DNA of 64,000 bases from a virus. This document shows positions 1 through 64,000 of this stretch, one piece after another. How positions within the stretch are numbered: the stretch's first letter is position 1; each line of letters begins with the position of its first letter. Under the pieces are notes generated by a model, which saw nothing but the letters and a program-made list of their open reading frames with translations, was not told the origin of the DNA and ran no database searches. The stretch is from the IMG/VR virus record IMGVR_UViG_3300020469_000020, positions 1 through 64,000 of that record, one strand, 5' to 3'. The position numbers were made by a program, and so were the translations under genes.

Positions 1-1686
1 GTCACCACCAAGTTGTGGATCTGTATCTTCTACAACATTTGATATTCCTCCGCCACTACCTGCATTATCTGCTTGTGGTTGCCATTCACTTGCGCTAGAA
101 TTCCACTTTAGTACCTGTCCATTACTAGGTGCTGTAGCAGATACATCTGTATGCGAACTTAATGCTCCTACACTTGTCAAATAACTACTTAGATCTGGTG
201 GAGTATAAGTAAAGACTCCTGATGTATTATTATAAACTAAGTTGGCAGTTCCTACTGAATTTTTTGTTACACTTAAATCAGTTAATGATATTCCACTTCC
301 GCCACTACTTGTTAAATCTGAAGCAGGAGTCCATGAACCAGAAACCCATTTTAGTACTTGCCCCTCACTTGGAGTTGATGTACTAACATCTGTATGTGAA
401 CTTAATGCACCTACACTTGTTAAGTAATTAGTTAGATCTGGTGGTGTATATGTAAAGACTCCTGTAGTATTGCTATAAAGTAAGTTGGCAGTTCCAACAG
501 AATTTTGTGTTACACTCAAACTTGTTAGAGCAATTCCACTTCCTCCACTTCCAGTGTTGTCAGCAGCTGGCGTCCATCCAGTAGAAGCATCCCACTTTAA
601 AACTTGTCCTGCTGATGGAGTTGCTGTACTAACATCTGTTAAACTTGATATTGTTCCGCTATAAGCTACATTAGCTAGAGGGTCTGTATATCCAGCACCT
701 ACTGGATTACCATAAGATGTGTCTGTAAGTAATTTTCTCCACTCACCAGCATGTGCATAGTATGCTGCACCAGTTGCGTGAACATGCATAACCATGCCAT
801 GATAAGTGCTTGGTGAATAACTATTTAAGTCTGATTCTACAGCAACAAAGTTAGAATATAAAATTTTATTTGAGCCAAAATCATATTCACTATTAGTAGA
901 GTTATATGATGGAGAGTTAGTTGGTGTCCAATTACTACTTGTGGAATTCCAAGTTAATACTTGGCCATTGCTTGGTGTTGCTGTACTAACATTAGATAAT
1001 GTGCTGATAGCACCTAAAGTTAATGAATTGTTAGCAACATTTATTGTTTTGTTAGTGAGTGTTTGTGTTCCTGTTAAAGTAACATAATCAGCATTTGAAG
1101 TATTAGCACCGCTTATCGTAATCGGCATCCAATGATTCATTGTTGAATTCCATCCTAATACTTGACCATCGGTAGGATTATGGTTTACACCAGACATAGT
1201 TCCAGATGTCATGACATCTGTTACATCATTTAAACTTGAAACAGTAGAACCACCTGCAGAGTTAGCAGGTATCCAGTTTCCTAAATCAGAACTCCAAGTT
1301 AATACTTGATTATTTGCAGGTACATAACCTACACCAGAAGTTTTTATATCATTTAAATTAGCCAAAGTATTTTCTACTGATACCCATTGACTAGATTCTG
1401 GCCAATATTCAAATCTTTGTCTAAAACTATATGCTGTATTTGCGCTTACGTCAGATAGATCATTTAGATTAATTATTAAATTATTGTTTGCCGCTCCAAT
1501 AGTTTTATTTGTAAAAACACTAGATGAGGATAGATATGAAGAAGCATCAAATGTAATGGTAGTCCCATCACCTAAACTAGTATAAACCTCGTTAAAGTTT
1601 GCATTTATTTTTGATGCACCATCACGAAGAGTATCTCCAGTATTATCATTTGGTACTGACCCTTTGTTAATTGTTTGTTTTGCCAT
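1..1686 (-). CDS. Tail fibre / structural repeat protein (3' end outside window)
   Basis: An open reading frame runs from an ATG at 1686 leftwards off the window edge, so at least 562 residues are visible and the C-terminus is missing. The protein starts MAKQTINKGSVPNDNTGDTL, an N-terminus I recognise from structural fibre-like proteins of marine T4-like phages. The body is built from repeats of about 30-80 residues carrying cores such as LSNVSTATPSNGQVLTWNS and YLTSVGALSSHTDVS. These read as short beta-strand modules typical of trimeric fibres. It is the last visible gene of the minus-strand fibre block, 29 bases downstream of a small gene. No promoter of its own was found. The family name is not known to me; a virion surface role is inferred from composition and context. 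Confidence 0.75.
   Translation of the reverse strand, partial: MAKQTINKGSVPNDNTGDTLRDGASKINANFNEVYTSLGDGTTITFDASSYLSSSSVFTNKTIGAANNNLIINLNDLSDVSANTAYSFRQRFEYWPESSQWVSVENTLANLNDIKTSGVGYVPANNQVLTWSSDLGNWIPANSAGGSTVSSLNDVTDVMTSGTMSGVNHNPTDGQVLGWNSTMNHWMPITISGANTSNADYVTLTGTQTLTNKTINVANNSLTLGAISTLSNVSTATPSNGQVLTWNSTSSNWTPTNSPSYNSTNSEYDFGSNKILYSNFVAVESDLNSYSPSTYHGMVMHVHATGAAYYAHAGEWRKLLTDTSYGNPVGAGYTDPLANVAYSGTISSLTDVSTATPSAGQVLKWDASTGWTPAADNTGSGGSGIALTSLSVTQNSVGTANLLYSNTTGVFTYTPPDLTNYLTSVGALSSHTDVSTSTPSEGQVLKWVSGSWTPASDLTSSGGSGISLTDLSVTKNSVGTANLVYNNTSGVFTYTPPDLSSYLTSVGALSSHTDVSATAPSNGQVLKWNSSASEWQPQADNAGSGGGISNVVEDTDPQLGGD
148..502. repeat. 243-bp period coding repeat in fibre gene
   Basis: The word cctacacttg at 167-176 recurs at 410-419, and the flanking ~90 bases are largely conserved. 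The period is 243 bp (81 residues). A degraded third copy of the DVSTATPS unit lies further right, near 580-650. This is an in-frame fibre-module duplication, not a mobile repeat. Confidence 0.6.
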
Positions 1687-1715
1687 TTCGTTATTTGTTT
1701 AACTTTTTAAAAAAA

Positions 1716-2000
1716 TTAACCGAGTGCTATTGCTAATGCAGTTACATCTCCTAGTGATGCGCCGCCTCCTCCACCGCCTCCACTTAATGAACTTAAATCA
1801 ACAGTTACTGCATTTGCTCCACTAACTCTTCCCAAAGACAATACACTTGTTGAAGTTGAAAATGAAGCACTATCTAAACTCAAGTTTAAAACATCTGTGA
1901 TACCTTCTAATGTAGTACCAGAAGGAACCATAATGTTATTACTTACAGTATTAGCTTCAAATACAGTTACGTTTGCTAATCTTAGAGTTCCTGCAGCCAA
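1716..2000 (-). CDS. Small glycine-rich putative structural protein
   Basis: This encodes 94 residues starting at a TTG codon (minus strand, 2000-1998) that follows a GGAG element by eight bases. The sequence is Ser/Thr/Val rich, has a run of seven glycines (SLSGGGGGGGAS) near residue 75, and ends in a hydrophobic tail. I do not recognise the family. The GITDVLNLSLDSASFS stretch resembles the repeat modules of the neighbouring fibre gene, so it may be a small fibre-associated or attachment protein. It lies between the 67-residue pair and the partial fibre gene, on the same strand, and is probably co-transcribed with both. The true start could differ, because no ATG is available near the N-terminus. 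Confidence 0.5.
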   Translation of the reverse strand: MAAGTLRLANVTVFEANTVSNNIMVPSGTTLEGITDVLNLSLDSASFSTSTSVLSLGRVSGANAVTVDLSSLSGGGGGGGASLGDVTALAIALG

Positions 2001-2014
2001 CTATATTTCTCCAA

Positions 2015-2218
2015 TTAAGTATTATATATTATTTTTTCTGCGTTTATAGTATTACCGGTTGGTGAACTAATTGTGCTAATGTTTCTAAGTAAGACGGACA
2101 TATCTGAATAATTAATCTCAATGTACGGTAATGTTTGATCTACACTCTTCATAACGTCTACACGTAGTTGAGGTATTTTTTGAATAGGCATTCCACCTAA
2201 TGCATATATTTGAGGCAT
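2015..2218 (-). CDS. Small conserved protein, paralogue of the upstream gene
   Basis: This 67-residue protein starts MPQIYALGGMPIQKIPQLRV. It is clearly paralogous to the gene immediately upstream (2220-2423), which is also 67 residues and reads MAQFFDLRGTPIQVIPELRV in the same positions. Both continue with a predicted beta-rich body. The two genes are one base apart, so this is a tandem duplication. I cannot assign a function. Setting within the fibre cluster suggests a minor virion or fibre-accessory protein. No signal peptide or membrane segment is seen. Confidence 0.6.
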   Translation of the reverse strand: MPQIYALGGMPIQKIPQLRVDVMKSVDQTLPYIEINYSDMSVLLRNISTISSPTGNTINAEKIIYNT

Positions 2219-2219
2219 A

Positions 2220-2423
2220 TTACGGATTAACTTGAATTTTATCTGTTAGAATTTCAGTACCTGCTCGAGTATAAATAGCTTTCACATTAAATAAATTTAC
2301 AGCATTATTTGCGTTATCAACTTCTAATATTTTTACATTAGCAGATTGATCCATAATTAAGTCAACTCTTAATTCTGGAATAACTTGTATTGGTGTACCT
2401 CTTAAATCAAAAAACTGAGCCAT
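2220..2423 (-). CDS. Small conserved protein, tandem paralogue
   Basis: This 67-residue protein is paralogous to 2015-2218. They share the pattern (M)xQ..(L/A)xGxPIQxIP(E/Q)LRVD at residues 1-21 and a later GxxIxxxKI near the C-terminus. The ATG at 2423 overlaps the stop codon of the upstream 109-residue gene by one base (TAATG), a sign of translational coupling. The function is unknown. The pairing suggests either a heteromer or two alternative versions of one small structural subunit. Confidence 0.6.
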   Translation of the reverse strand: MAQFFDLRGTPIQVIPELRVDLIMDQSANVKILEVDNANNAVNLFNVKAIYTRAGTEILTDKIQVNP

Positions 2424-2752
2424 TATTCCTCTAGTATTATTTTTTGTAGTTCTTCAAAATTCAGATTATCAAATTCTTTATAAGACCTATCATTAAAACT
2501 AAATTCAAAAATATTATTATTTACCTCTTTAATTTCACTAATGTGATTTATGCTAACAGCAATGTTGTCTTTTAAAAATAATAATTTTAAATTTTCTTTT
2601 ACAAATTTATTGAAATCTTCAAATTCATCTTTTTGCTGTTGAATATCAAATGTTACTTCACCACTAAAAGTTAAAGTCAATATATTATTAATATATTCAA
2701 AGTATAATAGGTTATTTGTATTAAATAACCTTTTTTCAATTTTCAAAAACAT
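2423..2752 (-). CDS. Hypothetical protein, 109 aa
   Basis: This protein of 109 residues starts MFLKIEKRLFNTNN. It has alternating hydrophobic strands (LLYFEYINNILTLTF), an acidic helix and a second strand pair towards the end (NNIFEFSFNDRSYKEF). No motif is recognised. It sits between a fibre gene, whose stop lies five bases upstream, and the 67-residue pair, to which it is coupled by TAATG. The composition is more charged and less Ser/Thr rich than the fibres, so it could be a soluble accessory or assembly factor. That is a guess. Confidence 0.5.
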   Translation of the reverse strand: MFLKIEKRLFNTNNLLYFEYINNILTLTFSGEVTFDIQQQKDEFEDFNKFVKENLKLLFLKDNIAVSINHISEIKEVNNNIFEFSFNDRSYKEFDNLNFEELQKIILEE

Positions 2753-2757
2753 AATTA

Positions 2758-4212
2758 TTATGGAGCAGAATTAGGATATGTTATAGTGTTAGCATTTACA
2801 TTCCAAATACCTACACCGTATTTAATATACCATGTGCGATAGAAACTTTCCCATTCTAGGTGAATCACACTTGGTACGTTTGGTTGACGATTGTATGCAA
2901 CTCCTTCTCCAGAGTTTCCATCAAAAACACCTTCATAATTCATAAAGTTTGCAGCATGTGCATTGATAAAGACATTTGCTGTTTGTGTTCCTTTTGCTAC
3001 TTTAACTTCTAAATGATTATCAGGAGAATATTCACTTCCCATTTCTGGTAAATTAATATATAAATTATCTGTTACAGTATTTGCATATACATTTAATCCA
3101 CCTCTGTTAGCAATTAGATCATGATTAATATTAAATGTACTATTTGAATTGGCTAATGTTGCATATGTATAAACAGTAGCATTTGTAGTATTTGGGACTA
3201 GTGTATCATTTTCTAAAACAACTGTTGTTCCGCTATGAGAATGGAATCCTCTGCCTCTAACATTTAAAACACGTACAGTTGCTCCTAAGTCTAAACCTTC
3301 AGCAAATTTTAATATTTTATATTCATTACCATAGAATACTTCTGTATTATTACCATATGAATCTGTAACAGTTCTTTTGCCTGCTGGTGTTGTTAGGATA
3401 TCATAGTTCAAAGTAGATTGTACAACACCATCAATTGTTACCATCAATCCAAATTTATCATATACTTCATTGGCTAATGAAAATGAACTTTGCTTATCTG
3501 TTGCTATGAAAATTTCTTCTAGTGCTGTACTGGATGATACGTTAGTAGAAGTTGTTGTTCTAATAGATACTTTGGTTTCTAAAGGCGGAGCTTCAAAAAA
3601 TTTAAGTCTAGTTAATCCCTTATAAAATTCAAATTCATATGAATCAAATGGCTCTTGTATAACACCTCCAACACTAACAATTGCATTGTAAGTTGATATG
3701 GGAACACTAACCTCAAATACAGTATTAGCACCATCTCCGTCAAATCTTTCAATGTGATTCCAGTTTGCTAATTTTAAACTATCTACATATTGTTTTGTTG
3801 CCACATCATGTGCATGTGTTGGCAATGCACTATGTCTAATTCTACCATAATTCAAATCAATTCCTGGTTGATTTGTCATAATAACATTAGGAGTGACTTT
3901 TCCAAATGTAACTACGGAATTTTCATTTATTGAAAGCGCAGAATTATAAATTGTGAATGTTGTTCCAGATGGAACATTAAAAGCAGGAGATACACTTACT
4001 ACAGTGTCGCTAGTTCTTGCAGTAATATATTTTGATTTACCATTACTGAAAACTATTACTTTATCTACGAACTCAGTATTTGCAAAATATGATGAACCTA
4101 CAGTAACTGTATTTGTTGAATCTGCACTTAATGTTCCGGTAGTTCCAAAATATACTTCACCGACTCTGATAAAGATATCATCTTTAGTTACAGTATTATT
4201 GATAAAAGCCAT
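2758..4212 (-). CDS. Tail fibre protein
   Basis: This protein of 484 residues starts MAFINNTVTKDDIFIRVGEV. The middle contains THAHDVATKQYVDSL, a segment seen at domain junctions in many phage fibres. It is followed by two modules of the type FDGDGANTVFEVSV...VSVGGVIQEP (about residues 155-195) and SSFSLANEVYDKFGLMVTIDGVVQ (about 240-265). These are common in long marine phage fibres. The C-terminal ~100 residues are Trp/Tyr rich and could form the host-contacting tip or a knob. A late-promoter-like AATAAATA lies 41 bases upstream. It is therefore a likely host-recognition fibre; the receptor is unknown. Confidence 0.75.
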   Translation of the reverse strand: MAFINNTVTKDDIFIRVGEVYFGTTGTLSADSTNTVTVGSSYFANTEFVDKVIVFSNGKSKYITARTSDTVVSVSPAFNVPSGTTFTIYNSALSINENSVVTFGKVTPNVIMTNQPGIDLNYGRIRHSALPTHAHDVATKQYVDSLKLANWNHIERFDGDGANTVFEVSVPISTYNAIVSVGGVIQEPFDSYEFEFYKGLTRLKFFEAPPLETKVSIRTTTSTNVSSSTALEEIFIATDKQSSFSLANEVYDKFGLMVTIDGVVQSTLNYDILTTPAGKRTVTDSYGNNTEVFYGNEYKILKFAEGLDLGATVRVLNVRGRGFHSHSGTTVVLENDTLVPNTTNATVYTYATLANSNSTFNINHDLIANRGGLNVYANTVTDNLYINLPEMGSEYSPDNHLEVKVAKGTQTANVFINAHAANFMNYEGVFDGNSGEGVAYNRQPNVPSVIHLEWESFYRTWYIKYGVGIWNVNANTITYPNSAP

Positions 4213-4252
4213 TTTTTTCCTTTAGTACAATTTTAAATGCCTTATAGCTATA

Positions 4253-5833
4253 TTATTTATTAATTTTATTTTCAAGTTCTGTTATTTTTTGCTGCTGTTC
4301 TTGTAGTGCAGAAACTAAAACAGGTATAATTTGACCATACTGAATACCTTTAATACCGTTACCACTTTTTACTATATTAGGTAGAACATTTTCTATGTCT
4401 TCAGCAATAAATCCTATTTCATTTTTGTTTTGAGTATTTTTTCTATCGTAAGTTACTGGCTTCATATTCATTACATATGCAAGACCATTGTCAAAATTAT
4501 TAACATTTTCTTTATAGGAAATAGAAGATGATACTACATCTGGTTGTGCAGAGAAAACTGTATTAGCAACATGTACATCATTACCTGCATAGACATCTTT
4601 TACAATTCCAATTCCACCCGCAAGAGTTAAAGAACCTGTAGTTGTAGAAGTAGATTCGGTACTATCTGAATATATAACAGGTCTTGTAAATGTAGATAAC
4701 ATATCAAAATTTACCATTTGTGCAGAACTTACACCGTTAAAAGATGCTAATCTAAAATTAGAACCATCTATATCTGCTTTTAAATGTACACCTGTTGTTG
4801 CTCCAACTGTTAAACTATTTGATGCTTGAGAATCATTAAACGTGACTACACTAGCAGAAGTTGAACTTAAATCTTGATCAATAGTTGTATCTGCGGTAAC
4901 TGTGACGTTATTTCCAATAGTAACTACTGCATCTGTATTAAGAGTCATCGTTGAATTTGCATTAACATCAATGAAACAGTTATTTGCTAATGTTAATCCT
5001 GTTCCAAGTTGCACTTCATCAGATTTTACTATGACACTTTGTGTTCCATCAAAAGTTAAACTTAATTGATCGGTTAATCGTGTAAATTTATATCCTGATG
5101 TGATGGCTTCTAAAGATCCATTTGCTGCATTTTTAAAATATAATTTATTAAATATGTCTCCAAGAGTAACATTACCTTCTATAGTAAGTCCATTATCATC
5201 TAATAAAGATGTTCTTAAAAATGAACCATTATCTACCTTGAAAGTAACATCACTTGTTTGAGCTACTACTTGAGTGTTAGAAGTCAAACTTCCAATTACA
5301 GAAGTAGTTGATCCTTGAAGCTGAATGGCAGATATTAATGTTGCAATAGACATTTGATATAATGCTGTTCCCGATCCTGTTTTATCTACAGAAATAAGCA
5401 TTCTATCTGATGTTTTTACATCCGCTGATAAAACTGGATTTTTACCATCAATGACATAGTTCTCTGAATTTCTATCTACAGTTAGATTGTTATTATAATA
5501 ATGAACTAAATCTCCATCCGCCGGAGCATTTATTTGTACTCCACTTACATTACTAATATCTACGCCAGCATTATTAAAATTTTTAAATTCTAAATCACCG
5601 GAAGAATTAATGGCTAGATAGTTATTCAAAGGAGAGGCAGGTTTTGTTGTTGGAAAACTATATCCACTGCTTCCAGAACCGCCAACTTTCAAACTAGTAG
5701 TGACTACATCTGTAGCTTTTACGTTCACTATGTCTGCATCATTTGTTACATCTATGTTTGTAAACCCTGCTGTAGAGGTACCAGAATTATATGGTGAAAC
5801 AACAGTATCTATATACCCTAAGATTTTAGCCAT
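4253..5833 (-). CDS. Tail fibre with C-terminal S74 chaperone domain
   Basis: This protein has 526 residues. The body consists of short beta-rich repeats (for example VTIGNNVTVTADTTIDQDLS). The C-terminal ~95 residues form an intramolecular chaperone of the Peptidase_S74 type: SYKENVNNFDNGLAYVMNMK, then IGFIAEDIENVLPNIV, then IQYGQIIPVLVSALQEQQQ, and a terminal coiled coil. In this family the domain drives trimerisation of beta-helical fibres and then cuts itself off. The conserved SYKEN start holds the usual Ser cleavage position. It is 12 bases from the next fibre gene upstream and probably co-transcribed with it. A fibre role is confident; the receptor is unknown. Confidence 0.85.
   Translation of the reverse strand: MAKILGYIDTVVSPYNSGTSTAGFTNIDVTNDADIVNVKATDVVTTSLKVGGSGSSGYSFPTTKPASPLNNYLAINSSGDLEFKNFNNAGVDISNVSGVQINAPADGDLVHYYNNNLTVDRNSENYVIDGKNPVLSADVKTSDRMLISVDKTGSGTALYQMSIATLISAIQLQGSTTSVIGSLTSNTQVVAQTSDVTFKVDNGSFLRTSLLDDNGLTIEGNVTLGDIFNKLYFKNAANGSLEAITSGYKFTRLTDQLSLTFDGTQSVIVKSDEVQLGTGLTLANNCFIDVNANSTMTLNTDAVVTIGNNVTVTADTTIDQDLSSTSASVVTFNDSQASNSLTVGATTGVHLKADIDGSNFRLASFNGVSSAQMVNFDMLSTFTRPVIYSDSTESTSTTTGSLTLAGGIGIVKDVYAGNDVHVANTVFSAQPDVVSSSISYKENVNNFDNGLAYVMNMKPVTYDRKNTQNKNEIGFIAEDIENVLPNIVKSGNGIKGIQYGQIIPVLVSALQEQQQKITELENKINK
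4254..4261 (-). promoter_or_regulatory. Putative late promoter AATAAATA
   Basis: The minus-strand AATAAATA matches the T4 late consensus (TATAAATA) at 7 of 8 bases and lies 41 bases upstream of the fibre start at 4212. It overlaps the 3' end of the next fibre gene. Confidence 0.4.
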
Positions 5834-5845
5834 ATCCTTTAACCC

Positions 5846-8800
5846 TTATACTGATTTAGATTTTCGTATTCTTTTTTTAGGTAACTGAGATCTCAATTCG
5901 TTAATCTCTCGTTGTTGCTGTTTCATTCCTTCAATAAGTAATGCCACAACTTTACTATATTTAACTCCAGATGGATTAGAATCTGTATCAAAAGATGCTA
6001 AATTTGGAACTATATCAGCTACATTTTCTGCTAATAGTCCATATTCTTTTTTACTTTCTCTATCGTGTTTCCATGTAAATTCTACACCATTCAACGCCAT
6101 TACTTTATCTATTGCAGAATCAATTGATGAAATATTTTCTTTTAGTTCTCCAGCCGAAAGTTCAGTTACAGATGAACCCACAAATAAATCTCCTGATACA
6201 CCAACACCTCCTTGAACTACTAACGCACCGGTTGTGATTGATGTTGATGGTTGACTTGTTCCAATAATTGTATTACCAGTAAATCTGACATCATCAGTAT
6301 AACCACTAGAAAGTTCTGAACGATTTACAGTATTGATTGTAGTAACACCTATCTTTCTTCCAGGCTGATGAACTACTGTAATAATCTGACTCACAGGTCT
6401 TACAGTAGTAAATGTTAATGTACTAGTAAATAAAGAACCAACAGGAACACTAGCTAAAGTATACTCACCTTTTTGAATACGTATACCATCTATATAAACA
6501 TCTATTTCATTTTTCTGAAATGCTATTGACAAGTTTGCGAATGGAATTGCGTATGTAGCTGTAGCAGTTACTGTAAATGTATATTCATTTACTACACTAT
6601 TTAATGCTTCCCAATTTTCACCATTGTACATTTCTAATGAATTGAAATATTCTGAAGTACTAGTTGTAGCATCGTGTATTTCAATACCATCAGAAACAAA
6701 ACGGAGCATTCCATTTGCTGAATGTTCTGGTCTTTGTGATGTAGTACCTACAGGTAATTTGAAATAACCTGTTCCTCTAACATCTACACCTTGTGGTTCC
6801 ACTAAAAGACTTGTTGTACCACTATATGTATTTCCACTGATGGCTGTTTCATCAATCGTTCCTGTGTTGAAGATTTCATATACAGTTGTGTTTGCATTTC
6901 CTTCAACTCTAATTGTTCCTGTTCTTATTACACCATTACCATCAGTTGCTGTTCTTGTAGAAGTTAAGAAATTATTTGTATCTGTAACTTGTGCAACTAT
7001 AGTACCATTAGCGGTATGGTATAAAATATCATCAGTATCACCAGCTTCTATTTTCGTATCTTGATTTAAGTCTACTACTCCTCCAAGACCTCTCCATTGA
7101 CCAGAAGTGTATCCTTCAAATAAATTTTGTGCTGGATTATATCTTATGATTCCATCTTGAGTAGGAGTATAATCTAAAGATTCACTAGGTAAAACAACGC
7201 CACTTTTTGTTCCTCTAAAGTTTGCAAAATCACCATCCATTGTTAAAACAGAATTGTGATTTTTAGTAACTGTAAATTCAAGAGGATTTTCAATAATTGC
7301 TTTATTAGTATCTGACTTTAATTCAAATGTGCTTAGACTACTTGCTCTAGGAGAAGCAACAACAATTGTACCTCCATGAGCAACATTATTATTTGCCCAA
7401 TAATAGAAGTCTCCGGCAGATACAGGAGTGAATGTTACATTAGCGTATGTTGCTGCAGCAAAAGCTGCTTTATATGCAGTATATTGATCGTATATTACAC
7501 CGTCAAGTTCATAGGTAACACCATCAATGTAATTATCTGCAGCAGCCTCATAACCGGCAGTATTTGAATTTCCTATTCCAAATACTGCATTTGGATGACT
7601 AGCAACAGTCATATTAAATGTTATTGTATCACCGGAATCTAAATTTACTTGTGCATTTGGAGAACCGTTTATTAAGTATCCAGAACCTCCATAAGTAACT
7701 CCTCTTGTGAAAAAGAGTCCCATTGGATAGCCAACTTCAATTTCTCCACCCATAGAAATATTATTTGCAGTTACTGCAATCTGACCATTTGCGGTAAATG
7801 TATTACTATCTGATGTATTCCAATAAAAGTATGTTCCTGTAGTAACACTTGGTGCAAATGTTACGTTTGCAAAACCAGCAGTTGTCGCTTGCCATGCTGC
7901 TTTATATGCATTAAAATCTTTTCCACCTGTTCCATCATATACAGTTCCATTTATTTCATATGTTACATCTGTATACTGTCCAAATATAACATTTGTTTCT
8001 ACATTAGGATCACCATAAGAAGCAGTTCCAATTGCGAATGGATATGTATTGTGTCCTGGTTTATCAAAGTGTGTTCGGAAAACAAAAGTGTCTCCTAAAT
8101 CAAGTTCTATAGTTGGATTTGTTTCTACTGTTCCACCAAGAGGTATATCTAGTGAAAATCCTGAACCAGGTGTATTTGCTGAAAATAAAACTTCACCAGA
8201 TACTGTTGTGTTAATTATGTTTCCAGAAAGATAGTAATATTTACCAGATGATGCTGGATCAAAAGTTATTTCTACGGTCGCATTTGTTTCTGCTAAAAAT
8301 GCAGCTTTATACGCAGCATATGTATTATAAAAAGTAGTACCAATTTTATAACTAATTTCTGAGCGACTAGTAGTGCTAGATGTACTTGAATCTGGATCAA
8401 GTATGTAAGATTCTCTAGAATTTCCAGAAACCGTTCCAATTGCTAAAGGAACAGTATTACTCATTGGTTTAGTTGATGTATTAATCTGATATGTTAATTT
8501 CAACATATCTTTTTCATTCATAACAATTTTTTCTCTAGAAACACCTGCTATTTGAAACTTCTTTGAAAATACATCTAACGTAATAGTTTTAGCGACTTCT
8601 GTAGCTCCAAATTTAGGAAATCTATTTCCACTATCAACAAGTCTAAAGGAAGCATTGGTTGCCTCTACATCAAATCCTGCCAATTCTGCAGAGGTTACTG
8701 TACCACCCTTATTTAAAACTATATTGTTGTCTTCAACATTCAATGTAGCTGTATTAAATTCTGTTTTAGTACCTTTGACCAAAAGATTTTTTTCTATAAC

Positions 8801-9226
8801 AACATCTTCTTCAAAAGTAGTTGCTGTATTAGCAACAGTTACCTTTAATGCACCATCTACAAATGTTTTAACATCCGCTAAACTAGCTATCACATATGTG
8901 TTTGCTGCTTGGCCACCTGGGGTATCTTTGATTGTTGTTTTATCTTCGGCACGAATAGCTTGATATGTTGCATTAGCAGTTAAAACTGTATTATCATCTT
9001 CAAAGGTATTATAGTCAGTATGAATTCTGTCTATTCTTGTTCCATTTAGCAACGCAATTGAATTTGCAGTCACATCATGTATCGTTAAACTACCCGTACT
9101 ATCATATCTGACAAGCTTAGTTGCAGTTTTTATAGCATTAGCTTCATTTAGATCATTGATCATCTGGTTTGTGGTATCTAACCAATTACCAAAAGTTTGA
9201 CCTGTTACTATTCTGTTAATTGCCAT
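5846..9226 (-). CDS. Large tail fibre with threefold internal repeat and S74 domain
   Basis: This protein has 1126 residues. Residues ~150-180 carry LLVKGTKTEFNTATLNVEDN, a segment shared by many marine T4-like fibres and found again in the fibres at 25951 and 60069. A central block (about 290-620) contains three copies of a ~130-residue module with the core Y(E/K)(L/I)..(V/T)(I/F)Y...YKAA(F/W) followed by F.P...G.YYYW. The C-terminal ~100 residues are an S74 chaperone domain (LKENISSIDSAIDKVMALNG, YGLLAENVADIVPNL, YSKVVALLIEGMKQQQ) ending in a basic tail. An AGGA element precedes the ATG. This is a trimeric fibre, probably host binding. Confidence 0.85.
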   Translation of the reverse strand: MAINRIVTGQTFGNWLDTTNQMINDLNEANAIKTATKLVRYDSTGSLTIHDVTANSIALLNGTRIDRIHTDYNTFEDDNTVLTANATYQAIRAEDKTTIKDTPGGQAANTYVIASLADVKTFVDGALKVTVANTATTFEEDVVIEKNLLVKGTKTEFNTATLNVEDNNIVLNKGGTVTSAELAGFDVEATNASFRLVDSGNRFPKFGATEVAKTITLDVFSKKFQIAGVSREKIVMNEKDMLKLTYQINTSTKPMSNTVPLAIGTVSGNSRESYILDPDSSTSSTTSRSEISYKIGTTFYNTYAAYKAAFLAETNATVEITFDPASSGKYYYLSGNIINTTVSGEVLFSANTPGSGFSLDIPLGGTVETNPTIELDLGDTFVFRTHFDKPGHNTYPFAIGTASYGDPNVETNVIFGQYTDVTYEINGTVYDGTGGKDFNAYKAAWQATTAGFANVTFAPSVTTGTYFYWNTSDSNTFTANGQIAVTANNISMGGEIEVGYPMGLFFTRGVTYGGSGYLINGSPNAQVNLDSGDTITFNMTVASHPNAVFGIGNSNTAGYEAAADNYIDGVTYELDGVIYDQYTAYKAAFAAATYANVTFTPVSAGDFYYWANNNVAHGGTIVVASPRASSLSTFELKSDTNKAIIENPLEFTVTKNHNSVLTMDGDFANFRGTKSGVVLPSESLDYTPTQDGIIRYNPAQNLFEGYTSGQWRGLGGVVDLNQDTKIEAGDTDDILYHTANGTIVAQVTDTNNFLTSTRTATDGNGVIRTGTIRVEGNANTTVYEIFNTGTIDETAISGNTYSGTTSLLVEPQGVDVRGTGYFKLPVGTTSQRPEHSANGMLRFVSDGIEIHDATTSTSEYFNSLEMYNGENWEALNSVVNEYTFTVTATATYAIPFANLSIAFQKNEIDVYIDGIRIQKGEYTLASVPVGSLFTSTLTFTTVRPVSQIITVVHQPGRKIGVTTINTVNRSELSSGYTDDVRFTGNTIIGTSQPSTSITTGALVVQGGVGVSGDLFVGSSVTELSAGELKENISSIDSAIDKVMALNGVEFTWKHDRESKKEYGLLAENVADIVPNLASFDTDSNPSGVKYSKVVALLIEGMKQQQREINELRSQLPKKRIRKSKSV

Positions 9227-9238
9227 CGTTTTCCTAAA

Positions 9239-9445
9239 TTATTTGGATTGTAATAAGTTAGATATAATCTTTTTCATTTGTTGAATTTCGCTTTTAAGTA
9301 AACGAATTTCACTATCTTGTTGTTTTATATGTTTTTCAACTAAATTTTTTTGGCGAAGGTATGCTCTATGACTATTTATGTTATCTTTGTTTACAGCAAC
9401 TATTGCCAAATTATTCTTGTCTCTTTTATAATCTTCAATTGACAT
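9239..9445 (-). CDS. Small coiled-coil protein in fibre cluster
   Basis: This 68-residue protein starts MSIEDYKRDKNNLAIVAVNK. Residues ~28-68 form a heptad coiled coil (LVEKHIKQQDSEIRLLKSEI). Its start codon lies inside the end of the 2315-residue gene (11-base overlap), so translation is probably coupled. Short coiled-coil proteins of this kind sit beside structural genes in other marine T4-like phages; I know no defined function. A fibre-assembly chaperone or a small structural trimer is plausible. Confidence 0.6.
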   Translation of the reverse strand: MSIEDYKRDKNNLAIVAVNKDNINSHRAYLRQKNLVEKHIKQQDSEIRLLKSEIQQMKKIISNLLQSK

Positions 9446-12400
9446 TAGATAAATCTACGCTAACATTATAAACTAAAGACGACACATTTACAGCATCTAT
9501 TAGTTTAAGTTTATATGTGATAGTTGAATTATTACTTGCGTTATATTCAAATAGTTTTACAATTCTTTTATTTTGTATAATATTTATATCTTCAAAATTA
9601 TCAGCAACACTATCTTCACTGAAACATATTTTATTTACACCTACACCATCATCAAAAACATTTGCTTCTACCCAAACTCTTTTCTTACCTTCATCGTAAC
9701 TAGTCTTCAAAATAGATAAAAATGCATAAGGTTTAACTGCTGTTTGTTCACTTATAAAGGTAGCAGATTTTGTTAATTTTTCTCCTTCAATACTCATCAA
9801 AGAAACATAAACAGTATGTTTTCCATTACTAATAGTAGACACATCTAAATTAAAATCAAAATAATATTCTCCTATATTATTCTGATTTATTGTGGAAGGT
9901 GTAATCCAATTAGTTGGTTCATTAGAATCATCAACTTTATATCCATATTTAAATGCTGTAGGATTAGAATCAGTATCATATAATACTCTAACATTTCCAT
10001 TTCCTACCATGTGTGAATCTGGAATAACTTCAAACTTATCAAATTCAAAATCAAGAACTCTTGTAGAAATACGATAAGTTAATGATTCATTTCCGCTCAC
10101 ATCTCTTAATTTCAGATATACAAGTTTTGAACCATCAATTTGCTCTTCTGGTACTTTAAATTGTTGCGTAATTGTATTTGCACTTGTCAATGCTAATGAT
10201 TTATAATTTGATGGATTATCAGTAAATCCAATTGCATACGCTTCTATTTGTGTATCAGGATCTATGATTTCAAAAATCAACTCTCCATTGTAATAACTAC
10301 CCTGTCTAGTTAATGTTATAGGGGAATTGACGCTTTTAATTACAGGAATATTACTTGTATAAATTATATCAACTCCTGTGTTTGCCATATTACCACTATT
10401 ATCTTTTACATGTAAATATACACTATTTGAAGACAATGTGCTTATAGCAAAATTTTGCGTGTTTACAGTTTCACTTAAAGTTACTGTTGTATTTGGTGTG
10501 CTAAAGTCTTTCCAGAAAGCACTATCATGATCAATACTAGATTGTATAGTTAATGCATATTCATCTACATTAACGTCACTACTCGCACTTGCTTCAAACA
10601 ATTCAGAAGTTGGTGTGACTCTAGAAATAGAAGTAGCAGAAGATACTGTAAAGTTATTGATATTTAGATATGTACCATCATGAATATCTTTAACAATATT
10701 TGCAGTTCCTATATTATGTGCATAATCATAAACTTTTAAATCAAAATTAAACTTTTGTTTGTTTACTCTTATGTTAGAAGCTTTATCAGTTAACCAAAGA
10801 TTCCTAAATTGAGTAATACCAGGATTTGCCGAAGAGTCAGTCACTGTGTAAATATAATTATTTTTAATATATGTAGCTGAAGTTGTTGGTAAAATTACAC
10901 CTGGTGTATTATTTGTTGCTGAGTAAAATTGTATGATTGTATAACTTGAAGGAAACGATGCATATGTTAAACCTTGAATATCTAAACTTAAAGAACCTGC
11001 ACCTCCTGCTTGTTGAATTACTTCAGGATTTGTTCCTAAGTTAGAAAACATGTTTATTTCATTTGCAGGAATACCAATTATATTTCTTAAATAATTTTGT
11101 ACCTGAGTATTTTGATAAGCTAGTCCAGTATAATTACCTACTAATGCATAAGCGTTTGAAATCGTCACTCCTTGATCATCTTCAATTAACATTAAAGAGA
11201 TTTCTAAATTATTAGGTATACCGGCAGCATCTACTTGATCTAAATTAACAGAAATTGTTGGTGTTTTTAAGAAGCTTGGTGTATTAATAGGAACTGTATC
11301 TACCAAGGTTTGATTTTTATACAGTTCATAATGGGAAATACCAACTGCATCTGTTGCGTTAACATTAAATTCTACACTATAATTATTTAAACCAGTTATT
11401 GGACGAATTTCTTTAATACTGAAGTTTGAAACTGTAGGTGCTGTATTATCATAATAGAATTCATGCGGAACTCTTACTTTATTTTCAAAACTATCAGAAA
11501 CAGTTAGATAGATTGTATGTTCTCCATCTGTAAGTGTAGAAAGAGTTGCTGAGAAAGTATTAGTATCATTTGTGATATTATTAGCGGGATCGTATGTCTT
11601 AATTGTAGTTAAAGAAGAATTGTCTATTTCGTATTCTAACTTCTTTAATGCGTAATCATCTGATACGATATATTGGAATTCATTATTAGAGTTATTCAAA
11701 TAATACTTTGAAATAGTACTTGTTGGTTTAAAGTATGCAGCAACTGGAGCAATCGCATCAATATAAATGCTTGTGTTTGCTTTTAGAGAAACATTTCCTG
11801 CAGCATCTGTTGCTTGGAAGTAAAAATATTTTGTACCATTATCTTGAACTGATATTTGTTCAGTTTCTGTAAATAATACAGGAGTGTTACCAACTACAGG
11901 TGCACTAGGTACAGCAGTATAAACTTTTTCTGAATTATTTTGTGAAATATAATAAGTATCTAATCCAGAAGTAACATCGTAAGAATGTGCATTTAATACA
12001 ATATCATATGTGTTTATACCTCTTGTAATAGAGTTAACTGCAAAATCAGTAACTACTGGAGCAGTTTTATCATATATAATAGTTTGTGCGCTATTTGCTA
12101 CATTTTGACATGCATCTTTTATAAAAGCATATACATTACAAGTACCCTCTGTAAATCCTAAAGCTTCTAAGTCTAAACTAAATGTTGATATAATAGATGA
12201 CGCTGGTGAGAAAGGTATTGTTGTCCAACCACTGCTATTCCAAGTTTTATTTGCTGTAGCTGAAAATAAACTTTCTGTCACGCCAGTATCGTCAGTTAAA
12301 CTCATTCTCACAAAAACATCTTTACTTGTAGTGTATTGAGCACCATTATTAATTAATGTATATACAATTGTTGGTGCGTTATTTTCTAATACAACATTGA

Positions 12401-15400
12401 AATTGGAATTAGCAGAGACATTTTGAAGTCTATCAGTGACTGTAGTAACAACTTTTGTGCTACCATAATTACCCACAGGAACATATAAAATATCTGTATA
12501 ATTATTTGCCGTATCGTAAGTAGGATAAGTTTTTCTTACTGTATTATATGAAGTTCCTCCAGCTTCATATACAACATCTTTATAATTTACACCTGAATAA
12601 TTATCTGTAAAAGTAACATTATGATGTATAGCAAAATTTTCAACTCCACTTAGTGTTACTCTTTCTATATTATTTAAAAATGATGTTGATAATGTAGGCG
12701 CAGTTTTATCATATTCTATATTTGTTCCTGATATACCGATATTTCCAAATCTATCTTTTACGTGAATATAAAATATAGAATTGCCTTCTACAAATCCTAA
12801 AGTATCTAAATTTACAACGTCATTTGCAGAAAGTGTTTGCGCCGGAGTTGATAGTACACTCCAACTATTACTAGTTGCTGAGTTATAAACTTCATTATAA
12901 TTTGAAGAATATTTGTAATGAGTTATGTTTGAAAAATCATTACTATCAAAAAGAACATTTACAGAAGGTGTATTTGTTCCATAATCACTAGAATTAAATG
13001 TCTGATTTCCATTGAAAACTACATTTGCAATTGTTGGAGCATTTCTATCTAAAGCTATATTAGAGAAAGTATTTGCAGTTGAAACATTACCTAATAGATC
13101 TATTAATTCAAATTTTACATCTAGTAAGTTTGCTGTATGTGTTCCATCTACTCTTAAATTAATTGTTTCATCTAAGTTATTTGTAACAGGAACTGTATAT
13201 GAAACAACAGTTTGTGCTGGATGAGTTGTTAGAGTTGCTTTTATTGTTCTTATTCCACTTGCAGCATCCGTACCTAAAATTTTAAATTGTAATATGTAAT
13301 CAGTATTATCAGCAAAACTTCCTAAAAATTGTGTGTTTGATATAACAGGACCTGCACTTTCAAACGCTTGTGTTGTCACAGTTTGAGCACTTGTATATCC
13401 ATAATCAGAAACAGCTTTTACTTTAAACGATGCATTAGATTCTGTTAAAGGAAAGTTATAATAAAAAGTACCAACAGCATTTGGAATATTAGGTTGTATA
13501 TCAATTATATAATTGTCTAAGTTTGCCGAACCTACTTCATTAACAATAACTTCTAATTTATCAACAGCAGAACCTGAAGCCGCAGCTACATCATAAGAAA
13601 CTTCAACATTACTTCCACCCAAACTATAAACAACATTTGCTATGTTTACACTATTGATTGTTGGTGGAACTGTAGTGATTGTTTTATATTCTGTATTTTG
13701 TATTTCATTATCAAAGAAATCTTTTATTTTCCATTTAAATCCAGGATATGAATCTGTTCTAGGAACAGTAAAACTTGTATTAGCTGTATAAGAAGTTTGT
13801 CCTCTAGGTATGTCACTCCAAGTATATGGTTCTGAACTTCCAAGATACCAAAATTTATATTGATATAATTCTTGATTATCTGTCATATTCAAATCAAAAT
13901 TCATATAATAATTTGTAAAATCAGAGGAAATACTTGAAAGATATATGTTTGCAGTTGGGTCTTGATTGTCTAAATTAAAATTTAAATAGTAAGTATTTGA
14001 AACATTATCAAAAGTATCTTTATATTGAACATTAAATGATTTTGGTCCAGCGGATAATCCTATTGGTAAAATTAAATTTTTATTAAAAGATTGTACAGGT
14101 GGAACAATTGCAACTTCTGTTCCTCCATCTATTTTATAGGATTTTACTTTTCTGTTATCAAAAGCATAAAGGGCAACATTTGCATTATAAGTAGAATTTG
14201 CTTTTTCTACACCAGCAAGATCTATACCTCCAACAGTATTAATTGAATCTAAATCATATTGCAGATTATATATAGGACTAACATTTTTATAGATATCCGC
14301 AAGTCTTAGATAAAAATCATGTCTTCCTGTGCTTGTTCTGGGTAATAAGACTTGTTGAACTTCTGAAATAGAAGTATTTGGCGTTGTTATTTTTTTCCAA
14401 TTTATTATTGTAGAATCATCTGTTTCTAATGAATACCAATAAACATTATCATTTGGATCGGTGCCTGTAAGTTGGAAATCAAGAGTAAAGCTATTTGCTG
14501 TTAAACCTCCTCCAGCAAATTGAATACTACCAGTTGGTGCTTGTTGATCTACTTGAATTGGAATTGTTCCAATATTACTATAATTTCCAAATAAATCTTT
14601 AACTTGTACTAAGAAATTTTTAGATACTCCAACTTCTGAAATAGGTATATCAAGATATACATTTTTATCTAATGAAATAGTTTTAGTTACATTAACCCAA
14701 CTTTGTGTTGTAATATCATCAAATCCTATTCTATAAGCAACAATACCTTTTGCATCCGTTGCATTAAAGTCCGTAAATATTCTGTAATTATTAGAAGTTT
14801 TGATAGCGTCACTGTATGTAAACGTATTCAGTACAGGAGCGGTTTTATCAAACAATATATTTGTTGTTCTAATCGGACTTTCATTACCAAATAAATCTTT
14901 AACTTGAAAATAAAATGTTAATCCATGTTCTGTTTCAGAAGCAGGCACAACAATTGGTTTTATTTCAGAATAATTAGTATTACTTGAAGTTAATCTTACC
15001 CAAGAATTAGATTGACCAGATATTATATTACCAGAATTATCATTTATACCATATAACTTTATATAATTTACACTTGTGTCGTCACTAGCAATAAGATTAA
15101 AATATGCATTATAATCATTGTCTGATCTTAATTCACCACGATCAAACGAAAAATTACAATCAGGATTAATATTGTCAATATTAATAGTAAGGTTATATAC
15201 TGGTGATAAATTACCTGAAAAGTCACGATACTGTACATACATTATTTTTTGACCATTTGGTCCTAAATTAAGAGTCTCATACTTATCAAATATTTGCGTA
15301 GGAGAACTCAAAACATTCCAATTAGGAGCCGATGCGCTTACAAAATTATGAGAGTATGCTGCTATTTGTCCAGCGTCAGAAGCTGTAAAATGAATATTTG

Positions 15401-16382
15401 CATAATAATTACTTCCCGTTTTTTCTGCATAATCTAGATTAACATTACCAACTGGATTTAGTTTGTCTAAATCAAAGGTTACACTTTGAGTAACCGATTC
15501 GTTTAGATAGTTATCTCTGACTGTTCCATATATAGTTTTGATTCCAGCAGTTTCTGTTTTAGGAACAGTTAATACATGAGTAATAACTCCTGGAGAATTT
15601 AAAATATTAATCGCATTATAATTGGGTGTTGGATTTTCGTAATTAATTGAATATGAAGTGATATCTTGAAACGCATTAAATAATGTAGTCAATTCAACAG
15701 TAATTTGATAATCAGTTGAAGTTTGTACTATTTGCGTAACTTTTAAATTAGATATGGTTGGAGGAGTATTAGTCAGAAAAACATTTATAGGTACGCTTGT
15801 TCTAACTGAATTGCCAGAATAATCTGCATATATCAAATCAAATTGATGAGTTACATTATTAAAAGAAGATGGTACAACTATACTTTGTTGTGCTCTATAA
15901 TCCTGAGTGCTTGCAGGTATAACTATTTGAGATTGTGTACTGTTTGATAGATTTTCAATAGTTGTTGTAGAAATTCCACTATCATCAGATAGGTCTATAT
16001 CAAATATTATTAGATAATCATTTGATGAATTTCTATCAATTCTATTTAAAGCAAAATTATTTAATACAGGATTTGTTAAATCTAAGAAATTATTAGAACC
16101 AACACGAATACTCTCTCCACCAGCATTGAATACTTCAGTTTCAAATAAATGAAACCCAAGTCCATACGCATAAAATGGATATGTTATAGCAGAATATGTT
16201 GTGCTTTGATCTGCAGGAGCAATATTTTGATCAACACCATGAACTACACCGTCAACATATTGCTTGTATTTAATTATATTTGTAGAACTGGTTACGTTTA
16301 AATTAAAATATAATTGAAATTGTGAAGGTGTTGTCGTTACTATCTGTACATTATTTAAAGTTAAAGTTGCTGAAATTGCCAT
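9435..16382 (-). CDS. Giant Ig-like repeat adhesin / tail protein
   Basis: This protein of 2315 residues is built from about 20 modules of roughly 100-115 residues. Each is bounded by a strand-turn motif of the type (I/F)xxDxxAPxxxxF, for example LFDKTAPVLNTF, EYDKTAPTLSTSF, IYDKTAPVVTDF and FYYDNTAPTVSNF. This is the signature of bacterial Ig-like (BIg/cadherin-like) domains. There is no membrane anchor or signal peptide, so it is a virion rather than a cell-surface protein. The length could give a fibre many tens of nanometres long. The start ATG at 16382 has a CATAAATA late-promoter-like element 52 bases upstream. It is likely a side fibre binding host glycans or surface polymers; binding specificity is inferred only. 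Confidence 0.8.
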   Translation of the reverse strand: MAISATLTLNNVQIVTTTPSQFQLYFNLNVTSSTNIIKYKQYVDGVVHGVDQNIAPADQSTTYSAITYPFYAYGLGFHLFETEVFNAGGESIRVGSNNFLDLTNPVLNNFALNRIDRNSSNDYLIIFDIDLSDDSGISTTTIENLSNSTQSQIVIPASTQDYRAQQSIVVPSSFNNVTHQFDLIYADYSGNSVRTSVPINVFLTNTPPTISNLKVTQIVQTSTDYQITVELTTLFNAFQDITSYSINYENPTPNYNAINILNSPGVITHVLTVPKTETAGIKTIYGTVRDNYLNESVTQSVTFDLDKLNPVGNVNLDYAEKTGSNYYANIHFTASDAGQIAAYSHNFVSASAPNWNVLSSPTQIFDKYETLNLGPNGQKIMYVQYRDFSGNLSPVYNLTINIDNINPDCNFSFDRGELRSDNDYNAYFNLIASDDTSVNYIKLYGINDNSGNIISGQSNSWVRLTSSNTNYSEIKPIVVPASETEHGLTFYFQVKDLFGNESPIRTTNILFDKTAPVLNTFTYSDAIKTSNNYRIFTDFNATDAKGIVAYRIGFDDITTQSWVNVTKTISLDKNVYLDIPISEVGVSKNFLVQVKDLFGNYSNIGTIPIQVDQQAPTGSIQFAGGGLTANSFTLDFQLTGTDPNDNVYWYSLETDDSTIINWKKITTPNTSISEVQQVLLPRTSTGRHDFYLRLADIYKNVSPIYNLQYDLDSINTVGGIDLAGVEKANSTYNANVALYAFDNRKVKSYKIDGGTEVAIVPPVQSFNKNLILPIGLSAGPKSFNVQYKDTFDNVSNTYYLNFNLDNQDPTANIYLSSISSDFTNYYMNFDLNMTDNQELYQYKFWYLGSSEPYTWSDIPRGQTSYTANTSFTVPRTDSYPGFKWKIKDFFDNEIQNTEYKTITTVPPTINSVNIANVVYSLGGSNVEVSYDVAAASGSAVDKLEVIVNEVGSANLDNYIIDIQPNIPNAVGTFYYNFPLTESNASFKVKAVSDYGYTSAQTVTTQAFESAGPVISNTQFLGSFADNTDYILQFKILGTDAASGIRTIKATLTTHPAQTVVSYTVPVTNNLDETINLRVDGTHTANLLDVKFELIDLLGNVSTANTFSNIALDRNAPTIANVVFNGNQTFNSSDYGTNTPSVNVLFDSNDFSNITHYKYSSNYNEVYNSATSNSWSVLSTPAQTLSANDVVNLDTLGFVEGNSIFYIHVKDRFGNIGISGTNIEYDKTAPTLSTSFLNNIERVTLSGVENFAIHHNVTFTDNYSGVNYKDVVYEAGGTSYNTVRKTYPTYDTANNYTDILYVPVGNYGSTKVVTTVTDRLQNVSANSNFNVVLENNAPTIVYTLINNGAQYTTSKDVFVRMSLTDDTGVTESLFSATANKTWNSSGWTTIPFSPASSIISTFSLDLEALGFTEGTCNVYAFIKDACQNVANSAQTIIYDKTAPVVTDFAVNSITRGINTYDIVLNAHSYDVTSGLDTYYISQNNSEKVYTAVPSAPVVGNTPVLFTETEQISVQDNGTKYFYFQATDAAGNVSLKANTSIYIDAIAPVAAYFKPTSTISKYYLNNSNNEFQYIVSDDYALKKLEYEIDNSSLTTIKTYDPANNITNDTNTFSATLSTLTDGEHTIYLTVSDSFENKVRVPHEFYYDNTAPTVSNFSIKEIRPITGLNNYSVEFNVNATDAVGISHYELYKNQTLVDTVPINTPSFLKTPTISVNLDQVDAAGIPNNLEISLMLIEDDQGVTISNAYALVGNYTGLAYQNTQVQNYLRNIIGIPANEINMFSNLGTNPEVIQQAGGAGSLSLDIQGLTYASFPSSYTIIQFYSATNNTPGVILPTTSATYIKNNYIYTVTDSSANPGITQFRNLWLTDKASNIRVNKQKFNFDLKVYDYAHNIGTANIVKDIHDGTYLNINNFTVSSATSISRVTPTSELFEASASSDVNVDEYALTIQSSIDHDSAFWKDFSTPNTTVTLSETVNTQNFAISTLSSNSVYLHVKDNSGNMANTGVDIIYTSNIPVIKSVNSPITLTRQGSYYNGELIFEIIDPDTQIEAYAIGFTDNPSNYKSLALTSANTITQQFKVPEEQIDGSKLVYLKLRDVSGNESLTYRISTRVLDFEFDKFEVIPDSHMVGNGNVRVLYDTDSNPTAFKYGYKVDDSNEPTNWITPSTINQNNIGEYYFDFNLDVSTISNGKHTVYVSLMSIEGEKLTKSATFISEQTAVKPYAFLSILKTSYDEGKKRVWVEANVFDDGVGVNKICFSEDSVADNFEDINIIQNKRIVKLFEYNASNNSTITYKLKLIDAVNVSSLVYNVSVDLSNVN

Positions 16383-16434
16383 ATCTATTTAATCAATTTT
16401 TTATAAGTTTTTTTATTGCAGAGAATGTTTAATT

Positions 16435-16442
16435 TATTTATG
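16435..16442 (-). promoter_or_regulatory. Putative late promoter CATAAATA
   Basis: The minus-strand CATAAATA, one mismatch from the T4 late consensus, lies 52 bases upstream of the 2315-residue adhesin in the short gap after the vWA protein gene. Confidence 0.5.
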
Positions 16443-16459
16443 TTATAAATCATGGTATA

Positions 16460-19400
16460 CTATGGAGTTAGCGTAAGTATTATTTCTTTATATGCTATCA
16501 CTATTCCAGATGAATTTCTTATTTTTACAAAAGTAGAAATTGTATTTGTTCCCAAGTTGTAAACTTCGTCATTATCTAGTAAAACATCAAACACCGCTTT
16601 TTTACGATTTCCTACAGATATTAAATCATTATATAACATTGGTACACTTGTTCCAGCAGGATGTACTGAGTTAGCAGATTTTGAGTAGAATATTGCTGGA
16701 GTAGAATCTTCAGGTTCTATGTCAAATGTTAGTGTACTTTTGTATTTAGTGAAAACAGAGGTGATGGCATTTACAATATCTGAAGAAGATGCGCCTAATC
16801 CTAATGTTTCTATTGCGCTACCAAAATTAGCAGTATCTGCCACCGCTTTTCTTAAATTATCTTTATCTATAGTAGGTCCTCCACCATAATCTTTACCAGC
16901 ATCAAAAACTAAAAATGCTATTTCATTGTCTATCAATAGCTTTATGAAATAATTAGCACTAGAAGAATTTGTATATGTAGAAGCAGAACTTCCAGTTGAT
17001 CTATTTGTAGGAGGTCCATCTGGTTCATCAGAATATAGAAGTATCATTCGTAAAGCACCTGCTCTCCATGAACCAACAATATCTGAGTTTGCTATTTTTG
17101 CAACCGCTTCTATTTTAGGTTCCCAACCACCTGCTCCACTGTCTTTATATTTTGCAACTGCGGTATCAATTAGAGATTTATCTGATGTCCAATCTTGTGC
17201 AGTTTCTATACCTGCACTACCTGGATTCCAGAACCACACAACAGAATATCTTGCATCAGTAGTATTTGTAGCAGTGTTTTTAGAAAACTCTGCAATAGCA
17301 TCCAGAGATTGTGAAAGAGTACTATACATTGCGTTTGAAAATCCAGGAACATAACTTCCTGAACGGTCTATACAAAGAGCAGCATCAACAGCTAACGATA
17401 CTTGGTCAACAAAAAAATCTATGGTGAATAGTGTTGTTCCACCAGGGTCACCAATTGGCACAGGTACTGTGATTGGTGGTCCTTGCACAGGTGGTAATAT
17501 TGTACCTTGTTTGAATATTCTGTATGTTGCACTAATTGAAAAGCCAAATGATGAAAATCCTAAGACAATATAAACACCAGCATTAGCAAAGTTAAAACTG
17601 GTTATAATTCCTCTAGATGGATCATAAGTAAATGTCTTATTTTGAATTGGTCCGCCCCCTTCTGGTATAAAATCTATATACCATGTAACTTTATCATCTA
17701 TAATATTATCATTCTGTGCAACATGACTTGTTGGCACATTGCCTGTATCAATATCAAGTGTTAGTACAATATCTCTAATATCACCTTCATATTGAGGTAT
17801 ATTCATATTAACTGGAGCACTAAGTGGTGCAGAAACAGGTTGTATTCTTAAATCACTTATTCTAGGAACTTTACCAAGAAAATCAGAAAATTTCAAAGGA
17901 TTATTTGCTGCTGGCAAATTTTCATTAGCATCATTATTACTGCGGTTTATTACTCTTAATCCTCTATATTCACTTAATTTATGTACTCTATTTTTTATAA
18001 CTTCGGCTGTCTTTGAAGAAATAAATCCAGTATGGAAAACTCCATCTCCAAACATAGAAGCTATTGTTTCTCTTAATGGATGCTCATTAGTTTTACCTTC
18101 AAATTTGTAGACAAATCCACTAGCGGTTCCTAATGTTGGTACAGTATATGCTGGATTGTTTAAAGTTACCTTAACTTTATTTTTAGATAGATTTCCTACA
18201 CTATCAACAGCCCATATATAAATTGTTTTTGGAGAGTTTGGTCTATTTAATTTGACTGTTTGACTAAAATTATAAGATGTACTAGGATTAGACCTTACAT
18301 TCCATATACCAGGATTTGTCGGAGTATAAGCAGGTTCTCTTCCGAAATTAGTAATAACCCATCTTTCCACATTAGTCATATTATCTGTTAATGTTCCAGT
18401 AATAGTAATATCATCGGCTGTTACTTCAGACGGTCTTGTAAATGTTTGATTTGGTGCTGTACCTGTTACTGTACATGTTTCATTTACATTACTACTATCT
18501 TTTACTTTTACATTACTTGCTGTCGGTCCTTCAAAGTCATTTATATAACTTATCTGCATATTAGCTGAAAAAGTTTGTGCGGCTCCTACGCTTGAATAAG
18601 TTCCATTATATGCCATTGTAGCAACCCAAAGATATACAGTCTTTGATCCAAATGATGTAGGAGAAAAACTGTAGGGATCTGTGCTATCTATAGCCATTAC
18701 ACCTTTTGGAAATACGTTCCAACCTACCGAAGCTGTATCTTCATAATTATTAGTTGTTGCATTAAATTGAGGAGGTGCGCCAGGAGAGGATGAAGATTCT
18801 GTTATTTTATAACCAATAATTAAATCACCGTTAGTTGTTGTAGCACCGCTAATCGTTATGTCTCCAGCTAAAGCAGTTACCTTGTAATAATTTTCTACAG
18901 TGTTAGTATAACTTCTTGAGTCTTGTTCTATTATAGTTAAATTTGTAGGATTAGTAGCACTCATAGTGCTGTAATCTAAAGCAGAAAAAGTAAATTGTTT
19001 CGCAGCAAAAGAAGGTGGATTTCCATCAGTAATGAGATACATGGTTGCCATGTCCACATTAGTATCTGGAACAATCATTGAAAAATTTTGATCAGAAATG
19101 GCCTGTGAACCAACAGTTGTATCAAAATCTGTTGTTAATGGAGCGTAGTATAAATTTGCTGTTGGATAGAATCCCGATATCAAGTCTGGTGATGTTGGTG
19201 TGATTTCTGCTTTGTAATATCCATCAACTTTAAAAGGTGACTGTAGTGAGCGACTTCCAGAAAGAGATATCCAATTTATTGTTTGACTAGACCTTGTTAT
19301 ATTAAAAGAATTATCTACAAAGTTTTCAGCTTGATCGTATGACTTAACGCTAACTGTTATTGCACCTGCTGTGCTTCCTATATCAACGCTTTGATTTATA

Positions 19401-19849
19401 GTATATGTATTTGGATTTACATAATTTGTAGATAATGTTACTTTTGAGTTTGAGCTTCCATGAGTGTAATAAACAACTCCGGAAGTTGCATCAGTTACTT
19501 CTTCAATGACATATAGATAATTTTGAGCATATTTGGTGAACCCACCTGCATTTAATTTTTTTACGATAGTTGGATCATCATTATCTATTTTAAAATCAAC
19601 ACGAAAAAATGCTGAACTATTTAATGCTTTATCTTGTACTCCATAATGAAGATAATAATCTGAATTGTTTGCTAACGTAGATATATTGGGTAAGGCATCT
19701 GGCTTTGTACTTAAATCAAAAATTACACATTGTGTTTCCGCAATGTCAGTATACACAGCACTTGGAGTAGAACTTGAAGAATATTGAATATATTCTTTTA
19801 TAATACCTGAACCTCTAGGATTAGATCCGGTTCCTCCTCCTACTGCCAT
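16460..19849 (-). CDS. Virion adhesin with von Willebrand factor A domain
   Basis: This protein has 1129 residues. The N-terminal ~600 residues hold Ig/FN-like modules (FKIDNDDPTIVKKLNAGGF, SYINDFEGPTASNVKV). A vWA domain occupies about residues 815-1015. It has an intact MIDAS metal-site motif DRSGS (~826-830), a GWEPKIEAV helix, and the strand and loop MILLYSDEPDG (~930-940). In vWA domains these bind Mg2+ and coordinate an acidic ligand residue. A short beta-rich tail follows. There is no signal peptide. An exact TATAAATA late promoter lies upstream. A function in protein-protein contact with the host surface or between fibre subunits is inferred. Resemblance to the integrin beta-I domain layout is by eye only. 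Confidence 0.75.
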   Translation of the reverse strand: MAVGGGTGSNPRGSGIIKEYIQYSSSSTPSAVYTDIAETQCVIFDLSTKPDALPNISTLANNSDYYLHYGVQDKALNSSAFFRVDFKIDNDDPTIVKKLNAGGFTKYAQNYLYVIEEVTDATSGVVYYTHGSSNSKVTLSTNYVNPNTYTINQSVDIGSTAGAITVSVKSYDQAENFVDNSFNITRSSQTINWISLSGSRSLQSPFKVDGYYKAEITPTSPDLISGFYPTANLYYAPLTTDFDTTVGSQAISDQNFSMIVPDTNVDMATMYLITDGNPPSFAAKQFTFSALDYSTMSATNPTNLTIIEQDSRSYTNTVENYYKVTALAGDITISGATTTNGDLIIGYKITESSSSPGAPPQFNATTNNYEDTASVGWNVFPKGVMAIDSTDPYSFSPTSFGSKTVYLWVATMAYNGTYSSVGAAQTFSANMQISYINDFEGPTASNVKVKDSSNVNETCTVTGTAPNQTFTRPSEVTADDITITGTLTDNMTNVERWVITNFGREPAYTPTNPGIWNVRSNPSTSYNFSQTVKLNRPNSPKTIYIWAVDSVGNLSKNKVKVTLNNPAYTVPTLGTASGFVYKFEGKTNEHPLRETIASMFGDGVFHTGFISSKTAEVIKNRVHKLSEYRGLRVINRSNNDANENLPAANNPLKFSDFLGKVPRISDLRIQPVSAPLSAPVNMNIPQYEGDIRDIVLTLDIDTGNVPTSHVAQNDNIIDDKVTWYIDFIPEGGGPIQNKTFTYDPSRGIITSFNFANAGVYIVLGFSSFGFSISATYRIFKQGTILPPVQGPPITVPVPIGDPGGTTLFTIDFFVDQVSLAVDAALCIDRSGSYVPGFSNAMYSTLSQSLDAIAEFSKNTATNTTDARYSVVWFWNPGSAGIETAQDWTSDKSLIDTAVAKYKDSGAGGWEPKIEAVAKIANSDIVGSWRAGALRMILLYSDEPDGPPTNRSTGSSASTYTNSSSANYFIKLLIDNEIAFLVFDAGKDYGGGPTIDKDNLRKAVADTANFGSAIETLGLGASSSDIVNAITSVFTKYKSTLTFDIEPEDSTPAIFYSKSANSVHPAGTSVPMLYNDLISVGNRKKAVFDVLLDNDEVYNLGTNTISTFVKIRNSSGIVIAYKEIILTLTP

Positions 19850-19895
19850 TTTTTCTCTTTTAAATAATTTTTTAAATTGATGCTAAACATAAGAT

Positions 19896-19903
19896 TATTT
19901 ATA
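19896..19903 (-). promoter_or_regulatory. Late promoter TATAAATA
   Basis: An exact match to the T4 late promoter consensus on the minus strand, 46 bases upstream of the vWA-domain protein start at 19849. It lies in the 60-base gap after the propeller gene. Confidence 0.7.
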
Positions 19904-19909
19904 CTGATT

Positions 19910-22390
19910 TTATAATCTCCAAACCGCTAGACCAGGTGTTTGATAGAAAGAATAATTAAGAATAGCGCCGCCGGAAACAATTATATTTCCTGATGCATTC
20001 ATTGCTATGGGAGAATCACCGATTCCTAATTTATAACCATCATAGTTCCAATTAGGACTAGCACTAGATAATTGGTCATTTAAATTTATATTACCCGGAT
20101 TTGGTGTAGCAGTTCCATCACTTGTCCAACGTGTTGGATTAAACATCATCAAATATTTTGACACACTCCATGCATTTCCATTTCTTTCCAAAACAAATAT
20201 TTTTTCTCTACCTTGTAATGTTGCGCCATCATAATTTGATGATATTGTAGCTAATGTTCCATCATCGTTTAAATTAAATCCATTATAACCGTCTGAGTTC
20301 CTAGTTGACAATCTACCATAACTTGCAATATCGGTGGTGTAGTTAATTGTTTGTATTAAGGAATAACTAGAACCTCCCCACTTATAAAAATAAACTACTC
20401 CTCCGTAATAGAAGTCTCCAGCAGATAACATAAGCCAAATACCATCACCTGATATATCAAATCCTTTTCCTCCAGTATTGACTTGGCCACTATAACTGGC
20501 TTGAAAAGGTGGTGTAAATGTTTGTGCTTGTGTCCAAGTTGAACCACTTCTAGTCCAAACATATACTACTCCATTATAAGAATTTGCACTAGGAGAACAA
20601 GTAACAATTCGTGTTCCATCGTTATTTATTTTAATACCACTAAAACAAGCTCCAAATGGCATAGACAATGTTTGTTGAATAGACCAATTATCTCCAGAGC
20701 CTTTAACATAAACATTTATTGTACTGTTTGTTGTTCCTACTAAATCAGTATGTATAAAATAATTTCCATCTGTAGACATATCAACAGGCAAACTCCAATT
20801 TGATGGATATATGCTTGAAGATTGCCAAACTTCTGTCCATGTTCCAGAAACTTTTTTATAAATTTCAGATGTAGTTTTAGAAGAATCATGACAAAGTATG
20901 TATGTTCCAGAACCTTTAGAAAATTGGACATTATATGGAGTACCTGTAGAACTAACAGTTGTCTTTACCCACCCTGTACCTGAGATTCCCACATAATCAT
21001 AAATGAGAAGTCCTTGGTCATTTACAGCAGAAATTCCTATAACAGTTGTTCCTGCATCATTTATAACTACACCTCTAGCTAAACCAGCATTATGTGTAAT
21101 TATACCATCTGAAGATTCAGACACAGGCGTTCCTGTTGATGGTGCTCCTGGATCACCACTACCTCCAGAAGAACCACTACCTCCAGAAGAACCACTACCT
21201 CCAGAAGAACCACTCACGGGAGCAGATGTACTTGCTGAATTTGTTGTAGTTCCTCCAGTTGAAATTGGTGATGTTCCTGGTAAATCACATATACTTATAG
21301 AACCACTTGATGCGGCTAATTTATTTTTTCCTAACCACTCTGCTGTATAAGGAGAACTTATTGTGGGAGCAGTTAGAGTGCCTGTTGGAGCATCTTTATC
21401 TTGATAAAAAGAAACATTACCAATGGAAACTATATTTTGAGCAGCATCCATTAAATAATAATATAAAGTATTCAAGGAATTATTAGTTAGTGAAACTCCA
21501 GAAATAAAATCACTACTAAAACTAAAAGGATCTGTAGATGTTGAAGTTGTGGGTGATACTGCTCCTCCACTTGAAAAAAAATCTGAAGCAGATGGTGTAG
21601 TTGGTATTGTTCCAGGATCAGTATCTGAATTCAATATTAAAATAGATCCGCCACTTAAAGCAGTTTGTGAAGGAGTTGATGGTGTAGATATTGCTGATAC
21701 TGTAACACCACTTGGTGTAGGTGGCACTACTGGTACTGTTGAGCCAATATCACTACTACCCGTAGAGAGTGTTTGTGTTCCGTGATTTGGATGAGTGTAA
21801 TCTATATCAAATACACCCATTTCCCATTCTACATCTACAGTTGCCCCTCCTTCAACTGCTGTTTTAAGTGCGTTTGGGTCAGCATATGTATGCTTCATAG
21901 ACACTGCACTTACTGGTGTATGAAATACTAACTGTGCAGTAGACCAACTAGCAAGCATTGGTCCAAATGGGTCAAGGTCAAATAGAGTGTTTACGTCACC
22001 TTTATAATAAGTTTGATCATTTAATCTAGTATATCCAGAAGTAGATGTTTCAGATACTGTAGTTCCTGTTACCTTTCTCCAAGTCATATAACTAAATGGA
22101 CCTAAAGGCACTGGGTGTGTTACTTTACTACCCCATTTACCCCATAACTCTGCATTGAGTATATCATAATATCCAATATTAGTAGATGGAAGGCCGTAAT
22201 GTGATGCATCTGGAGCTACCATTAATCTCATAAACATTGTTCCAGAAGGAGCGGTGCCATCCAGTAATCCTCCTATTGTATCATAGGTTTTAATCTGTAC
22301 ATCAGAAATAGTACCTTTGAATTTGATAAGAGCTATTGACTTTGAAGTATCAATATAAAATCCAGTATAAGACGTATTTACTGTGGGCAT
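19910..22390 (-). CDS. Adhesin with Ser/Gly linker and C-terminal beta-propeller
   Basis: This protein has 826 residues. Residues ~1-240 are a unique beta-rich region, and ~240-380 include an Ig-like segment (FYQDKDAPTGTLTAP). Residues ~390-415 are a flexible linker of SSGGSG repeats. Residues ~425-826 contain about seven blades of a beta-propeller, each with a core like (V/G)xINxDGTxxx(I/V)...(V/I)YVW (for example IKINNDGTRIVTCSP and FDISGDGIWLMLSAG). This resembles FG-GAP/WD-type propellers that bind proteins or glycans. Its ATG overlaps the stop of the upstream Ig gene by one base (TAATG). It is a likely receptor-binding virion protein; the ligand is unknown. Confidence 0.75.
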   Translation of the reverse strand: MPTVNTSYTGFYIDTSKSIALIKFKGTISDVQIKTYDTIGGLLDGTAPSGTMFMRLMVAPDASHYGLPSTNIGYYDILNAELWGKWGSKVTHPVPLGPFSYMTWRKVTGTTVSETSTSGYTRLNDQTYYKGDVNTLFDLDPFGPMLASWSTAQLVFHTPVSAVSMKHTYADPNALKTAVEGGATVDVEWEMGVFDIDYTHPNHGTQTLSTGSSDIGSTVPVVPPTPSGVTVSAISTPSTPSQTALSGGSILILNSDTDPGTIPTTPSASDFFSSGGAVSPTTSTSTDPFSFSSDFISGVSLTNNSLNTLYYYLMDAAQNIVSIGNVSFYQDKDAPTGTLTAPTISSPYTAEWLGKNKLAASSGSISICDLPGTSPISTGGTTTNSASTSAPVSGSSGGSGSSGGSGSSGGSGDPGAPSTGTPVSESSDGIITHNAGLARGVVINDAGTTVIGISAVNDQGLLIYDYVGISGTGWVKTTVSSTGTPYNVQFSKGSGTYILCHDSSKTTSEIYKKVSGTWTEVWQSSSIYPSNWSLPVDMSTDGNYFIHTDLVGTTNSTINVYVKGSGDNWSIQQTLSMPFGACFSGIKINNDGTRIVTCSPSANSYNGVVYVWTRSGSTWTQAQTFTPPFQASYSGQVNTGGKGFDISGDGIWLMLSAGDFYYGGVVYFYKWGGSSYSLIQTINYTTDIASYGRLSTRNSDGYNGFNLNDDGTLATISSNYDGATLQGREKIFVLERNGNAWSVSKYLMMFNPTRWTSDGTATPNPGNINLNDQLSSASPNWNYDGYKLGIGDSPIAMNASGNIIVSGGAILNYSFYQTPGLAVWRL
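21161..21214. repeat. Three perfect 18-bp tandem repeats (Ser/Gly linker)
   Basis: The unit acctccagaagaaccact occurs three times without mismatch at 21161-21178, 21179-21196 and 21197-21214. It encodes SSGGSG repeats on the minus strand. Perfect identity at the DNA level suggests recent slippage-type expansion that tunes linker length. Confidence 0.9.
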
Positions 22391-23781
22391 TAGAATAGTC
22401 CTGAATCTGCGTCTGAGTGTTCTAGTTTAACTTTGAGGTCTACGGTGTTTGCATAAGATATACTACTTACATCATTTTTATCTTGAGATGTTGATATTGC
22501 AATAGTTCCACTAGGAAGAACATTATCTACAGTTATTGAAACTGTATCTACAGTAGATATATTTTCTACAGCATCCATAACAAAAAATGATAAATCGTTT
22601 GATTGTCCAGTTGTGAGATTTGTAACATTATGATCGTTTTTTGGTGAAGTTTCACTTGATAAGTCTATTCCACTTGCAAAATCAGCAACAACGGGTGTTG
22701 CACTGTCATTTATTTTTACAAGACCTTTTGATACTCCACTTGGATCTGTTCCACTATCTCCAAAATGTAAATTTACATTCACATTACTATCTTTAGTATA
22801 TAATGTACTACTACTTTCTCTAACACTATCTTGTGTTGCGATAACAATAAATCCGGTCGGTGCTGTTGTATCTACAAAGAAATCAACTTCAGCACTTGCT
22901 TCATTTCCAACAATATCTTTAGAAGTGTATTTTACAGTATTTTTACCTTCAACAATACCTTCACTAGAAGTGAGCGTAGTAGTATAACTAGTTGTTGTAG
23001 GAATTGTAGCAAATGCCGTATCTGTTCCATTTACAGTTAAAGTTCCATCATCAAGACCTGAGCCAGAATCCGAAGTATCTATTTTTATGACTATAGTATC
23101 TGTATCATAATATTCATCAGAACCAACGGTAACCGCAGTGCCAGTAGAGGAATCTACACTTACGGCTACTGTAGGTGCTGTAGTGTCAATTAAAAATGAA
23201 TATGTAGAATCGGTTGATGTATTATCAAGATAATCTTTACTACTCGCTGTTACTGTATGTAATTGATCGCCTGTATAAGTAACTGTTTTACTTGCTGTAG
23301 TATATTCAGTTCCATCAATTGTTACAGACTTTACTCCTACTCCACCAGAATTATCAACAGCAGAAACTGTAATTGATGCAGGATCATCTTTAGTACAGTT
23401 TTGATTTGATGCATTTGTAACAATTGTAGCATCAGGAGAAATGGTGACTGTTGGGGCAATATCATCTGAAGGATGTCCAAATTTTATTCTAGATGATTTA
23501 ACTGAATTATTGTGTGTAGATTGTCCATATGCTTCAACATACCAAGGTCCTCCTGTTGCTGGAAACGTATGCGATACACTACTTCCTGATTTAAATCCAA
23601 CTCCCTGAATATATAATTTTTCTGTTCCTGATCTAAATCCTGCATCTCCTCCACTACCTCTTCGAGTTCCACCACCTGTTAAGGTAAATGAAACAGGTTG
23701 CGTCTTATCATCTATTACATTATATCCTTCTCTACTAGAATATGTAGCTCCAGTAAAAGTAACGCTTATGGAAATTGCCAT
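22390..23781 (-). CDS. Ig-like repeat virion protein
   Basis: This protein has 463 residues. After an N-terminal beta region rich in Gly/Arg (TGGGTRRGSGGDAGF), four Ig-like modules follow, marked by DIAPTVTISP, IDTTAPTVAVSV, VDTTAPTGFIVI and VDNVLPSGTIAI. The fourth module stops early at HSDADSGLF, directly at the TAATG junction with the propeller gene. It therefore looks truncated compared with the three before it. The start also overlaps the upstream glycosyltransferase stop by one base. It is a probable fibre or adhesin subunit co-translated with its neighbours. Confidence 0.7.
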   Translation of the reverse strand: MAISISVTFTGATYSSREGYNVIDDKTQPVSFTLTGGGTRRGSGGDAGFRSGTEKLYIQGVGFKSGSSVSHTFPATGGPWYVEAYGQSTHNNSVKSSRIKFGHPSDDIAPTVTISPDATIVTNASNQNCTKDDPASITVSAVDNSGGVGVKSVTIDGTEYTTASKTVTYTGDQLHTVTASSKDYLDNTSTDSTYSFLIDTTAPTVAVSVDSSTGTAVTVGSDEYYDTDTIVIKIDTSDSGSGLDDGTLTVNGTDTAFATIPTTTSYTTTLTSSEGIVEGKNTVKYTSKDIVGNEASAEVDFFVDTTAPTGFIVIATQDSVRESSSTLYTKDSNVNVNLHFGDSGTDPSGVSKGLVKINDSATPVVADFASGIDLSSETSPKNDHNVTNLTTGQSNDLSFFVMDAVENISTVDTVSITVDNVLPSGTIAISTSQDKNDVSSISYANTVDLKVKLEHSDADSGLF

Positions 23782-24740
23782 TAATATCCAACTCTATTTT
23801 TAAATTTTTTGATAAAACCTATAGGAGAACAATATTCTTCCCAAACCCAACGATTATGTTTTTGAATTTCTAACATATTATTATTACTAATAAAATTATC
23901 AATTTTATCTTCTATTTCTTTTATTGTATTTTCTGATGATACAGGTACACAAACATCATTTATATTTACTTCATAATCTTCAAATATAAAACAACGGTCA
24001 CTTTCTATTAAAATAGGAATTCTCCCCATCATTAAAGTTTCGTAAAATCTCCAACAAAAATTAGCACCTCCACGAATACAGATAGAAAATATATTTTCTT
24101 CTAAGTTGTTATAGAATGTATTTCTTTCCTCTACTGAATTAGTTCCTGTTTTTCCACGTTCTCTTATAATAAAATTATTATTAAATTTTAATTCTTTGAA
24201 TTTATTTAATACACCTTCTCTTCCAAAATGTTTTGCTCCACACCAACCAATGCTAATACTATCATTTAAATAATTATCATTAAAAACATCTTTGAAAAAT
24301 GCAGGCAAAGGAAATTGTTTATTCGTTCTTTTAGATTTGTTTAAATGTGTTTGGTATGAATTTATATCGTTATAACCCAGGTCTTCATCATATGTATTAT
24401 AACTAAATCCATATATATTACGATGTTTGTATTTTTCATAAAATATTTTTTCAAAATCTTCAAAAATTTCATGAGATTGCATTCTTGATTGTATATCTTC
24501 ATTACGTTCTATAGCCTCTGTTGGACTAAAGAATGACATGGGATACACCATTATAGCTTCTTCAGAGTCACTTACATATTCAAAGTTTTCAATACAGTAT
24601 TGTGTTACTTCTGGATAGTTTGTTTCTCCTCTCTCTATAGCATGAGGATGTCCATATAAAGGAAGTGCTTGATGATGAATAGCACCATAATCAAATTCCT
24701 GAATATCAGGTACACAAAATATAGGAATATTATTTGACAT
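23781..24740 (-). CDS. Exostosin-like (GT47-type) glycosyltransferase
   Basis: This protein has 319 residues. The C-terminal half carries the exostosin-type signature RGGANFCWRFYETLMMGR followed by IPILIESDRCF and INDVCVPV. This matches the conserved pattern (R-F-E-A/T-L..G-x-I-P-V/I-x-x-x-D) that binds the nucleotide-sugar donor in GT47 enzymes. There is no signal peptide or membrane helix, so it would act in the host cytoplasm. It is a paralogue of the next gene upstream, and the two share near-identical C-terminal ~50 residues. Located inside the fibre operon, it probably glycosylates a fibre or adhesin, although modification of host surface sugars is possible. The substrate is unknown. 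Confidence 0.75.
   Translation of the reverse strand: MSNNIPIFCVPDIQEFDYGAIHHQALPLYGHPHAIERGETNYPEVTQYCIENFEYVSDSEEAIMVYPMSFFSPTEAIERNEDIQSRMQSHEIFEDFEKIFYEKYKHRNIYGFSYNTYDEDLGYNDINSYQTHLNKSKRTNKQFPLPAFFKDVFNDNYLNDSISIGWCGAKHFGREGVLNKFKELKFNNNFIIRERGKTGTNSVEERNTFYNNLEENIFSICIRGGANFCWRFYETLMMGRIPILIESDRCFIFEDYEVNINDVCVPVSSENTIKEIEDKIDNFISNNNMLEIQKHNRWVWEEYCSPIGFIKKFKNRVGY
23838..23903. repeat. 66-bp direct repeat, copy 1 (glycosyltransferase pair)
   Basis: This segment matches 24804-24869 with a single mismatch and encodes the C-terminal segment with EIQKHNRWVWE of both glycosyltransferases. Near identity here, against lower identity in the N-terminal halves, suggests recent gene conversion or strong constraint. 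Confidence 0.85.
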
Positions 24741-25946
24741 TTAATTATTTTCCTTTACTCTAGAAATAAAATCATTTATTATTCCAATTGGACTACAATA
24801 AGTTTCCCAAACCCAACGATTATGTTTTTGAATTTCTAACATGTTATTATTACTAATAAAATTATCAATCTTACTTTCTATGTCTTTAAGTTTATCTTTT
24901 TGAGAAATCAATACACAAACATCATTTATATTTACGCCATGGTCTTCAAAAAGAAAACACCTATCACTTTCAACTAAGATAGGAACTCTTCCCATCATTA
25001 AAGTTTCGTAAAATCTCCAACAAAAGTTTGCTCCACCACGCATACAAAATGTGAATAAATTGTCTTGTATATTCTTATAAAATCTATTACGTAAACTAAA
25101 ATCTTTAGTTCCTGTATTTCCATTGATAGTTGTAATAAAATTTGTTTTATATTTTGTTTTCTTTAATTTATTTAAAATTTTATCTCTATCAAAGTGTTTA
25201 GCACCACAAAACCCTATATTAAACTTCTCTTGAGTTATATAATTATTATCAAAAACATCTTCAAATATTGCAGGTAATGGATATTCGTTTATATTTCTTT
25301 TTGATTTATATAAATGTGTTTGATAAGAAAATATATTTTTTATATTTAAACCATGATCAAACGTATCTTGTTTAAAAGTATTATCATTCCAATGATAATC
25401 AGATGTACGAATAATATCTTTGTCAACTTCATTTATACGCCAAATTCCACCTATAGTATAAGTAAATGAATATATCTTACGATGTTTAAATGTTTCATAA
25501 AAAACAGTTTTAAAATCTTGTACATGATCTAATGCGTTTGGCGAATCCTTATAGTTACTAGGTAATTTTTTATTATTTGCTAAAAAATCTCTTCTTTCAA
25601 TATATATTTCTGCAGGACTTCTTAGTCCCATAGGATATACCATTATAGCTTCTTCAGAATCATTAACATATTCAAAATTTTTCTCACAATGTTCTATTAT
25701 TTTTTTAGAATATAAAAGTGAATTTTCAGAATTTCTTTTTATCTTATCAGCTACAGCACGAATGTGTGGATGTCCATATAAAGGCAATGCCTCTGTATTG
25801 ATTGCTACATAATTAAATTTTTTGAAATTTTTTTCTTTCTCAAAACTATGTTTATTTAAATGGTCAAACCCAAAACTTGTAGGTAAACTAGAATACTTAT
25901 GCTCACATTTATCTGAAGCATTAACACAAAATATAGGGATTTTCAT
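24741..25946 (-). CDS. Exostosin-like (GT47-type) glycosyltransferase, paralogue
   Basis: This 401-residue protein is a longer paralogue of the gene at 23781-24740. It has the same signature RGGANFCWRFYETLMMGR, followed by VPILVESDRCF and the same terminal EIQKHNRWVWE segment. Both also share the N-terminal pattern ALPLYGHPH and later SEEAIMVYPM. The extra ~80 residues lie in the N-terminal half, including an IRTSDYHWND insertion. Its stop codon abuts the ATG of the shorter paralogue (TAAATG). No secretion signal is seen. It is probably a cytoplasmic enzyme that decorates virion fibres, with the pair perhaps adding different sugars or acceptors. Confidence 0.75.
   Translation of the reverse strand: MKIPIFCVNASDKCEHKYSSLPTSFGFDHLNKHSFEKEKNFKKFNYVAINTEALPLYGHPHIRAVADKIKRNSENSLLYSKKIIEHCEKNFEYVNDSEEAIMVYPMGLRSPAEIYIERRDFLANNKKLPSNYKDSPNALDHVQDFKTVFYETFKHRKIYSFTYTIGGIWRINEVDKDIIRTSDYHWNDNTFKQDTFDHGLNIKNIFSYQTHLYKSKRNINEYPLPAIFEDVFDNNYITQEKFNIGFCGAKHFDRDKILNKLKKTKYKTNFITTINGNTGTKDFSLRNRFYKNIQDNLFTFCMRGGANFCWRFYETLMMGRVPILVESDRCFLFEDHGVNINDVCVLISQKDKLKDIESKIDNFISNNNMLEIQKHNRWVWETYCSPIGIINDFISRVKENN
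24804..24869. repeat. 66-bp direct repeat, copy 2 (glycosyltransferase pair)
   Basis: Second copy of the 66-bp repeat at 23838-23903, with one mismatch. A further shared stretch, tcccatcattaaagtttcg, is found around 24025 and 24995 and encodes the RFYETLMMG motif. Confidence 0.85.
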
Positions 25947-25950
25947 AATA

Positions 25951-28900
25951 TTATAATTTTTGTTTTAACTCTTTTATACACTCAATTAATAAAGGAATTA
26001 TCTTATCGTAATTAACTTGTTTTTGTCCATTTGCTCCTGTACGAATTGCCTCTGGAATAACTTCCTCTATTTCTTGAGCAATTACTCCAACATCATGACC
26101 ATGATAACCACTTGGATTTTCTTTCCAATCAAATTCAACACCACGTATTAAATCTATTTTATCAAGAGCATTGGACATGTCAGTGATGTTTTCTTTATAG
26201 TTTCTATCAGAAGTCACAAATCCAATAATATCATTATCAGCAACAAGGTCACCGGCTGATCTAATTGAGCCTGTATCTAAATCTACACTTGCTTTTCCAA
26301 CACCACCTCTAGTAAATACTATCTGATTATTTGCATTTTCAGTTGATGTATACTCTGTTAGATTACTTGAAAAACTATATGCTCCTGAACCTTTATTCCA
26401 ATATATACCATCATTGTTTGATTTGTCTTTTAATAACCATTTATTTGTGTTTTCATATTCAATTAATGTTCCTGCATGAGTCTGCATTATGGGAACATTA
26501 CCATAGATATATTGGTGGTCTAAAAATAAAAGTTCTTTTGTACTTGATTTAAATTCTATTCCTTCTGTACCATTATCACCAGTTTTTGTAACAACTCTTG
26601 AAGAAGATACTGTTTCACTTGTATCACCCCAACTAATAGTATTTGCATCACCACCAGAAGCAAAAAATATTTCAGCTTCATCAGTGTTACAAGTCCACTT
26701 GATATAGTTTGTTAATGGAGTATTTGAATTATTATTTGTTCCCTCTGAACTTGTTAAATTAAATTCAATTTTATTATTTGGATTATTTGAAGGAAAAGTA
26801 ACTCCATTGTTTGCTGTCAATGCACCTTCAACTAAAACATCTGTTTTAAAGTTAACCGGATTTACAAAATCAATATAGTTTTCATATGCGTTGAAAAGTG
26901 CTACTGAATCACGTTTAAATGTAAATCTATCTCCAGTAAACATCATAGAAGAGTTACCTACTGCTTCATTATGTAATTGAAGATTATTATTTCCATTTAG
27001 TAATTTTAATTTCAAATCATTACTATTAATAGTAACATCAAAATCAGAAGTCTCTCTTGTTAGTTTTAGATTATTCTCAGTTTGTCCTATTTCTAAATTA
27101 TAAAGTTTATTTGCAGCAAGCACAGACCTATGAATAATATCATTATTTGTTATTGTAGAAATATCTTGTATACTATGAACATTACTTTCATGTACTATGG
27201 TTTTAGTAGTTTCATTTAAAGAAGATGTTCTTTTTAGATTTGCGGTTGTATTCAGTTCTGTTATTGTCTTTGTAGTTTCATTTAAATCAAATCTTTTTTC
27301 CAACGATGCAGACTTACTTGTTAAGTAAATTGTTTTATTTGTTTCGTTTATTTCAGATATTCTCTGCATTGTAGGAGTCTGTTTATCCTCCTTAATAATC
27401 TGATTAGTATCTGCCAGATTCACATTATAAGTCATTCCTGGTCTAGTCACAGTCAAATCATTTTGACCTGAGACTGTTTTCATAATATAAGAAGAAGGTG
27501 TGGTTGTTTCACTAAGGTCTATTTTTATTTCTTGTGATACATTATTTGCTGTATGTTTTAGAGAATGTGTTCCAGAAACTAGATCAAGACTTGCTGGATT
27601 AGATGCCTTCAATTGAAAATGTGAACTTCCAGAAGTGTGCTCACCTTTTAAAATTGCCTCACTAGTAGAATCATTTGTAGATAACTTTATAAAAGTATCA
27701 TTATCTTCTGTTTCTAATAGTGCTTCAGAATAATTTTTAGTTATGTGAAGTTCAGCAGTTGGAGTAGTTTGAGAAATACCAATTTTATCATTTGCATAAA
27801 ACTGATTTGCACCAACCTTTGCATTAGGAACACCTTGATTTACTGTACCATCTGTTCTTGAAAATCTAAATGAACCAAATTCACTATCATCGTTTCCATT
27901 AGGAAAATATGACAATTCTCCCATTGTACTTGAACTACCATGCCACTGTACTACAGAACTTGGAGCATTTGCTCCATAAGCAAGTGTAGAACGTGGTGTA
28001 GTTAATAAACTATTTTGTTCACCAAGATATAAATGAATACCATTTGTCCTTGTATTGAGAGTGAGAGCAGCATTTGAAGTGTCTGATTGTAGATACATTT
28101 CAGCTTGGTCATCTTCCGAAAATCTCAATAAAGTTTCTCCATAATATTCATCTAAGCCATATTCTGGAGTATTTGCTGTTCTAGCAAATGATTTACCTAA
28201 GTCTAATTTATCACCATTTTTAGAAGTTCCTATTACCCAATTTGAATCATTGACAGAATCATTAAACTGTACTATTGATCCATGTCTGTAATTTAATTCT
28301 GTTGTGCTAAGTTGAATCAATGGACTATCTTCTTGTATTGCTATACCACTTCTTCCCATTGGTTCTAAACTTGTTACTGCACCTATCAAAACAAAAGGTT
28401 CTGTACCATTTAAAATTAAATCACTATCTCCTTGTATTGTACCAGAAATATCCAACTCATGAGCAGGTGTGGTTACATTAACACCTACTTTATGTTTTCT
28501 TACATACAATGTATCGTCAACAATTAAATTGTCTTGTACATATCCATCTCCATAAACAAATAAATCATCATTTAAATTAACTCTATCGTCTGTTATAGAG
28601 ATTTCTGGTGTTTTTTGATGTCCTCCAACAGATATTTTAAGTTCTGTATTATAACTTTCAGTTGTTAATTCTAAGATTCCACAACCTGTGTTAGCATCAA
28701 ATGACATGTACATGCCAGCATCGTCTACTCTTTCACTAAAATCAGTAAATGCTATTGTTGCATTTGAAGTATAATTATTTGTTGAGATTGTAAATGAAGG
28801 TTCATTGTCAAATAAATGTAAATCAGAAACAGGATATCTAGTACCAAATCCTACATTGCCATGATAATCCAAAAACATTTCTGGTTTACCTTTTGAAACT

Positions 28901-30048
28901 AAAGATATCTCATCACGAACAGTAAACGTACCTGTACCCATATACAAACCAGTTGTATTGGCATCAACTAAATTATCTGAAGCTTCTACTGCATTTGAAT
29001 ATACCCAAGGAGTAGATACCCAACCTTTTCCTGCAGCTATGGGATCATTTTGTTGTGTATAACTTGGAACATCATTATGTCTAGTTGAAGATACATCTAC
29101 TTTAACTTCTCTAAATGCTACATTTGATGTTGTAAGTAGTTCTTGGTCGGCAGCAAAATTTTCTAACAATTTAAAACTAATATCTTTGTTAGTAACATCA
29201 ATTGTTAGTATATTTCCGGTAGGTGCTTTTAATTGAAGAAGACTATCTAAAGTATGATGTACTTTATAATAACCAGCATCTTGTACTGTTCCCTTTTGTA
29301 TAAAAAGACCGGCATCTAAAGGAGTGTAAACATCATTCTTATTTACAACTATATTTTTATCTTCAACAACAAGCTCGGTAACTTCTAGAGTTGTTTTATC
29401 TCCAAGTACAGTTAGATCACCTCTTACTATTAAATCTTCTGTTACTTCTAAATTACCTGTAATTTTTGTGTTTCCTGTTTGAACAATATCACCAACAAGT
29501 GTTAGTGTTCCTGTCATGTCCATATCAGCAGCAACAGTTACATCATTGTTAAAATATGATAAACCGTCTACTTTTAAAACACTTGAAGGATGAAATGTTG
29601 TTAGTGCATAAAAGTTTGCTAAATCTTTAAAGTCCGCTTTTCCATTAAGTACTAATGAACCATCAACCGTAACAACTGTTCCTTGAGCAAAATTTACATT
29701 ATTTCCAAATTGAGCAGGACCTTGCACACTCATTGTTACTGCAGAAGATAAACTAAATTGTGTGCTATTGATTGTTATCGGAGAATTAGTTGGAGATGAA
29801 TATGGATTACTTGAACCAAAAACCATTTGTTCAGCAAATACACTGTTTGCACCAAAACTGCCGTGTTCATTTCTATAAACAATAGTTCTTGGTTGATTGT
29901 ATGCAGTGGAGTGATTTACTTCTAACCTTATCTCATTATAATTTGCAAGCCATGATCTATGATGGTCATTAAGAGTGACATCTCTTCTTTGTGGAGGACG
30001 ATGTGGTCCACCATCTACACTTTGTGGCTTAACATTTAATACGGACAA
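25951..30048 (-). CDS. Large tail fibre with S74 chaperone domain
   Basis: This protein of 1365 residues uses a TTG start at 30048. The choice is supported by a full AAGGAGGT ribosome site four bases upstream, which overlaps the previous gene's stop. Residues ~205-235 contain VRGDLTVLGDKTTLEVTELV, the fibre segment shared with the genes at 5846 and 60069. A central region has degenerate repeats around LNETTKTI. The C-terminal ~85 residues are an S74 intramolecular chaperone (DRNYKENITDMSNALDKIDL, VGVIAQEIEEVIPEAI, VNYDKIIPLLIECIKELKQ). It is a trimeric fibre directly downstream of the DUF4815-like baseplate gene, with which it is probably co-translated. Confidence 0.85.
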   Translation of the reverse strand: MSVLNVKPQSVDGGPHRPPQRRDVTLNDHHRSWLANYNEIRLEVNHSTAYNQPRTIVYRNEHGSFGANSVFAEQMVFGSSNPYSSPTNSPITINSTQFSLSSAVTMSVQGPAQFGNNVNFAQGTVVTVDGSLVLNGKADFKDLANFYALTTFHPSSVLKVDGLSYFNNDVTVAADMDMTGTLTLVGDIVQTGNTKITGNLEVTEDLIVRGDLTVLGDKTTLEVTELVVEDKNIVVNKNDVYTPLDAGLFIQKGTVQDAGYYKVHHTLDSLLQLKAPTGNILTIDVTNKDISFKLLENFAADQELLTTSNVAFREVKVDVSSTRHNDVPSYTQQNDPIAAGKGWVSTPWVYSNAVEASDNLVDANTTGLYMGTGTFTVRDEISLVSKGKPEMFLDYHGNVGFGTRYPVSDLHLFDNEPSFTISTNNYTSNATIAFTDFSERVDDAGMYMSFDANTGCGILELTTESYNTELKISVGGHQKTPEISITDDRVNLNDDLFVYGDGYVQDNLIVDDTLYVRKHKVGVNVTTPAHELDISGTIQGDSDLILNGTEPFVLIGAVTSLEPMGRSGIAIQEDSPLIQLSTTELNYRHGSIVQFNDSVNDSNWVIGTSKNGDKLDLGKSFARTANTPEYGLDEYYGETLLRFSEDDQAEMYLQSDTSNAALTLNTRTNGIHLYLGEQNSLLTTPRSTLAYGANAPSSVVQWHGSSSTMGELSYFPNGNDDSEFGSFRFSRTDGTVNQGVPNAKVGANQFYANDKIGISQTTPTAELHITKNYSEALLETEDNDTFIKLSTNDSTSEAILKGEHTSGSSHFQLKASNPASLDLVSGTHSLKHTANNVSQEIKIDLSETTTPSSYIMKTVSGQNDLTVTRPGMTYNVNLADTNQIIKEDKQTPTMQRISEINETNKTIYLTSKSASLEKRFDLNETTKTITELNTTANLKRTSSLNETTKTIVHESNVHSIQDISTITNNDIIHRSVLAANKLYNLEIGQTENNLKLTRETSDFDVTINSNDLKLKLLNGNNNLQLHNEAVGNSSMMFTGDRFTFKRDSVALFNAYENYIDFVNPVNFKTDVLVEGALTANNGVTFPSNNPNNKIEFNLTSSEGTNNNSNTPLTNYIKWTCNTDEAEIFFASGGDANTISWGDTSETVSSSRVVTKTGDNGTEGIEFKSSTKELLFLDHQYIYGNVPIMQTHAGTLIEYENTNKWLLKDKSNNDGIYWNKGSGAYSFSSNLTEYTSTENANNQIVFTRGGVGKASVDLDTGSIRSAGDLVADNDIIGFVTSDRNYKENITDMSNALDKIDLIRGVEFDWKENPSGYHGHDVGVIAQEIEEVIPEAIRTGANGQKQVNYDKIIPLLIECIKELKQKL

Positions 30049-30058
30049 ACTTACCTCC

Positions 30059-33000
30059 TTAGTTATCTAATGCTAAAATACGAATATTTTCTGTCACTGG
30101 AATTTGTACTGGATCGGAAGATGTGAAACACACTTTTACTTGAAAGTATTTAAATCTAGAATCTTGCACAGAATCTCTACTTGTTTCAAATTCTAAAGTT
30201 TTAGCAAGATTGTTATTTGAGTATTTATCAGCAATATTTGTTTTTAATTCCATGATTTTAAACTCTTGATCATTAAATGTACTAAAATCACTAGAACTAT
30301 CTAACACACGATAATAAACAAATACTTCATTTGTCCTCTTCAATATACTATCCATTTGAACATATAATTGCATAGCTTCAAAATTATCTGCTAATGTAAC
30401 TACTGGTGAAAAATATCTATTTGAAACATTACCTGTTTTACCTTTAACAACATCAAATTCTGTTACAACATCAACTTCTATTTTACCTGATCCAAAGAAA
30501 ATTTCATTTTTAGTAATTGATGTAGGTACATTTGCTCCACTATAATTTTCAAAGACGTTTGTAGTGGTGTTAAATGTTTTTATAGATAGTGTATAATCTT
30601 TTACATGTAGTAAAAAGTTTGGATCTGAAAAGAAATTTGTAATAGTACCATTAGTGTTTACTACAAGTACACAAGTTCTAGTATTGACATTTGTAGGATC
30701 ATTTTCAGTCAATGTGATTTGTACAATATCATTTTTGCTTGCACTAATATCACTTCTTGTGATTTGTATGTTTTCCTGTTTCATTTTACCATCATCAATC
30801 AAGTGTTCAATGCTTGTGATGGATAGACGATCTAAGTCAATCATTGGAGTGAACTTATCGTTACTTGATCCTAATTTAACATTCAATTCCAAATCAGATT
30901 GAGTAAATGCTTTTCTATGACTTAAAGATTCAGTTGTGTTTTGTACAAGAGATGTATAAAGAGTATCCCTTGCTGTTTCATCAAAATTTCTTGCTTTAAA
31001 CTCGTATTTAACTGAAGTGTTTGTCAAGTCCAATGAATCTGCATTAACTCTCATTTTATCAGCTATACTACTGTAATCACTATCTGTGCTTCTTAATAAC
31101 ATTTGTTTTTCAGTAGTATCAAATATTGCTCTAAATAGTTCAATTTGAAGTACATCAGTACCATGAGGAGTTAAACTTCCCTTTGCAACATAATTTTCAA
31201 CAAATATAGTTTTATCTGGATTAGCAGTTGTATAAACATTCAGAGATTTTTCGCTTCTAAATGTTACTGCATATTCTTTATTAGCTGAAATGAAAACTGG
31301 AACATCAAAATTTATATCTACATTTCCATCTGTTGGACTAGGTATATCTGTAATTATTTCACTGAATGGTAAAACTAAAGATGGTGAAATATTGCCATTA
31401 ACAATTGGTCTTATAGTTGTTATTAATTTACCTCCTCCGATTACACCAGATATCATTTGTATTTTTGCTGTTATTTTAGAAATAAAGCATGAAGAATCTA
31501 AAACAAAGGTTTGATGTAATGGAGAAACAACTCTTGATGTGCTATTAAGTATAAATGTTTTATCGTCAATATAAGGAACTGCAGTATTTGTGTTAGAATA
31601 AAGTTTTCTTTGTATTGGTCTGATAGATTGACAATAATTTGATTTTGTTTCTAATAATCCACTTAAATAATAATGATTAGAAGCAACTGGAACATTACCA
31701 GAGTTATCTATTATTTGTACATCTAAAGAAGTGTTTGTAGGAAAATCTCCTTCACCTATTGTAAAGTCTCCACACAACACTCCCTTACTATCTACACTTG
31801 TACTTGAAACAGATGTTGAACTTACCGTACCATTTAACTCATTTATTACGGCTGAGCTTACAAATTGATTTGAACCTATATTTGTTACATAAAGATTATA
31901 TGTAGTTCCGCTTACATATTCAATATGATTTATGGTTCCATTAGCTGTACCAACACCAGATATAGTTTGAGTAATATCATAATTTGTGTACAAAGAAATA
32001 AACTGTGAAATAGATGCAGTGCTTGTAGAATTGAATACTATTACCTGACCGTTACTTTTAGTAGCAGTTGCTCCATTTACAGTCACACTGTATGTTTTTG
32101 ATGTATCTGTATCAAGCAATTGTAATACAAAACCAACTCTTTCATTTTGAGACTTTAATGATAATGTATTGTTTAATCTTTTATCATTTATAATAGTTTC
32201 AACATTATTTTTATTGTTTATTAATTTACCTGTTTTTTGTGCTAACGTAGCATTTGCTAATGTTTGAGTTTTAGTATCTACATTTACACCAGACCAAAAC
32301 TGTTCCCAATCTCCCCATTGTGTTCCAAATGCGTTATTACCTAAAGTCTTCCAATTTTTAAATTGATTGTCTTCATTCAATAATACGTTAGGTGTGAACT
32401 GTTTGCTGTACCAATTTGTACTAAATGGATGAAGTGTCAACATTCCATTTCTAAAATTTTGTATTGCATCAACTTTTGTATTAGCTGTCGTTATCGCACT
32501 CGCTAGTGTATTAGTGTTAAGTATTGGTAAGAATGCTATATTTTTATTTAATGTTGGAAAGTTAGAATTAACAGTAGCATTTGGAGAGACTTCAAGCAAT
32601 GTATTATTTGATTTAAATGCAGGAAATAATTTCATTGCTTCTAGATCAATAGAACTTGAAAATCCTTCCATACCAACTTGTGCTATACTAAATCCAGAAA
32701 ACATATCAACAATTAATCCATTTGTAAATCTTGGATCTCCACTAGGTGTTGTTAATTTTGTTTGAATAGCCTGTAATTCCAAAGCATTTAATTGAGCAAT
32801 ATCTTCTAAGTTTTCAATGCGCTTTTGAAGCTTAGAAATATCTTTCATAGTATAATTTTTATTATCAATTAATTTATAATCAACATCTGCAAAATCAAAA
32901 GTATATGCTGGAATTTTTAAGTCATATAGCTTTACATTAAAATCTGATGGTGTGTATAAATTTTCATCTGATACTTGTAATGCTATTTCAGAAGAACCAT

Positions 33001-36000
33001 CTCCTTGCAAAGCTATAACTTTATCTTTGTTTATATAATAAGTAAAATCTAAATTTACGTTTGTGCTTACAACATCGGTTACATTCTGATATTCAGGAGT
33101 AGTACCTATTGGTCTTCTTACTGGTCTAAAATCAATTACATTTCTTAAAGGAAACTTGTTATTATCTGGATCTACATAAGTTGGTATTTTTCTATAGTGT
33201 ATATTACTATAACTATCAACTGTGAAATAATGACCATCTGTAGAATCAAAGTAATCATATTCTACCTTGAAATAATAAAAATTATTTCCACCAGCTGCAG
33301 TATTAATATTTTGTATTTCTGGTAAATCAAGATATGGTTTTAAAACAATTCTTCCATGATCGTAATAAGTTTCTCTTTGTCCTGTATCTAAATCAAAATA
33401 TGATGTTAAGTCTATTAGTGGAGAAGTTTTTCCTACTCCAACTTCAACTTTTCTTATGCGATATATATCACTATGTTTTAATTCAAAACCAGTTTGATTT
33501 TGAGAATATCTAATATCATCAAACTGAAGATTACCAGTTGCATCTACATTTACTTGGAAAGCATCGGCTGCTGTTCCACTGATAGTTTTTAAAGTCTTTG
33601 TTCTTTGTGATGGAACTATAATAGGTATAACTGCATGTACAATAAATTCATCACCAACCTGAAAATTATATCCGGCATTTAGTTGAATAGTAAATTTGTG
33701 ATTTGCATCTATACTTGCTGTACTTATAGGTATAGATTCACCTTTGTAGTATTTTAGATAATTAGTACTGCTATCATATATATTTTCAGCAGCATAAACC
33801 TTTGCATTTACAGTACCTACTGTAAACGGAGCACGAAAGTTTGTATCTATATTTGCATCGATACTAGTGCCTACAGTAGCTACAGTCCATTTATTTTGAT
33901 AAAATATACTATAATCATCAACAGCAACATTCTTTACTTCACCATCTTCACTTGAAATTATTTCTGTAAATTTTTTCTGGTCCGTTGGCGCAAATGTTAA
34001 AAGATTACCAAGTGTATCTTTTCTAACATCACCATAAAATTCAGTTCCATTTAAATAAGAACCTTTTACAATTGAATCTACGTTATAATTTTGAAAGGAA
34101 AGACTTACTATATCTCCTATAGAAAAATTAGGAGGATTACTGGCGGTAACATTACTTAGAGTAAATTCTTGATTCATTCCGTCATAATCACTAACATTCC
34201 ATTTACTTCCATTATATTCAATAAACAGTCCGTTATACACATCATCTACCATACTTAATTCCAAACTAACACCTCTAATAGTTACTGTATCATTAATAAT
34301 TGTACCTATATCAGTAACATTAAATTGTTTTGGTTGTGAAGCGAGTTGAAAATGTGAATATCTAAATTGAGAAGGATCTATTACACCTATTGATTTTGCA
34401 CGAAGTGTTCCTATTTTTGTAGAATTATATTGATAAGTATAATGATTACTATGAGAAGGTTTTGTAAATGTATAATTAGTTCCTGATATAAATTTAGTGA
34501 CATCAGTGTCTATAGTAACAGTATTTGCTGCTGTACCTGCAATTGCATTTACTTTACCATAAACTTTGAAATTACTATCAAGAGCATTTGTAATTTCAAT
34601 AAAGTCACCAACATTCAAATAAGTATTATATACACCTGATCCCAATCCGAATAGTTGTAATGAGCCAATCGGTGTGTTATTTGAAATAGTGTTTCGATCA
34701 AAAGATACCACAGTGTAACTTACAGAATTTGCTTCATATGGAGTAACTGATATTTTGTCTATTTTTCTTACTGTATAGCTTATTGTGCTTCCGCCAGTAG
34801 TTTTATTTAATACATTGTGAGTAGTATTAAGTATGGGTAATCCAGATGCTGTATTTTTTGAATGTTTTATTAATTTAAATCTTGAACTTAAATTACCGCT
34901 TGTATCTGGCGATTGAATATTTTCAAAAATAGTTCCATTTATTTCAATTCTATCATTTATACTTATTGAAAGATGAGAAGCAAAACCTGTGGAAAGTTCT
35001 AATTCAATATCATATAATTCTGAATATTGAGTACAATGTAAATCAATTGATGATAATTTATCAAATTCTAAAAAATTTTGTGTGTACCTATAATTGTAGG
35101 CATCTATATCATTATTAAATTTTAAAAAATGTAAGTTAGGGGAAACGTCAGTTTCTTCTGTAAGAGTGTTTCTTGCTTTTGTATCTTCTAATCTCGTTGT
35201 GAAACTTGTTTCATATCTGTACCCTTTAACATATGCAATACCTTTACTTAAACTATAATTAAGTTTTTCTTCATCTCTTAAATCAATAGAATTATTAAGA
35301 GTAAGTAATGCCACTCCAGATGCATCATTAAAATTATCGTAGTGAATATCACTTACTTTCATTCTATTATCTGTTTCAACACTAATAACTTTTAATAGTC
35401 TATTGTAATCAATATCAGTTCCAAACATAACATAATTATCTGCAGTCAAAGAGGTATAATTACTGTTAGTACCATCAATTGTATACACACTTTCAACACT
35501 TGAAACTAATTGTATATTACTTATTACATGAGTTCCTGCTAAAGCAGTGTCAGACTCTACATTTAATTTAAAATTATCTACAACAAAATTTCCATTAATT
35601 TCATAAGTCCTTCTGGCTAAAGTTTCTCCAAGAACACTATAGATAGGATATTTTGTTCTGAATATTAAATTTCCATTTTTAAATTTAAGTAAAGGAATAA
35701 ATTTCCAGTCTGTATCAATCTGTTTATAATCTAGATCATGTTCTTTCAGGTCTAATCTTAAAACTAATCTATCTGCACCAGGTGAATTAACATTAAAAGC
35801 GTTTTCTGCAGGATCATATAACTGTGTTCCATAAGTAGCATCATTTATGTCTACTATACTCCATATAAGTTCTACACCAACTTCTTTATTTAAATTATTA
35901 ACATTATCAACAGCATAAATATATCGTTGCTTGCTTATGTTTGTAAAATATCCAGAAACGTAAAAAATACTACTATCTATATCAGCATAACTTCCTGTTT

Positions 36001-36520
36001 TTGGAGTAACGCTTCTTAGTGTTCCAATTTCAGTTAAAGCTGTTCCGGTTTTAAAATAAACTTTTACAGTGTTTGTTGTTGCTATTGCTTGTTGACTTAG
36101 AGAATCTAAAAATTTAAGTCCGATATGCGGTGGGTAAACTACTCCATTTTCTACAAAAGCTTTTTTCATCGCAATGAAAGTACCTTCTAAAACGTCAGAG
36201 TCTGTAACTGTATCTCTAAAAATAACAGTTGTAGCTTCTGAAGTAGGTGTTAATTCTGTTTTTGCATCATCTGCCAACTCATAAAGTGTGCAGTTATCAT
36301 ATTCTAAACCACCACTAGAAGTTACAAGAGAACCATCTTTAAATATATGATCGCCAAACTTTTTAATTTGCTCATTTATTATATTCTGTAAAGAGATAAG
36401 TTCTGCAGATTGTAAGGGGTATCCTGGCTTAAAAAGTATTTGTGAAAAGTTTCTACCAGGATATTTTACAAAGTATGGACTATTAGCTATATCAGGAAGT
36501 AAAGTTTTAGATTCTGCCAT
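30059..36520 (-). CDS. DUF4815-like baseplate/tail fibre attachment protein
   Basis: This protein of 2153 residues starts MAESKTLLPDIANSPYFVKY. Residues ~20-75 (FSQILFKPGYPLQSAEL, then LQNIINEQIKKFGDHIFKDG) match the N-terminal pattern of DUF4815 proteins from cyanophages and related myoviruses. I recall these as baseplate or fibre-base proteins. The long body is beta-rich with a helical segment near residues 1210-1240 (KLQKRIENLEDIAQLNALEL). It is the first gene of the minus-strand fibre block, preceded by two late-promoter-like elements, and is the natural candidate for the base that anchors the downstream fibres. AAGGA precedes the ATG. Confidence 0.7.
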   Translation of the reverse strand: MAESKTLLPDIANSPYFVKYPGRNFSQILFKPGYPLQSAELISLQNIINEQIKKFGDHIFKDGSLVTSSGGLEYDNCTLYELADDAKTELTPTSEATTVIFRDTVTDSDVLEGTFIAMKKAFVENGVVYPPHIGLKFLDSLSQQAIATTNTVKVYFKTGTALTEIGTLRSVTPKTGSYADIDSSIFYVSGYFTNISKQRYIYAVDNVNNLNKEVGVELIWSIVDINDATYGTQLYDPAENAFNVNSPGADRLVLRLDLKEHDLDYKQIDTDWKFIPLLKFKNGNLIFRTKYPIYSVLGETLARRTYEINGNFVVDNFKLNVESDTALAGTHVISNIQLVSSVESVYTIDGTNSNYTSLTADNYVMFGTDIDYNRLLKVISVETDNRMKVSDIHYDNFNDASGVALLTLNNSIDLRDEEKLNYSLSKGIAYVKGYRYETSFTTRLEDTKARNTLTEETDVSPNLHFLKFNNDIDAYNYRYTQNFLEFDKLSSIDLHCTQYSELYDIELELSTGFASHLSISINDRIEINGTIFENIQSPDTSGNLSSRFKLIKHSKNTASGLPILNTTHNVLNKTTGGSTISYTVRKIDKISVTPYEANSVSYTVVSFDRNTISNNTPIGSLQLFGLGSGVYNTYLNVGDFIEITNALDSNFKVYGKVNAIAGTAANTVTIDTDVTKFISGTNYTFTKPSHSNHYTYQYNSTKIGTLRAKSIGVIDPSQFRYSHFQLASQPKQFNVTDIGTIINDTVTIRGVSLELSMVDDVYNGLFIEYNGSKWNVSDYDGMNQEFTLSNVTASNPPNFSIGDIVSLSFQNYNVDSIVKGSYLNGTEFYGDVRKDTLGNLLTFAPTDQKKFTEIISSEDGEVKNVAVDDYSIFYQNKWTVATVGTSIDANIDTNFRAPFTVGTVNAKVYAAENIYDSSTNYLKYYKGESIPISTASIDANHKFTIQLNAGYNFQVGDEFIVHAVIPIIVPSQRTKTLKTISGTAADAFQVNVDATGNLQFDDIRYSQNQTGFELKHSDIYRIRKVEVGVGKTSPLIDLTSYFDLDTGQRETYYDHGRIVLKPYLDLPEIQNINTAAGGNNFYYFKVEYDYFDSTDGHYFTVDSYSNIHYRKIPTYVDPDNNKFPLRNVIDFRPVRRPIGTTPEYQNVTDVVSTNVNLDFTYYINKDKVIALQGDGSSEIALQVSDENLYTPSDFNVKLYDLKIPAYTFDFADVDYKLIDNKNYTMKDISKLQKRIENLEDIAQLNALELQAIQTKLTTPSGDPRFTNGLIVDMFSGFSIAQVGMEGFSSSIDLEAMKLFPAFKSNNTLLEVSPNATVNSNFPTLNKNIAFLPILNTNTLASAITTANTKVDAIQNFRNGMLTLHPFSTNWYSKQFTPNVLLNEDNQFKNWKTLGNNAFGTQWGDWEQFWSGVNVDTKTQTLANATLAQKTGKLINNKNNVETIINDKRLNNTLSLKSQNERVGFVLQLLDTDTSKTYSVTVNGATATKSNGQVIVFNSTSTASISQFISLYTNYDITQTISGVGTANGTINHIEYVSGTTYNLYVTNIGSNQFVSSAVINELNGTVSSTSVSSTSVDSKGVLCGDFTIGEGDFPTNTSLDVQIIDNSGNVPVASNHYYLSGLLETKSNYCQSIRPIQRKLYSNTNTAVPYIDDKTFILNSTSRVVSPLHQTFVLDSSCFISKITAKIQMISGVIGGGKLITTIRPIVNGNISPSLVLPFSEIITDIPSPTDGNVDINFDVPVFISANKEYAVTFRSEKSLNVYTTANPDKTIFVENYVAKGSLTPHGTDVLQIELFRAIFDTTEKQMLLRSTDSDYSSIADKMRVNADSLDLTNTSVKYEFKARNFDETARDTLYTSLVQNTTESLSHRKAFTQSDLELNVKLGSSNDKFTPMIDLDRLSITSIEHLIDDGKMKQENIQITRSDISASKNDIVQITLTENDPTNVNTRTCVLVVNTNGTITNFFSDPNFLLHVKDYTLSIKTFNTTTNVFENYSGANVPTSITKNEIFFGSGKIEVDVVTEFDVVKGKTGNVSNRYFSPVVTLADNFEAMQLYVQMDSILKRTNEVFVYYRVLDSSSDFSTFNDQEFKIMELKTNIADKYSNNNLAKTLEFETSRDSVQDSRFKYFQVKVCFTSSDPVQIPVTENIRILALDN

Positions 36521-36570
36521 TTAAAATTCCTTTATTTTTCAGAATAATAATTATACTAGAGGGTTCTTTT

Positions 36571-36578
36571 TATTTATG
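36571..36578 (-). promoter_or_regulatory. Putative late promoter CATAAATA
   Basis: The minus-strand CATAAATA lies 50 bases upstream of the DUF4815-like gene. It is part of a 117-base divergent control region that also serves gp13. Confidence 0.5.
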
Positions 36579-36587
36579 AAAGTATTT

Positions 36588-36595
36588 TATAAATA
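36588..36595 (+). promoter_or_regulatory. Late promoter TATAAATA for gp13
   Basis: An exact T4 late consensus on the plus strand, 42 bases upstream of the gp13 ATG. It lies nearly back to back with the minus-strand element at 36571. Confidence 0.7.
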
Positions 36596-36626
36596 ATAGT
36601 ACAACGATTTTTTATTAATTTTAAAC

Positions 36627-36634
36627 TATTTATA
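36627..36634 (-). promoter_or_regulatory. Late promoter TATAAATA (minus strand)
   Basis: An exact late consensus pointing into the fibre block, immediately before the gp13 start codon. It would give the DUF4815-like gene a longer leader of about 80 bases in addition to the element at 36571. Confidence 0.5.
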
Positions 36635-36637
36635 CCT

Positions 36638-37516
36638 ATGTTAAAAACAAGAGAATCTTTAATTAATTGGGCATTGAGGTCATTGGGACATCCTGTTATT
36701 CAGATAAATGTTACTGCCGAACAACTTGAAGACCGTTTAGATGACTCTCTAGAGTTATTTCAAGAATATAGTCTTGGTGGTACAAATCGGGATTATATTC
36801 GTTACCAAGTTCAAGAAGAAGATATTTATAGACAATATATTCCTATTGATGGTTCTTCTGTCATAGGTATAGTAAGATTGATTCCTCTTTCAAGAGGATT
36901 ATTTGGTAATATTGATATAGTCTTCGATCCTATTTATCATTTACTAAATGCAGCAACTGACAGACAATGGGCAAGTATTAATCTTACATCATATACAATG
37001 TTTAGACAATATGCAGAAGTTTTAGATTTGATTTTAAAGCCAAAGCATAACATAAGATTTAATCGTTATCAAGATAAAATATTTGTAGATTGGAATTGGG
37101 GAACAAGAAATTATACACCTTCTAATATGTTAACTGAAAATAATCATAATCTATTAACAGAAGCTGACGATCCTGGAGATAGCGTAGACTATCAATTAAT
37201 GTATGAAGAAGAATTTGATGGTGGAGGAACGGCAGATATAGAGCCAGGTGATTTTATTATATTAGAATGTTTTAAAGTATTAGACCCTGAAGAGTATCCG
37301 GGAGTATATGGAGATCGTTGGTTAAAAGAATATTACAAAGCAAAAGTTAAATATCAATGGGGTCAAAACCTTTCTAAATATTCTGGTATGACGTTACCAG
37401 GAGGCGTTCAACTTGATGGTAATGCAATGATGTCAGATGCTCAAGCTGAACTAGATAAATTGAAAGAACAATTATACACAGATTACTCAGAGCCGTTAAC
37501 TTTCTTCATTGGTTAA
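36638..37516 (+). CDS. 13: Neck protein gp13
   Basis: This protein of 292 residues (T4 gp13 has 309) starts MLKTRESLINWALRSLGHPV. It contains EQLEDRLDDSLELFQEY at residues ~28-45, the conserved N-terminal motif of gp13-type neck proteins. gp13 forms a ring that, with gp14, closes the head portal after packaging and makes the site for tail joining. The C-terminal part is acidic with a Gly-rich loop (EFDGGGTADIEPGDF). An exact late promoter lies upstream, but no strong ribosome site precedes the ATG. gp14 is not adjacent here as it is in T4; it lies at 54995. Confidence 0.85.
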   Translation: MLKTRESLINWALRSLGHPVIQINVTAEQLEDRLDDSLELFQEYSLGGTNRDYIRYQVQEEDIYRQYIPIDGSSVIGIVRLIPLSRGLFGNIDIVFDPIYHLLNAATDRQWASINLTSYTMFRQYAEVLDLILKPKHNIRFNRYQDKIFVDWNWGTRNYTPSNMLTENNHNLLTEADDPGDSVDYQLMYEEEFDGGGTADIEPGDFIILECFKVLDPEEYPGVYGDRWLKEYYKAKVKYQWGQNLSKYSGMTLPGGVQLDGNAMMSDAQAELDKLKEQLYTDYSEPLTFFIG

Positions 37517-37518
37517 TT

Positions 37519-37809
37519 ATGGAATTAATTAAAAACATACAAGAATCTTTTATTTTAGATAAACTAAAAAATATGGATTATGCTAAAGATTTGTATCTTG
37601 CACTCTGTAATAATGAATGGAAAAAGAAAGATTTGACAAATACATTTTCTTTTCGTGAAGCCGCTGGAATTATAGCCGAATTAAGAAATCAAGAAGAAAT
37701 TTATTTAGACTTCTATCCTGCTTTACCTGATGAAAACTACAACAGAATAGAAGGTGATGTTACTGTAGAAATAAGAACAGATTTAAAAAAGATAGATTGG
37801 TTTTTATAA
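37519..37809 (+). CDS. Conserved phage hypothetical protein
   Basis: This 96-residue protein starts two bases after the gp13 stop. It contains YAKDLYLALCNNEWKKKDL, then FSFREAAGIIAELRNQEEIY and a final EGDVTVEIRTDLKKIDW. This pattern (ALCNNxW, (S/F)xRxAxGxIAxLRxxxEIYxDFY) is familiar from small proteins in many T4-like marine phages. No function is assigned in anything I know. Its stop is one base from that of the convergent gene, so no terminator fits between them. Confidence 0.65.
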   Translation: MELIKNIQESFILDKLKNMDYAKDLYLALCNNEWKKKDLTNTFSFREAAGIIAELRNQEEIYLDFYPALPDENYNRIEGDVTVEIRTDLKKIDWFL

Positions 37810-37810
37810 C

Positions 37811-38002
37811 TCAATCTTCTAAATCTTCTTCTATTGATTCTTTTAAAGCAATTATTTGTTTTCTATAAATATCTTTGTCACCCCAAAGCATATGTCCCAT
37901 AAAACTAACAACACTACCATCGTATTCATCTTCTAATTGTTCTTTAGACATTTGTTTTTTTAAAGACATCGCCAGACCCATTTTCGTGTTCATATAATCC
38001 AT
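37811..38002 (-). CDS. Hypothetical protein, 63 aa
   Basis: This small 63-residue protein starts MDYMNTKMGLAMSLKKQMSK and ends with an acidic helix. It is a likely real gene because an exact TATAAATA late promoter sits 46 bases upstream at 38049-38056, the same spacing as at gp19. It lies convergent to the 96-residue gene. No domain is recognised. Confidence 0.5.
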   Translation of the reverse strand: MDYMNTKMGLAMSLKKQMSKEQLEDEYDGSVVSFMGHMLWGDKDIYRKQIIALKESIEEDLED

Positions 38003-38048
38003 AATACCTCTTTTTTGACTTGACTCTTAACTAAATATCTGTTACAGT

Positions 38049-38056
38049 TATTTATA
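38049..38056 (-). promoter_or_regulatory. Late promoter TATAAATA
   Basis: An exact late consensus on the minus strand, 46 bases upstream of the 63-residue gene at 38002. It lies in the gap between that gene and the divergent RNA ligase. Confidence 0.65.
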
Positions 38057-38076
38057 AAGTTTCAAAAAAGGTGTTT

Positions 38077-39108
38077 ATGTTAGACAATCTAAAAGAACAT
38101 ATTGATAACAAATACATTAATGTTGGAATACACGATTTAGATAATAATTATAGAATTTATAATTACTCTCAATCTACACAATTTGAAAAATTTTGGAATA
38201 AAACTACTTTATCTTGTAGAGGATTAATTACATACAAAGATAAAATTATATCAAGAGGTCCTTGTAAGTTTTTTAATTATGGTGAAATTGATCATCCACC
38301 AATAAAAGAAGTAATCGGAGTCTATGAAAAAGTAGATGGTTCATTGGGAATACCCTATGAATTTAATGGAAATGTTTATCTTTCTACTAGAGGATCTTTT
38401 AGTTCTAATCAAGCTAAAAAAGGGACTAAAATTTTAAATGAAGATTATGATGAATTTTTATCAACTACGATTAATGATCTTTTAGATGATGAAATAACTC
38501 CTATCTTTGAAATTATTTACCCAGAAAATCAAATTGTAGTAAATTATGGTAGCACAGAAGAGTTAGTTTTTATTGGAACTATAGATAATAAAACAGGTTT
38601 AATTGATTTTGAAACACATAGAAAAGAGTTTCAAAAATTATGCACCGTTGTTAAGAAATACACAATGGATGATAAAATACCAGAAAAAACAGAAGGGTTT
38701 GTAGTTCAATTTAAAAATGGAACTTGTGCAAAAATAAAATCAGATTGGTATATTAATTTACATAGATTAGTAGCAAACAGAGACTTTTATAGAACTGTTT
38801 TAATATCTTTAATTGAAAACAATGATATGCGATGGATAGAAGATATACCTGATGAATTTTACAGAGAGATAGCTCACAATCTTAAAAAAGTAGAAACTTA
38901 TATAAATTCAGAAACAAAAAGATTAAAAGAACTATTAGATACTATATTGAAGGAGTATAAAACAGACAAAGACATAGCTCTGAAAATAAAAGAAATTTCC
39001 AAAGATATGCCGTTGTTGTTTATTTTGTGGAGAAAAGGAAACAAAAAACTTAAAGAAACTTTGCTTAAAAATTTACTAGACAAATATAAAAAATCAAAAG
39101 ATAATTAA
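38077..39108 (+). CDS. RNA ligase (nucleotidyltransferase family, T4 Rnl1-like)
   Basis: This is a 343-residue enzyme from the ATG at 38077. An in-frame GTG six bases earlier overlaps the AAAGG ribosome site and is less likely. Nucleotidyltransferase motifs are present in order: motif I EKVDGSLG with nucleophile Lys85, motif Ia around STRGSF, motif III IFEIIYP, motif IV EGFVVQF, and motif V AKIKSDWY. These covalently adenylate the lysine and seal RNA 5'-phosphate and 3'-hydroxyl ends. The C-terminal helical part resembles Rnl1-type ligases more than Rnl2. In T4, such a ligase repairs host-cleaved tRNA. A polynucleotide kinase/phosphatase is not in the window, but a 2H phosphoesterase lies 640 bases away. 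Confidence 0.8.
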   Translation: MLDNLKEHIDNKYINVGIHDLDNNYRIYNYSQSTQFEKFWNKTTLSCRGLITYKDKIISRGPCKFFNYGEIDHPPIKEVIGVYEKVDGSLGIPYEFNGNVYLSTRGSFSSNQAKKGTKILNEDYDEFLSTTINDLLDDEITPIFEIIYPENQIVVNYGSTEELVFIGTIDNKTGLIDFETHRKEFQKLCTVVKKYTMDDKIPEKTEGFVVQFKNGTCAKIKSDWYINLHRLVANRDFYRTVLISLIENNDMRWIEDIPDEFYREIAHNLKKVETYINSETKRLKELLDTILKEYKTDKDIALKIKEISKDMPLLFILWRKGNKKLKETLLKNLLDKYKKSKDN

Positions 39109-39677
39109 AAATCTCCACCAGAACTTGGTTGTGGATCACCCATACTAAATCCCATCATTTTTCTACCCAAACTAATTGGTTTCGGTTCAAATGGTGTAAT
39201 CTTTTTTGGCATATCCATACTTGGTGCTGGAGCAGGAGGCATAGCTTCCATTTCTTTTTCGTCATCGTGTTGCTCATCTTTAGCATCAAGATAAGAAGCA
39301 ACTTTTATCATATAGTCGCAAGCAACTGCTATTTTAGATTGCACCCATTCTGGTAAATTTTCATTATCTTCTATCTCTTTCATCATCTTAGTTGCCGCTT
39401 GGTGAATTTGGCAAAGTTGAGTTTTAGCCATTGAACCTTCATAATCGTATTCTTCATCTTCACCAGGCTTATGATCTTCTGTTTTCATTTTTGCAGCTAA
39501 TATATCTTGATCAAGCTTTTCCATTTGTGCTTTTAAAGCTTTCTTTTTATCCATCATTGCCTGCATAGCTGACTTGTTTGCATCTTTAGCAGTATCTTCT
39601 ACAGTTTCTTCATCATATTCATTCAAAGGTTCTCTATCATTTAAAATGTTATTAATGATATTTTTAATATCAGACAT
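39105..39677 (-). CDS. Putative structural protein
   Basis: This protein has 190 residues. Residues ~80-130 hold EGSMAKTQLCQIHQAATKMM followed by LPEWVQSKIAVACDYMIKVA. I recognise this segment from small proteins in marine T4-like phages annotated as structural. The N-terminal 70 residues are helical and charged, and the C-terminus is Pro/Met rich. An (L/I)xE site (LNE, residues 18-20) could be cut by the prohead protease. The 3' end overlaps the convergent RNA ligase gene by four bases. GATAAATA lies 43 bases upstream. Its location in head or tail is unknown. Confidence 0.6.
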   Translation of the reverse strand: MSDIKNIINNILNDREPLNEYDEETVEDTAKDANKSAMQAMMDKKKALKAQMEKLDQDILAAKMKTEDHKPGEDEEYDYEGSMAKTQLCQIHQAATKMMKEIEDNENLPEWVQSKIAVACDYMIKVASYLDAKDEQHDDEKEMEAMPPAPAPSMDMPKKITPFEPKPISLGRKMMGFSMGDPQPSSGGDF

Positions 39678-39694
39678 AGTTCCTTTTTGTTTAA

Positions 39695-39702
39695 AATAAA
39701 TA
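39695..39702 (+). promoter_or_regulatory. Putative late promoter AATAAATA (2H gene)
   Basis: The plus-strand AATAAATA, one mismatch from consensus, lies 46 bases upstream of the 2H phosphoesterase ATG. It is divergent and overlapping in region with 39721-39728. Confidence 0.45.
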
Positions 39703-39720
39703 ATATAGGTAATTTTTATA

Positions 39721-39728
39721 TATTTATC
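39721..39728 (-). promoter_or_regulatory. Putative late promoter GATAAATA
   Basis: The minus-strand GATAAATA lies 43 bases upstream of the 190-residue structural gene at 39677. Confidence 0.5.
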
Positions 39729-39748
39729 AATTTAAAATCGTAGGTAAA

Positions 39749-40192
39749 ATGAAAAAGTTAATACAAGATATCAATTCATTATTAAATGAAGAAGAAAAGG
39801 TTAGTGGTTATTATGCAGTAATTCTATCAGAAGATTCTTATAATCAAGTAAAAGAATACGCAAACTATAGAATAGTACGTTCTAATCATATCACTATCGC
39901 ATATGATCCTACAGTATCTGAATCTGAAAAGCTTAATACTATGTTAGGTAAAAGAATGGGAATCAAAACTAAAGAACTTTTTGAGAATGATAATATTCAA
40001 GCGTTTACTATAGAGATGAATAATTTAAATCGTTTAGATGGTGGGATTCCTCATATAACAGTTTCACACGATGAAAATACAAAACCATTTGCTGCAAATG
40101 AAATGTTAAAAAATCCAGACAGAACAAGAACAATAGAATTAGATTTGTTTGGTACTTTCAAGTTTATACCACATAAAAAAAGGGAGGTGTAA
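39749..40192 (+). CDS. 2H phosphoesterase-like protein
   Basis: This protein of 147 residues has two HxT motifs: SNHITIAYDP (His47, Thr49) and IPHITVSHDE (His102, Thr104). They are spaced as in the 2H/LigT phosphoesterase fold, which opens 2',3'-cyclic phosphates or related RNA ends. The leader MKKLIQDINSLLNEE resembles a head-targeting propeptide, with LNE at residues 12-14 as a possible gp21 cut site. Together with the nearby RNA ligase it could act in RNA end repair. Alternatively, it could counter host cyclic-oligonucleotide signalling, as some phage 2H enzymes do. Its stop codon lies inside the terminator hairpin at 40179-40204. Confidence 0.65.
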   Translation: MKKLIQDINSLLNEEEKVSGYYAVILSEDSYNQVKEYANYRIVRSNHITIAYDPTVSESEKLNTMLGKRMGIKTKELFENDNIQAFTIEMNNLNRLDGGIPHITVSHDENTKPFAANEMLKNPDRTRTIELDLFGTFKFIPHKKREV

Positions 40193-40204
40193 AAACCTCC
40201 CTTT
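40179..40204. terminator. Intrinsic terminator after gp23
   Basis: A perfect 10-bp stem, AAAGGGAGGT / ACCTCCCTTT (40179-40188 and 40195-40204), with a 6-base loop. Read on the minus strand the stem runs into a T-rich tract, so it best terminates the gp23 transcript. In the plus direction it lies at the 2H gene stop and may work weakly. Confidence 0.8.
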
Positions 40205-40231
40205 CCTTAACTCAATCTATTCTTAAATTAA

Positions 40232-41638
40232 TTAAGAAAGATTTGTTACCTTCATCTTTCGGTAATATACGTTTGAATTACCGTCAAGACCAGCACCGGT
40301 CACTCTCTTACTTGCATTTTTAGCATCATCTCTTTGTGAGAATGGATTTGCTACAATTGCATCTCGGCTCATGAAACCGATGATTGGAGTGAAGCTTGCA
40401 GGATCTTGAGCTTTCAACATCTGCAGTGGCTGATATGGACAATAGAAAATTCCACTATCGTAAGGTGAAGTACCCTTATAACCTACAGTTACTAGAGCGG
40501 TTGCACCAATTGACAAATATGGATCAATGTATACTCTAAACTGACCATTCAATACACCAGCAAATAAACTATCAGTCTCATCAGTCTTGATGTTGTTCTT
40601 TAGATTTGAAGAATAATCAAGAACACCAGCCATTTGAAGTGCGGAAGCAACGTCTGCTGAACAGATGATGATGTTTCCTTTTCCACGTCGAGTTTCTCTA
40701 GCGATTTGATTTGCTTCAAGTTCCAATTGGAACATCAATCCTTTAAACTTCTCAACTGACCATCTACCATTTGAATCAACAAGAAGATCAAATGTATTTG
40801 CATTAGTTGTATTTGTGGCACCTGGCTTAGCTACAGTGTAAATGGTACGAATAACTTGACGGTTGATCTCAGCTAAAATTTCATTAGAGAGAATGTTTGC
40901 CAATTCACTTTCAGCATTCAATCCATGAGTTGCTTTCAAGTCTTGTGCCATTTCAAGTGTGTATTGACCACGCAATTTTCTTGTCTCAGCAGCAACTGAC
41001 ATTTTCTCAATTGAGAATGACATCTCTGGAATAGCAGTTGAACCAAGTCCAAATTGCTCACCAGCTGATGTAGCAGCACCAACACCGGTTACAGTATCAG
41101 CATTATTTGTAGTAAAGAATTCGTTTACTGGATCAGCGGGAATTGCAGTACCGTCAACACCAGCATAAGCTGTATTTGCTTCACCATAGAACGCTTCTTT
41201 TGTACCATCTGTAGATGCTGTTCCATCATATGCTCCACCAGCACCAGCAAGTCTTGCAGGTGACTCATAATGTGAGCGCATTGCAAAAATCAATCCTGTA
41301 GGACCTGTAAGTGGCTGAACTCCACATACATCATATGCCAACAATTTTGGCATAGTTCTTCTTACAAGAGAAATAAGAACTGGATCTACAAATTCAATAT
41401 GACCACCAGCAGAAGGTGTACCACCAGCAGCATCCATATTAGAAACCATCGCTCCTGGATTCTCTGTCAAGAACAATCCTTGTCCTGTTTGAGTTTGTGC
41501 TTGTTGTCTTAGCATAGTCTCTTGATTTTCCAAAAGAATAGCTGTAACACTTTTTCTATAGGTATCGTCAATATTAGGCAGTTCATCATGCTCTAATATC
41601 GGCTTCCATTTTTCCTGAACTTTTTCGTTAAGAACCAT
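40232..41638 (-). CDS. 23: Major capsid protein gp23
   Basis: This protein of 468 residues (T4 has 521) has the gp23 landmarks AGGHIEFVDPVLISLVRRTM and LLAYDVCGVQPLTGPTGLIF, a stretch typical of the family. It forms the hexagonal head lattice. A protease site LTE (residues 57-59) suggests maturation by gp21 to a form starting at Asn60, comparable to the T4 cut after residue 65. An exact late promoter lies upstream, AAGGAG precedes the ATG, and a strong terminator follows. It is the last gene of the minus-strand head block. Confidence 0.95.
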   Translation of the reverse strand: MVLNEKVQEKWKPILEHDELPNIDDTYRKSVTAILLENQETMLRQQAQTQTGQGLFLTENPGAMVSNMDAAGGTPSAGGHIEFVDPVLISLVRRTMPKLLAYDVCGVQPLTGPTGLIFAMRSHYESPARLAGAGGAYDGTASTDGTKEAFYGEANTAYAGVDGTAIPADPVNEFFTTNNADTVTGVGAATSAGEQFGLGSTAIPEMSFSIEKMSVAAETRKLRGQYTLEMAQDLKATHGLNAESELANILSNEILAEINRQVIRTIYTVAKPGATNTTNANTFDLLVDSNGRWSVEKFKGLMFQLELEANQIARETRRGKGNIIICSADVASALQMAGVLDYSSNLKNNIKTDETDSLFAGVLNGQFRVYIDPYLSIGATALVTVGYKGTSPYDSGIFYCPYQPLQMLKAQDPASFTPIIGFMSRDAIVANPFSQRDDAKNASKRVTGAGLDGNSNVYYRKMKVTNLS

Positions 41639-41693
41639 AACTTCTCCTTTTAATTTTTAAATATAATTGAAATTATAAAAATTTCTTTTATCT

Positions 41694-41701
41694 TATTTAT
41701 A
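41694..41701 (-). promoter_or_regulatory. Late promoter TATAAATA for gp23
   Basis: An exact late consensus on the minus strand, 55 bases upstream of the gp23 ATG, in the 83-base gap after gp22. A dedicated promoter fits the high demand for capsid protein. Confidence 0.75.
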
Positions 41702-41721
41702 TATATTCTCTTTTTCAAAAA

Positions 41722-42963
41722 TTAAACGTATTTTGAAATAGCTTGTGTGTATACATCCATTGCTGAAGGCGCAGCTGGCTCAGCATGATAATCTTCTACA
41801 AGTGTAGATGATTCAAACTGCTCATTCTCAATAATATCATCATTTTTAGTTTCATTATTTACTTCTTCTTTTGAAGAGAAATAATGTTCTTTAATAATTT
41901 GAACCTTCTTTTCAAATTCTTGTTCGTCTTCAAAGTCAACTGATTCTGTTAGGTTCATCAATTGATCTTTTTCTGCCATAGTCAAATCTTCAGACTTCTC
42001 ACTAATGATATTTTTTCTCTTTTCTTCTTGAAGTTGCTTCTTCAATCGCATGTTTCTCTTTAGATGAGTATTGACTTGCTCTTGAAGTTCTTCTGTTTTT
42101 TCTTCCAATGAAACAACAAGGTCTTCTTTTTCTTCTGGTACATCAATGTAATTTTCTGTGAAAAGATTTTTCAAACCAAAAATAAAGTTTTCTGTGATTT
42201 CAGTGCGAACACCTTTTTCAACAGCTAACTCATTTTCTTTCAACCACTCTTCCGCAACATATGTAACATACTCATCAACTTTAGAAGTTAGATTATCAAG
42301 TTCTTCATGAAGTTGTTCAGCATGTGCCTCTACAGCTTCTTTCAGGTTTGCATTATATTGTTCTTCTAATTCTTCTTTTAATTCATTGACTTCTTCATTA
42401 ATTCTCTGAGTGAGAACTGTTTCAAATAGCAATGCAGCTTTTTCTTTAAATTCTTCACTTAGAGTTTCATCTTGAGAAAATAAAGATTCAATTTGCTCTT
42501 GCATTTCTTCTTTCTTTTTCTTTTTCTTCGCATGATACATTTCGTCTAGTTCCTCATCATCGTCATCATCTTTTTTATCATCATCGTCATCGTCATCATC
42601 TTTTTCCTCTTCATCATCATCATCATCTTTTTTCTTTTTCTTCTTTGCTGCTTCTTCTACAGTTTCATCTTCAGCAGCAACAACTTCTTCTTCAGCTACA
42701 TCTTCTTTCATCGTTTCTTCCTTGTCCATAGCTTTCATTTCATCCATCATTTGTGTAGCCATAGTATCAATTGTAGTACCTTTGTCAATGGTAACTTGAG
42801 TAGCAGATGCATTCATTTTCATCTCCTTCATTAGAGCATTGATGCATGAATCCACTTTATCTTCAGGCACAACTGTGCTAAGATCAGTAGAATTTTCAAT
42901 TTCGTCTCCGTATCTTTTCTTCATAAATTCGGAAATCCTATTCTTTAATTCTGTTTTAGTCAT
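41722..42963 (-). CDS. 22: Prohead core scaffold gp22
   Basis: This 413-residue protein is longer than T4 gp22 (269). It sits between gp21 and gp23 as in T4. Residues ~105-155 are extreme low complexity, with alternating Lys and Asp/Glu runs. The remainder is a nearly continuous charged helix and coiled coil (NEEVNELKEELEEQYNANLK). A scaffold of this kind fills the prohead and is degraded by gp21; many (L/I)xE sites are visible. The C-terminal PSAMDVYTQAISKYV resembles gp22 ends. The acidic/basic insert may replace a separate T4 core protein function. An exact late promoter lies 47 bases upstream and AAGGA precedes the ATG. Confidence 0.85.
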   Translation of the reverse strand: MTKTELKNRISEFMKKRYGDEIENSTDLSTVVPEDKVDSCINALMKEMKMNASATQVTIDKGTTIDTMATQMMDEMKAMDKEETMKEDVAEEEVVAAEDETVEEAAKKKKKKDDDDDEEEKDDDDDDDDKKDDDDDEELDEMYHAKKKKKKEEMQEQIESLFSQDETLSEEFKEKAALLFETVLTQRINEEVNELKEELEEQYNANLKEAVEAHAEQLHEELDNLTSKVDEYVTYVAEEWLKENELAVEKGVRTEITENFIFGLKNLFTENYIDVPEEKEDLVVSLEEKTEELQEQVNTHLKRNMRLKKQLQEEKRKNIISEKSEDLTMAEKDQLMNLTESVDFEDEQEFEKKVQIIKEHYFSSKEEVNNETKNDDIIENEQFESSTLVEDYHAEPAAPSAMDVYTQAISKYV

Positions 42964-43010
42964 TAGATTCCTTTTTATTTAATGTTAAACCTTTTGGTCT
43001 GTTTATATAT

Positions 43011-43018
43011 TATTTATA
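43011..43018 (-). promoter_or_regulatory. Late promoter TATAAATA for gp22
   Basis: An exact late consensus on the minus strand, 47 bases upstream of the gp22 ATG, in the short gap after gp21. Confidence 0.75.
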
Positions 43019-43023
43019 TTATT

Positions 43024-43893
43024 TCAATTCTTTGCAACTTCTTTAAGAAAGTTATCAAATATTTTAAGTGTTTCTTGCTCTCTTTTTTCTTGTAATTTTT
43101 CTTTAACACTTTTTTCAACAGCTTCTTTAGTGCTTTCAAGAAGTTGCTCTAAATGCTTTTCTTTCTTGCTAATTTGGAAATTAACTTTTGACTCAATCAA
43201 TTTTTTCATAGATGTATTTTCATTATTGAGAGCATATATTTTATCTTGCATATTTTTAATTTCAGATTTCATTTCTACTAAAGTATCAAACCAAAGCATA
43301 GGATTGTTAGAAGAATTTGTTTCTTCATTTACTTCAGCTTGCTTTCTAGTATATGATTTGGTATCAGCATTCCAAATCCAATCAACTGATTCCATTACCA
43401 TTTCAACGAAAGCTTTTGGAGCAGAGGGATCATAAACAATATCTATTGCAGATAATTGAAAATCTTCTCCAACCAATTGATAATCATCTTTTTGAGTTAA
43501 AGACCCAACTCCTCTTGAAGAAACTCCAAGTTTAACTCCTCCATCCACAAGACCACGAACAATGTTTCCGCATGGTGTATCCAGTACCTTTGCTTTTCCC
43601 ATGATATGATTGCCGTCAATATTAAGTTCAGTGACCATATGTGAAACTCTTTCAAGATTCACAGCAGGATCTGCAGGATGATTTAATTCACCTAAAGCAC
43701 GTTGAGTATTAACTTTTTCTGTGACGTATCTATCTGTTTCTTTTTGTAATGTGTCTATTGTGTAAACTCTACCATTCTTGTTCGTTTCTTCGGCTTGCAT
43801 AAAAATTCCAGAAAGATAATGAGTTTTAATCCCTTCTTCATTAGCTTCCGTAATGGCTTTTACATTATCTGAACTTTCTACAAGTAGTTTCAT
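43024..43893 (-). CDS. 21: Prohead protease gp21
   Basis: This is a 289-residue protease (T4 has 212). Catalytic elements of the phage prohead serine protease family are visible: His72 in GELNHPAD and Ser125/126 in KLGVSSRGVG. The N-terminal pattern SGIFMQAEETNKNGRVY is also typical. It matures the prohead by cutting after (L/I)xE in scaffold, capsid and internal proteins. Its own N-terminus has LVE at residues 4-6, a possible self-cleavage point. The C-terminal ~100 residues are a coiled-coil tail that may tether it to the core. It is seven bases downstream of the 471-residue gene and has no promoter of its own. Confidence 0.9.
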   Translation of the reverse strand: MKLLVESSDNVKAITEANEEGIKTHYLSGIFMQAEETNKNGRVYTIDTLQKETDRYVTEKVNTQRALGELNHPADPAVNLERVSHMVTELNIDGNHIMGKAKVLDTPCGNIVRGLVDGGVKLGVSSRGVGSLTQKDDYQLVGEDFQLSAIDIVYDPSAPKAFVEMVMESVDWIWNADTKSYTRKQAEVNEETNSSNNPMLWFDTLVEMKSEIKNMQDKIYALNNENTSMKKLIESKVNFQISKKEKHLEQLLESTKEAVEKSVKEKLQEKREQETLKIFDNFLKEVAKN

Positions 43894-43900
43894 TTTTCCT

Positions 43901-45316
43901 CTATCTTAATGTTTGTGACCTAGCTTTGGTTTGTTGTCTTTTAACAAACATCTTTTTCATTTTACCAGGATTTGCTTTAATTTTTCGCCATCTTTTCAAA
44001 GAGGCTTTACGATCTCTTTCTTTTTGTTTTGCTGGTTTTGTTGTTTTTGGTAAGCACATAACTTCTTTAACTTTTTTACCAGCAACAGTTATTTCTCTAT
44101 TTAGAGGTTTTTTATATTCATCACTCTTACATACCATTACAACTTTATTTAAACCTGTTCTTGGATTTCTTCTCCAGCGTACCTGAGCTACCGATTCTGT
44201 TGTTGTTTCTATTTGTTTGGGATTCACTACTTTTGGTGAATTGCTTTTCTGTTTACGAAATTGATTTATTATTTTATCAGAAAAAGTTTCTGCTCTTTTT
44301 TTAACTTCTTTTTCTGGTAGACCTTTTAAAGAGTCTACAAAACTTTTAAGTATTTTCATAAATTTTTCTTTTTCTTCTGGATCTAATCCTCTAGGATCAA
44401 TATTGGCTAAAACTGGTTTTCTTTTTTCTATTTCTGAACTTTTTTTATTTTCAATTCGTTTAGTATCTGATTTTTTTTCATCGGGTGATTCTTCATATTT
44501 TGCTGCTGTTTCATCGGTGTATTTCTTTATCATTTCTTCATGATGTTTTTTTGAATCAAAGTCATCATGGTCATTATCTTCTTGTCTGAGATAGCTTTCA
44601 AATCTTAATATTAATCTATCTCTTTCATTTATAGTCTCAGTAAAACTATATTTTAAATTTTTTTCTTCAGCATCTATATCAGTATTTTCTTCTAAAGTCA
44701 ATCTTGAAAGTCCAACATATACCATTGCCAATCTTTTTTCTATTCTAATTATAGTTTCTGCATCTATGATATCATCACTATTTAATTTTACAATATCTAA
44801 GTTTTTACCTATATTTAATAAATCATTGTCTTTCAGTTTTTTATTTTCAATACCATATGCTAATAATATTAAAATTTTTGAAAATAAATTCAAATTTTTA
44901 TGTAAATGTAAAAATGAAAAAGGTGCTAAGTTTTCATTACTTGGATTAACTTTAAATCTAGTATTGACTAAGTTCTTGTTTATTATACTTATGCTTTTAG
45001 CCAATTCTTTTATTTTTTGATAATCATTATATTGTTCTTTATTTTTCAGAAAAAGATTTTCTGTTTTTTTAATATATTCTATATTATCAGTTGCAGTTTT
45101 TTTAACTGTAGATTTTAGAGACTTATAAAATTCTTTAGTTTTATTTTTTGTACCTTTGTAAAATGATTTAAGTTTTTTTTCTTTAGCTACTGTTGATATT
45201 GAATTCCCTGTAGCAACCATGGCTTTCTTAAAAGTATTTAATTTATCTTTTACAGAAAACGGTATTTTAAATACTTCATTTATTACAATATCGTCTTCAG
45301 TTAAAAATCTTTTCAT
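43901..45316 (-). CDS. Putative prohead core / internal head protein
   Basis: This 471-residue protein is not recognised by family. It lies between the gp67-like gene and gp21, where T4 has the core protein gp68, so a core or internal role is inferred. It starts MKRFLTEDDIV, with LTE at residues 5-7 as a candidate protease site. Residues 30-110 are Lys-rich and helical. The last ~90 residues are strongly basic (RKASLKRWRKIKANPGKMKK), suitable for contact with DNA or an acidic scaffold. A possible C-terminal fold contains WRRNPRTGLNKVVMV. It is co-transcribed with gp20, gp67 and gp21. Confidence 0.55.
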   Translation of the reverse strand: MKRFLTEDDIVINEVFKIPFSVKDKLNTFKKAMVATGNSISTVAKEKKLKSFYKGTKNKTKEFYKSLKSTVKKTATDNIEYIKKTENLFLKNKEQYNDYQKIKELAKSISIINKNLVNTRFKVNPSNENLAPFSFLHLHKNLNLFSKILILLAYGIENKKLKDNDLLNIGKNLDIVKLNSDDIIDAETIIRIEKRLAMVYVGLSRLTLEENTDIDAEEKNLKYSFTETINERDRLILRFESYLRQEDNDHDDFDSKKHHEEMIKKYTDETAAKYEESPDEKKSDTKRIENKKSSEIEKRKPVLANIDPRGLDPEEKEKFMKILKSFVDSLKGLPEKEVKKRAETFSDKIINQFRKQKSNSPKVVNPKQIETTTESVAQVRWRRNPRTGLNKVVMVCKSDEYKKPLNREITVAGKKVKEVMCLPKTTKPAKQKERDRKASLKRWRKIKANPGKMKKMFVKRQQTKARSQTLR

Positions 45317-45330
45317 TTATTTTCTCGTTG

Positions 45331-46002
45331 CTATTTCGTAGTGTATTCTTGAAATGCACCTTTATCAACTAATTTACTACCAAGAACGTCTCTTTTTTGT
45401 TTCATTATTTTCGCTTTTGGATTATCTTCACCATATCGTTGAACATATTGTCCATATGCTTGACTTAAAACTGTATATTTTTCTATACCACTTTCCTTTT
45501 TACCGGCATAGTTTAATACTTTTTTAACACTATCATTTGCAGTAAAAAATTTTATATCATCTAGTACAAACGGAGTTAATCTATCTTGTTCTTGACCAAT
45601 TTTATTTAATTTATCTTGTAAATTAGCTATCTTTTCGTTAATGTCAAAATCATCTTCACTGGGATTTTTATCTTCTAAATCAAATATTTGTTTACTAATT
45701 TTTCCCTGCTCTTTTACATTTTTCTCAAATTGTTTAGTTGCTGCTAATTGTCTTCTACCATCTTGGGTAAGACGTTTTGCTCCACTGCGGATTGTGTCTA
45801 ATGCTTTATTACCTACTCTAGCAGCACCTTCTTTTGCTTTTCCAGTAAGATTTTCAATTGCATCATCAATAAAAGATCTTTCTTCTAAGTAAGAAAGAGA
45901 AACCCCTGAGTTTATATAATAACTTTGATAATCTTCATTGATTAAGTTCGTTAGTAAATTACTCTGCTTCTGCAGGTTGTTCTGCTTTTGGTTGTTCTTC
46001 AT
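45331..46002 (-). CDS. Hypothetical head-cluster protein
   Basis: This protein of 223 residues starts MKNNQKQNNLQKQSNLLTNL, overlapping the end of the gp67-like gene by 44 bases. The 5' end is Asn/Gln rich because it is read from the other gene's Glu/Pro/Ala-rich tail. Translation may instead begin a little later, although no other ATG is near. INE at residues 21-23 could be cut by gp21. The rest is helical with a basic segment (GNKALDTIRSGAKRLTQDGR). Function unknown; a prohead core component is likely from its position. Confidence 0.5.
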   Translation of the reverse strand: MKNNQKQNNLQKQSNLLTNLINEDYQSYYINSGVSLSYLEERSFIDDAIENLTGKAKEGAARVGNKALDTIRSGAKRLTQDGRRQLAATKQFEKNVKEQGKISKQIFDLEDKNPSEDDFDINEKIANLQDKLNKIGQEQDRLTPFVLDDIKFFTANDSVKKVLNYAGKKESGIEKYTVLSQAYGQYVQRYGEDNPKAKIMKQKRDVLGSKLVDKGAFQEYTTK

Positions 46003-46162
46003 TTTCTACTTCTTTACTAAAAATTTTTTGAGAAAGTTCTTCTTTTTTATCTTGCAATTTATCATAGACTTTATTTGCAATTAAAGTTTCAAAGTTTTCT
46101 TTTGTGCCATTCATGTTTCCATCATTTACATTTTTAATTAATTCTTTTGCTACATTATCCAT
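45959..46162 (-). CDS. 67: Prohead core protein, gp67-like
   Basis: This 67-residue protein starts MDNVAKELIKNVNDGNMNGT. It has the pattern ...FETLIANKVYDKLQDKKEEL, then an acidic tail (SKEVENEEQPKAEQPAEAE). This layout, and the position directly after the portal gene, match the T4 gp67 core protein and its marine relatives. Its ATG overlaps the gp20 stop (TAATG). In T4 the protein is part of the prohead core and is processed by gp21. The identification rests on synteny and composition. Confidence 0.7.
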   Translation of the reverse strand: MDNVAKELIKNVNDGNMNGTKENFETLIANKVYDKLQDKKEELSQKIFSKEVENEEQPKAEQPAEAE

Positions 46163-47859
46163 TATAAGTCTCCTGTATCTGTTGTTACTGGAGTAGGTGT
46201 TGGTGTACCTCCTCCTAAATCATCAATCATTCCACCGCCTGTAGGTTCTGAAGCATCTGGACCTAAACCTCCTCCTAGACCCAATCCTAAATTACCTCCA
46301 CCAAGTCCTCCGAGTCCTCCATCCATTCCAAATCCTGGTTCACCTTCTTTTGGAGCAAATCTTTGGTCATATTTTTCTTCTTCAATTTCTTCATCTATTC
46401 TTTCTATATCATCATCGCTCAAAGAAAGTATATTCTTGCGTATGTAATTTGCAGAGAAATATTTACCTCTGTATTCTTCAGCATCTCTCAATACATTCAT
46501 TTTTTCTGTAAGTAACTCTAAATTTTTGAGTGCATTAAAATTACTATCTTGATCGTAAATAAAATGAATGTCTTCTCGCATATCATCCCACTGTTTAATG
46601 GAAATGATATTTTTTAAAATTAACTGTTTCTTTAATAATTCTAAAAAGAAATTTGCAAAACGTGTTCTTAATCTTTCAATGAATCTTAAAAATTTATATT
46701 CTTCTCTTGAAATTTCACTTGCTCTACCAAGTGAAAATCCACTTTCTGGTTGCATTCTAGAAATAGGAACATTTAGTGAACGAAATAATTGTCTTTGAAA
46801 AAATTCTAGTTCATCTAATTGTGTAAAATTTGCTTCACTTCCCTGTAGTGTATCTATTTCTGTAGTTGCACTTCCATTTCTTCTTGGCATCCAGTAATCT
46901 TCAAGCATAGCTTGAAATTTTCTATCATCTCTTAGTTGTCCTGTTTTACTATCATAAACCATTTTATTTCTATACTGATTCATCAATGAATACATATACT
47001 GTTCAGCTTTTGCTTTAGGTAAATTACCTACATCAACATAGAAAACTCTGCGAGACGGTGCACGGCTCAGTCTATAAATGATAGCGGCATCTTCTAACAT
47101 TCTTATTTGATTTAAAGGACGAAATGCTTTGTGTAAATAAGATATTACGCTTTTTCTTCTTTCATCTAACAATCCGCTTGTTACGGCAGCAATTGAATCT
47201 GGAGCGATTTTAATTACGTTTTTGTTATCAGATTCTGTTTCGCTGTTGAATACACCGTTTTCTGAATATAAATAATATTCATTATATTTTTGATTTATGT
47301 TTACATCGTCCATTCCAACACGAATTTTATATTCTTCAGACTTGACTCTTTCTCTTATCTTTTTTATCTTAAAAGGATCTATAGGTCTGAGTTCTAGAAT
47401 ACCTTTTTGTGGGTTTTTAATATCAATTAATACTTGGTAATAAATTCTTCCATCTACAAACCACTTACGAAATATTTCATAACCAGAATATTTAAAGTTC
47501 AATTTATCTAATAACATATAAAATTCATCACTAATTTTATCTTTAATAAGAGATGAATAATCGCTCAAATAATCAAGTTCTATGTTTACTGGATAACTTT
47601 TTCTTCCCGAAATTATTGCTTCATTCACAATTTCATCAATAGCAAGTTCACATTCTGGTTGCATAGACATAGAACGATATCTAGCCATTAAATCAAATTC
47701 ATTACTAAAACTGCTATCTAAGTTTAAATAAGTTCCGTAAACTCCGGCCGAACCCACAATAGCAGAACCATCATCAAAATCAGGTGGTGTGAACGATTGT
47801 AAATTTGGTTCTTCTCTATCTTTCTGTTCTTCAAATTTCCATCCAAATAATGTAGCCAT
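46162..47859 (-). CDS. 20: Portal vertex protein gp20
   Basis: This protein of 565 residues (T4 has 524) has clear gp20 features: RSMSMQPECELAIDEIVNEA near residue 70, ILELRPIDPFKIKKIR near 160, VPISRMQPESGFSLGRASEI near 380, and a C-terminal Gly-rich extension (GMDGGLGGLGGGNLGLGLG). Twelve copies form the DNA entry channel, start prohead assembly and dock gp17. GATAAATA lies 44 bases upstream and AAGGAG precedes the ATG. It heads the gp20-gp67-unknown-unknown-gp21 transcription unit. The Gly-rich tail is not a T4 feature. Confidence 0.95.
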   Translation of the reverse strand: MATLFGWKFEEQKDREEPNLQSFTPPDFDDGSAIVGSAGVYGTYLNLDSSFSNEFDLMARYRSMSMQPECELAIDEIVNEAIISGRKSYPVNIELDYLSDYSSLIKDKISDEFYMLLDKLNFKYSGYEIFRKWFVDGRIYYQVLIDIKNPQKGILELRPIDPFKIKKIRERVKSEEYKIRVGMDDVNINQKYNEYYLYSENGVFNSETESDNKNVIKIAPDSIAAVTSGLLDERRKSVISYLHKAFRPLNQIRMLEDAAIIYRLSRAPSRRVFYVDVGNLPKAKAEQYMYSLMNQYRNKMVYDSKTGQLRDDRKFQAMLEDYWMPRRNGSATTEIDTLQGSEANFTQLDELEFFQRQLFRSLNVPISRMQPESGFSLGRASEISREEYKFLRFIERLRTRFANFFLELLKKQLILKNIISIKQWDDMREDIHFIYDQDSNFNALKNLELLTEKMNVLRDAEEYRGKYFSANYIRKNILSLSDDDIERIDEEIEEEKYDQRFAPKEGEPGFGMDGGLGGLGGGNLGLGLGGGLGPDASEPTGGGMIDDLGGGTPTPTPVTTDTGDL

Positions 47860-47903
47860 GAAACCAAACTCCTTTTTTATAAATTATAACATTACGTTTC
47901 ATT

Positions 47904-47911
47904 TATTTATC
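47904..47911 (-). promoter_or_regulatory. Putative late promoter GATAAATA for gp20
   Basis: The minus-strand GATAAATA lies 44 bases upstream of the gp20 ATG, just after the terminator of the gp18-gp19 unit. Confidence 0.6.
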
Positions 47912-47934
47912 AATCAGAATATTTAAAAACAAAA

Positions 47935-47959
47935 AACCCGCATGTATTAAATGCGGGTT
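47935..47959 (-). terminator. Intrinsic terminator after gp19
   Basis: A perfect 9-bp stem AACCCGCAT / ATGCGGGTT (47935-47943 and 47951-47959) with a 7-base loop. On the minus strand it is followed by TTTTGTTTTT. It separates the gp18-gp19 tail unit from the gp20 head unit. Confidence 0.9.
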
Positions 47960-47990
47960 CTAAGTTTTCAATTTTAAAAAATATTATATT

Positions 47991-48680
47991 TTAAGCGACT
48001 TCAGATGTTGCTCCACTCCAACCTTCTGCTCTCAATCCAGATAAATTGGTTTCAGAGAATGGATTATTTCCTGCCGGATCGTTTGCGGCTGCAGGTAATT
48101 TTTCCCAATACTGATAAGAGAATGTTACACTAAATTCTTCAATTGTGTCTTTATTATCCCAACTTAAATCAATAGGTGATACGTTGACAGGAAATGCATC
48201 TTTAAAATAGTAAGATGCTATGTAAGGACCAGTTGCGCTTTGCCCCTCTGCAATACCACCACTCTTTTTTAATTGATGTACTTCAAAATTTCCAAATATT
48301 GTTGGCGTTGTGCCAAATCCACTCTTAGATTCAAAGATAGCTTTACCTGGAGCCATGAATTCAATCCAAGTTTCAAAAACATGTCTTATTTTATAATCTT
48401 CATCATTAATCACAGTAACTGTCCAATCTGCAAATGTTCTATCAATAGAAGGTACTTTAAATTCTCTACCTAAAAAATTAATAGGTATACTAGCAATTGT
48501 GCTTTCTGGTATCTGTGCTGATTTTATGAAAAAAGAAATGTCTGGTGTAGTTAAACCAGTTGCATCTCTAAGTGCTGGTAATTCACCATTATCTGGAAAA
48601 TCTATTTTAGCATAAAACAAAGAGGGTCTTGCCCCTCCTTGTGCTAATTTATTTCTTAATGCGGTTACGCTAATTCCCAT
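47991..48680 (-). CDS. 19: Tail tube protein gp19
   Basis: This protein has 229 residues, longer than T4 gp19 (163). It contains SFFIKSAQIPESTIASIPIN followed by FLGREFKVPSIDRTFADWTV, the signature of gp19-type tube proteins, and later DEDYKIRHVFETWIEF. Hexamers stack to form the inner tail tube. An exact late promoter overlaps the gp18 stop, AAGGAG precedes the ATG, and a strong terminator follows. The extra length lies mainly in the C-terminal third and may add an exposed loop or domain. Confidence 0.95.
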   Translation of the reverse strand: MGISVTALRNKLAQGGARPSLFYAKIDFPDNGELPALRDATGLTTPDISFFIKSAQIPESTIASIPINFLGREFKVPSIDRTFADWTVTVINDEDYKIRHVFETWIEFMAPGKAIFESKSGFGTTPTIFGNFEVHQLKKSGGIAEGQSATGPYIASYYFKDAFPVNVSPIDLSWDNKDTIEEFSVTFSYQYWEKLPAAANDPAGNNPFSETNLSGLRAEGWSGATSEVA

Positions 48681-48696
48681 TTTACTCCTTTAAAAG

Positions 48697-48715
48697 AAGG
48701 TGAAAAATACACCTT
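48697..48715 (-). terminator. Weak hairpin between gp18 and gp19
   Basis: A 6-bp stem AAGGTG / CACCTT with a 7-base loop, followed on the minus strand by CTTTT and then the gp19 ribosome site. It could attenuate read-through from gp18 or protect the gp19 message end. Evidence is limited to the fold. Confidence 0.35.
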
Positions 48716-48726
48716 ATTGTATTTCT

Positions 48727-48734
48727 TATTTATA
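48727..48734 (-). promoter_or_regulatory. Late promoter TATAAATA for gp19
   Basis: An exact late consensus overlapping the gp18 stop codon, 46 bases upstream of the gp19 ATG. Confidence 0.75.
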
Positions 48735-51132
48735 CACCGAGATCTGAAAATTCTACAGATTGTCCAACTGCAGTAAAGTTTAACTGAATAAAATTGATAA
48801 CATATGTTGGCTTGATATAAATATCAGCTACAAATTTATTTTGCTCAATAAGTAAATCAGTGTTATTTACCTCACTACAAACTACACGGAAATCAGAAGC
48901 ACCTTGTTCTGTAACAACAGTTTCAAGATATGCTTCAGTTACTCTTGCGAATTCAGCTCGAGTAGATGGAGTGTTAAATTCAAACAATCTTCTTCTTGCT
49001 TGAGCAACCACAAACTCTTTCAAAGTAATAAATAACCTTCTCACATTAATTCTATCAAAAGCACTTGCAAAATTTTGCAATGTTTTATCACCATAAAGCA
49101 TTGTTCCTTCACCTCTAAAGGTAATAACTGGATTTACTTGACTAACATAAAGCTCATCCCTTTGTGCTTGTGATGGATTATAAGCAAGTTTTACTACGTT
49201 TTTAATTACACCTCTTACAGCTCCGGCAGGTGAGAACCAAGGTTTAAAGTTTTCATCAGTTCTTGCCATTAAACCACCGATGTCTCCAGACAATGGCAAC
49301 CATCTATAAGTGTCTGCATATTGATCGTATTGATACTTAAAGTTTCCGTCCATAATAGCGTAAGAACTACTATAAACAGATTCTCTCCATGTTATCAAAT
49401 TATCTGTTATTGTCTCAGGATTAGAAATACCTCTTGCTACAGTATTGTATTCTGGAGATACACATACCACACAATCTTTTCTATCTTCAGCAACTTGTAT
49501 CATTTTAGAAATTGCTAATTGATAATTAATTGGTGCTGCACTATTATAAGTCCATCCAGTTAAAAAGAAATCTAATTCATATGTCTCTTTTGCTCTAAAC
49601 AACTCTACGGCAGCTATTACATCTGCTGTACCCATAGCACTTCCGTTAACACCACCAGTGAAACTAGAAACACTAGCATCAGATGCTGCAGAACCCAAAG
49701 TATTGTTGTATGTTCCAAATACTGTTCCTAATGCAGTAGATCCCCAATTAGAAGTTGTTACTGGATGTATTGCCCAACGAACCCATGAAGAATTAGTATT
49801 GATTCTTGAGACATAATAGGTAGGTACACCAAAATCATCTGTACCATCTTTTGCTAGTGAAAGGAAAGCATATGATTCTATAACTTCATTCATTCTACCA
49901 GTTATCATTCCTTGCTCATCTAAAACTACCAAGTGCATTTGGTCATTGTAATCACCAGTTGGATTACCATTCAATGTTCTTATTGAAGTTGAAGTTGCAG
50001 GTTCTGCTGTGAAACTATCTGCATATCTCCATTTTCTACTCCAACTTACAGGTGTATCACTTGTATATGAACCAACTAGACTTCCGTTTAATTTTAATTG
50101 AGTATCACTTACTACTTGTGTAACTCTTGATGTTTGACCATCTACTGTAATGTGATCACCAACACTAACTTGTTTTGTAAACACAGTTCCTGAACCATAT
50201 AATACGTTTGTATTATTAGTAAAGTAAACCATACCCATTAGATTTTTTGGAGAATTTCTTCTAGCACCAGAAGCAAACTCTGCAAATTTAGATCTTTCTC
50301 TAACTGTTATTTGAGTTACAAAAGCCGAAGCTGAATATTCTACAGCAGGAGGTGCAGTATGTGTTCCAACATTAACCCATGCTACTGCAGTTTTTGCTCC
50401 AGTATCCATAGATTGAAACAACATGTTATATTCTTTAGAATTAAAATCAAATGTTATGACTTTTTGCTGAGTCATAATATCATCTTCAGTAAAGTATCCG
50501 TTTGCTCCATCCATAAAGTTGTAGTAGGTATTTGCAACTCCATTATTATTTGCAAATCTAACAGTGTACTTATTACCACTGATAGGAGTTAACTCAATTT
50601 GATTTAAATTATCATTAGCAGTATTAGCCAAACCTTGAGCGTGTGCTCTTTCAGTTGCAAAACACATGTCTACTTTTAAAGTATTTCCTAAAGTACCTGG
50701 AAACTTAGCTATCCATGGTCCATGTGTACTAGTGCTACCAAAAATACTTCCACCACCTGTACCATCACTCAAACCACCTTCTGAAATTAGAAGACTGTCA
50801 TTATAACTTTCATCATTTGTAACTAAAACAGCAGTTCCTGAAAATGTAGCGTTCTTAGTGTTTGCACTGTCTACCATTCTTACTACATTTAAAGAAGTAG
50901 CGTAATCTAAAAAGTTTTTACCATTAAACCATTCTATATAATTGTCACTTTCAGGCTTTCCAAACTCAAGAGCAAGTTCTGTTTCACTTGCTACCATCGT
51001 AGGAATCATTGCAGGTCCCCATGAATAGCGACCAACTACACCACCAACGCTTAATTGAGGAACTGTCACGGTGGTTAGTGAGTTGTCAAATTCTCTTGTA
51101 ACTATTCCAGGAGAAAGTGAGAAATCTGCCAT
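48730..51132 (-). CDS. 18: Tail sheath protein gp18
   Basis: This protein of 800 residues (T4 has 659) starts MADFSLSPGIVTREFDNSLT. Family features include VVGRYSWGPAMIPTMVASET near the N-terminus, INYQLAISKMIQVAEDRKDC in the middle, and a conserved C-terminal region (FASAFDRINVRRLFITLKEF) that forms the inter-subunit mesh in contractile sheaths. About 140 residues more than T4 sit in the variable outer domains (roughly residues 100-450). AAGGA precedes the ATG. GATAAATA occurs 83 bases upstream, inside the end of gp17. Confidence 0.95.
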   Translation of the reverse strand: MADFSLSPGIVTREFDNSLTTVTVPQLSVGGVVGRYSWGPAMIPTMVASETELALEFGKPESDNYIEWFNGKNFLDYATSLNVVRMVDSANTKNATFSGTAVLVTNDESYNDSLLISEGGLSDGTGGGSIFGSTSTHGPWIAKFPGTLGNTLKVDMCFATERAHAQGLANTANDNLNQIELTPISGNKYTVRFANNNGVANTYYNFMDGANGYFTEDDIMTQQKVITFDFNSKEYNMLFQSMDTGAKTAVAWVNVGTHTAPPAVEYSASAFVTQITVRERSKFAEFASGARRNSPKNLMGMVYFTNNTNVLYGSGTVFTKQVSVGDHITVDGQTSRVTQVVSDTQLKLNGSLVGSYTSDTPVSWSRKWRYADSFTAEPATSTSIRTLNGNPTGDYNDQMHLVVLDEQGMITGRMNEVIESYAFLSLAKDGTDDFGVPTYYVSRINTNSSWVRWAIHPVTTSNWGSTALGTVFGTYNNTLGSAASDASVSSFTGGVNGSAMGTADVIAAVELFRAKETYELDFFLTGWTYNSAAPINYQLAISKMIQVAEDRKDCVVCVSPEYNTVARGISNPETITDNLITWRESVYSSSYAIMDGNFKYQYDQYADTYRWLPLSGDIGGLMARTDENFKPWFSPAGAVRGVIKNVVKLAYNPSQAQRDELYVSQVNPVITFRGEGTMLYGDKTLQNFASAFDRINVRRLFITLKEFVVAQARRRLFEFNTPSTRAEFARVTEAYLETVVTEQGASDFRVVCSEVNNTDLLIEQNKFVADIYIKPTYVINFIQLNFTAVGQSVEFSDLGV

Positions 51133-51215
51133 ATCGTATCCTTTTATGATGTTTGTTATTATTAATTATACATCAGAAAAATAAATTATATTTAATTAAT
51201 TTTTTTATTTAAAAA

Positions 51216-51223
51216 TATTTATC
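51216..51223 (-). promoter_or_regulatory. Possible late promoter GATAAATA for gp18
   Basis: The minus-strand GATAAATA overlaps the gp17 stop, 83 bases before the gp18 ATG. This is farther than the usual 41-56 bases, so the call is weaker. Confidence 0.35.
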
Positions 51224-52895
51224 AATTTTGGCTTTTTTGAAGACCATCAAATAGCCACATGTTTTGTCTTAGAATTTCAATGTCTTGAGTTTCATCTTCT
51301 TCACCCGCAAATGCTGGTGAGACATAATCATCTATACCATTATTAAGAAATCCAAAAGGTAAATAATTTTCTTCATTTTCTTTTTCTTCAACATACTTCA
51401 TTAGATTTTCACGTATATTACTATCATATAATTCTTTAAAATATTCTTCATCTACTATCCATGAAAATAAAACTAATGTCATAATACAATCATCATGTTT
51501 TCCATTTTCTGCTTTATAAGATCCTGATCTTGCATCAACCGAAAAAGTTAAAAATTCTCCTATTGTATCTGCATCTGTAACTATCAATTGATCTTTTTCA
51601 ATAAGCATTTTTAAATTTGAACAACCCATTCTTTTTATTCTTGCAGTTGTGGTAACTCCATATTTTGCATTTTTGTGAAATCCACTTGACAAAGTAGTTT
51701 TCATATCTTTTTTAACTGTAGTAAACATATTATCATATTCTAAATCTTGAATTAACACATCTGTTACTTGAGAACCTATATTATTTTCTTCAACTAAAAC
51801 ATATGCTTGATTATATTTTAACGCAACATTATGTATTGTTCTTGCATAGATTATCGGCTGTATTGTATTATCACGAAAAACTGCTACTACTTTAAATGGC
51901 CTCATAGAAACATCTATTACAGAAAATACTGAATAGTCTTTGTCCCTACCTTTTGAAACATCCGCTACAATTACATAATCATGTTCTTCTTCTACATCTT
52001 TGTATATTTTTAAATTCTCAGTCTCTTTCTTAGGTTTTTCAATTGCCATATCTTTCAATTTATGAGAAGCTATTAAAGTTGCGGTACTTCCCAAAAATTG
52101 ACAACAGTGTTCTACTAAAAATTTTTCTTCTCCAAATTGTGCAATGGTTTTCTTTTTCCATTCTTCACCTCTATCAGGTCTTTGATGCCACATAACTTTG
52201 TATGGAATGAAATCATTTATACCAGATTCAGCTTCTGTCCAAAACTTATAGAAATGATTTAATCCTTTTGGTGTGGAAGTCATTACAACCTTAGATGATG
52301 TACCAGATGATATTGTGGGATAAGTCGCAGACCAAAATAGATCAAAGTTATCAACAAAAGCACACTCATCTACATAAAGAAAATTAATTGTTTCACCACG
52401 TATACTATCTCCTGTAGATGCTGATACCATCACCATACATCCATTTTCTAACTCAATTGAATTGACATTCCAAGATAACACACCTTGTTGCATCCACAAT
52501 GGAATATGCTCATAAGCTTGCTTAATAAGTCTTAAACTTTTTCTTGCCGTTTTCATGTAATTTGCTAATATAGCAACATTTTTAGAACTATTAAATAAAA
52601 TATAATGAAGAATATATCCACAAATAGTAGTTGTCTTAGAAATCTGTCTAGCTGATAAAACTATAGTGTTTCTATTTTGGTGAACAAGATTTATTATATC
52701 TTCCTGATAATCCCATAATTTTATTATTTGCTTTCCTTTATCAATAGTAACAATTTGAAAATAATTGTTTAGAAAATAAGTTACATCATTTTTACATTTA
52801 ACATACTCTAATATTTGTTTTTTGGTAAAGGGAATGTCTTGTCCAACTCTTTTTAACTTTGGATTATTTTTATAATTTTGTAAATCTACTGTCAT
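51222..52895 (-). CDS. 17: Terminase large subunit gp17
   Basis: This protein of 557 residues (T4 has 610) drives DNA into the prohead and cuts the concatemer. The ATPase domain shows a deviant Walker A SARQISKTT (81-89, Lys87), Walker B YVDE (Asp176, Glu177) and coupling motif TSTPKG (206-211). The nuclease domain starts at VIVADVSKGRDKDYS (metal-binding Asp312) and ends with KHDDCIM. Walker A carries Ser where many relatives have Gly before the Lys. Divergent late promoters separate it from the plus-strand block. Its partner gp16 is not adjacent as in T4 but lies at 59537 on the other strand. Confidence 0.95.
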   Translation of the reverse strand: MTVDLQNYKNNPKLKRVGQDIPFTKKQILEYVKCKNDVTYFLNNYFQIVTIDKGKQIIKLWDYQEDIINLVHQNRNTIVLSARQISKTTTICGYILHYILFNSSKNVAILANYMKTARKSLRLIKQAYEHIPLWMQQGVLSWNVNSIELENGCMVMVSASTGDSIRGETINFLYVDECAFVDNFDLFWSATYPTISSGTSSKVVMTSTPKGLNHFYKFWTEAESGINDFIPYKVMWHQRPDRGEEWKKKTIAQFGEEKFLVEHCCQFLGSTATLIASHKLKDMAIEKPKKETENLKIYKDVEEEHDYVIVADVSKGRDKDYSVFSVIDVSMRPFKVVAVFRDNTIQPIIYARTIHNVALKYNQAYVLVEENNIGSQVTDVLIQDLEYDNMFTTVKKDMKTTLSSGFHKNAKYGVTTTARIKRMGCSNLKMLIEKDQLIVTDADTIGEFLTFSVDARSGSYKAENGKHDDCIMTLVLFSWIVDEEYFKELYDSNIRENLMKYVEEKENEENYLPFGFLNNGIDDYVSPAFAGEEDETQDIEILRQNMWLFDGLQKSQN

Positions 52896-52918
52896 TTAAA
52901 ACTACCTTTTTGTAATTG

Positions 52919-52926
52919 GATAAATA
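52919..52926 (+). promoter_or_regulatory. Putative late promoter GATAAATA (plus block)
   Basis: The plus-strand GATAAATA lies 43 bases upstream of the 673-residue gene and is the likely start of the transcript running through to gp16. Confidence 0.6.
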
Positions 52927-52943
52927 ATATAAAACTGCATACT

Positions 52944-52951
52944 TATTTATT
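52944..52951 (-). promoter_or_regulatory. Putative late promoter AATAAATA for gp17
   Basis: The minus-strand AATAAATA lies 48 bases upstream of the gp17 ATG, arranged divergently and overlapping the leader of the plus block. Confidence 0.5.
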
Positions 52952-52969
52952 TTTAAAGGAAATTGTCAA

Positions 52970-54991
52970 ATGAAAAGTTTTTTAAATTTTTTAAAAGAGA
53001 ACTCTACAATTGTTGATGAAGGTGTTTTTATAGGTGAAGATGTTCCTATGGGAAAGTTTGTTTCAACAAAAGAAAAAGACATATTAATTGGAAGTGATAC
53101 TAAGCAAGGATTTTATTTATATTTTGTTGAGTATGATTCTTTAAACAAACCTGGTCAGAGTAATATATATTTTGGTATTAAATATAGACCTGGATCAGAA
53201 GGTGATCCTGATCTGTTTTGGGGTTCATTGAGAACACAGAATGAAAAACTGAATAAACCTTTGAAAATGTCTATGTGGAAAGACTTTGTAGTAAAATGTA
53301 ATAGCAACGTATGCAAGCCAGAAAGTGAAAACATTGTAAAACCTGGAAACATATACATGTCTTCTGCTTCAGCACAAACACCTGAAAGTTTACCAAGAAC
53401 AATTTATCAAGGTTTGACAAATCCTAATAAGCAAAAATTTCATCCTTGGATTGTTAATACTACAACTCTAAAGTATGCAAAAAAGGCCGCTGGAGTAAAA
53501 GATGATTCTGATATCAAAATATATCCAATAGCTAAGAATAGAAATACAAGAATCCCTACAGGTAGTGAATATGCATATAGGATTTATGTTTTAGATGACA
53601 TGAACAAACTTCAAGAGGTTTTAACTAAGATAAGAAAAAGTTCTTCAAAATTACCAGCAGAAGTTAAAACTTTTTTCAAACAAGCCGAAGATAATAAAAA
53701 ATATATTAAAGAAGTTTTGATTACAGAAAATGCTCAGGAGTTTATAGCAAAATTTTATCCTATTATAGAAGAGTATTACAAAGATAAGAAAAAACCCTCA
53801 GAATTAAGCACTAAAGAAAGTTATTTTAATTTTCTAAAAAAGTCTATAGAAAAGAACGCTTGGGTTTTAGTTGGTACATTTGAATCACTAGCTACTATAA
53901 TGATGGACAATCTAATTAATGGGAAAAAAGAAGGTCCATATGATCATTTGAATAAACTGTATAATAAGAAAACTGATACAGGTGTAGCACTTCAAGTAAA
54001 ATCAACACAAAAAATAATAAATTTTAAACCAGAACTATTTGATGTTTACTTACCGGCATCTTTGAATAAAGAAGCTAAAGATGAACTTGGAGCATATTTA
54101 ACAGGTGATGATGCTAGTGCAATTAAAGAACGTGAAAAAAAGAAAAAAGAAGATGAGGAAAGAAAAATAGAAAATCAGAAAAAAAGAGAAGTTAGAAGTA
54201 AACTTATGTTTGTTCCTATTCGCTCTGATTTTATTGTAGATGATGTTGCAACAAACTTTTTAAAAGATATAGTTAATGCGGTTAACAACAAAAATGTAAG
54301 TGTGGTTGTTAAATTAAGAAAGTATTTTTTAACCAATGGCATAAAAGATATGATGTCTTTACATGCAGATAAACCACTGAATAAATTATTTATAAAAAGT
54401 TCAACTAGAAATGAAGTTTATATAAAATCTCCTACGCCTATGAGTGCTGGAGATGAAAAGAAATTTTCAAAGAAAATTACAAAATTAACTGCATACGATT
54501 ACATGAAACAAGTATTATCAATGACTACTTCTGATGCTGATATACTTAGAAGAATGTTTACTATGTATGATTTTGTTAATACATTTTTTGATATTGATTT
54601 ACCGGCAGAAGTTAAGTTTATGAAAGTTAGTGATTTCGTAAAAAGTGATTATATGAATGCATTAACTGGTAATAAAAAGAAAGAAGAAACTAAAGAAAAA
54701 GAACAAATAGCCGCATCATATATTGAGGATGTGAATGGTGAATTATTAAATGAAGCAGAAGTTTCTAAAGTTGATAAAGCAGCATTTACACATGTATTTG
54801 ATCTTTTGAAAACTGAAAAAAATCCTTATGGAAATATATTTTTTGAATTCAATGGTAAAGTTTCGCAATTAAATAAAGGTGGTTTAAAAGAAGATACAAA
54901 AGGTGATGATAAGTCTTTTGATAAATTAAAAAAATTAGTTATTCTTTCTAGTGATTTTGGAATTACGCACCATAATTTAAGTAAAAAATAA
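52970..54991 (+). CDS. Putative internal head protein with capsid-targeting leader
   Basis: This protein has 673 residues and an unknown family. It begins MKSFLNFLKENS, which aligns residue for residue with the T4 capsid-targeting sequence pattern MKTYQEFIAE. The cut site would follow LKE at residues 8-10. T4 Alt, an injected ADP-ribosyltransferase, has a similar total length (682). Residues ~143-215 (RTIYQGLT, then HPWIVNTTTLKYAKKAA, then SEYAYRIYVLDD) faintly recall an ART/KptA-type fold, but catalytic residues are not convincing. A Lys/Glu helix lies around 385-410. It is first in the plus operon, with AAGGA at the start and gp14 three bases after the stop. Confidence 0.55.
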   Translation: MKSFLNFLKENSTIVDEGVFIGEDVPMGKFVSTKEKDILIGSDTKQGFYLYFVEYDSLNKPGQSNIYFGIKYRPGSEGDPDLFWGSLRTQNEKLNKPLKMSMWKDFVVKCNSNVCKPESENIVKPGNIYMSSASAQTPESLPRTIYQGLTNPNKQKFHPWIVNTTTLKYAKKAAGVKDDSDIKIYPIAKNRNTRIPTGSEYAYRIYVLDDMNKLQEVLTKIRKSSSKLPAEVKTFFKQAEDNKKYIKEVLITENAQEFIAKFYPIIEEYYKDKKKPSELSTKESYFNFLKKSIEKNAWVLVGTFESLATIMMDNLINGKKEGPYDHLNKLYNKKTDTGVALQVKSTQKIINFKPELFDVYLPASLNKEAKDELGAYLTGDDASAIKEREKKKKEDEERKIENQKKREVRSKLMFVPIRSDFIVDDVATNFLKDIVNAVNNKNVSVVVKLRKYFLTNGIKDMMSLHADKPLNKLFIKSSTRNEVYIKSPTPMSAGDEKKFSKKITKLTAYDYMKQVLSMTTSDADILRRMFTMYDFVNTFFDIDLPAEVKFMKVSDFVKSDYMNALTGNKKKEETKEKEQIAASYIEDVNGELLNEAEVSKVDKAAFTHVFDLLKTEKNPYGNIFFEFNGKVSQLNKGGLKEDTKGDDKSFDKLKKLVILSSDFGITHHNLSKK

Positions 54992-54994
54992 TAA

Positions 54995-55837
54995 ATGAAA
55001 GCAAACATACACTTTAATCATTATGCATATAAAGGTGAGCAAAATCTAGTACAAGATTTGCATGATGAAATAATACAAATTCTTGGTGTTAATGTATCCT
55101 ATTTACCTAAAGAAAGTTTTAATTATGATTTAATTTTTGGTTCAGATGATGATCAAAGATTTACAGAATCATACTTAATAGAAATGATGTTGGAACAACC
55201 TGATGATTATATGGGAGATGCGCTACTTGGTAAATTTGGTGTTCAAATAGAAGAGACAATTTCTTTAGTAGTATCTCAGAGAAGATTTGATGAACTAAAA
55301 ATAGAAAATTATAAAAGACCAAAAGAAGGAGACTTGATTTATTTTCCAATAGATGATAGACTTTATACAATTACTTTTGTTGATTATCAAGCTCCCGGAT
55401 TTCTACAAGCTGGTATATTTCCAGGTTATAGATTGTCATGTGAATTATATACTCCAAGTCATGAGCAAATACATACTGATGTTAAACATATTGATGAAGC
55501 TGATGAAGAAATACATACTCTAGAAATTCCAATTGTGGATATAGTAGGCAGATTTGCTGCTGGAGAACAAGTAATTGGACAAACAACAAAGTTTGAAGGT
55601 ACTGTTAAAAAGTTCTATCCAAGAAAGAAAGTGTTGGCAGTAAACCATCTAAATGGTTTGTTCTCTGTTAATGAAATTGTCATTGGTCAAAAAACTAATG
55701 CTCAGGCAAAAATCTCAGAATTGATAGACCATATTGATAATAAAAATAGTGAATCTGTCAGACTTGAAACTAATAGACAATTTAGAGATGAAGGTGATCA
55801 ATTACTTGACTGGGATCCAACAAATCCTTTAGCATAA
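54995..55837 (+). CDS. 14: Neck protein gp14
   Basis: This protein of 280 residues (T4 has 256) starts MKANIHFNHYAYKGEQNLVQ. It contains QDLHDEIIQILGVNVSYLPK near residue 20, FGVQIEETISLVVSQRRFDE near 82, and RPKEGDLIYFPIDDRLYTIT near 107, which match gp14 of T4-like marine phages. With gp13 it forms the neck that seals the filled head and joins the tail. It starts three bases after the upstream stop with no clear ribosome site, so it is probably translated by coupling. The acidic C-terminal part (GDQLLDWDPTNPLA) is also typical. Confidence 0.9.
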   Translation: MKANIHFNHYAYKGEQNLVQDLHDEIIQILGVNVSYLPKESFNYDLIFGSDDDQRFTESYLIEMMLEQPDDYMGDALLGKFGVQIEETISLVVSQRRFDELKIENYKRPKEGDLIYFPIDDRLYTITFVDYQAPGFLQAGIFPGYRLSCELYTPSHEQIHTDVKHIDEADEEIHTLEIPIVDIVGRFAAGEQVIGQTTKFEGTVKKFYPRKKVLAVNHLNGLFSVNEIVIGQKTNAQAKISELIDHIDNKNSESVRLETNRQFRDEGDQLLDWDPTNPLA

Positions 55838-55844
55838 GAGAAAA

Positions 55845-56786
55845 ATGTTTTTTACTAATTCTGTAAGCGAACAAGACCAGTACCACCAAACTATAAGAAA
55901 TTTGGTGGTTGTAATTGGTTCTTTGTTTTCTAAAATGTTACTTGTAAGAAAAAATCATAAAACAGATATAATTGAAGAGAAAATTAGTGTACCAATAAAT
56001 TTTTCAAATCGTGATAAATTGTTAACACTAGTAAGAGAAGTACCTGATATAGATTCTAAAAATACTAATTATACAATTCCTCGTATTGGATTTTCTTTTG
56101 ATGGGTTAAGTTATGACGGTCAGCGCCAGCTGCCAAAAACTGGTGGTAGAGGAAGACCTACAAAAGATGAAAAAAATAAAAAAGATGCACTTATAATGTA
56201 CAACGGAGTTCCGTATAACTTTGATTTTACTGTTTCTATTGTAACTAAATATGCAGAGGACCTTACACAACTTGTTGAAAAGATTTTACCTTATTTTACA
56301 CCTAATTTAAATATTACATACAAAGCTATACCAGAACTAAGTTTAAATATTGATGTTCCATTATTACTCAATGGAGTGAATTGGCAAGATGATTACCAGG
56401 GATTGCAAGAAAGAAGATTATTAATAGCTGACCTTTCTCTAACTGCAAAATCTTATATTTTTCCACCAATAAAAAGCTATCCAAGAGTAAATACTGTTTT
56501 TGTAGAAACACACACTCTTGCAACCGCCGGAGATTTATATACCAAAAATAAAGTAGCTTTAACTGATAACACAGGAAATACCGTTCAAACAGAATATGGT
56601 GGTAATTTACAAGACGAAAGAGCAAGTAATGCTATGACTGATCCAAGGAATGAGCATAGTTTAATAAAAATATATGGTTATGAAGATAGTGATGACTTTG
56701 GTTTTAAAGAATTTATATATGAAGGAGTAACATACGATACACAAAGAGAAAGAGAAGAAGCATGGGCAAACAATGAAATCATTTAA
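55845..56786 (+). CDS. 15: Tail completion / sheath stabiliser gp15
   Basis: This protein of 313 residues (T4 has 272) has an N-terminus (YHQTIRNLVVVIGSLFSKML) and SVPINFSNRDKLLTLVREVP that match gp15-type terminators of the contractile tail. gp15 caps the finished tube and sheath and binds the neck. Residues ~165-205 contain ALIMYNGVPYNFDFTVSIV and ILPYFTPNLNITYKAIPELS. A C-terminal ~90-residue extension is acidic. It follows gp14 closely and overlaps the start of the ADP-ribosyltransferase-like gene by 14 bases. Confidence 0.85.
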   Translation: MFFTNSVSEQDQYHQTIRNLVVVIGSLFSKMLLVRKNHKTDIIEEKISVPINFSNRDKLLTLVREVPDIDSKNTNYTIPRIGFSFDGLSYDGQRQLPKTGGRGRPTKDEKNKKDALIMYNGVPYNFDFTVSIVTKYAEDLTQLVEKILPYFTPNLNITYKAIPELSLNIDVPLLLNGVNWQDDYQGLQERRLLIADLSLTAKSYIFPPIKSYPRVNTVFVETHTLATAGDLYTKNKVALTDNTGNTVQTEYGGNLQDERASNAMTDPRNEHSLIKIYGYEDSDDFGFKEFIYEGVTYDTQREREEAWANNEII

Positions 56787-57369
56787 ACAATTTATAGTAG
56801 AAGAAGATTATAAAGGTGAACACAAAGCACCTTCAAAAAGTCAAGCGGCTCCTTTAAATGATTTAACGGATAATGGTATATATCCAAAAGATGTATATTC
56901 TTCTAATGGATTAAGATATTATGGAACCGGAAGCAACCTTGATAATAAAGCATATGCTATAGTTGACAGTGTCAAAAATAAACCAGAAAGTAAAGTTAAA
57001 ATGTATCGTGCGGTTCCGCATGTAAAATCAAAAGAAGAAAGATTAAGTATAATTAATACTGCTAAAAAAATGTGGATGAAAAGAGAAAAGGTTCATCCTG
57101 CTTTTGAAAGATTAAGTATTCCAAAGAAACAGTATTATGATTGGTTGCATAATGAAGCTGAAAAAATAGAAAAAGAAAAAGAGGAAAAAGATAAGGAAAT
57201 CACCGAAATTAATCCTGGTGACTGGGTAACAACAGTTTTAGGTTATGCAAAGGAACATGGCAAAGCGAATTTAAATGATGAATATAAAGTGTTAAGTAAA
57301 ACAGTAAAAGCTAAAGAACTCTATACCGATGGTAATAGTTGGTTAGAGTGGGCGTATTTGCCAAACTAA
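56773..57369 (+). CDS. ADP-ribosyltransferase-like protein with head-targeting leader
   Basis: This protein has 198 residues. It begins MKSFKQFIVEE, matching the T4 capsid-targeting sequence, with a predicted gp21 cut after IVE (residues 8-10). The C-terminal ~125 residues carry an arrangement I know from phage and polyvalent-protein ADP-ribosyltransferases: KMYRAVP (Arg79), INPGDWVTTVLGYAKEHG (147-163), then VKAKELYTDGNSWLEWAYLP with Glu192. In such enzymes Arg, the Ser/Thr position and Glu bind NAD. Head packaging and injection would place it in the host at once, like T4 Alt. A charged linker (125-145) splits the domain. It overlaps gp15 by 14 bases. Catalytic activity is inferred. Confidence 0.65.
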   Translation: MKSFKQFIVEEDYKGEHKAPSKSQAAPLNDLTDNGIYPKDVYSSNGLRYYGTGSNLDNKAYAIVDSVKNKPESKVKMYRAVPHVKSKEERLSIINTAKKMWMKREKVHPAFERLSIPKKQYYDWLHNEAEKIEKEKEEKDKEITEINPGDWVTTVLGYAKEHGKANLNDEYKVLSKTVKAKELYTDGNSWLEWAYLPN

Positions 57370-57382
57370 GTAAGGAGAATAG

Positions 57383-57865
57383 ATGAAATATATTAAAAGT
57401 ATATTTGTAATGCTTTGTATATCTACGATTTTAGCATTTTCCACTCAGGCAGAACTTCATTCGGATACCTATATAGGAAATGGTAGAACATTTGTAAACA
57501 TTGTTAAACATATTGAAAGAGGTGGAAAAAAATATCCACTCTTTTATACATCTAAAGAAGATGTGTATGCTTTTTCATTTGATTATGTTGTAGCAGAAAT
57601 GAAAAATATGGAAAAAGCAGAAGCAATAGCAAAAAAATATGGAGTTAAACTCACGGCATACAATGATTTACAAATTGCTCTTTTTATTGCTGACAGTCCA
57701 ATGGAAGTTATGGATTTGTATAAAAAATTAAAAACTGAACCAATGATTGAATATTTGGAGTTAGCTTTATTTGAAGCACATCCAGACATGAAAAAATATG
57801 TCGTAAAGCTTCCTGGTGTTGAAACACCGATAGGTAATGTAATGCTTTGGTTTGATAAATGGTAA
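57383..57865 (+). CDS. Secreted protein with protease-propeptide-like domain
   Basis: This protein of 160 residues has a typical signal peptide (residues 1-23, MKYIKSIFVMLCISTILAFS then TQA) with a likely cut before Glu24, so it enters the periplasm. The mature part, from about residue 70, reads AEAIAKKYGVKLTAYNDLQI and later LKTEPMIEYLELALFEAHP. This resembles the N-terminal propeptide/inhibitor domains of subtilisin-like proteases (I9 type), although no protease follows. An AAGGAG site precedes the ATG. It opens a four-gene membrane cassette before gp16. Possible roles are inhibiting a host periplasmic protease or supporting the two membrane subunits. Confidence 0.6.
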   Translation: MKYIKSIFVMLCISTILAFSTQAELHSDTYIGNGRTFVNIVKHIERGGKKYPLFYTSKEDVYAFSFDYVVAEMKNMEKAEAIAKKYGVKLTAYNDLQIALFIADSPMEVMDLYKKLKTEPMIEYLELALFEAHPDMKKYVVKLPGVETPIGNVMLWFDKW

Positions 57866-57881
57866 TCTAAAGGAGAATCAA

Positions 57882-58343
57882 ATGAGTATTTTTTTGAAGT
57901 GGTGGTTGTTAATAACATTGACAGTTATGGGAATAGCAACTAGTATTTATTTTAATTTTCATATGTTTTTATTTAATAATGACCTTACAAAATTAAGTTT
58001 AGTAATTTTATCTTTATTTATAATTAGCACTATAGTTATTGGTTACAAGATATGGTATGGAAAAATAAAGAAAATTAAAGAATATAGCTTTGAAAAAGAA
58101 TGGTTTGTAAGTGAATTATTAATTAGTTTAGGAATGATTGGTACGGTTATTGGTTTTATATTCATGCTATATTCTGTGTTTGTGGATTTAAATATAGAGG
58201 ATGCACAAGCAGTTCAAGAAAGTTTAGGCGGAATGGCGCAGGGTATGGGTACTGCACTACTCACAACTTTAGTTGGTCTTATTGGTAGTGTGTTAATTAA
58301 AAGTCAATTAGTAATGGTAGAAGATGAGAAAATACAGCAGTAA
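57882..58343 (+). CDS. MotA/TolQ/ExbB-like membrane channel subunit
   Basis: This protein has 153 residues from the ATG at 57882, which is preceded by AAAGGAG. An upstream in-frame TTG at 57852 lacks a ribosome site. Four membrane segments lie at about 5-27, 35-57, 76-98 and 119-140. The last two carry SLGMIGTVIGFIFMLYSV and GMGTALLTTLVGLIGSV, the signature of the MotA/TolQ/ExbB proton-channel family (LG..GTV.G, GxALxTT..GL). These proteins form a pentamer around a TolR/ExbD dimer and use the proton gradient. The next gene overlaps by 20 bases and encodes a TolR/ExbD-like partner. The cytoplasmic loop is short compared with TolQ. Confidence 0.75.
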   Translation: MSIFLKWWLLITLTVMGIATSIYFNFHMFLFNNDLTKLSLVILSLFIISTIVIGYKIWYGKIKKIKEYSFEKEWFVSELLISLGMIGTVIGFIFMLYSVFVDLNIEDAQAVQESLGGMAQGMGTALLTTLVGLIGSVLIKSQLVMVEDEKIQQ

Positions 58344-59022
58344 TCTTGCTTTCATAGACCTGCTATTTAATCTCATACTTGGTTTTGTTTTTCTTTTTGT
58401 TGTAAGTTTTTTATTAATTAATGATCCAACAAAAAAAGATAACGTAGAAGCTAAAGCTGAGTATATGATTATAATGAGTTGGGATGCAGATAAAGACGTT
58501 GATATTGATTTATGGGTACAAGGTCCAAGTGGTCTTGTAGGATTTAGACAACCTATGGCTGGATTTATGAACTTAGACCGTGATGATTTAGGTCATCGTA
58601 ATGATAGAATTGTTCGTGGTCCAAATGCGGGAGAAATTGTCTACTTAAATCGTGAAGTTGTAAATATAAGAGGATTTCAGCCTGGCGAATATGTTGTAAA
58701 TGCACATTATTATTTTGGAAGAGGTCCATATCAAAGCGATTTATCAGTAGAAATAACAGTTGAGGTTTTAAAGTTAAATCCATATTCACAAGTTTATGTT
58801 GGTACTAAAAAAATATTTAAAAAAGGTGAAGAAAGAACTTTTACAAGATTTACAATGAAACCAAATGGATATTATACTAATGTAAATGAGTTACCAAAGG
58901 CACTAGTAATGGTAGGACATGACTTACCACCTTCAACAAGTTTTGGACAAAGCCTTCAAGGTTCACATCCTGGTCAACCTAAAACTGATGATGATGATGA
59001 TAACAATGATGATGGAACATAG
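58324..59022 (+). CDS. ExbD/TolR-like membrane protein with large outer domain
   Basis: This protein has 232 residues. A short cytoplasmic N-terminus is followed by one membrane helix (8-32, LAFIDLLFNLILGFVFLFVV). It holds Asp12 in the position of the proton-carrying Asp of ExbD, TolR and MotB. The outer part (about 47-180) begins MIIMSWDADKDVDIDLWVQG, like DUF2135/YfaP-type beta-sandwich domains that start DVDL.V..P.G, and includes FQPGEYVVNAHYYFGRGP. The C-terminus is acidic (DDDDDNNDD). No peptidoglycan-binding OmpA motif is seen. It overlaps the ExbB-like gene by 20 bases, so the two subunits are probably made in a fixed ratio. Confidence 0.7.
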   Translation: MRKYSSNLAFIDLLFNLILGFVFLFVVSFLLINDPTKKDNVEAKAEYMIIMSWDADKDVDIDLWVQGPSGLVGFRQPMAGFMNLDRDDLGHRNDRIVRGPNAGEIVYLNREVVNIRGFQPGEYVVNAHYYFGRGPYQSDLSVEITVEVLKLNPYSQVYVGTKKIFKKGEERTFTRFTMKPNGYYTNVNELPKALVMVGHDLPPSTSFGQSLQGSHPGQPKTDDDDDNNDDGT

Positions 59023-59031
59023 GAGAATATC

Positions 59032-59556
59032 ATGATATACTTAGTAACACTTTCTATATTTTTAGTTTCTGTATTTTTATATCTTTTGATAGAATTAAAA
59101 AGAAGTATACATTTAATATACGTTATACCTCTTAGTCTTATTTTTACAGCTGGAAGTTATTTTTATCTAGATTCTTTGTTTGGATATCCAGTTGCAAAAA
59201 CTAATGAAGAGAAATTTTATTTATTGTCATATTATATTGCACCAGAAGAAACAACTATTAATATGTGGGTTATTTTAGAAAAGGAGACCGTTCCAAAGGC
59301 TATAGTTCTTCCATACGATCAAGAAACGCATGAAGCACTTGAAGAAGTAAGAAAAAGAATGGGTGAGGGTGATGCTGTAATGGGTGAATTTAATATCACA
59401 ACTGACCCAGGAACAGAGTTGGAAGGAGCAACACAAGATGACAAACAATCATCAGGAGGAACTAGAAAATCAGCAGGCGGAGCTTTTAATATACTAAACC
59501 TAGACTTATCATCAAAACTACCACCAAAAGACCAATATGTCATCGGCGATGATTAA
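59032..59556 (+). CDS. Membrane protein of the ExbB/ExbD-like cassette
   Basis: This protein of 174 residues has two N-terminal membrane helices (about 2-22 and 27-50) and a soluble C-terminal domain. That domain contains TINMWVILEKETVPKAIVLP and HEALEEVRKRMGEGDAVMGE. This latter pattern (W.....PK/R.ivlPY....H..LE..r..) is familiar from small proteins of marine T4-like phages, with no function known to me. GGAG precedes the ATG, nine bases after the ExbD-like gene. Its end overlaps gp16 by 20 bases. It may be a third subunit or regulator of the membrane complex. Confidence 0.6.
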   Translation: MIYLVTLSIFLVSVFLYLLIELKRSIHLIYVIPLSLIFTAGSYFYLDSLFGYPVAKTNEEKFYLLSYYIAPEETTINMWVILEKETVPKAIVLPYDQETHEALEEVRKRMGEGDAVMGEFNITTDPGTELEGATQDDKQSSGGTRKSAGGAFNILNLDLSSKLPPKDQYVIGDD

Positions 59557-59968
59557 ACCAGAAGAAGTTTGCTATGTTCCTGATGAATTAATAGAAGAGG
59601 GACAAGAGAGAAAACTTCAAAAAGTTTCAAAATTTAATGATGTAGCAATACCTGAAGAAGAAAATTCCGTCGATGATGACTTTGATTTTGCCCAAGAAAC
59701 TATACGTGAAACAATTATGAAATCAAATGAAGTTTTACAAGAACTTGGGCAAGCAGCAATTTTAAATGAAAATGGTAAATTATATGAATCATATTCTCAA
59801 CTAATGAAAAATATAATTGATGGCTCATCGCAACTTATTGATATACATTCCAAAAAGAAAAAAATTAAAGAAGTTAAAGGATCAAAACAAAAAAATACTC
59901 AAGTAAATAATTTGATTGTTGGTTCTACTAAAGAACTATTAGAAATGATAGAAAATCAGAAGTCTTAA
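59537..59968 (+). CDS. 16: Terminase small subunit gp16
   Basis: This protein of 143 residues (T4 has 164) has an N-terminal acidic segment leading to VDDDFDFAQETIRETIMKSN, then a helical hairpin ending YESYSQLMKNIIDGSSQLID and a basic helix (IHSKKKKIKEVKGSK). This matches gp16 of marine T4-like phages, where the central coiled coil builds an oligomer that recognises concatemer DNA and stimulates gp17. It overlaps the membrane gene before it by 20 bases. An alternative ATG four codons in is possible. It is separated from gp17 by about 6.6 kb and lies on the opposite strand, unlike in T4. Confidence 0.8.
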   Translation: MSSAMIKPEEVCYVPDELIEEGQERKLQKVSKFNDVAIPEEENSVDDDFDFAQETIRETIMKSNEVLQELGQAAILNENGKLYESYSQLMKNIIDGSSQLIDIHSKKKKIKEVKGSKQKNTQVNNLIVGSTKELLEMIENQKS

Positions 59969-59993
59969 ATTTCCCTCCTTCTTTTTGGAATAA

Positions 59994-60001
59994 GATAAAT
60001 A
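59994..60001 (+). promoter_or_regulatory. Putative late promoter GATAAATA
   Basis: The plus-strand GATAAATA lies 67 bases before the fibre gene ATG at 60069, after the gp16 stop. Confidence 0.45.
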
Positions 60002-60040
60002 AAAAAGAATAATTATATTCCCACAACTATATTCTTTTTT
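60001..60040 (+). terminator. Possible AT-rich hairpin after gp16
   Basis: An 11-bp stem, AAAAAAGAATA / TATTCTTTTTT (60001-60011 and 60030-60040), with an 18-base loop and one extra T. It might end the gp16 transcript, but its stem is weak and begins at the last base of a promoter-like element. Confidence 0.25.
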
Positions 60041-60068
60041 TAAAAAAAATAAAATAGCAGCACGTATC

Positions 60069-63000
60069 ATGCCTGAAACCGTTTCACGAATACTAATTAA
60101 AAGCTCAACCTCCAAACCAACTCCTAATACCGGTACTTTACAAAGAGCAGAATTAGCTTATTCATATTCTTCTGATAAATTATTCATAGGTGATGAATTA
60201 GGTCAAGAACCTCTTTTAATTGGTGGAAAGACATTTTTAAGTTTATTTGATAATGTATTAGATGATAATGGAACGGCAAAAGCTGGTCAAGTATTTGCTG
60301 GTAATGTTATTATAGCAGGCGCAAATAATACAATTGATGATTTAAATATTGAAAACTTAAAAGTAAATGGTGTACCATTAGCTACTGCTAATATTACAGA
60401 AGTTATCACAAGCAACACTCTTCCAAATGTAGCCGATACAAAATTAGTTTCAGCTAAAGCAGTAAAAGACTATATTGGAAATGAGTGGTTAGATTATCTA
60501 GAAACAATTTCAGCAAACACAGTATCTTCTGGACAATTATTAATTGTAGGTGCAAATAATAAATTTGAAAATAAAAGCACCACCGGAGCCATAAAATTTT
60601 TTGCAAATGGTCATTCCGAGATTAATAATAGTTATATAGAAAATTCTATGCTAAAGAATTTTTCTATTCGTTTAGGATCTCAAGATATAAAACTTGGTGA
60701 TGCGACTCTAGTAAATTTAAATTTGGATACATCCGGAGTATTAAATGTTAATCGTGGAGGTACAGATAGATATGACATAGAAAAAGATTATGTGATGTTA
60801 GGAAATGGTACTAATTCAGTATCTACAACAAGTGATTTCGTTTTTAATATTGATACCGCTAATAACAATCTACTTTATGCAAACGCAAATGCACATATAA
60901 CTAAAAGTGCAACAGTTGGTGAAACTCTTCAAGTGGCAAATGGATTATTTACATCCAATACTAATTTAAGATTCAAAGAATTTTTTCAAATAATTAACAT
61001 AGAAAATATAAGTTCATTTGATTCATCAATTGTATCTTACGATCTTATCAGTGAGTATTTCAGCTTTTCTACAGGAACAGTATTAAATGTATCTGACGCT
61101 GGTCTTGTTAATATAAAATCACCTACATTATTTTTTGGTTCAGAATTAACAACATCCAACAATACAGTTACTACTTTAACAGGAAAATTATTTGCAAATA
61201 ATGATTCTTCTTTTAATGGTAATACATTAACTGTTTCTACAGACACAATTACTACCTTTGATGGACTTGTTACTTTAAACAATAATACATTTATTAATGG
61301 TAACAATCTTAATGTATCTACTAGTACAGTAACAACTGTTGACGGTCTTGTAACTCTAAACAATAACACATTTATTAATGGCAATACTTTAAATGTTTCA
61401 GTTGATACTACATCAACTTTTGAAGGTGTTGTTAATTTAGAAAATAATACTTTTGTCAATGGTAATACTTTAAATGTTTCTGCGAATACTTTATCTACGT
61501 TTGATGGACCAATTGTTCTTAATGGACAAGTTGATATAAATGGTGACGTAGTTTTTAGAGGCAATACTACCTATCTAGGAGAAAACTTCACTGTATCAAA
61601 TAATACTACAGTAGATATAAGTGGTAATGCTTTCTTCAAAGGTGATCAATTAAATGTATCTTCTAATACAATAACAACAGTTGATGGTGAATCTGCATTT
61701 AACAAAAAAGTAGATATCAATGCTCCACTTACTGTATACGATAATGCAGAAGTAAAAGGAAATTTAGTTGTTGAACAAGACCTTTTTGTATATGGTAACT
61801 CAACTCAAATATTAACAGAAACATTAACTGTTGAAGATAATATTATTGTTCTTGCTGCGAATAATACTACAGACGTTGTTGATTTGGGATTTGCCGGTAG
61901 ATACAATGAAAGCGGAACTCCTGCTTTTGCGGGGTTGTTTAGGGATGCAACAAATAATAAATTTTTCTTATTTGAAGATTATCCTACAGAACCGCCTATA
62001 GTATCAATGACAGGTTTTGATAGTGCAACAATGTTAGCTACCTTATTTGCTGACATAGAAGCAAATACTATCATAGCACATAAAGGAACTCTAGATGATG
62101 TAGTTATTACGAATTCTCATTTAAATGATAGTTTTGCAAATAACTTAACAAGTAACAATGCTACTTTAAATACTGGAACAATAGATAGTTTCACGATAAC
62201 TAATTCTCATTTGAATGATAGTTTTGCTAATAATTTAACAAGTAATAATGCAACTTTAAATAGTGCCGTTCTTAATAATGCCTCAATACATGACTCATTT
62301 GCAAATAACATAACTGCAAATAATGTAGACATAAACTTTGGAACTATAAGAAGCGTAAGCATATATAATTCTACCATATATGATTCAAGTATAGTAGATG
62401 ATTCCACTGCAAATAATTTAACAAGCAATAATGCAACACTAAATTCTGTTGTTATTGAAACTGCAACCGCTAACAATATTACAAGTAATAATGCTGTCTT
62501 AAATACAGCAACCATTTATAATGCAGTTGCAAATAATTTATTGAGTAATAATGCTACTTTATATTTTGCAAAAATATATGATTCTAATTTATTTAATGCA
62601 CATGCCACAACTTTAAGTGTTGATGTCCTTGATGCAGGTTCTATTAGTTTTAGAACTGCTATTGAAAATATAGATGCAAATAATTATATCGGTAATACAG
62701 CAACTATAGATAATATAGATGCAAATAATTACACCGGTAATACAGCAACTATTATAAATGTAGATGCAAATAATTATACTGGTAACACAGCAACTATAAA
62801 TGATATAGTTGCAAACAATATTACAACAAATACGTTTACTTCATTAGTTAAAACAGAAGCTACTGAGGAAATAAAGGTATTAGGTGTTTCTGGTACAAGC
62901 GGTAAATTAGTATTAAATTGCTCTAATAATTCTCATGGCCAAACTGTTATTGCACAGCCACATTCAGCTAGTGTAACAAATATATTAACATTACCGGCCG

Positions 63001-64000
63001 GTGCTGATCAAGAACTTGTTGGTACTGTTGCACAACAAACATTAACAAGTAAAACACTTGATGCTCCGAGTGTTAACAATCTATTAACACTTAGAGGAGA
63101 TGGTTCTTCTGTTACAGGTCAACTTAAATTAAATTGTCATGATAATTCTCATGGACAGACTATTATTGCACAGCCGCATTCAGCTAGTGTAACAAATATA
63201 TTAACATTACCTCCTGGTGGTAATCAAGAGATAGTAGGAACTACTGCTACACAAACACTTGTTAGTAAAACACTTGATGCACCAAGTATAGAAAATTTAT
63301 TAACTCTAAGAGGTGATGGTTCTTCTGTTACTGGTCAACTTAAATTAAATTGTCATGATAATTCTCATGGTCAAACCATAATAGCTCAACCACATTCAGC
63401 TAGTGTAACAAATATATTAACACTACCAGCTGGCGCCGATCAAGAATTTGTCGGAACTCTTGCACAACAGACATTAACAAGTAAAACATTAACATCTCCT
63501 CAAATTAATAATGCAACAATTGCTAATGCAGCAATAACTTCTGGTACAATGACTAGTACTGCATTAGATTCTGTTACTATTATAGATTCCAGTGCAAATA
63601 ATTTAACAAGTAACAATACTACACTTGGTGGAACAACTACCTTTAATGGTAACACAACTATTACTGAAAATCTAACAGTTAATAAAGATTTAACGGTAGA
63701 TGGTAATTTATTCTTAACGGGCAATACTGTTACACTAGATGCACAGACATTGACTGTGGAAGATAATATAATTCTACTTAGTTCAAATAATGCTGCTGAT
63801 GTTACAGATACAGGATTTGCAGGTAAATATAATAATGGAAGTTCCGATTTATATGCTGGTATCTTTAGAGATGCTACTGATGGGGTCTTTTATATATTCA
63901 AAGACTACACCTCAGAGCCAGGAACAACAATGACAGGATTTAATACTGCTACAATGAGAGCCACTCTTGCTGGCGATTTTGAAGCTAACAATATTGTAGT
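60069..64000 (+). CDS. Large tail fibre (3' end outside window)
   Basis: The reading frame is open from the ATG at 60069 to the right edge, giving at least 1310 residues. It starts MPETVSRILIKSSTSKPTPN, a start I associate with marine T4-like fibres that continue LQRAELAYSYSSDKLFIGDE. Repeat blocks follow: NGNTLNVS modules (27 residues), SFANNLTSNNATLN modules, 15-residue IDANNYTGNTAT modules, and three copies of a 72-residue unit with HGQTIIAQPHSASVTN. Two copies of a LTVEDNI(I)VL segment (near residues 590 and 1230) link it to the fibres at 5846 and 25951. It is a trimeric beta-rich fibre. The tip, which would show host specificity, is outside the window. Confidence 0.8.
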   Translation, partial: MPETVSRILIKSSTSKPTPNTGTLQRAELAYSYSSDKLFIGDELGQEPLLIGGKTFLSLFDNVLDDNGTAKAGQVFAGNVIIAGANNTIDDLNIENLKVNGVPLATANITEVITSNTLPNVADTKLVSAKAVKDYIGNEWLDYLETISANTVSSGQLLIVGANNKFENKSTTGAIKFFANGHSEINNSYIENSMLKNFSIRLGSQDIKLGDATLVNLNLDTSGVLNVNRGGTDRYDIEKDYVMLGNGTNSVSTTSDFVFNIDTANNNLLYANANAHITKSATVGETLQVANGLFTSNTNLRFKEFFQIINIENISSFDSSIVSYDLISEYFSFSTGTVLNVSDAGLVNIKSPTLFFGSELTTSNNTVTTLTGKLFANNDSSFNGNTLTVSTDTITTFDGLVTLNNNTFINGNNLNVSTSTVTTVDGLVTLNNNTFINGNTLNVSVDTTSTFEGVVNLENNTFVNGNTLNVSANTLSTFDGPIVLNGQVDINGDVVFRGNTTYLGENFTVSNNTTVDISGNAFFKGDQLNVSSNTITTVDGESAFNKKVDINAPLTVYDNAEVKGNLVVEQDLFVYGNSTQILTETLTVEDNIIVLAANNTTDVVDLGFAGRYNESGTPAFAGLFRDATNNKFFLFEDYPTEPPIVSMTGFDSATMLATLFADIEANTIIAHKGTLDDVVITNSHLNDSFANNLTSNNATLNTGTIDSFTITNSHLNDSFANNLTSNNATLNSAVLNNASIHDSFANNITANNVDINFGTIRSVSIYNSTIYDSSIVDDSTANNLTSNNATLNSVVIETATANNITSNNAVLNTATIYNAVANNLLSNNATLYFAKIYDSNLFNAHATTLSVDVLDAGSISFRTAIENIDANNYIGNTATIDNIDANNYTGNTATIINVDANNYTGNTATINDIVANNITTNTFTSLVKTEATEEIKVLGVSGTSGKLVLNCSNNSHGQTVIAQPHSASVTNILTLPAGADQELVGTVAQQTLTSKTLDAPSVNNLLTLRGDGSSVTGQLKLNCHDNSHGQTIIAQPHSASVTNILTLPPGGNQEIVGTTATQTLVSKTLDAPSIENLLTLRGDGSSVTGQLKLNCHDNSHGQTIIAQPHSASVTNILTLPAGADQEFVGTLAQQTLTSKTLTSPQINNATIANAAITSGTMTSTALDSVTIIDSSANNLTSNNTTLGGTTTFNGNTTITENLTVNKDLTVDGNLFLTGNTVTLDAQTLTVEDNIILLSSNNAADVTDTGFAGKYNNGSSDLYAGIFRDATDGVFYIFKDYTSEPGTTMTGFNTATMRATLAGDFEANNIV
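61281..61381. repeat. 81-bp period repeat in fibre gene
   Basis: The word aataatacatttattaatgg (61281-61300) recurs with one change at 61362-61381. Related copies lie on either side, giving a 27-residue NGNTLNVS module repeated about five times between 61200 and 61700. Confidence 0.7.
62113..62262. repeat. 90-bp period repeat in fibre gene
   Basis: A block starting attctcatttaaatgatag at 62113 is repeated at 62203 with few changes (period 90 bp). It encodes NSHLNDSFANNLTSNNATLN on both occasions. Shorter relatives of the ANNLTSNNATL core continue to about 62570. Confidence 0.75.
62673..62810. repeat. 45-bp period repeat in fibre gene
   Basis: The word gatgcaaataatta occurs at 62673, 62718 and 62763, an exact 45-bp period, encoding DANNYTGNTATI-type units of 15 residues. 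This matches one turn of a beta-helix or a short fibre repeat. Confidence 0.8.
62880..63480. repeat. Three 216-bp tandem modules in fibre gene
   Basis: The word cattcagcta occurs at 62961, 63177 and 63393, an exact 216-bp (72-residue) period. The second and third modules are nearly identical over about 120 bases, while the first differs at its 5' end. They encode L.LNC.(N/D)NSHGQT(V/I)IAQPHSASVTN units. Confidence 0.85.

What the first reader, a model, noticed from the sequence alone, without database searches (positions are those of the whole stretch)
57383..59556. ExbB/ExbD-like proton-channel cassette inside a phage late operon
Four genes sit between the ADP-ribosyltransferase-like gene and gp16, with tight spacing or overlaps. 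They are a secreted protein, a four-helix MotA/TolQ/ExbB-family protein (GTVIGF, GTALLTTLVGL), a single-helix partner with the channel-type Asp12 plus a DUF2135-like outer domain, and a third membrane protein. Seen in sequence: the motifs, helices and overlaps. Known: ExbB/ExbD, TolQ/TolR and MotA/MotB couple proton flow to work across the envelope, and the Zorya defence system uses ZorA/ZorB of the same superfamily. Inferred: the phage makes a proton-driven envelope machine late in infection. It could serve lysis timing, superinfection exclusion, interference with the host Tol/Ton/Zorya complexes, or virion release. The outer domain lacks an obvious peptidoglycan-binding motif, which argues against simple MotB mimicry.
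Basis: partly seen in the sequence, partly recalled or inferred. Interest (0 to 1): 0.85.

Follow-up and report, generated by a model that had tools for sequence, protein, structure and literature searches.

The report
Phage-borne three-gene proton-motor module
This marine virus of bacteria carries a compact three-gene set that looks like a working proton-driven motor of the bacterial envelope; the same set turns up in hundreds of unrelated phages and in bacterial chromosomes beside alcohol-oxidation genes, and it had no name or family in the databases and papers searched.

Summary
The secreted protein upstream is an accessory of this phage's close relatives only. Scans gave 262 relatives of the partner in one viral-contig scan and 71 in another; 60 of the 71 keep the order ExbB-like, ExbD-like, two-helix. 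The helix Asp is invariant in 86/86 viral copies; the ExbB-like Thr and Gly are invariant in 165/165 copies. The partner's outer part is a predicted beta-sandwich, not the ExbD/TolR or MotB/ZorB fold. The module has no fixed place in phage genomes, and carrier phages, this one included, have their own spanin elsewhere, which argues against a general lysis role. Cells carry the same triad in two classes: one tied to PQQ alcohol-dehydrogenase clusters, one solitary. Phages join each class on the tree, so the module was exchanged at least twice. Best reading: a mobile proton-motive-force motor carried as an auxiliary envelope energiser. The motor identity is well supported; its task in infection is inferred. 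New variant of the known 5:2 ion-driven motor kind.

The parts
57383..57865 (+). Secreted accessory protein, 160 aa, signal peptide ending ...STQA|E; lineage-specific, not part of the conserved core
   Evidence: Present in L001-L007, absent in L017-L020; no match in the phage collection; weak PF18492 E=3e-4, below cut-off; dN/dS 0.12-0.13
57882..58343 (+). ExbB/MotA/TolQ-like channel subunit, 153 aa, 4 hydrophobic helices, minimal cytoplasmic part
   Evidence: PF01618 26.9 bits over the 22.9 cut-off; T88, T129, G132 align with TolQ T145, T178, G181 in the HMMER alignment; T129 and G132 invariant in 165/165 copies
58324..59022 (+). ExbD-like partner, 232 aa: one helix (6-32) with Asp12, then a beta-sandwich outer domain (about 47-188) and an acidic tail
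   Evidence: AlphaFold2 model pLDDT 83; D12 invariant in 86/86 viral copies; no PF02472 match
59032..59556 (+). Third core membrane protein, 174 aa: helical hairpin (2-21, 27-49) with a small domain predicted periplasmic
   Evidence: AlphaFold2 model pLDDT 82, no PDB fold match below E=0.29; homologues follow the ExbD-like gene in nearly all loci; K166 of the LPPK tail and G51 invariant in alignment A8
58324..58343 (+). 20-nt overlap of the ExbB-like and ExbD-like genes (likely translational coupling)
   Evidence: Overlap or gap of 5 nt or less in 80 of 87 viral loci

Best explanation
The core is a compact ion-driven (most likely proton-driven) inner-membrane motor of the 5:2 type. The ExbB-like protein would form the pentameric ring, the single-helix protein the axle carrying the protonatable Asp12, and the two-helix protein a third subunit whose domain faces the periplasm. 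Ion flow past Asp12 and Thr88/Thr129 would turn or shift the axle and move its beta-sandwich domain, which would act on a partner in the periplasm or outer membrane. The module is of cellular type and has been exchanged between bacteria and phages at least twice. In bacteria class 1 works with PQQ-dependent (quinoprotein) alcohol dehydrogenases, probably energising an envelope step of metal, cofactor or substrate supply or enzyme maturation. The phage most likely carries it as an auxiliary envelope energiser that keeps or redirects such a step during infection. Shown: gene order, channel residues, selection, distribution, cellular linkage. Inferred: assembly and stoichiometry, ion flow, partner, benefit to the phage.
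For: PF01618 match over the gathering score and PF01618 matched at E<=1 by all 11 members of a diverse set. Profile searches of the PDB hit MotA 8gqy (8.9e-6), ZorA 8qyy (2e-4) and TolQ. T88/T129/G132 map on TolQ T145/T178/G181. D12 invariant in 86/86 viral copies, T129/G132 in 165/165. Conserved three-gene order in unrelated phages. Genes overlap or lie within 5 nt in 80/87 loci. Purifying selection. Cellular class 1 beside PQQ-system genes in 54/80 loci; PQQ alcohol dehydrogenase in 20/20 genomes sampled from the rest; class 1 with the PQQ beta-propeller TIGR03866 in 18/30 alphaproteobacterial genomes vs 32/355 without class 1, Fisher p=1.5e-10, not corrected for relatedness; a PQQ dehydrogenase beside the triad in L200-L205 by position, two of them confirmed by profile. 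Tree: a 100* branch separates 16-3-type phages plus class 2 cells from all other phages plus class 1 cells.
Against: No complex could be modelled and there are no functional data. No PQQ-dehydrogenase gene lies in 43 virus records with the triad, so the cellular partner is not co-carried. Class 2 cells show no PQQ neighbours, so the PQQ link may be one use of a general motor. Huge-phage and rhizobiophage copies have quite different neighbours. The direction of transfer is not rooted.
Confidence: 0.5

Rival explanations
1. Superinfection exclusion or envelope remodelling: the motor alters the periplasm or outer membrane of the infected cell so that a second phage cannot inject, or so that receptors change.
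For: Envelope location and periplasm-facing domain; found in temperate as well as lytic-type phages; a periplasmic trypsin-like protease precedes it in 28 of 71 siphophage-type loci.
Against: Chromosomal copies tied to PQQ metabolism need another explanation; no exclusion-protein match found.
Confidence: 0.22
2. Lysis aid: a motor that helps to breach or destabilise the outer membrane or to time lysis.
For: Directly next to an endolysin in L031 and to an Rz-like spanin in L036; lysozyme within about 4 kb in TM3_3_14B and X2_25.
Against: Most carriers with a detected spanin or endolysin have it far away: L038 triad about 281 kb vs 27 and 42 kb; L056 about 13 kb vs 103 and 115 kb; L021 about 63 kb vs 27 kb; this phage's own spanin at G000:85048-85422. 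Cells keep the triad. Proton-driven work would stop when a holin collapses the membrane potential (general knowledge).
Confidence: 0.1
3. Counter-defence: a decoy or dominant-negative partner for host Zorya, Tol or Ton complexes.
For: Best NCBIfam and PADLOC hits of the ExbB-like protein are ZorA models.
Against: Only the membrane core of ZorA is matched (scores of 13-30 bits; 24.2 against a 700-bit cut-off in NCBIfam), no ZorA tail, no ZorB match for the partner. Channel residues are strictly kept, which a decoy would not need. The triad exists in cells as its own operon.
Confidence: 0.08
4. The genes are unrelated small membrane proteins and the ExbB likeness is chance.
For: Single-sequence match to PF01618 is modest (E=4.4e-6) and membrane segments inflate scores.
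Against: Independent matches across divergent homologues, channel residues aligned with TolQ, invariant Asp and Thr, and fixed gene order with an Asp-bearing single-helix partner.
Confidence: 0.04

Closest known systems
ExbB-ExbD(-TonB), Ton system
   Same: ExbB-type channel helices with the conserved Thr/Gly; single-helix partner with a helix Asp; co-transcribed order B then D
   Different: Partner has a beta-sandwich outer part and no PF02472 match; the third protein is a two-helix hairpin protein without a TonB match; ExbB-like subunit is trimmed (153 aa)
MotA-MotB / PomA-PomB stators
   Same: Four hydrophobic helices; best PDB profile hit is MotA 8gqy
   Different: No OmpA-like peptidoglycan-binding domain on the partner in model or profile
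ZorA-ZorB of Zorya
   Same: Membrane core of ZorA is the nearest named profile
   Different: No long ZorA tail, no ZorB match, no Zorya effector match among the other cassette proteins and two neighbours that were scanned
PQQ-dependent alcohol dehydrogenase / lut-type cluster (TIGR03861, TIGR03863, TIGR03864, TIGR03866)
   Same: The cellular homologues of the whole triad lie in or beside these clusters
   Different: The phages carry only the triad, no PQQ genes; in Methylorubrum extorquens lutA/E/F/H were shown to act in lanthanide transport (PMC7391723), and the gene table passage read there lists no ExbB/ExbD-like gene in lut
TonB-system energiser ExbB reported as a possible auxiliary gene of Lentisphaerae phages (PMC11361711)
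   Same: Phage-encoded ExbB-annotated protein, read by its authors as an auxiliary metabolic gene
   Different: Reported there as an ExbB within a polysaccharide-use gene set; ExbD is not named in that text and no triad is described

Membership tests
MotA/TolQ/ExbB proton channel family (PF01618) | Profile match over the curated cut-off | tested here: met
   26.9 vs 22.9 bits; cellular homologue 30.9 bits
MotA/TolQ/ExbB proton channel family (PF01618) | Channel-lining Thr residues in the last two helices | tested here: met
   T88 and T129 align with TolQ T145 and T178; T129 165/165; T88 is T in 83/86 viral copies but K in 50/79 cellular ones
MotA/TolQ/ExbB proton channel family (PF01618) | Pentameric ring around a dimer of the partner | not testable with these tools
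   No multimer prediction available
ExbD/TolR (PF02472) | Profile match | tested here: not met
   No match at E<=10 for the window protein, none at E<=1 for 11 homologues
ExbD/TolR (PF02472) | Single N-terminal helix with an essential-type Asp | tested here: met
   Helix 6-32 with D12; invariant in 86/86 viral copies
ExbD/TolR (PF02472) | ExbD/TolR-type periplasmic domain | tested here: not met
   All-beta domain; best PDB fold matches are DUF4425 beta-sandwiches, no ExbD/TolR among the 50 listed
Ton system | TonB as third component | tested here: not met
   Third protein has no TonB Pfam match at E<=10 and a two-helix hairpin model
Zorya | Full-length ZorA with long cytoplasmic tail, ZorB, and effector genes | tested here: not met
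   ZorA core only; no PADLOC match for the partner, the third protein, the secreted protein or two window neighbours
DUF2135 (PF09906) | Profile match | tested here: not met
   Only one of 11 homologues, E=0.13
Phage spanin / lysis cassette | Linkage to lysis genes, or replacement of the spanin | tested here: not met
   Linked in a few lineages only; separate spanin in this phage and in others

The most novel reading that the evidence does not exclude
A new class of 5:2-type ion-driven motor, with a beta-sandwich axle and a two-helix third subunit, serves PQQ/lanthanide-type alcohol oxidation in bacteria and has been taken up repeatedly by phages, giant ones included, as a dedicated machine that does proton-powered work on the host envelope during infection.
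Probability: 0.35. Interest if true: 0.88.

Novelty: new variant of a known kind. Interest (0 to 1): 0.72.

Why it matters
Known 5:2 motors drive flagella, outer-membrane transport, cell division and anti-phage defence. A distinct, widespread and unnamed type that is shared by phages and cells, and that in cells travels with alcohol-oxidation genes, would add a branch to this superfamily and give phages a proton-powered tool acting on the host envelope. It makes two questions testable: what the triad does for quinoprotein metabolism, and why so many phages carry it. It is unnamed in the databases tried: no PHROG or NCBIfam family covers it above its cut-off, and the phage copies in GenBank are 'hypothetical protein' or bare gene numbers.

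Tried and rejected
(1) Four-gene cassette: rejected, the secreted protein is lineage-specific. (2) DUF2135: no significant match. (3) Lysis cassette: tested by mapping endolysin and spanin families in 43 virus records plus this one; linkage is the exception. (4) Zorya member: only the membrane core matches. (5) Viral contigs as misfiled chromosomes: 10 of 20 large records carry T4-type gp23 and 7 of 20 a terminase domain; no PQQ genes near any viral triad. Some smaller records had neither marker and rest on IMG/VR's own classing. (6) Phage-borne PQQ metabolism: no PQQ dehydrogenase in 43 virus records. (7) T4 late-promoter search: uninformative in this AT-rich genome, 312 hits vs 310 expected. 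(9) Fold search of the third protein: no match. (10) Literature: one phage ExbB noted as a possible auxiliary gene; searches for phage-encoded or PQQ-linked ExbB/ExbD found no description of the triad; subscription papers are not in the library.

Full report
What is there. The window is part of a 105 kb IMG/VR record of a T4-like phage: gp14-, gp15- and gp16-type genes lie in order on the + strand, and the nearest terminase relatives are T4-like phages of Methylophilales, Sinorhizobium and cyanobacteria at 42-46% identity. Between gp15 and gp16 sit an accessory gene, a secreted protein, and three genes for membrane proteins. The ExbB-like protein passes the Pfam cut-off for PF01618 (26.9 vs 22.9 bits). 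Its partner overlaps it by 20 nt and has one helix with Asp12; the third gene encodes a helical hairpin protein.

Is it more than chance. Homologues were sought by protein and by profile. Twenty-seven named phage records hold the partner, all of Rhizobium or Sinorhizobium, none annotated beyond 'hypothetical protein' or a gene number. In those read closely (16-3, TM3_3_14B, N3_19, P10VF, I1_18, N34, X2_25) the order ExbB-like, ExbD-like, two-helix protein is kept, sometimes with a homing endonuclease or small ORF between them. A profile scan of IMG/VR gave 262 relatives, of which 80 were fetched; a second scan with the 16-3 type gave 71. The two sets may overlap in part. In the first set a two-helix gene follows the ExbD-like gene in nearly all loci not cut by a contig end; in the second, 60 of 71 hold the triad in order within 4 kb. 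Asp12 is invariant in 86 of 86 viral copies, and Thr129 and Gly132 of the ExbB-like protein in 165 of 165 viral and cellular copies. The HMMER alignment with TolQ places T88, T129 and G132 on T145, T178 and G181. Close relatives show dN/dS of 0.09-0.18, like neighbouring structural genes. In 80 of 87 loci the first two genes overlap or lie within 5 nt. These are the marks of a selected two-subunit channel, not of chance membrane proteins.

Anatomy. The AlphaFold2 model of the partner (66 sequences, pLDDT 83) is one helix (6-32) and an all-beta domain (47-188) with invariant D60, D62, D85, R86, D87, D88 and E111. Foldseek finds only DUF4425 beta-sandwiches (probability 0.98, E=0.015) and no ExbD, TolR or OmpA-like fold among its best PDB matches. 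The third protein (pLDDT 82) has helices 2-21 and 27-49 and a small domain with no fold match. Its inter-helix loop is basic in most homologues, which puts the domain in the periplasm by the positive-inside rule (inference), and an LPxK-like tail is common. The ExbB-like protein has its charged loop between helices 2 and 3 on the predicted cytoplasmic side and is mostly shorter in phages (about 134-200 aa) than in cells (173-285 aa for nearly all).

Where it sits. There is no fixed place. In the window's clade it lies between gp15 and gp16, with or without the secreted protein. In L021/L025 it lies between uvsY and uvsW; in P10VF and N34 upstream of sigma-like and gp46/47-like genes; in 16-3-type phages behind a secreted trypsin-like protease; in a huge-phage clade after Hsp20 or DnaK and before ClpS. 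Lysis genes adjoin it in a few lineages (L031 endolysin; L036 Rz-like spanin), but a map of endolysin and spanin families across 43 records shows that, where these families were detected, they are usually far away, and this phage's own Rz-like spanin lies at G000:85048-85422. A general lysis role or spanin replacement is therefore unlikely.

The cellular side. The genome-contig scan gave 175 relatives, 80 fetched, mostly Burkholderiales and Gammaproteobacteria with some marine Alphaproteobacteria. Nearly all hold the triad, most with a small lipoprotein gene. In 54 of 80 loci genes of the PQQ-dependent alcohol dehydrogenase system lie within about 7 kb; four of them in L092 were identified by NCBIfam, two above and two just below the curated cut-off (TIGR03861 and TIGR03866 above; TIGR03863 and TIGR03864 below). 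Of the 26 without such neighbours, 20 were searched whole and all 20 encode a PQQ alcohol dehydrogenase over the cut-off, against 0 of 14 control genomes. In a sample of 385 alphaproteobacterial genomes the family occurs in 56, in two classes. Class 1 co-occurs with the PQQ beta-propeller TIGR03866 (18/30 vs 32/355, p=1.5e-10). That test ignores relatedness, so it is indicative only. In L200-L205 a PQQ-dehydrogenase-like gene lies beside the triad or one gene away; two of these were confirmed by profile. Class 2 (motif VFRDVI) is a solitary triad operon among unrelated genes.

History. A maximum-likelihood tree of the partner (118 rows, quick search) has a 100* branch with 16-3-type phages and class 2 cells on one side and all other phages and class 1 cells on the other. 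16-3 p040 is about 40% identical to class 2 proteins. The module therefore passed between cells and phages at least twice. The direction is not rooted; phage copies span many deep branches, so the exchanges are old.

How it most likely works. Ion flow, driven by the proton motive force, past Asp12 and the Thr residues would move the single-helix dimer within an ExbB-like ring, as in MotAB, TolQR and ExbBD (established for those families); the beta-sandwich would pass the movement to a periplasmic or outer-membrane partner, perhaps through the third protein. In class 1 cells that partner is probably part of quinoprotein metabolism. lut genes of comparable function have been shown to act in lanthanide transport in Methylorubrum (PMC7391723); that the TIGR0386x genes here correspond to lut is recalled, not tested. 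In the phage the task is inferred: an auxiliary envelope energiser is favoured, superinfection exclusion is the main rival, and lysis and anti-Zorya action are weaker.

Novelty. The parts belong to a known superfamily, but the combination of a beta-sandwich partner, a third hairpin subunit, fixed gene order, the PQQ link in cells and the very wide phage distribution was not found in Pfam, PHROGs, NCBIfam, PADLOC or the open-access literature searched. One paper mentions an ExbB-annotated gene in Lentisphaerae phages as a possible auxiliary gene (PMC11361711).

Limits. No complex was modelled and nothing was measured. Only 80 loci are returned per scan. The Asp count for cells is partial, because in 19 of 80 loci the chosen start lies downstream of it; L208 and L209 appear to lack the Asp at that position, which deserves a check.

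Noticed in passing
window 52970-54991 and 56773-57369; also L002 4632-5051: Proteins begin MKSFLNFLKE, MKSFKQFIVEE, MKSFHSFLLEE, resembling the capsid-targeting leader of T4 internal head proteins (from memory).
   Followed up: no
G000:85048-85422 (outside the window, minus strand): Rz-like spanin (phrog_812, E=2.5e-13): the phage has an outer-membrane disruption gene separate from the triad.
   Followed up: yes
L035, L038, L040, L046, L056, L064, L069 (contigs up to 328 kb): A huge-phage clade carries Hsp20 and DnaK upstream and ClpS directly downstream of the triad; ClpP, ClpA, SbmA/BacA and aldehyde-dehydrogenase-like genes occur nearby in members. A host-like proteostasis island next to an envelope motor.
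   Followed up: partly
L055, L077, L081, L087: A ClpP/head-protease-like gene lies directly upstream of the ExbB-like gene (L055: phrog_94 2.9e-19, phrog_1827 6.6e-14).
   Followed up: partly
L009, L010, L015 and 28 of the 71 loci L211-L281: A secreted trypsin-like serine protease (PF13365 in phage 16-3) precedes the triad in siphophage-type genomes; it may be a functional partner.
   Followed up: partly
L101:8078-8785 and most cellular loci: A lipoprotein with a weak DUF3108-like match (E=1e-4, below cut-off) follows the cellular triad; a candidate outer-membrane partner of the motor.
   Followed up: partly
L192-L194, L196-L199, L206, L207: Class 2 cellular triads form a solitary operon of unknown role in Alphaproteobacteria, without PQQ neighbours.
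   Followed up: partly
L208:6596-7282, L209:6779-7435: In this cellular subclade the ExbD-like helix seems to lack the otherwise invariant Asp (FDPLGVMLFK, FDPFSVVLFK instead of DPFTDLLFN).
   Followed up: no
window 60069-63998 and beyond: Very long ORF with many near-repeats (NNATLN-, NGNTLNVS-type), probably a tail-fibre or appendage gene; an antisense 175-aa open frame at 61037-61564 is likely incidental.
   Followed up: no
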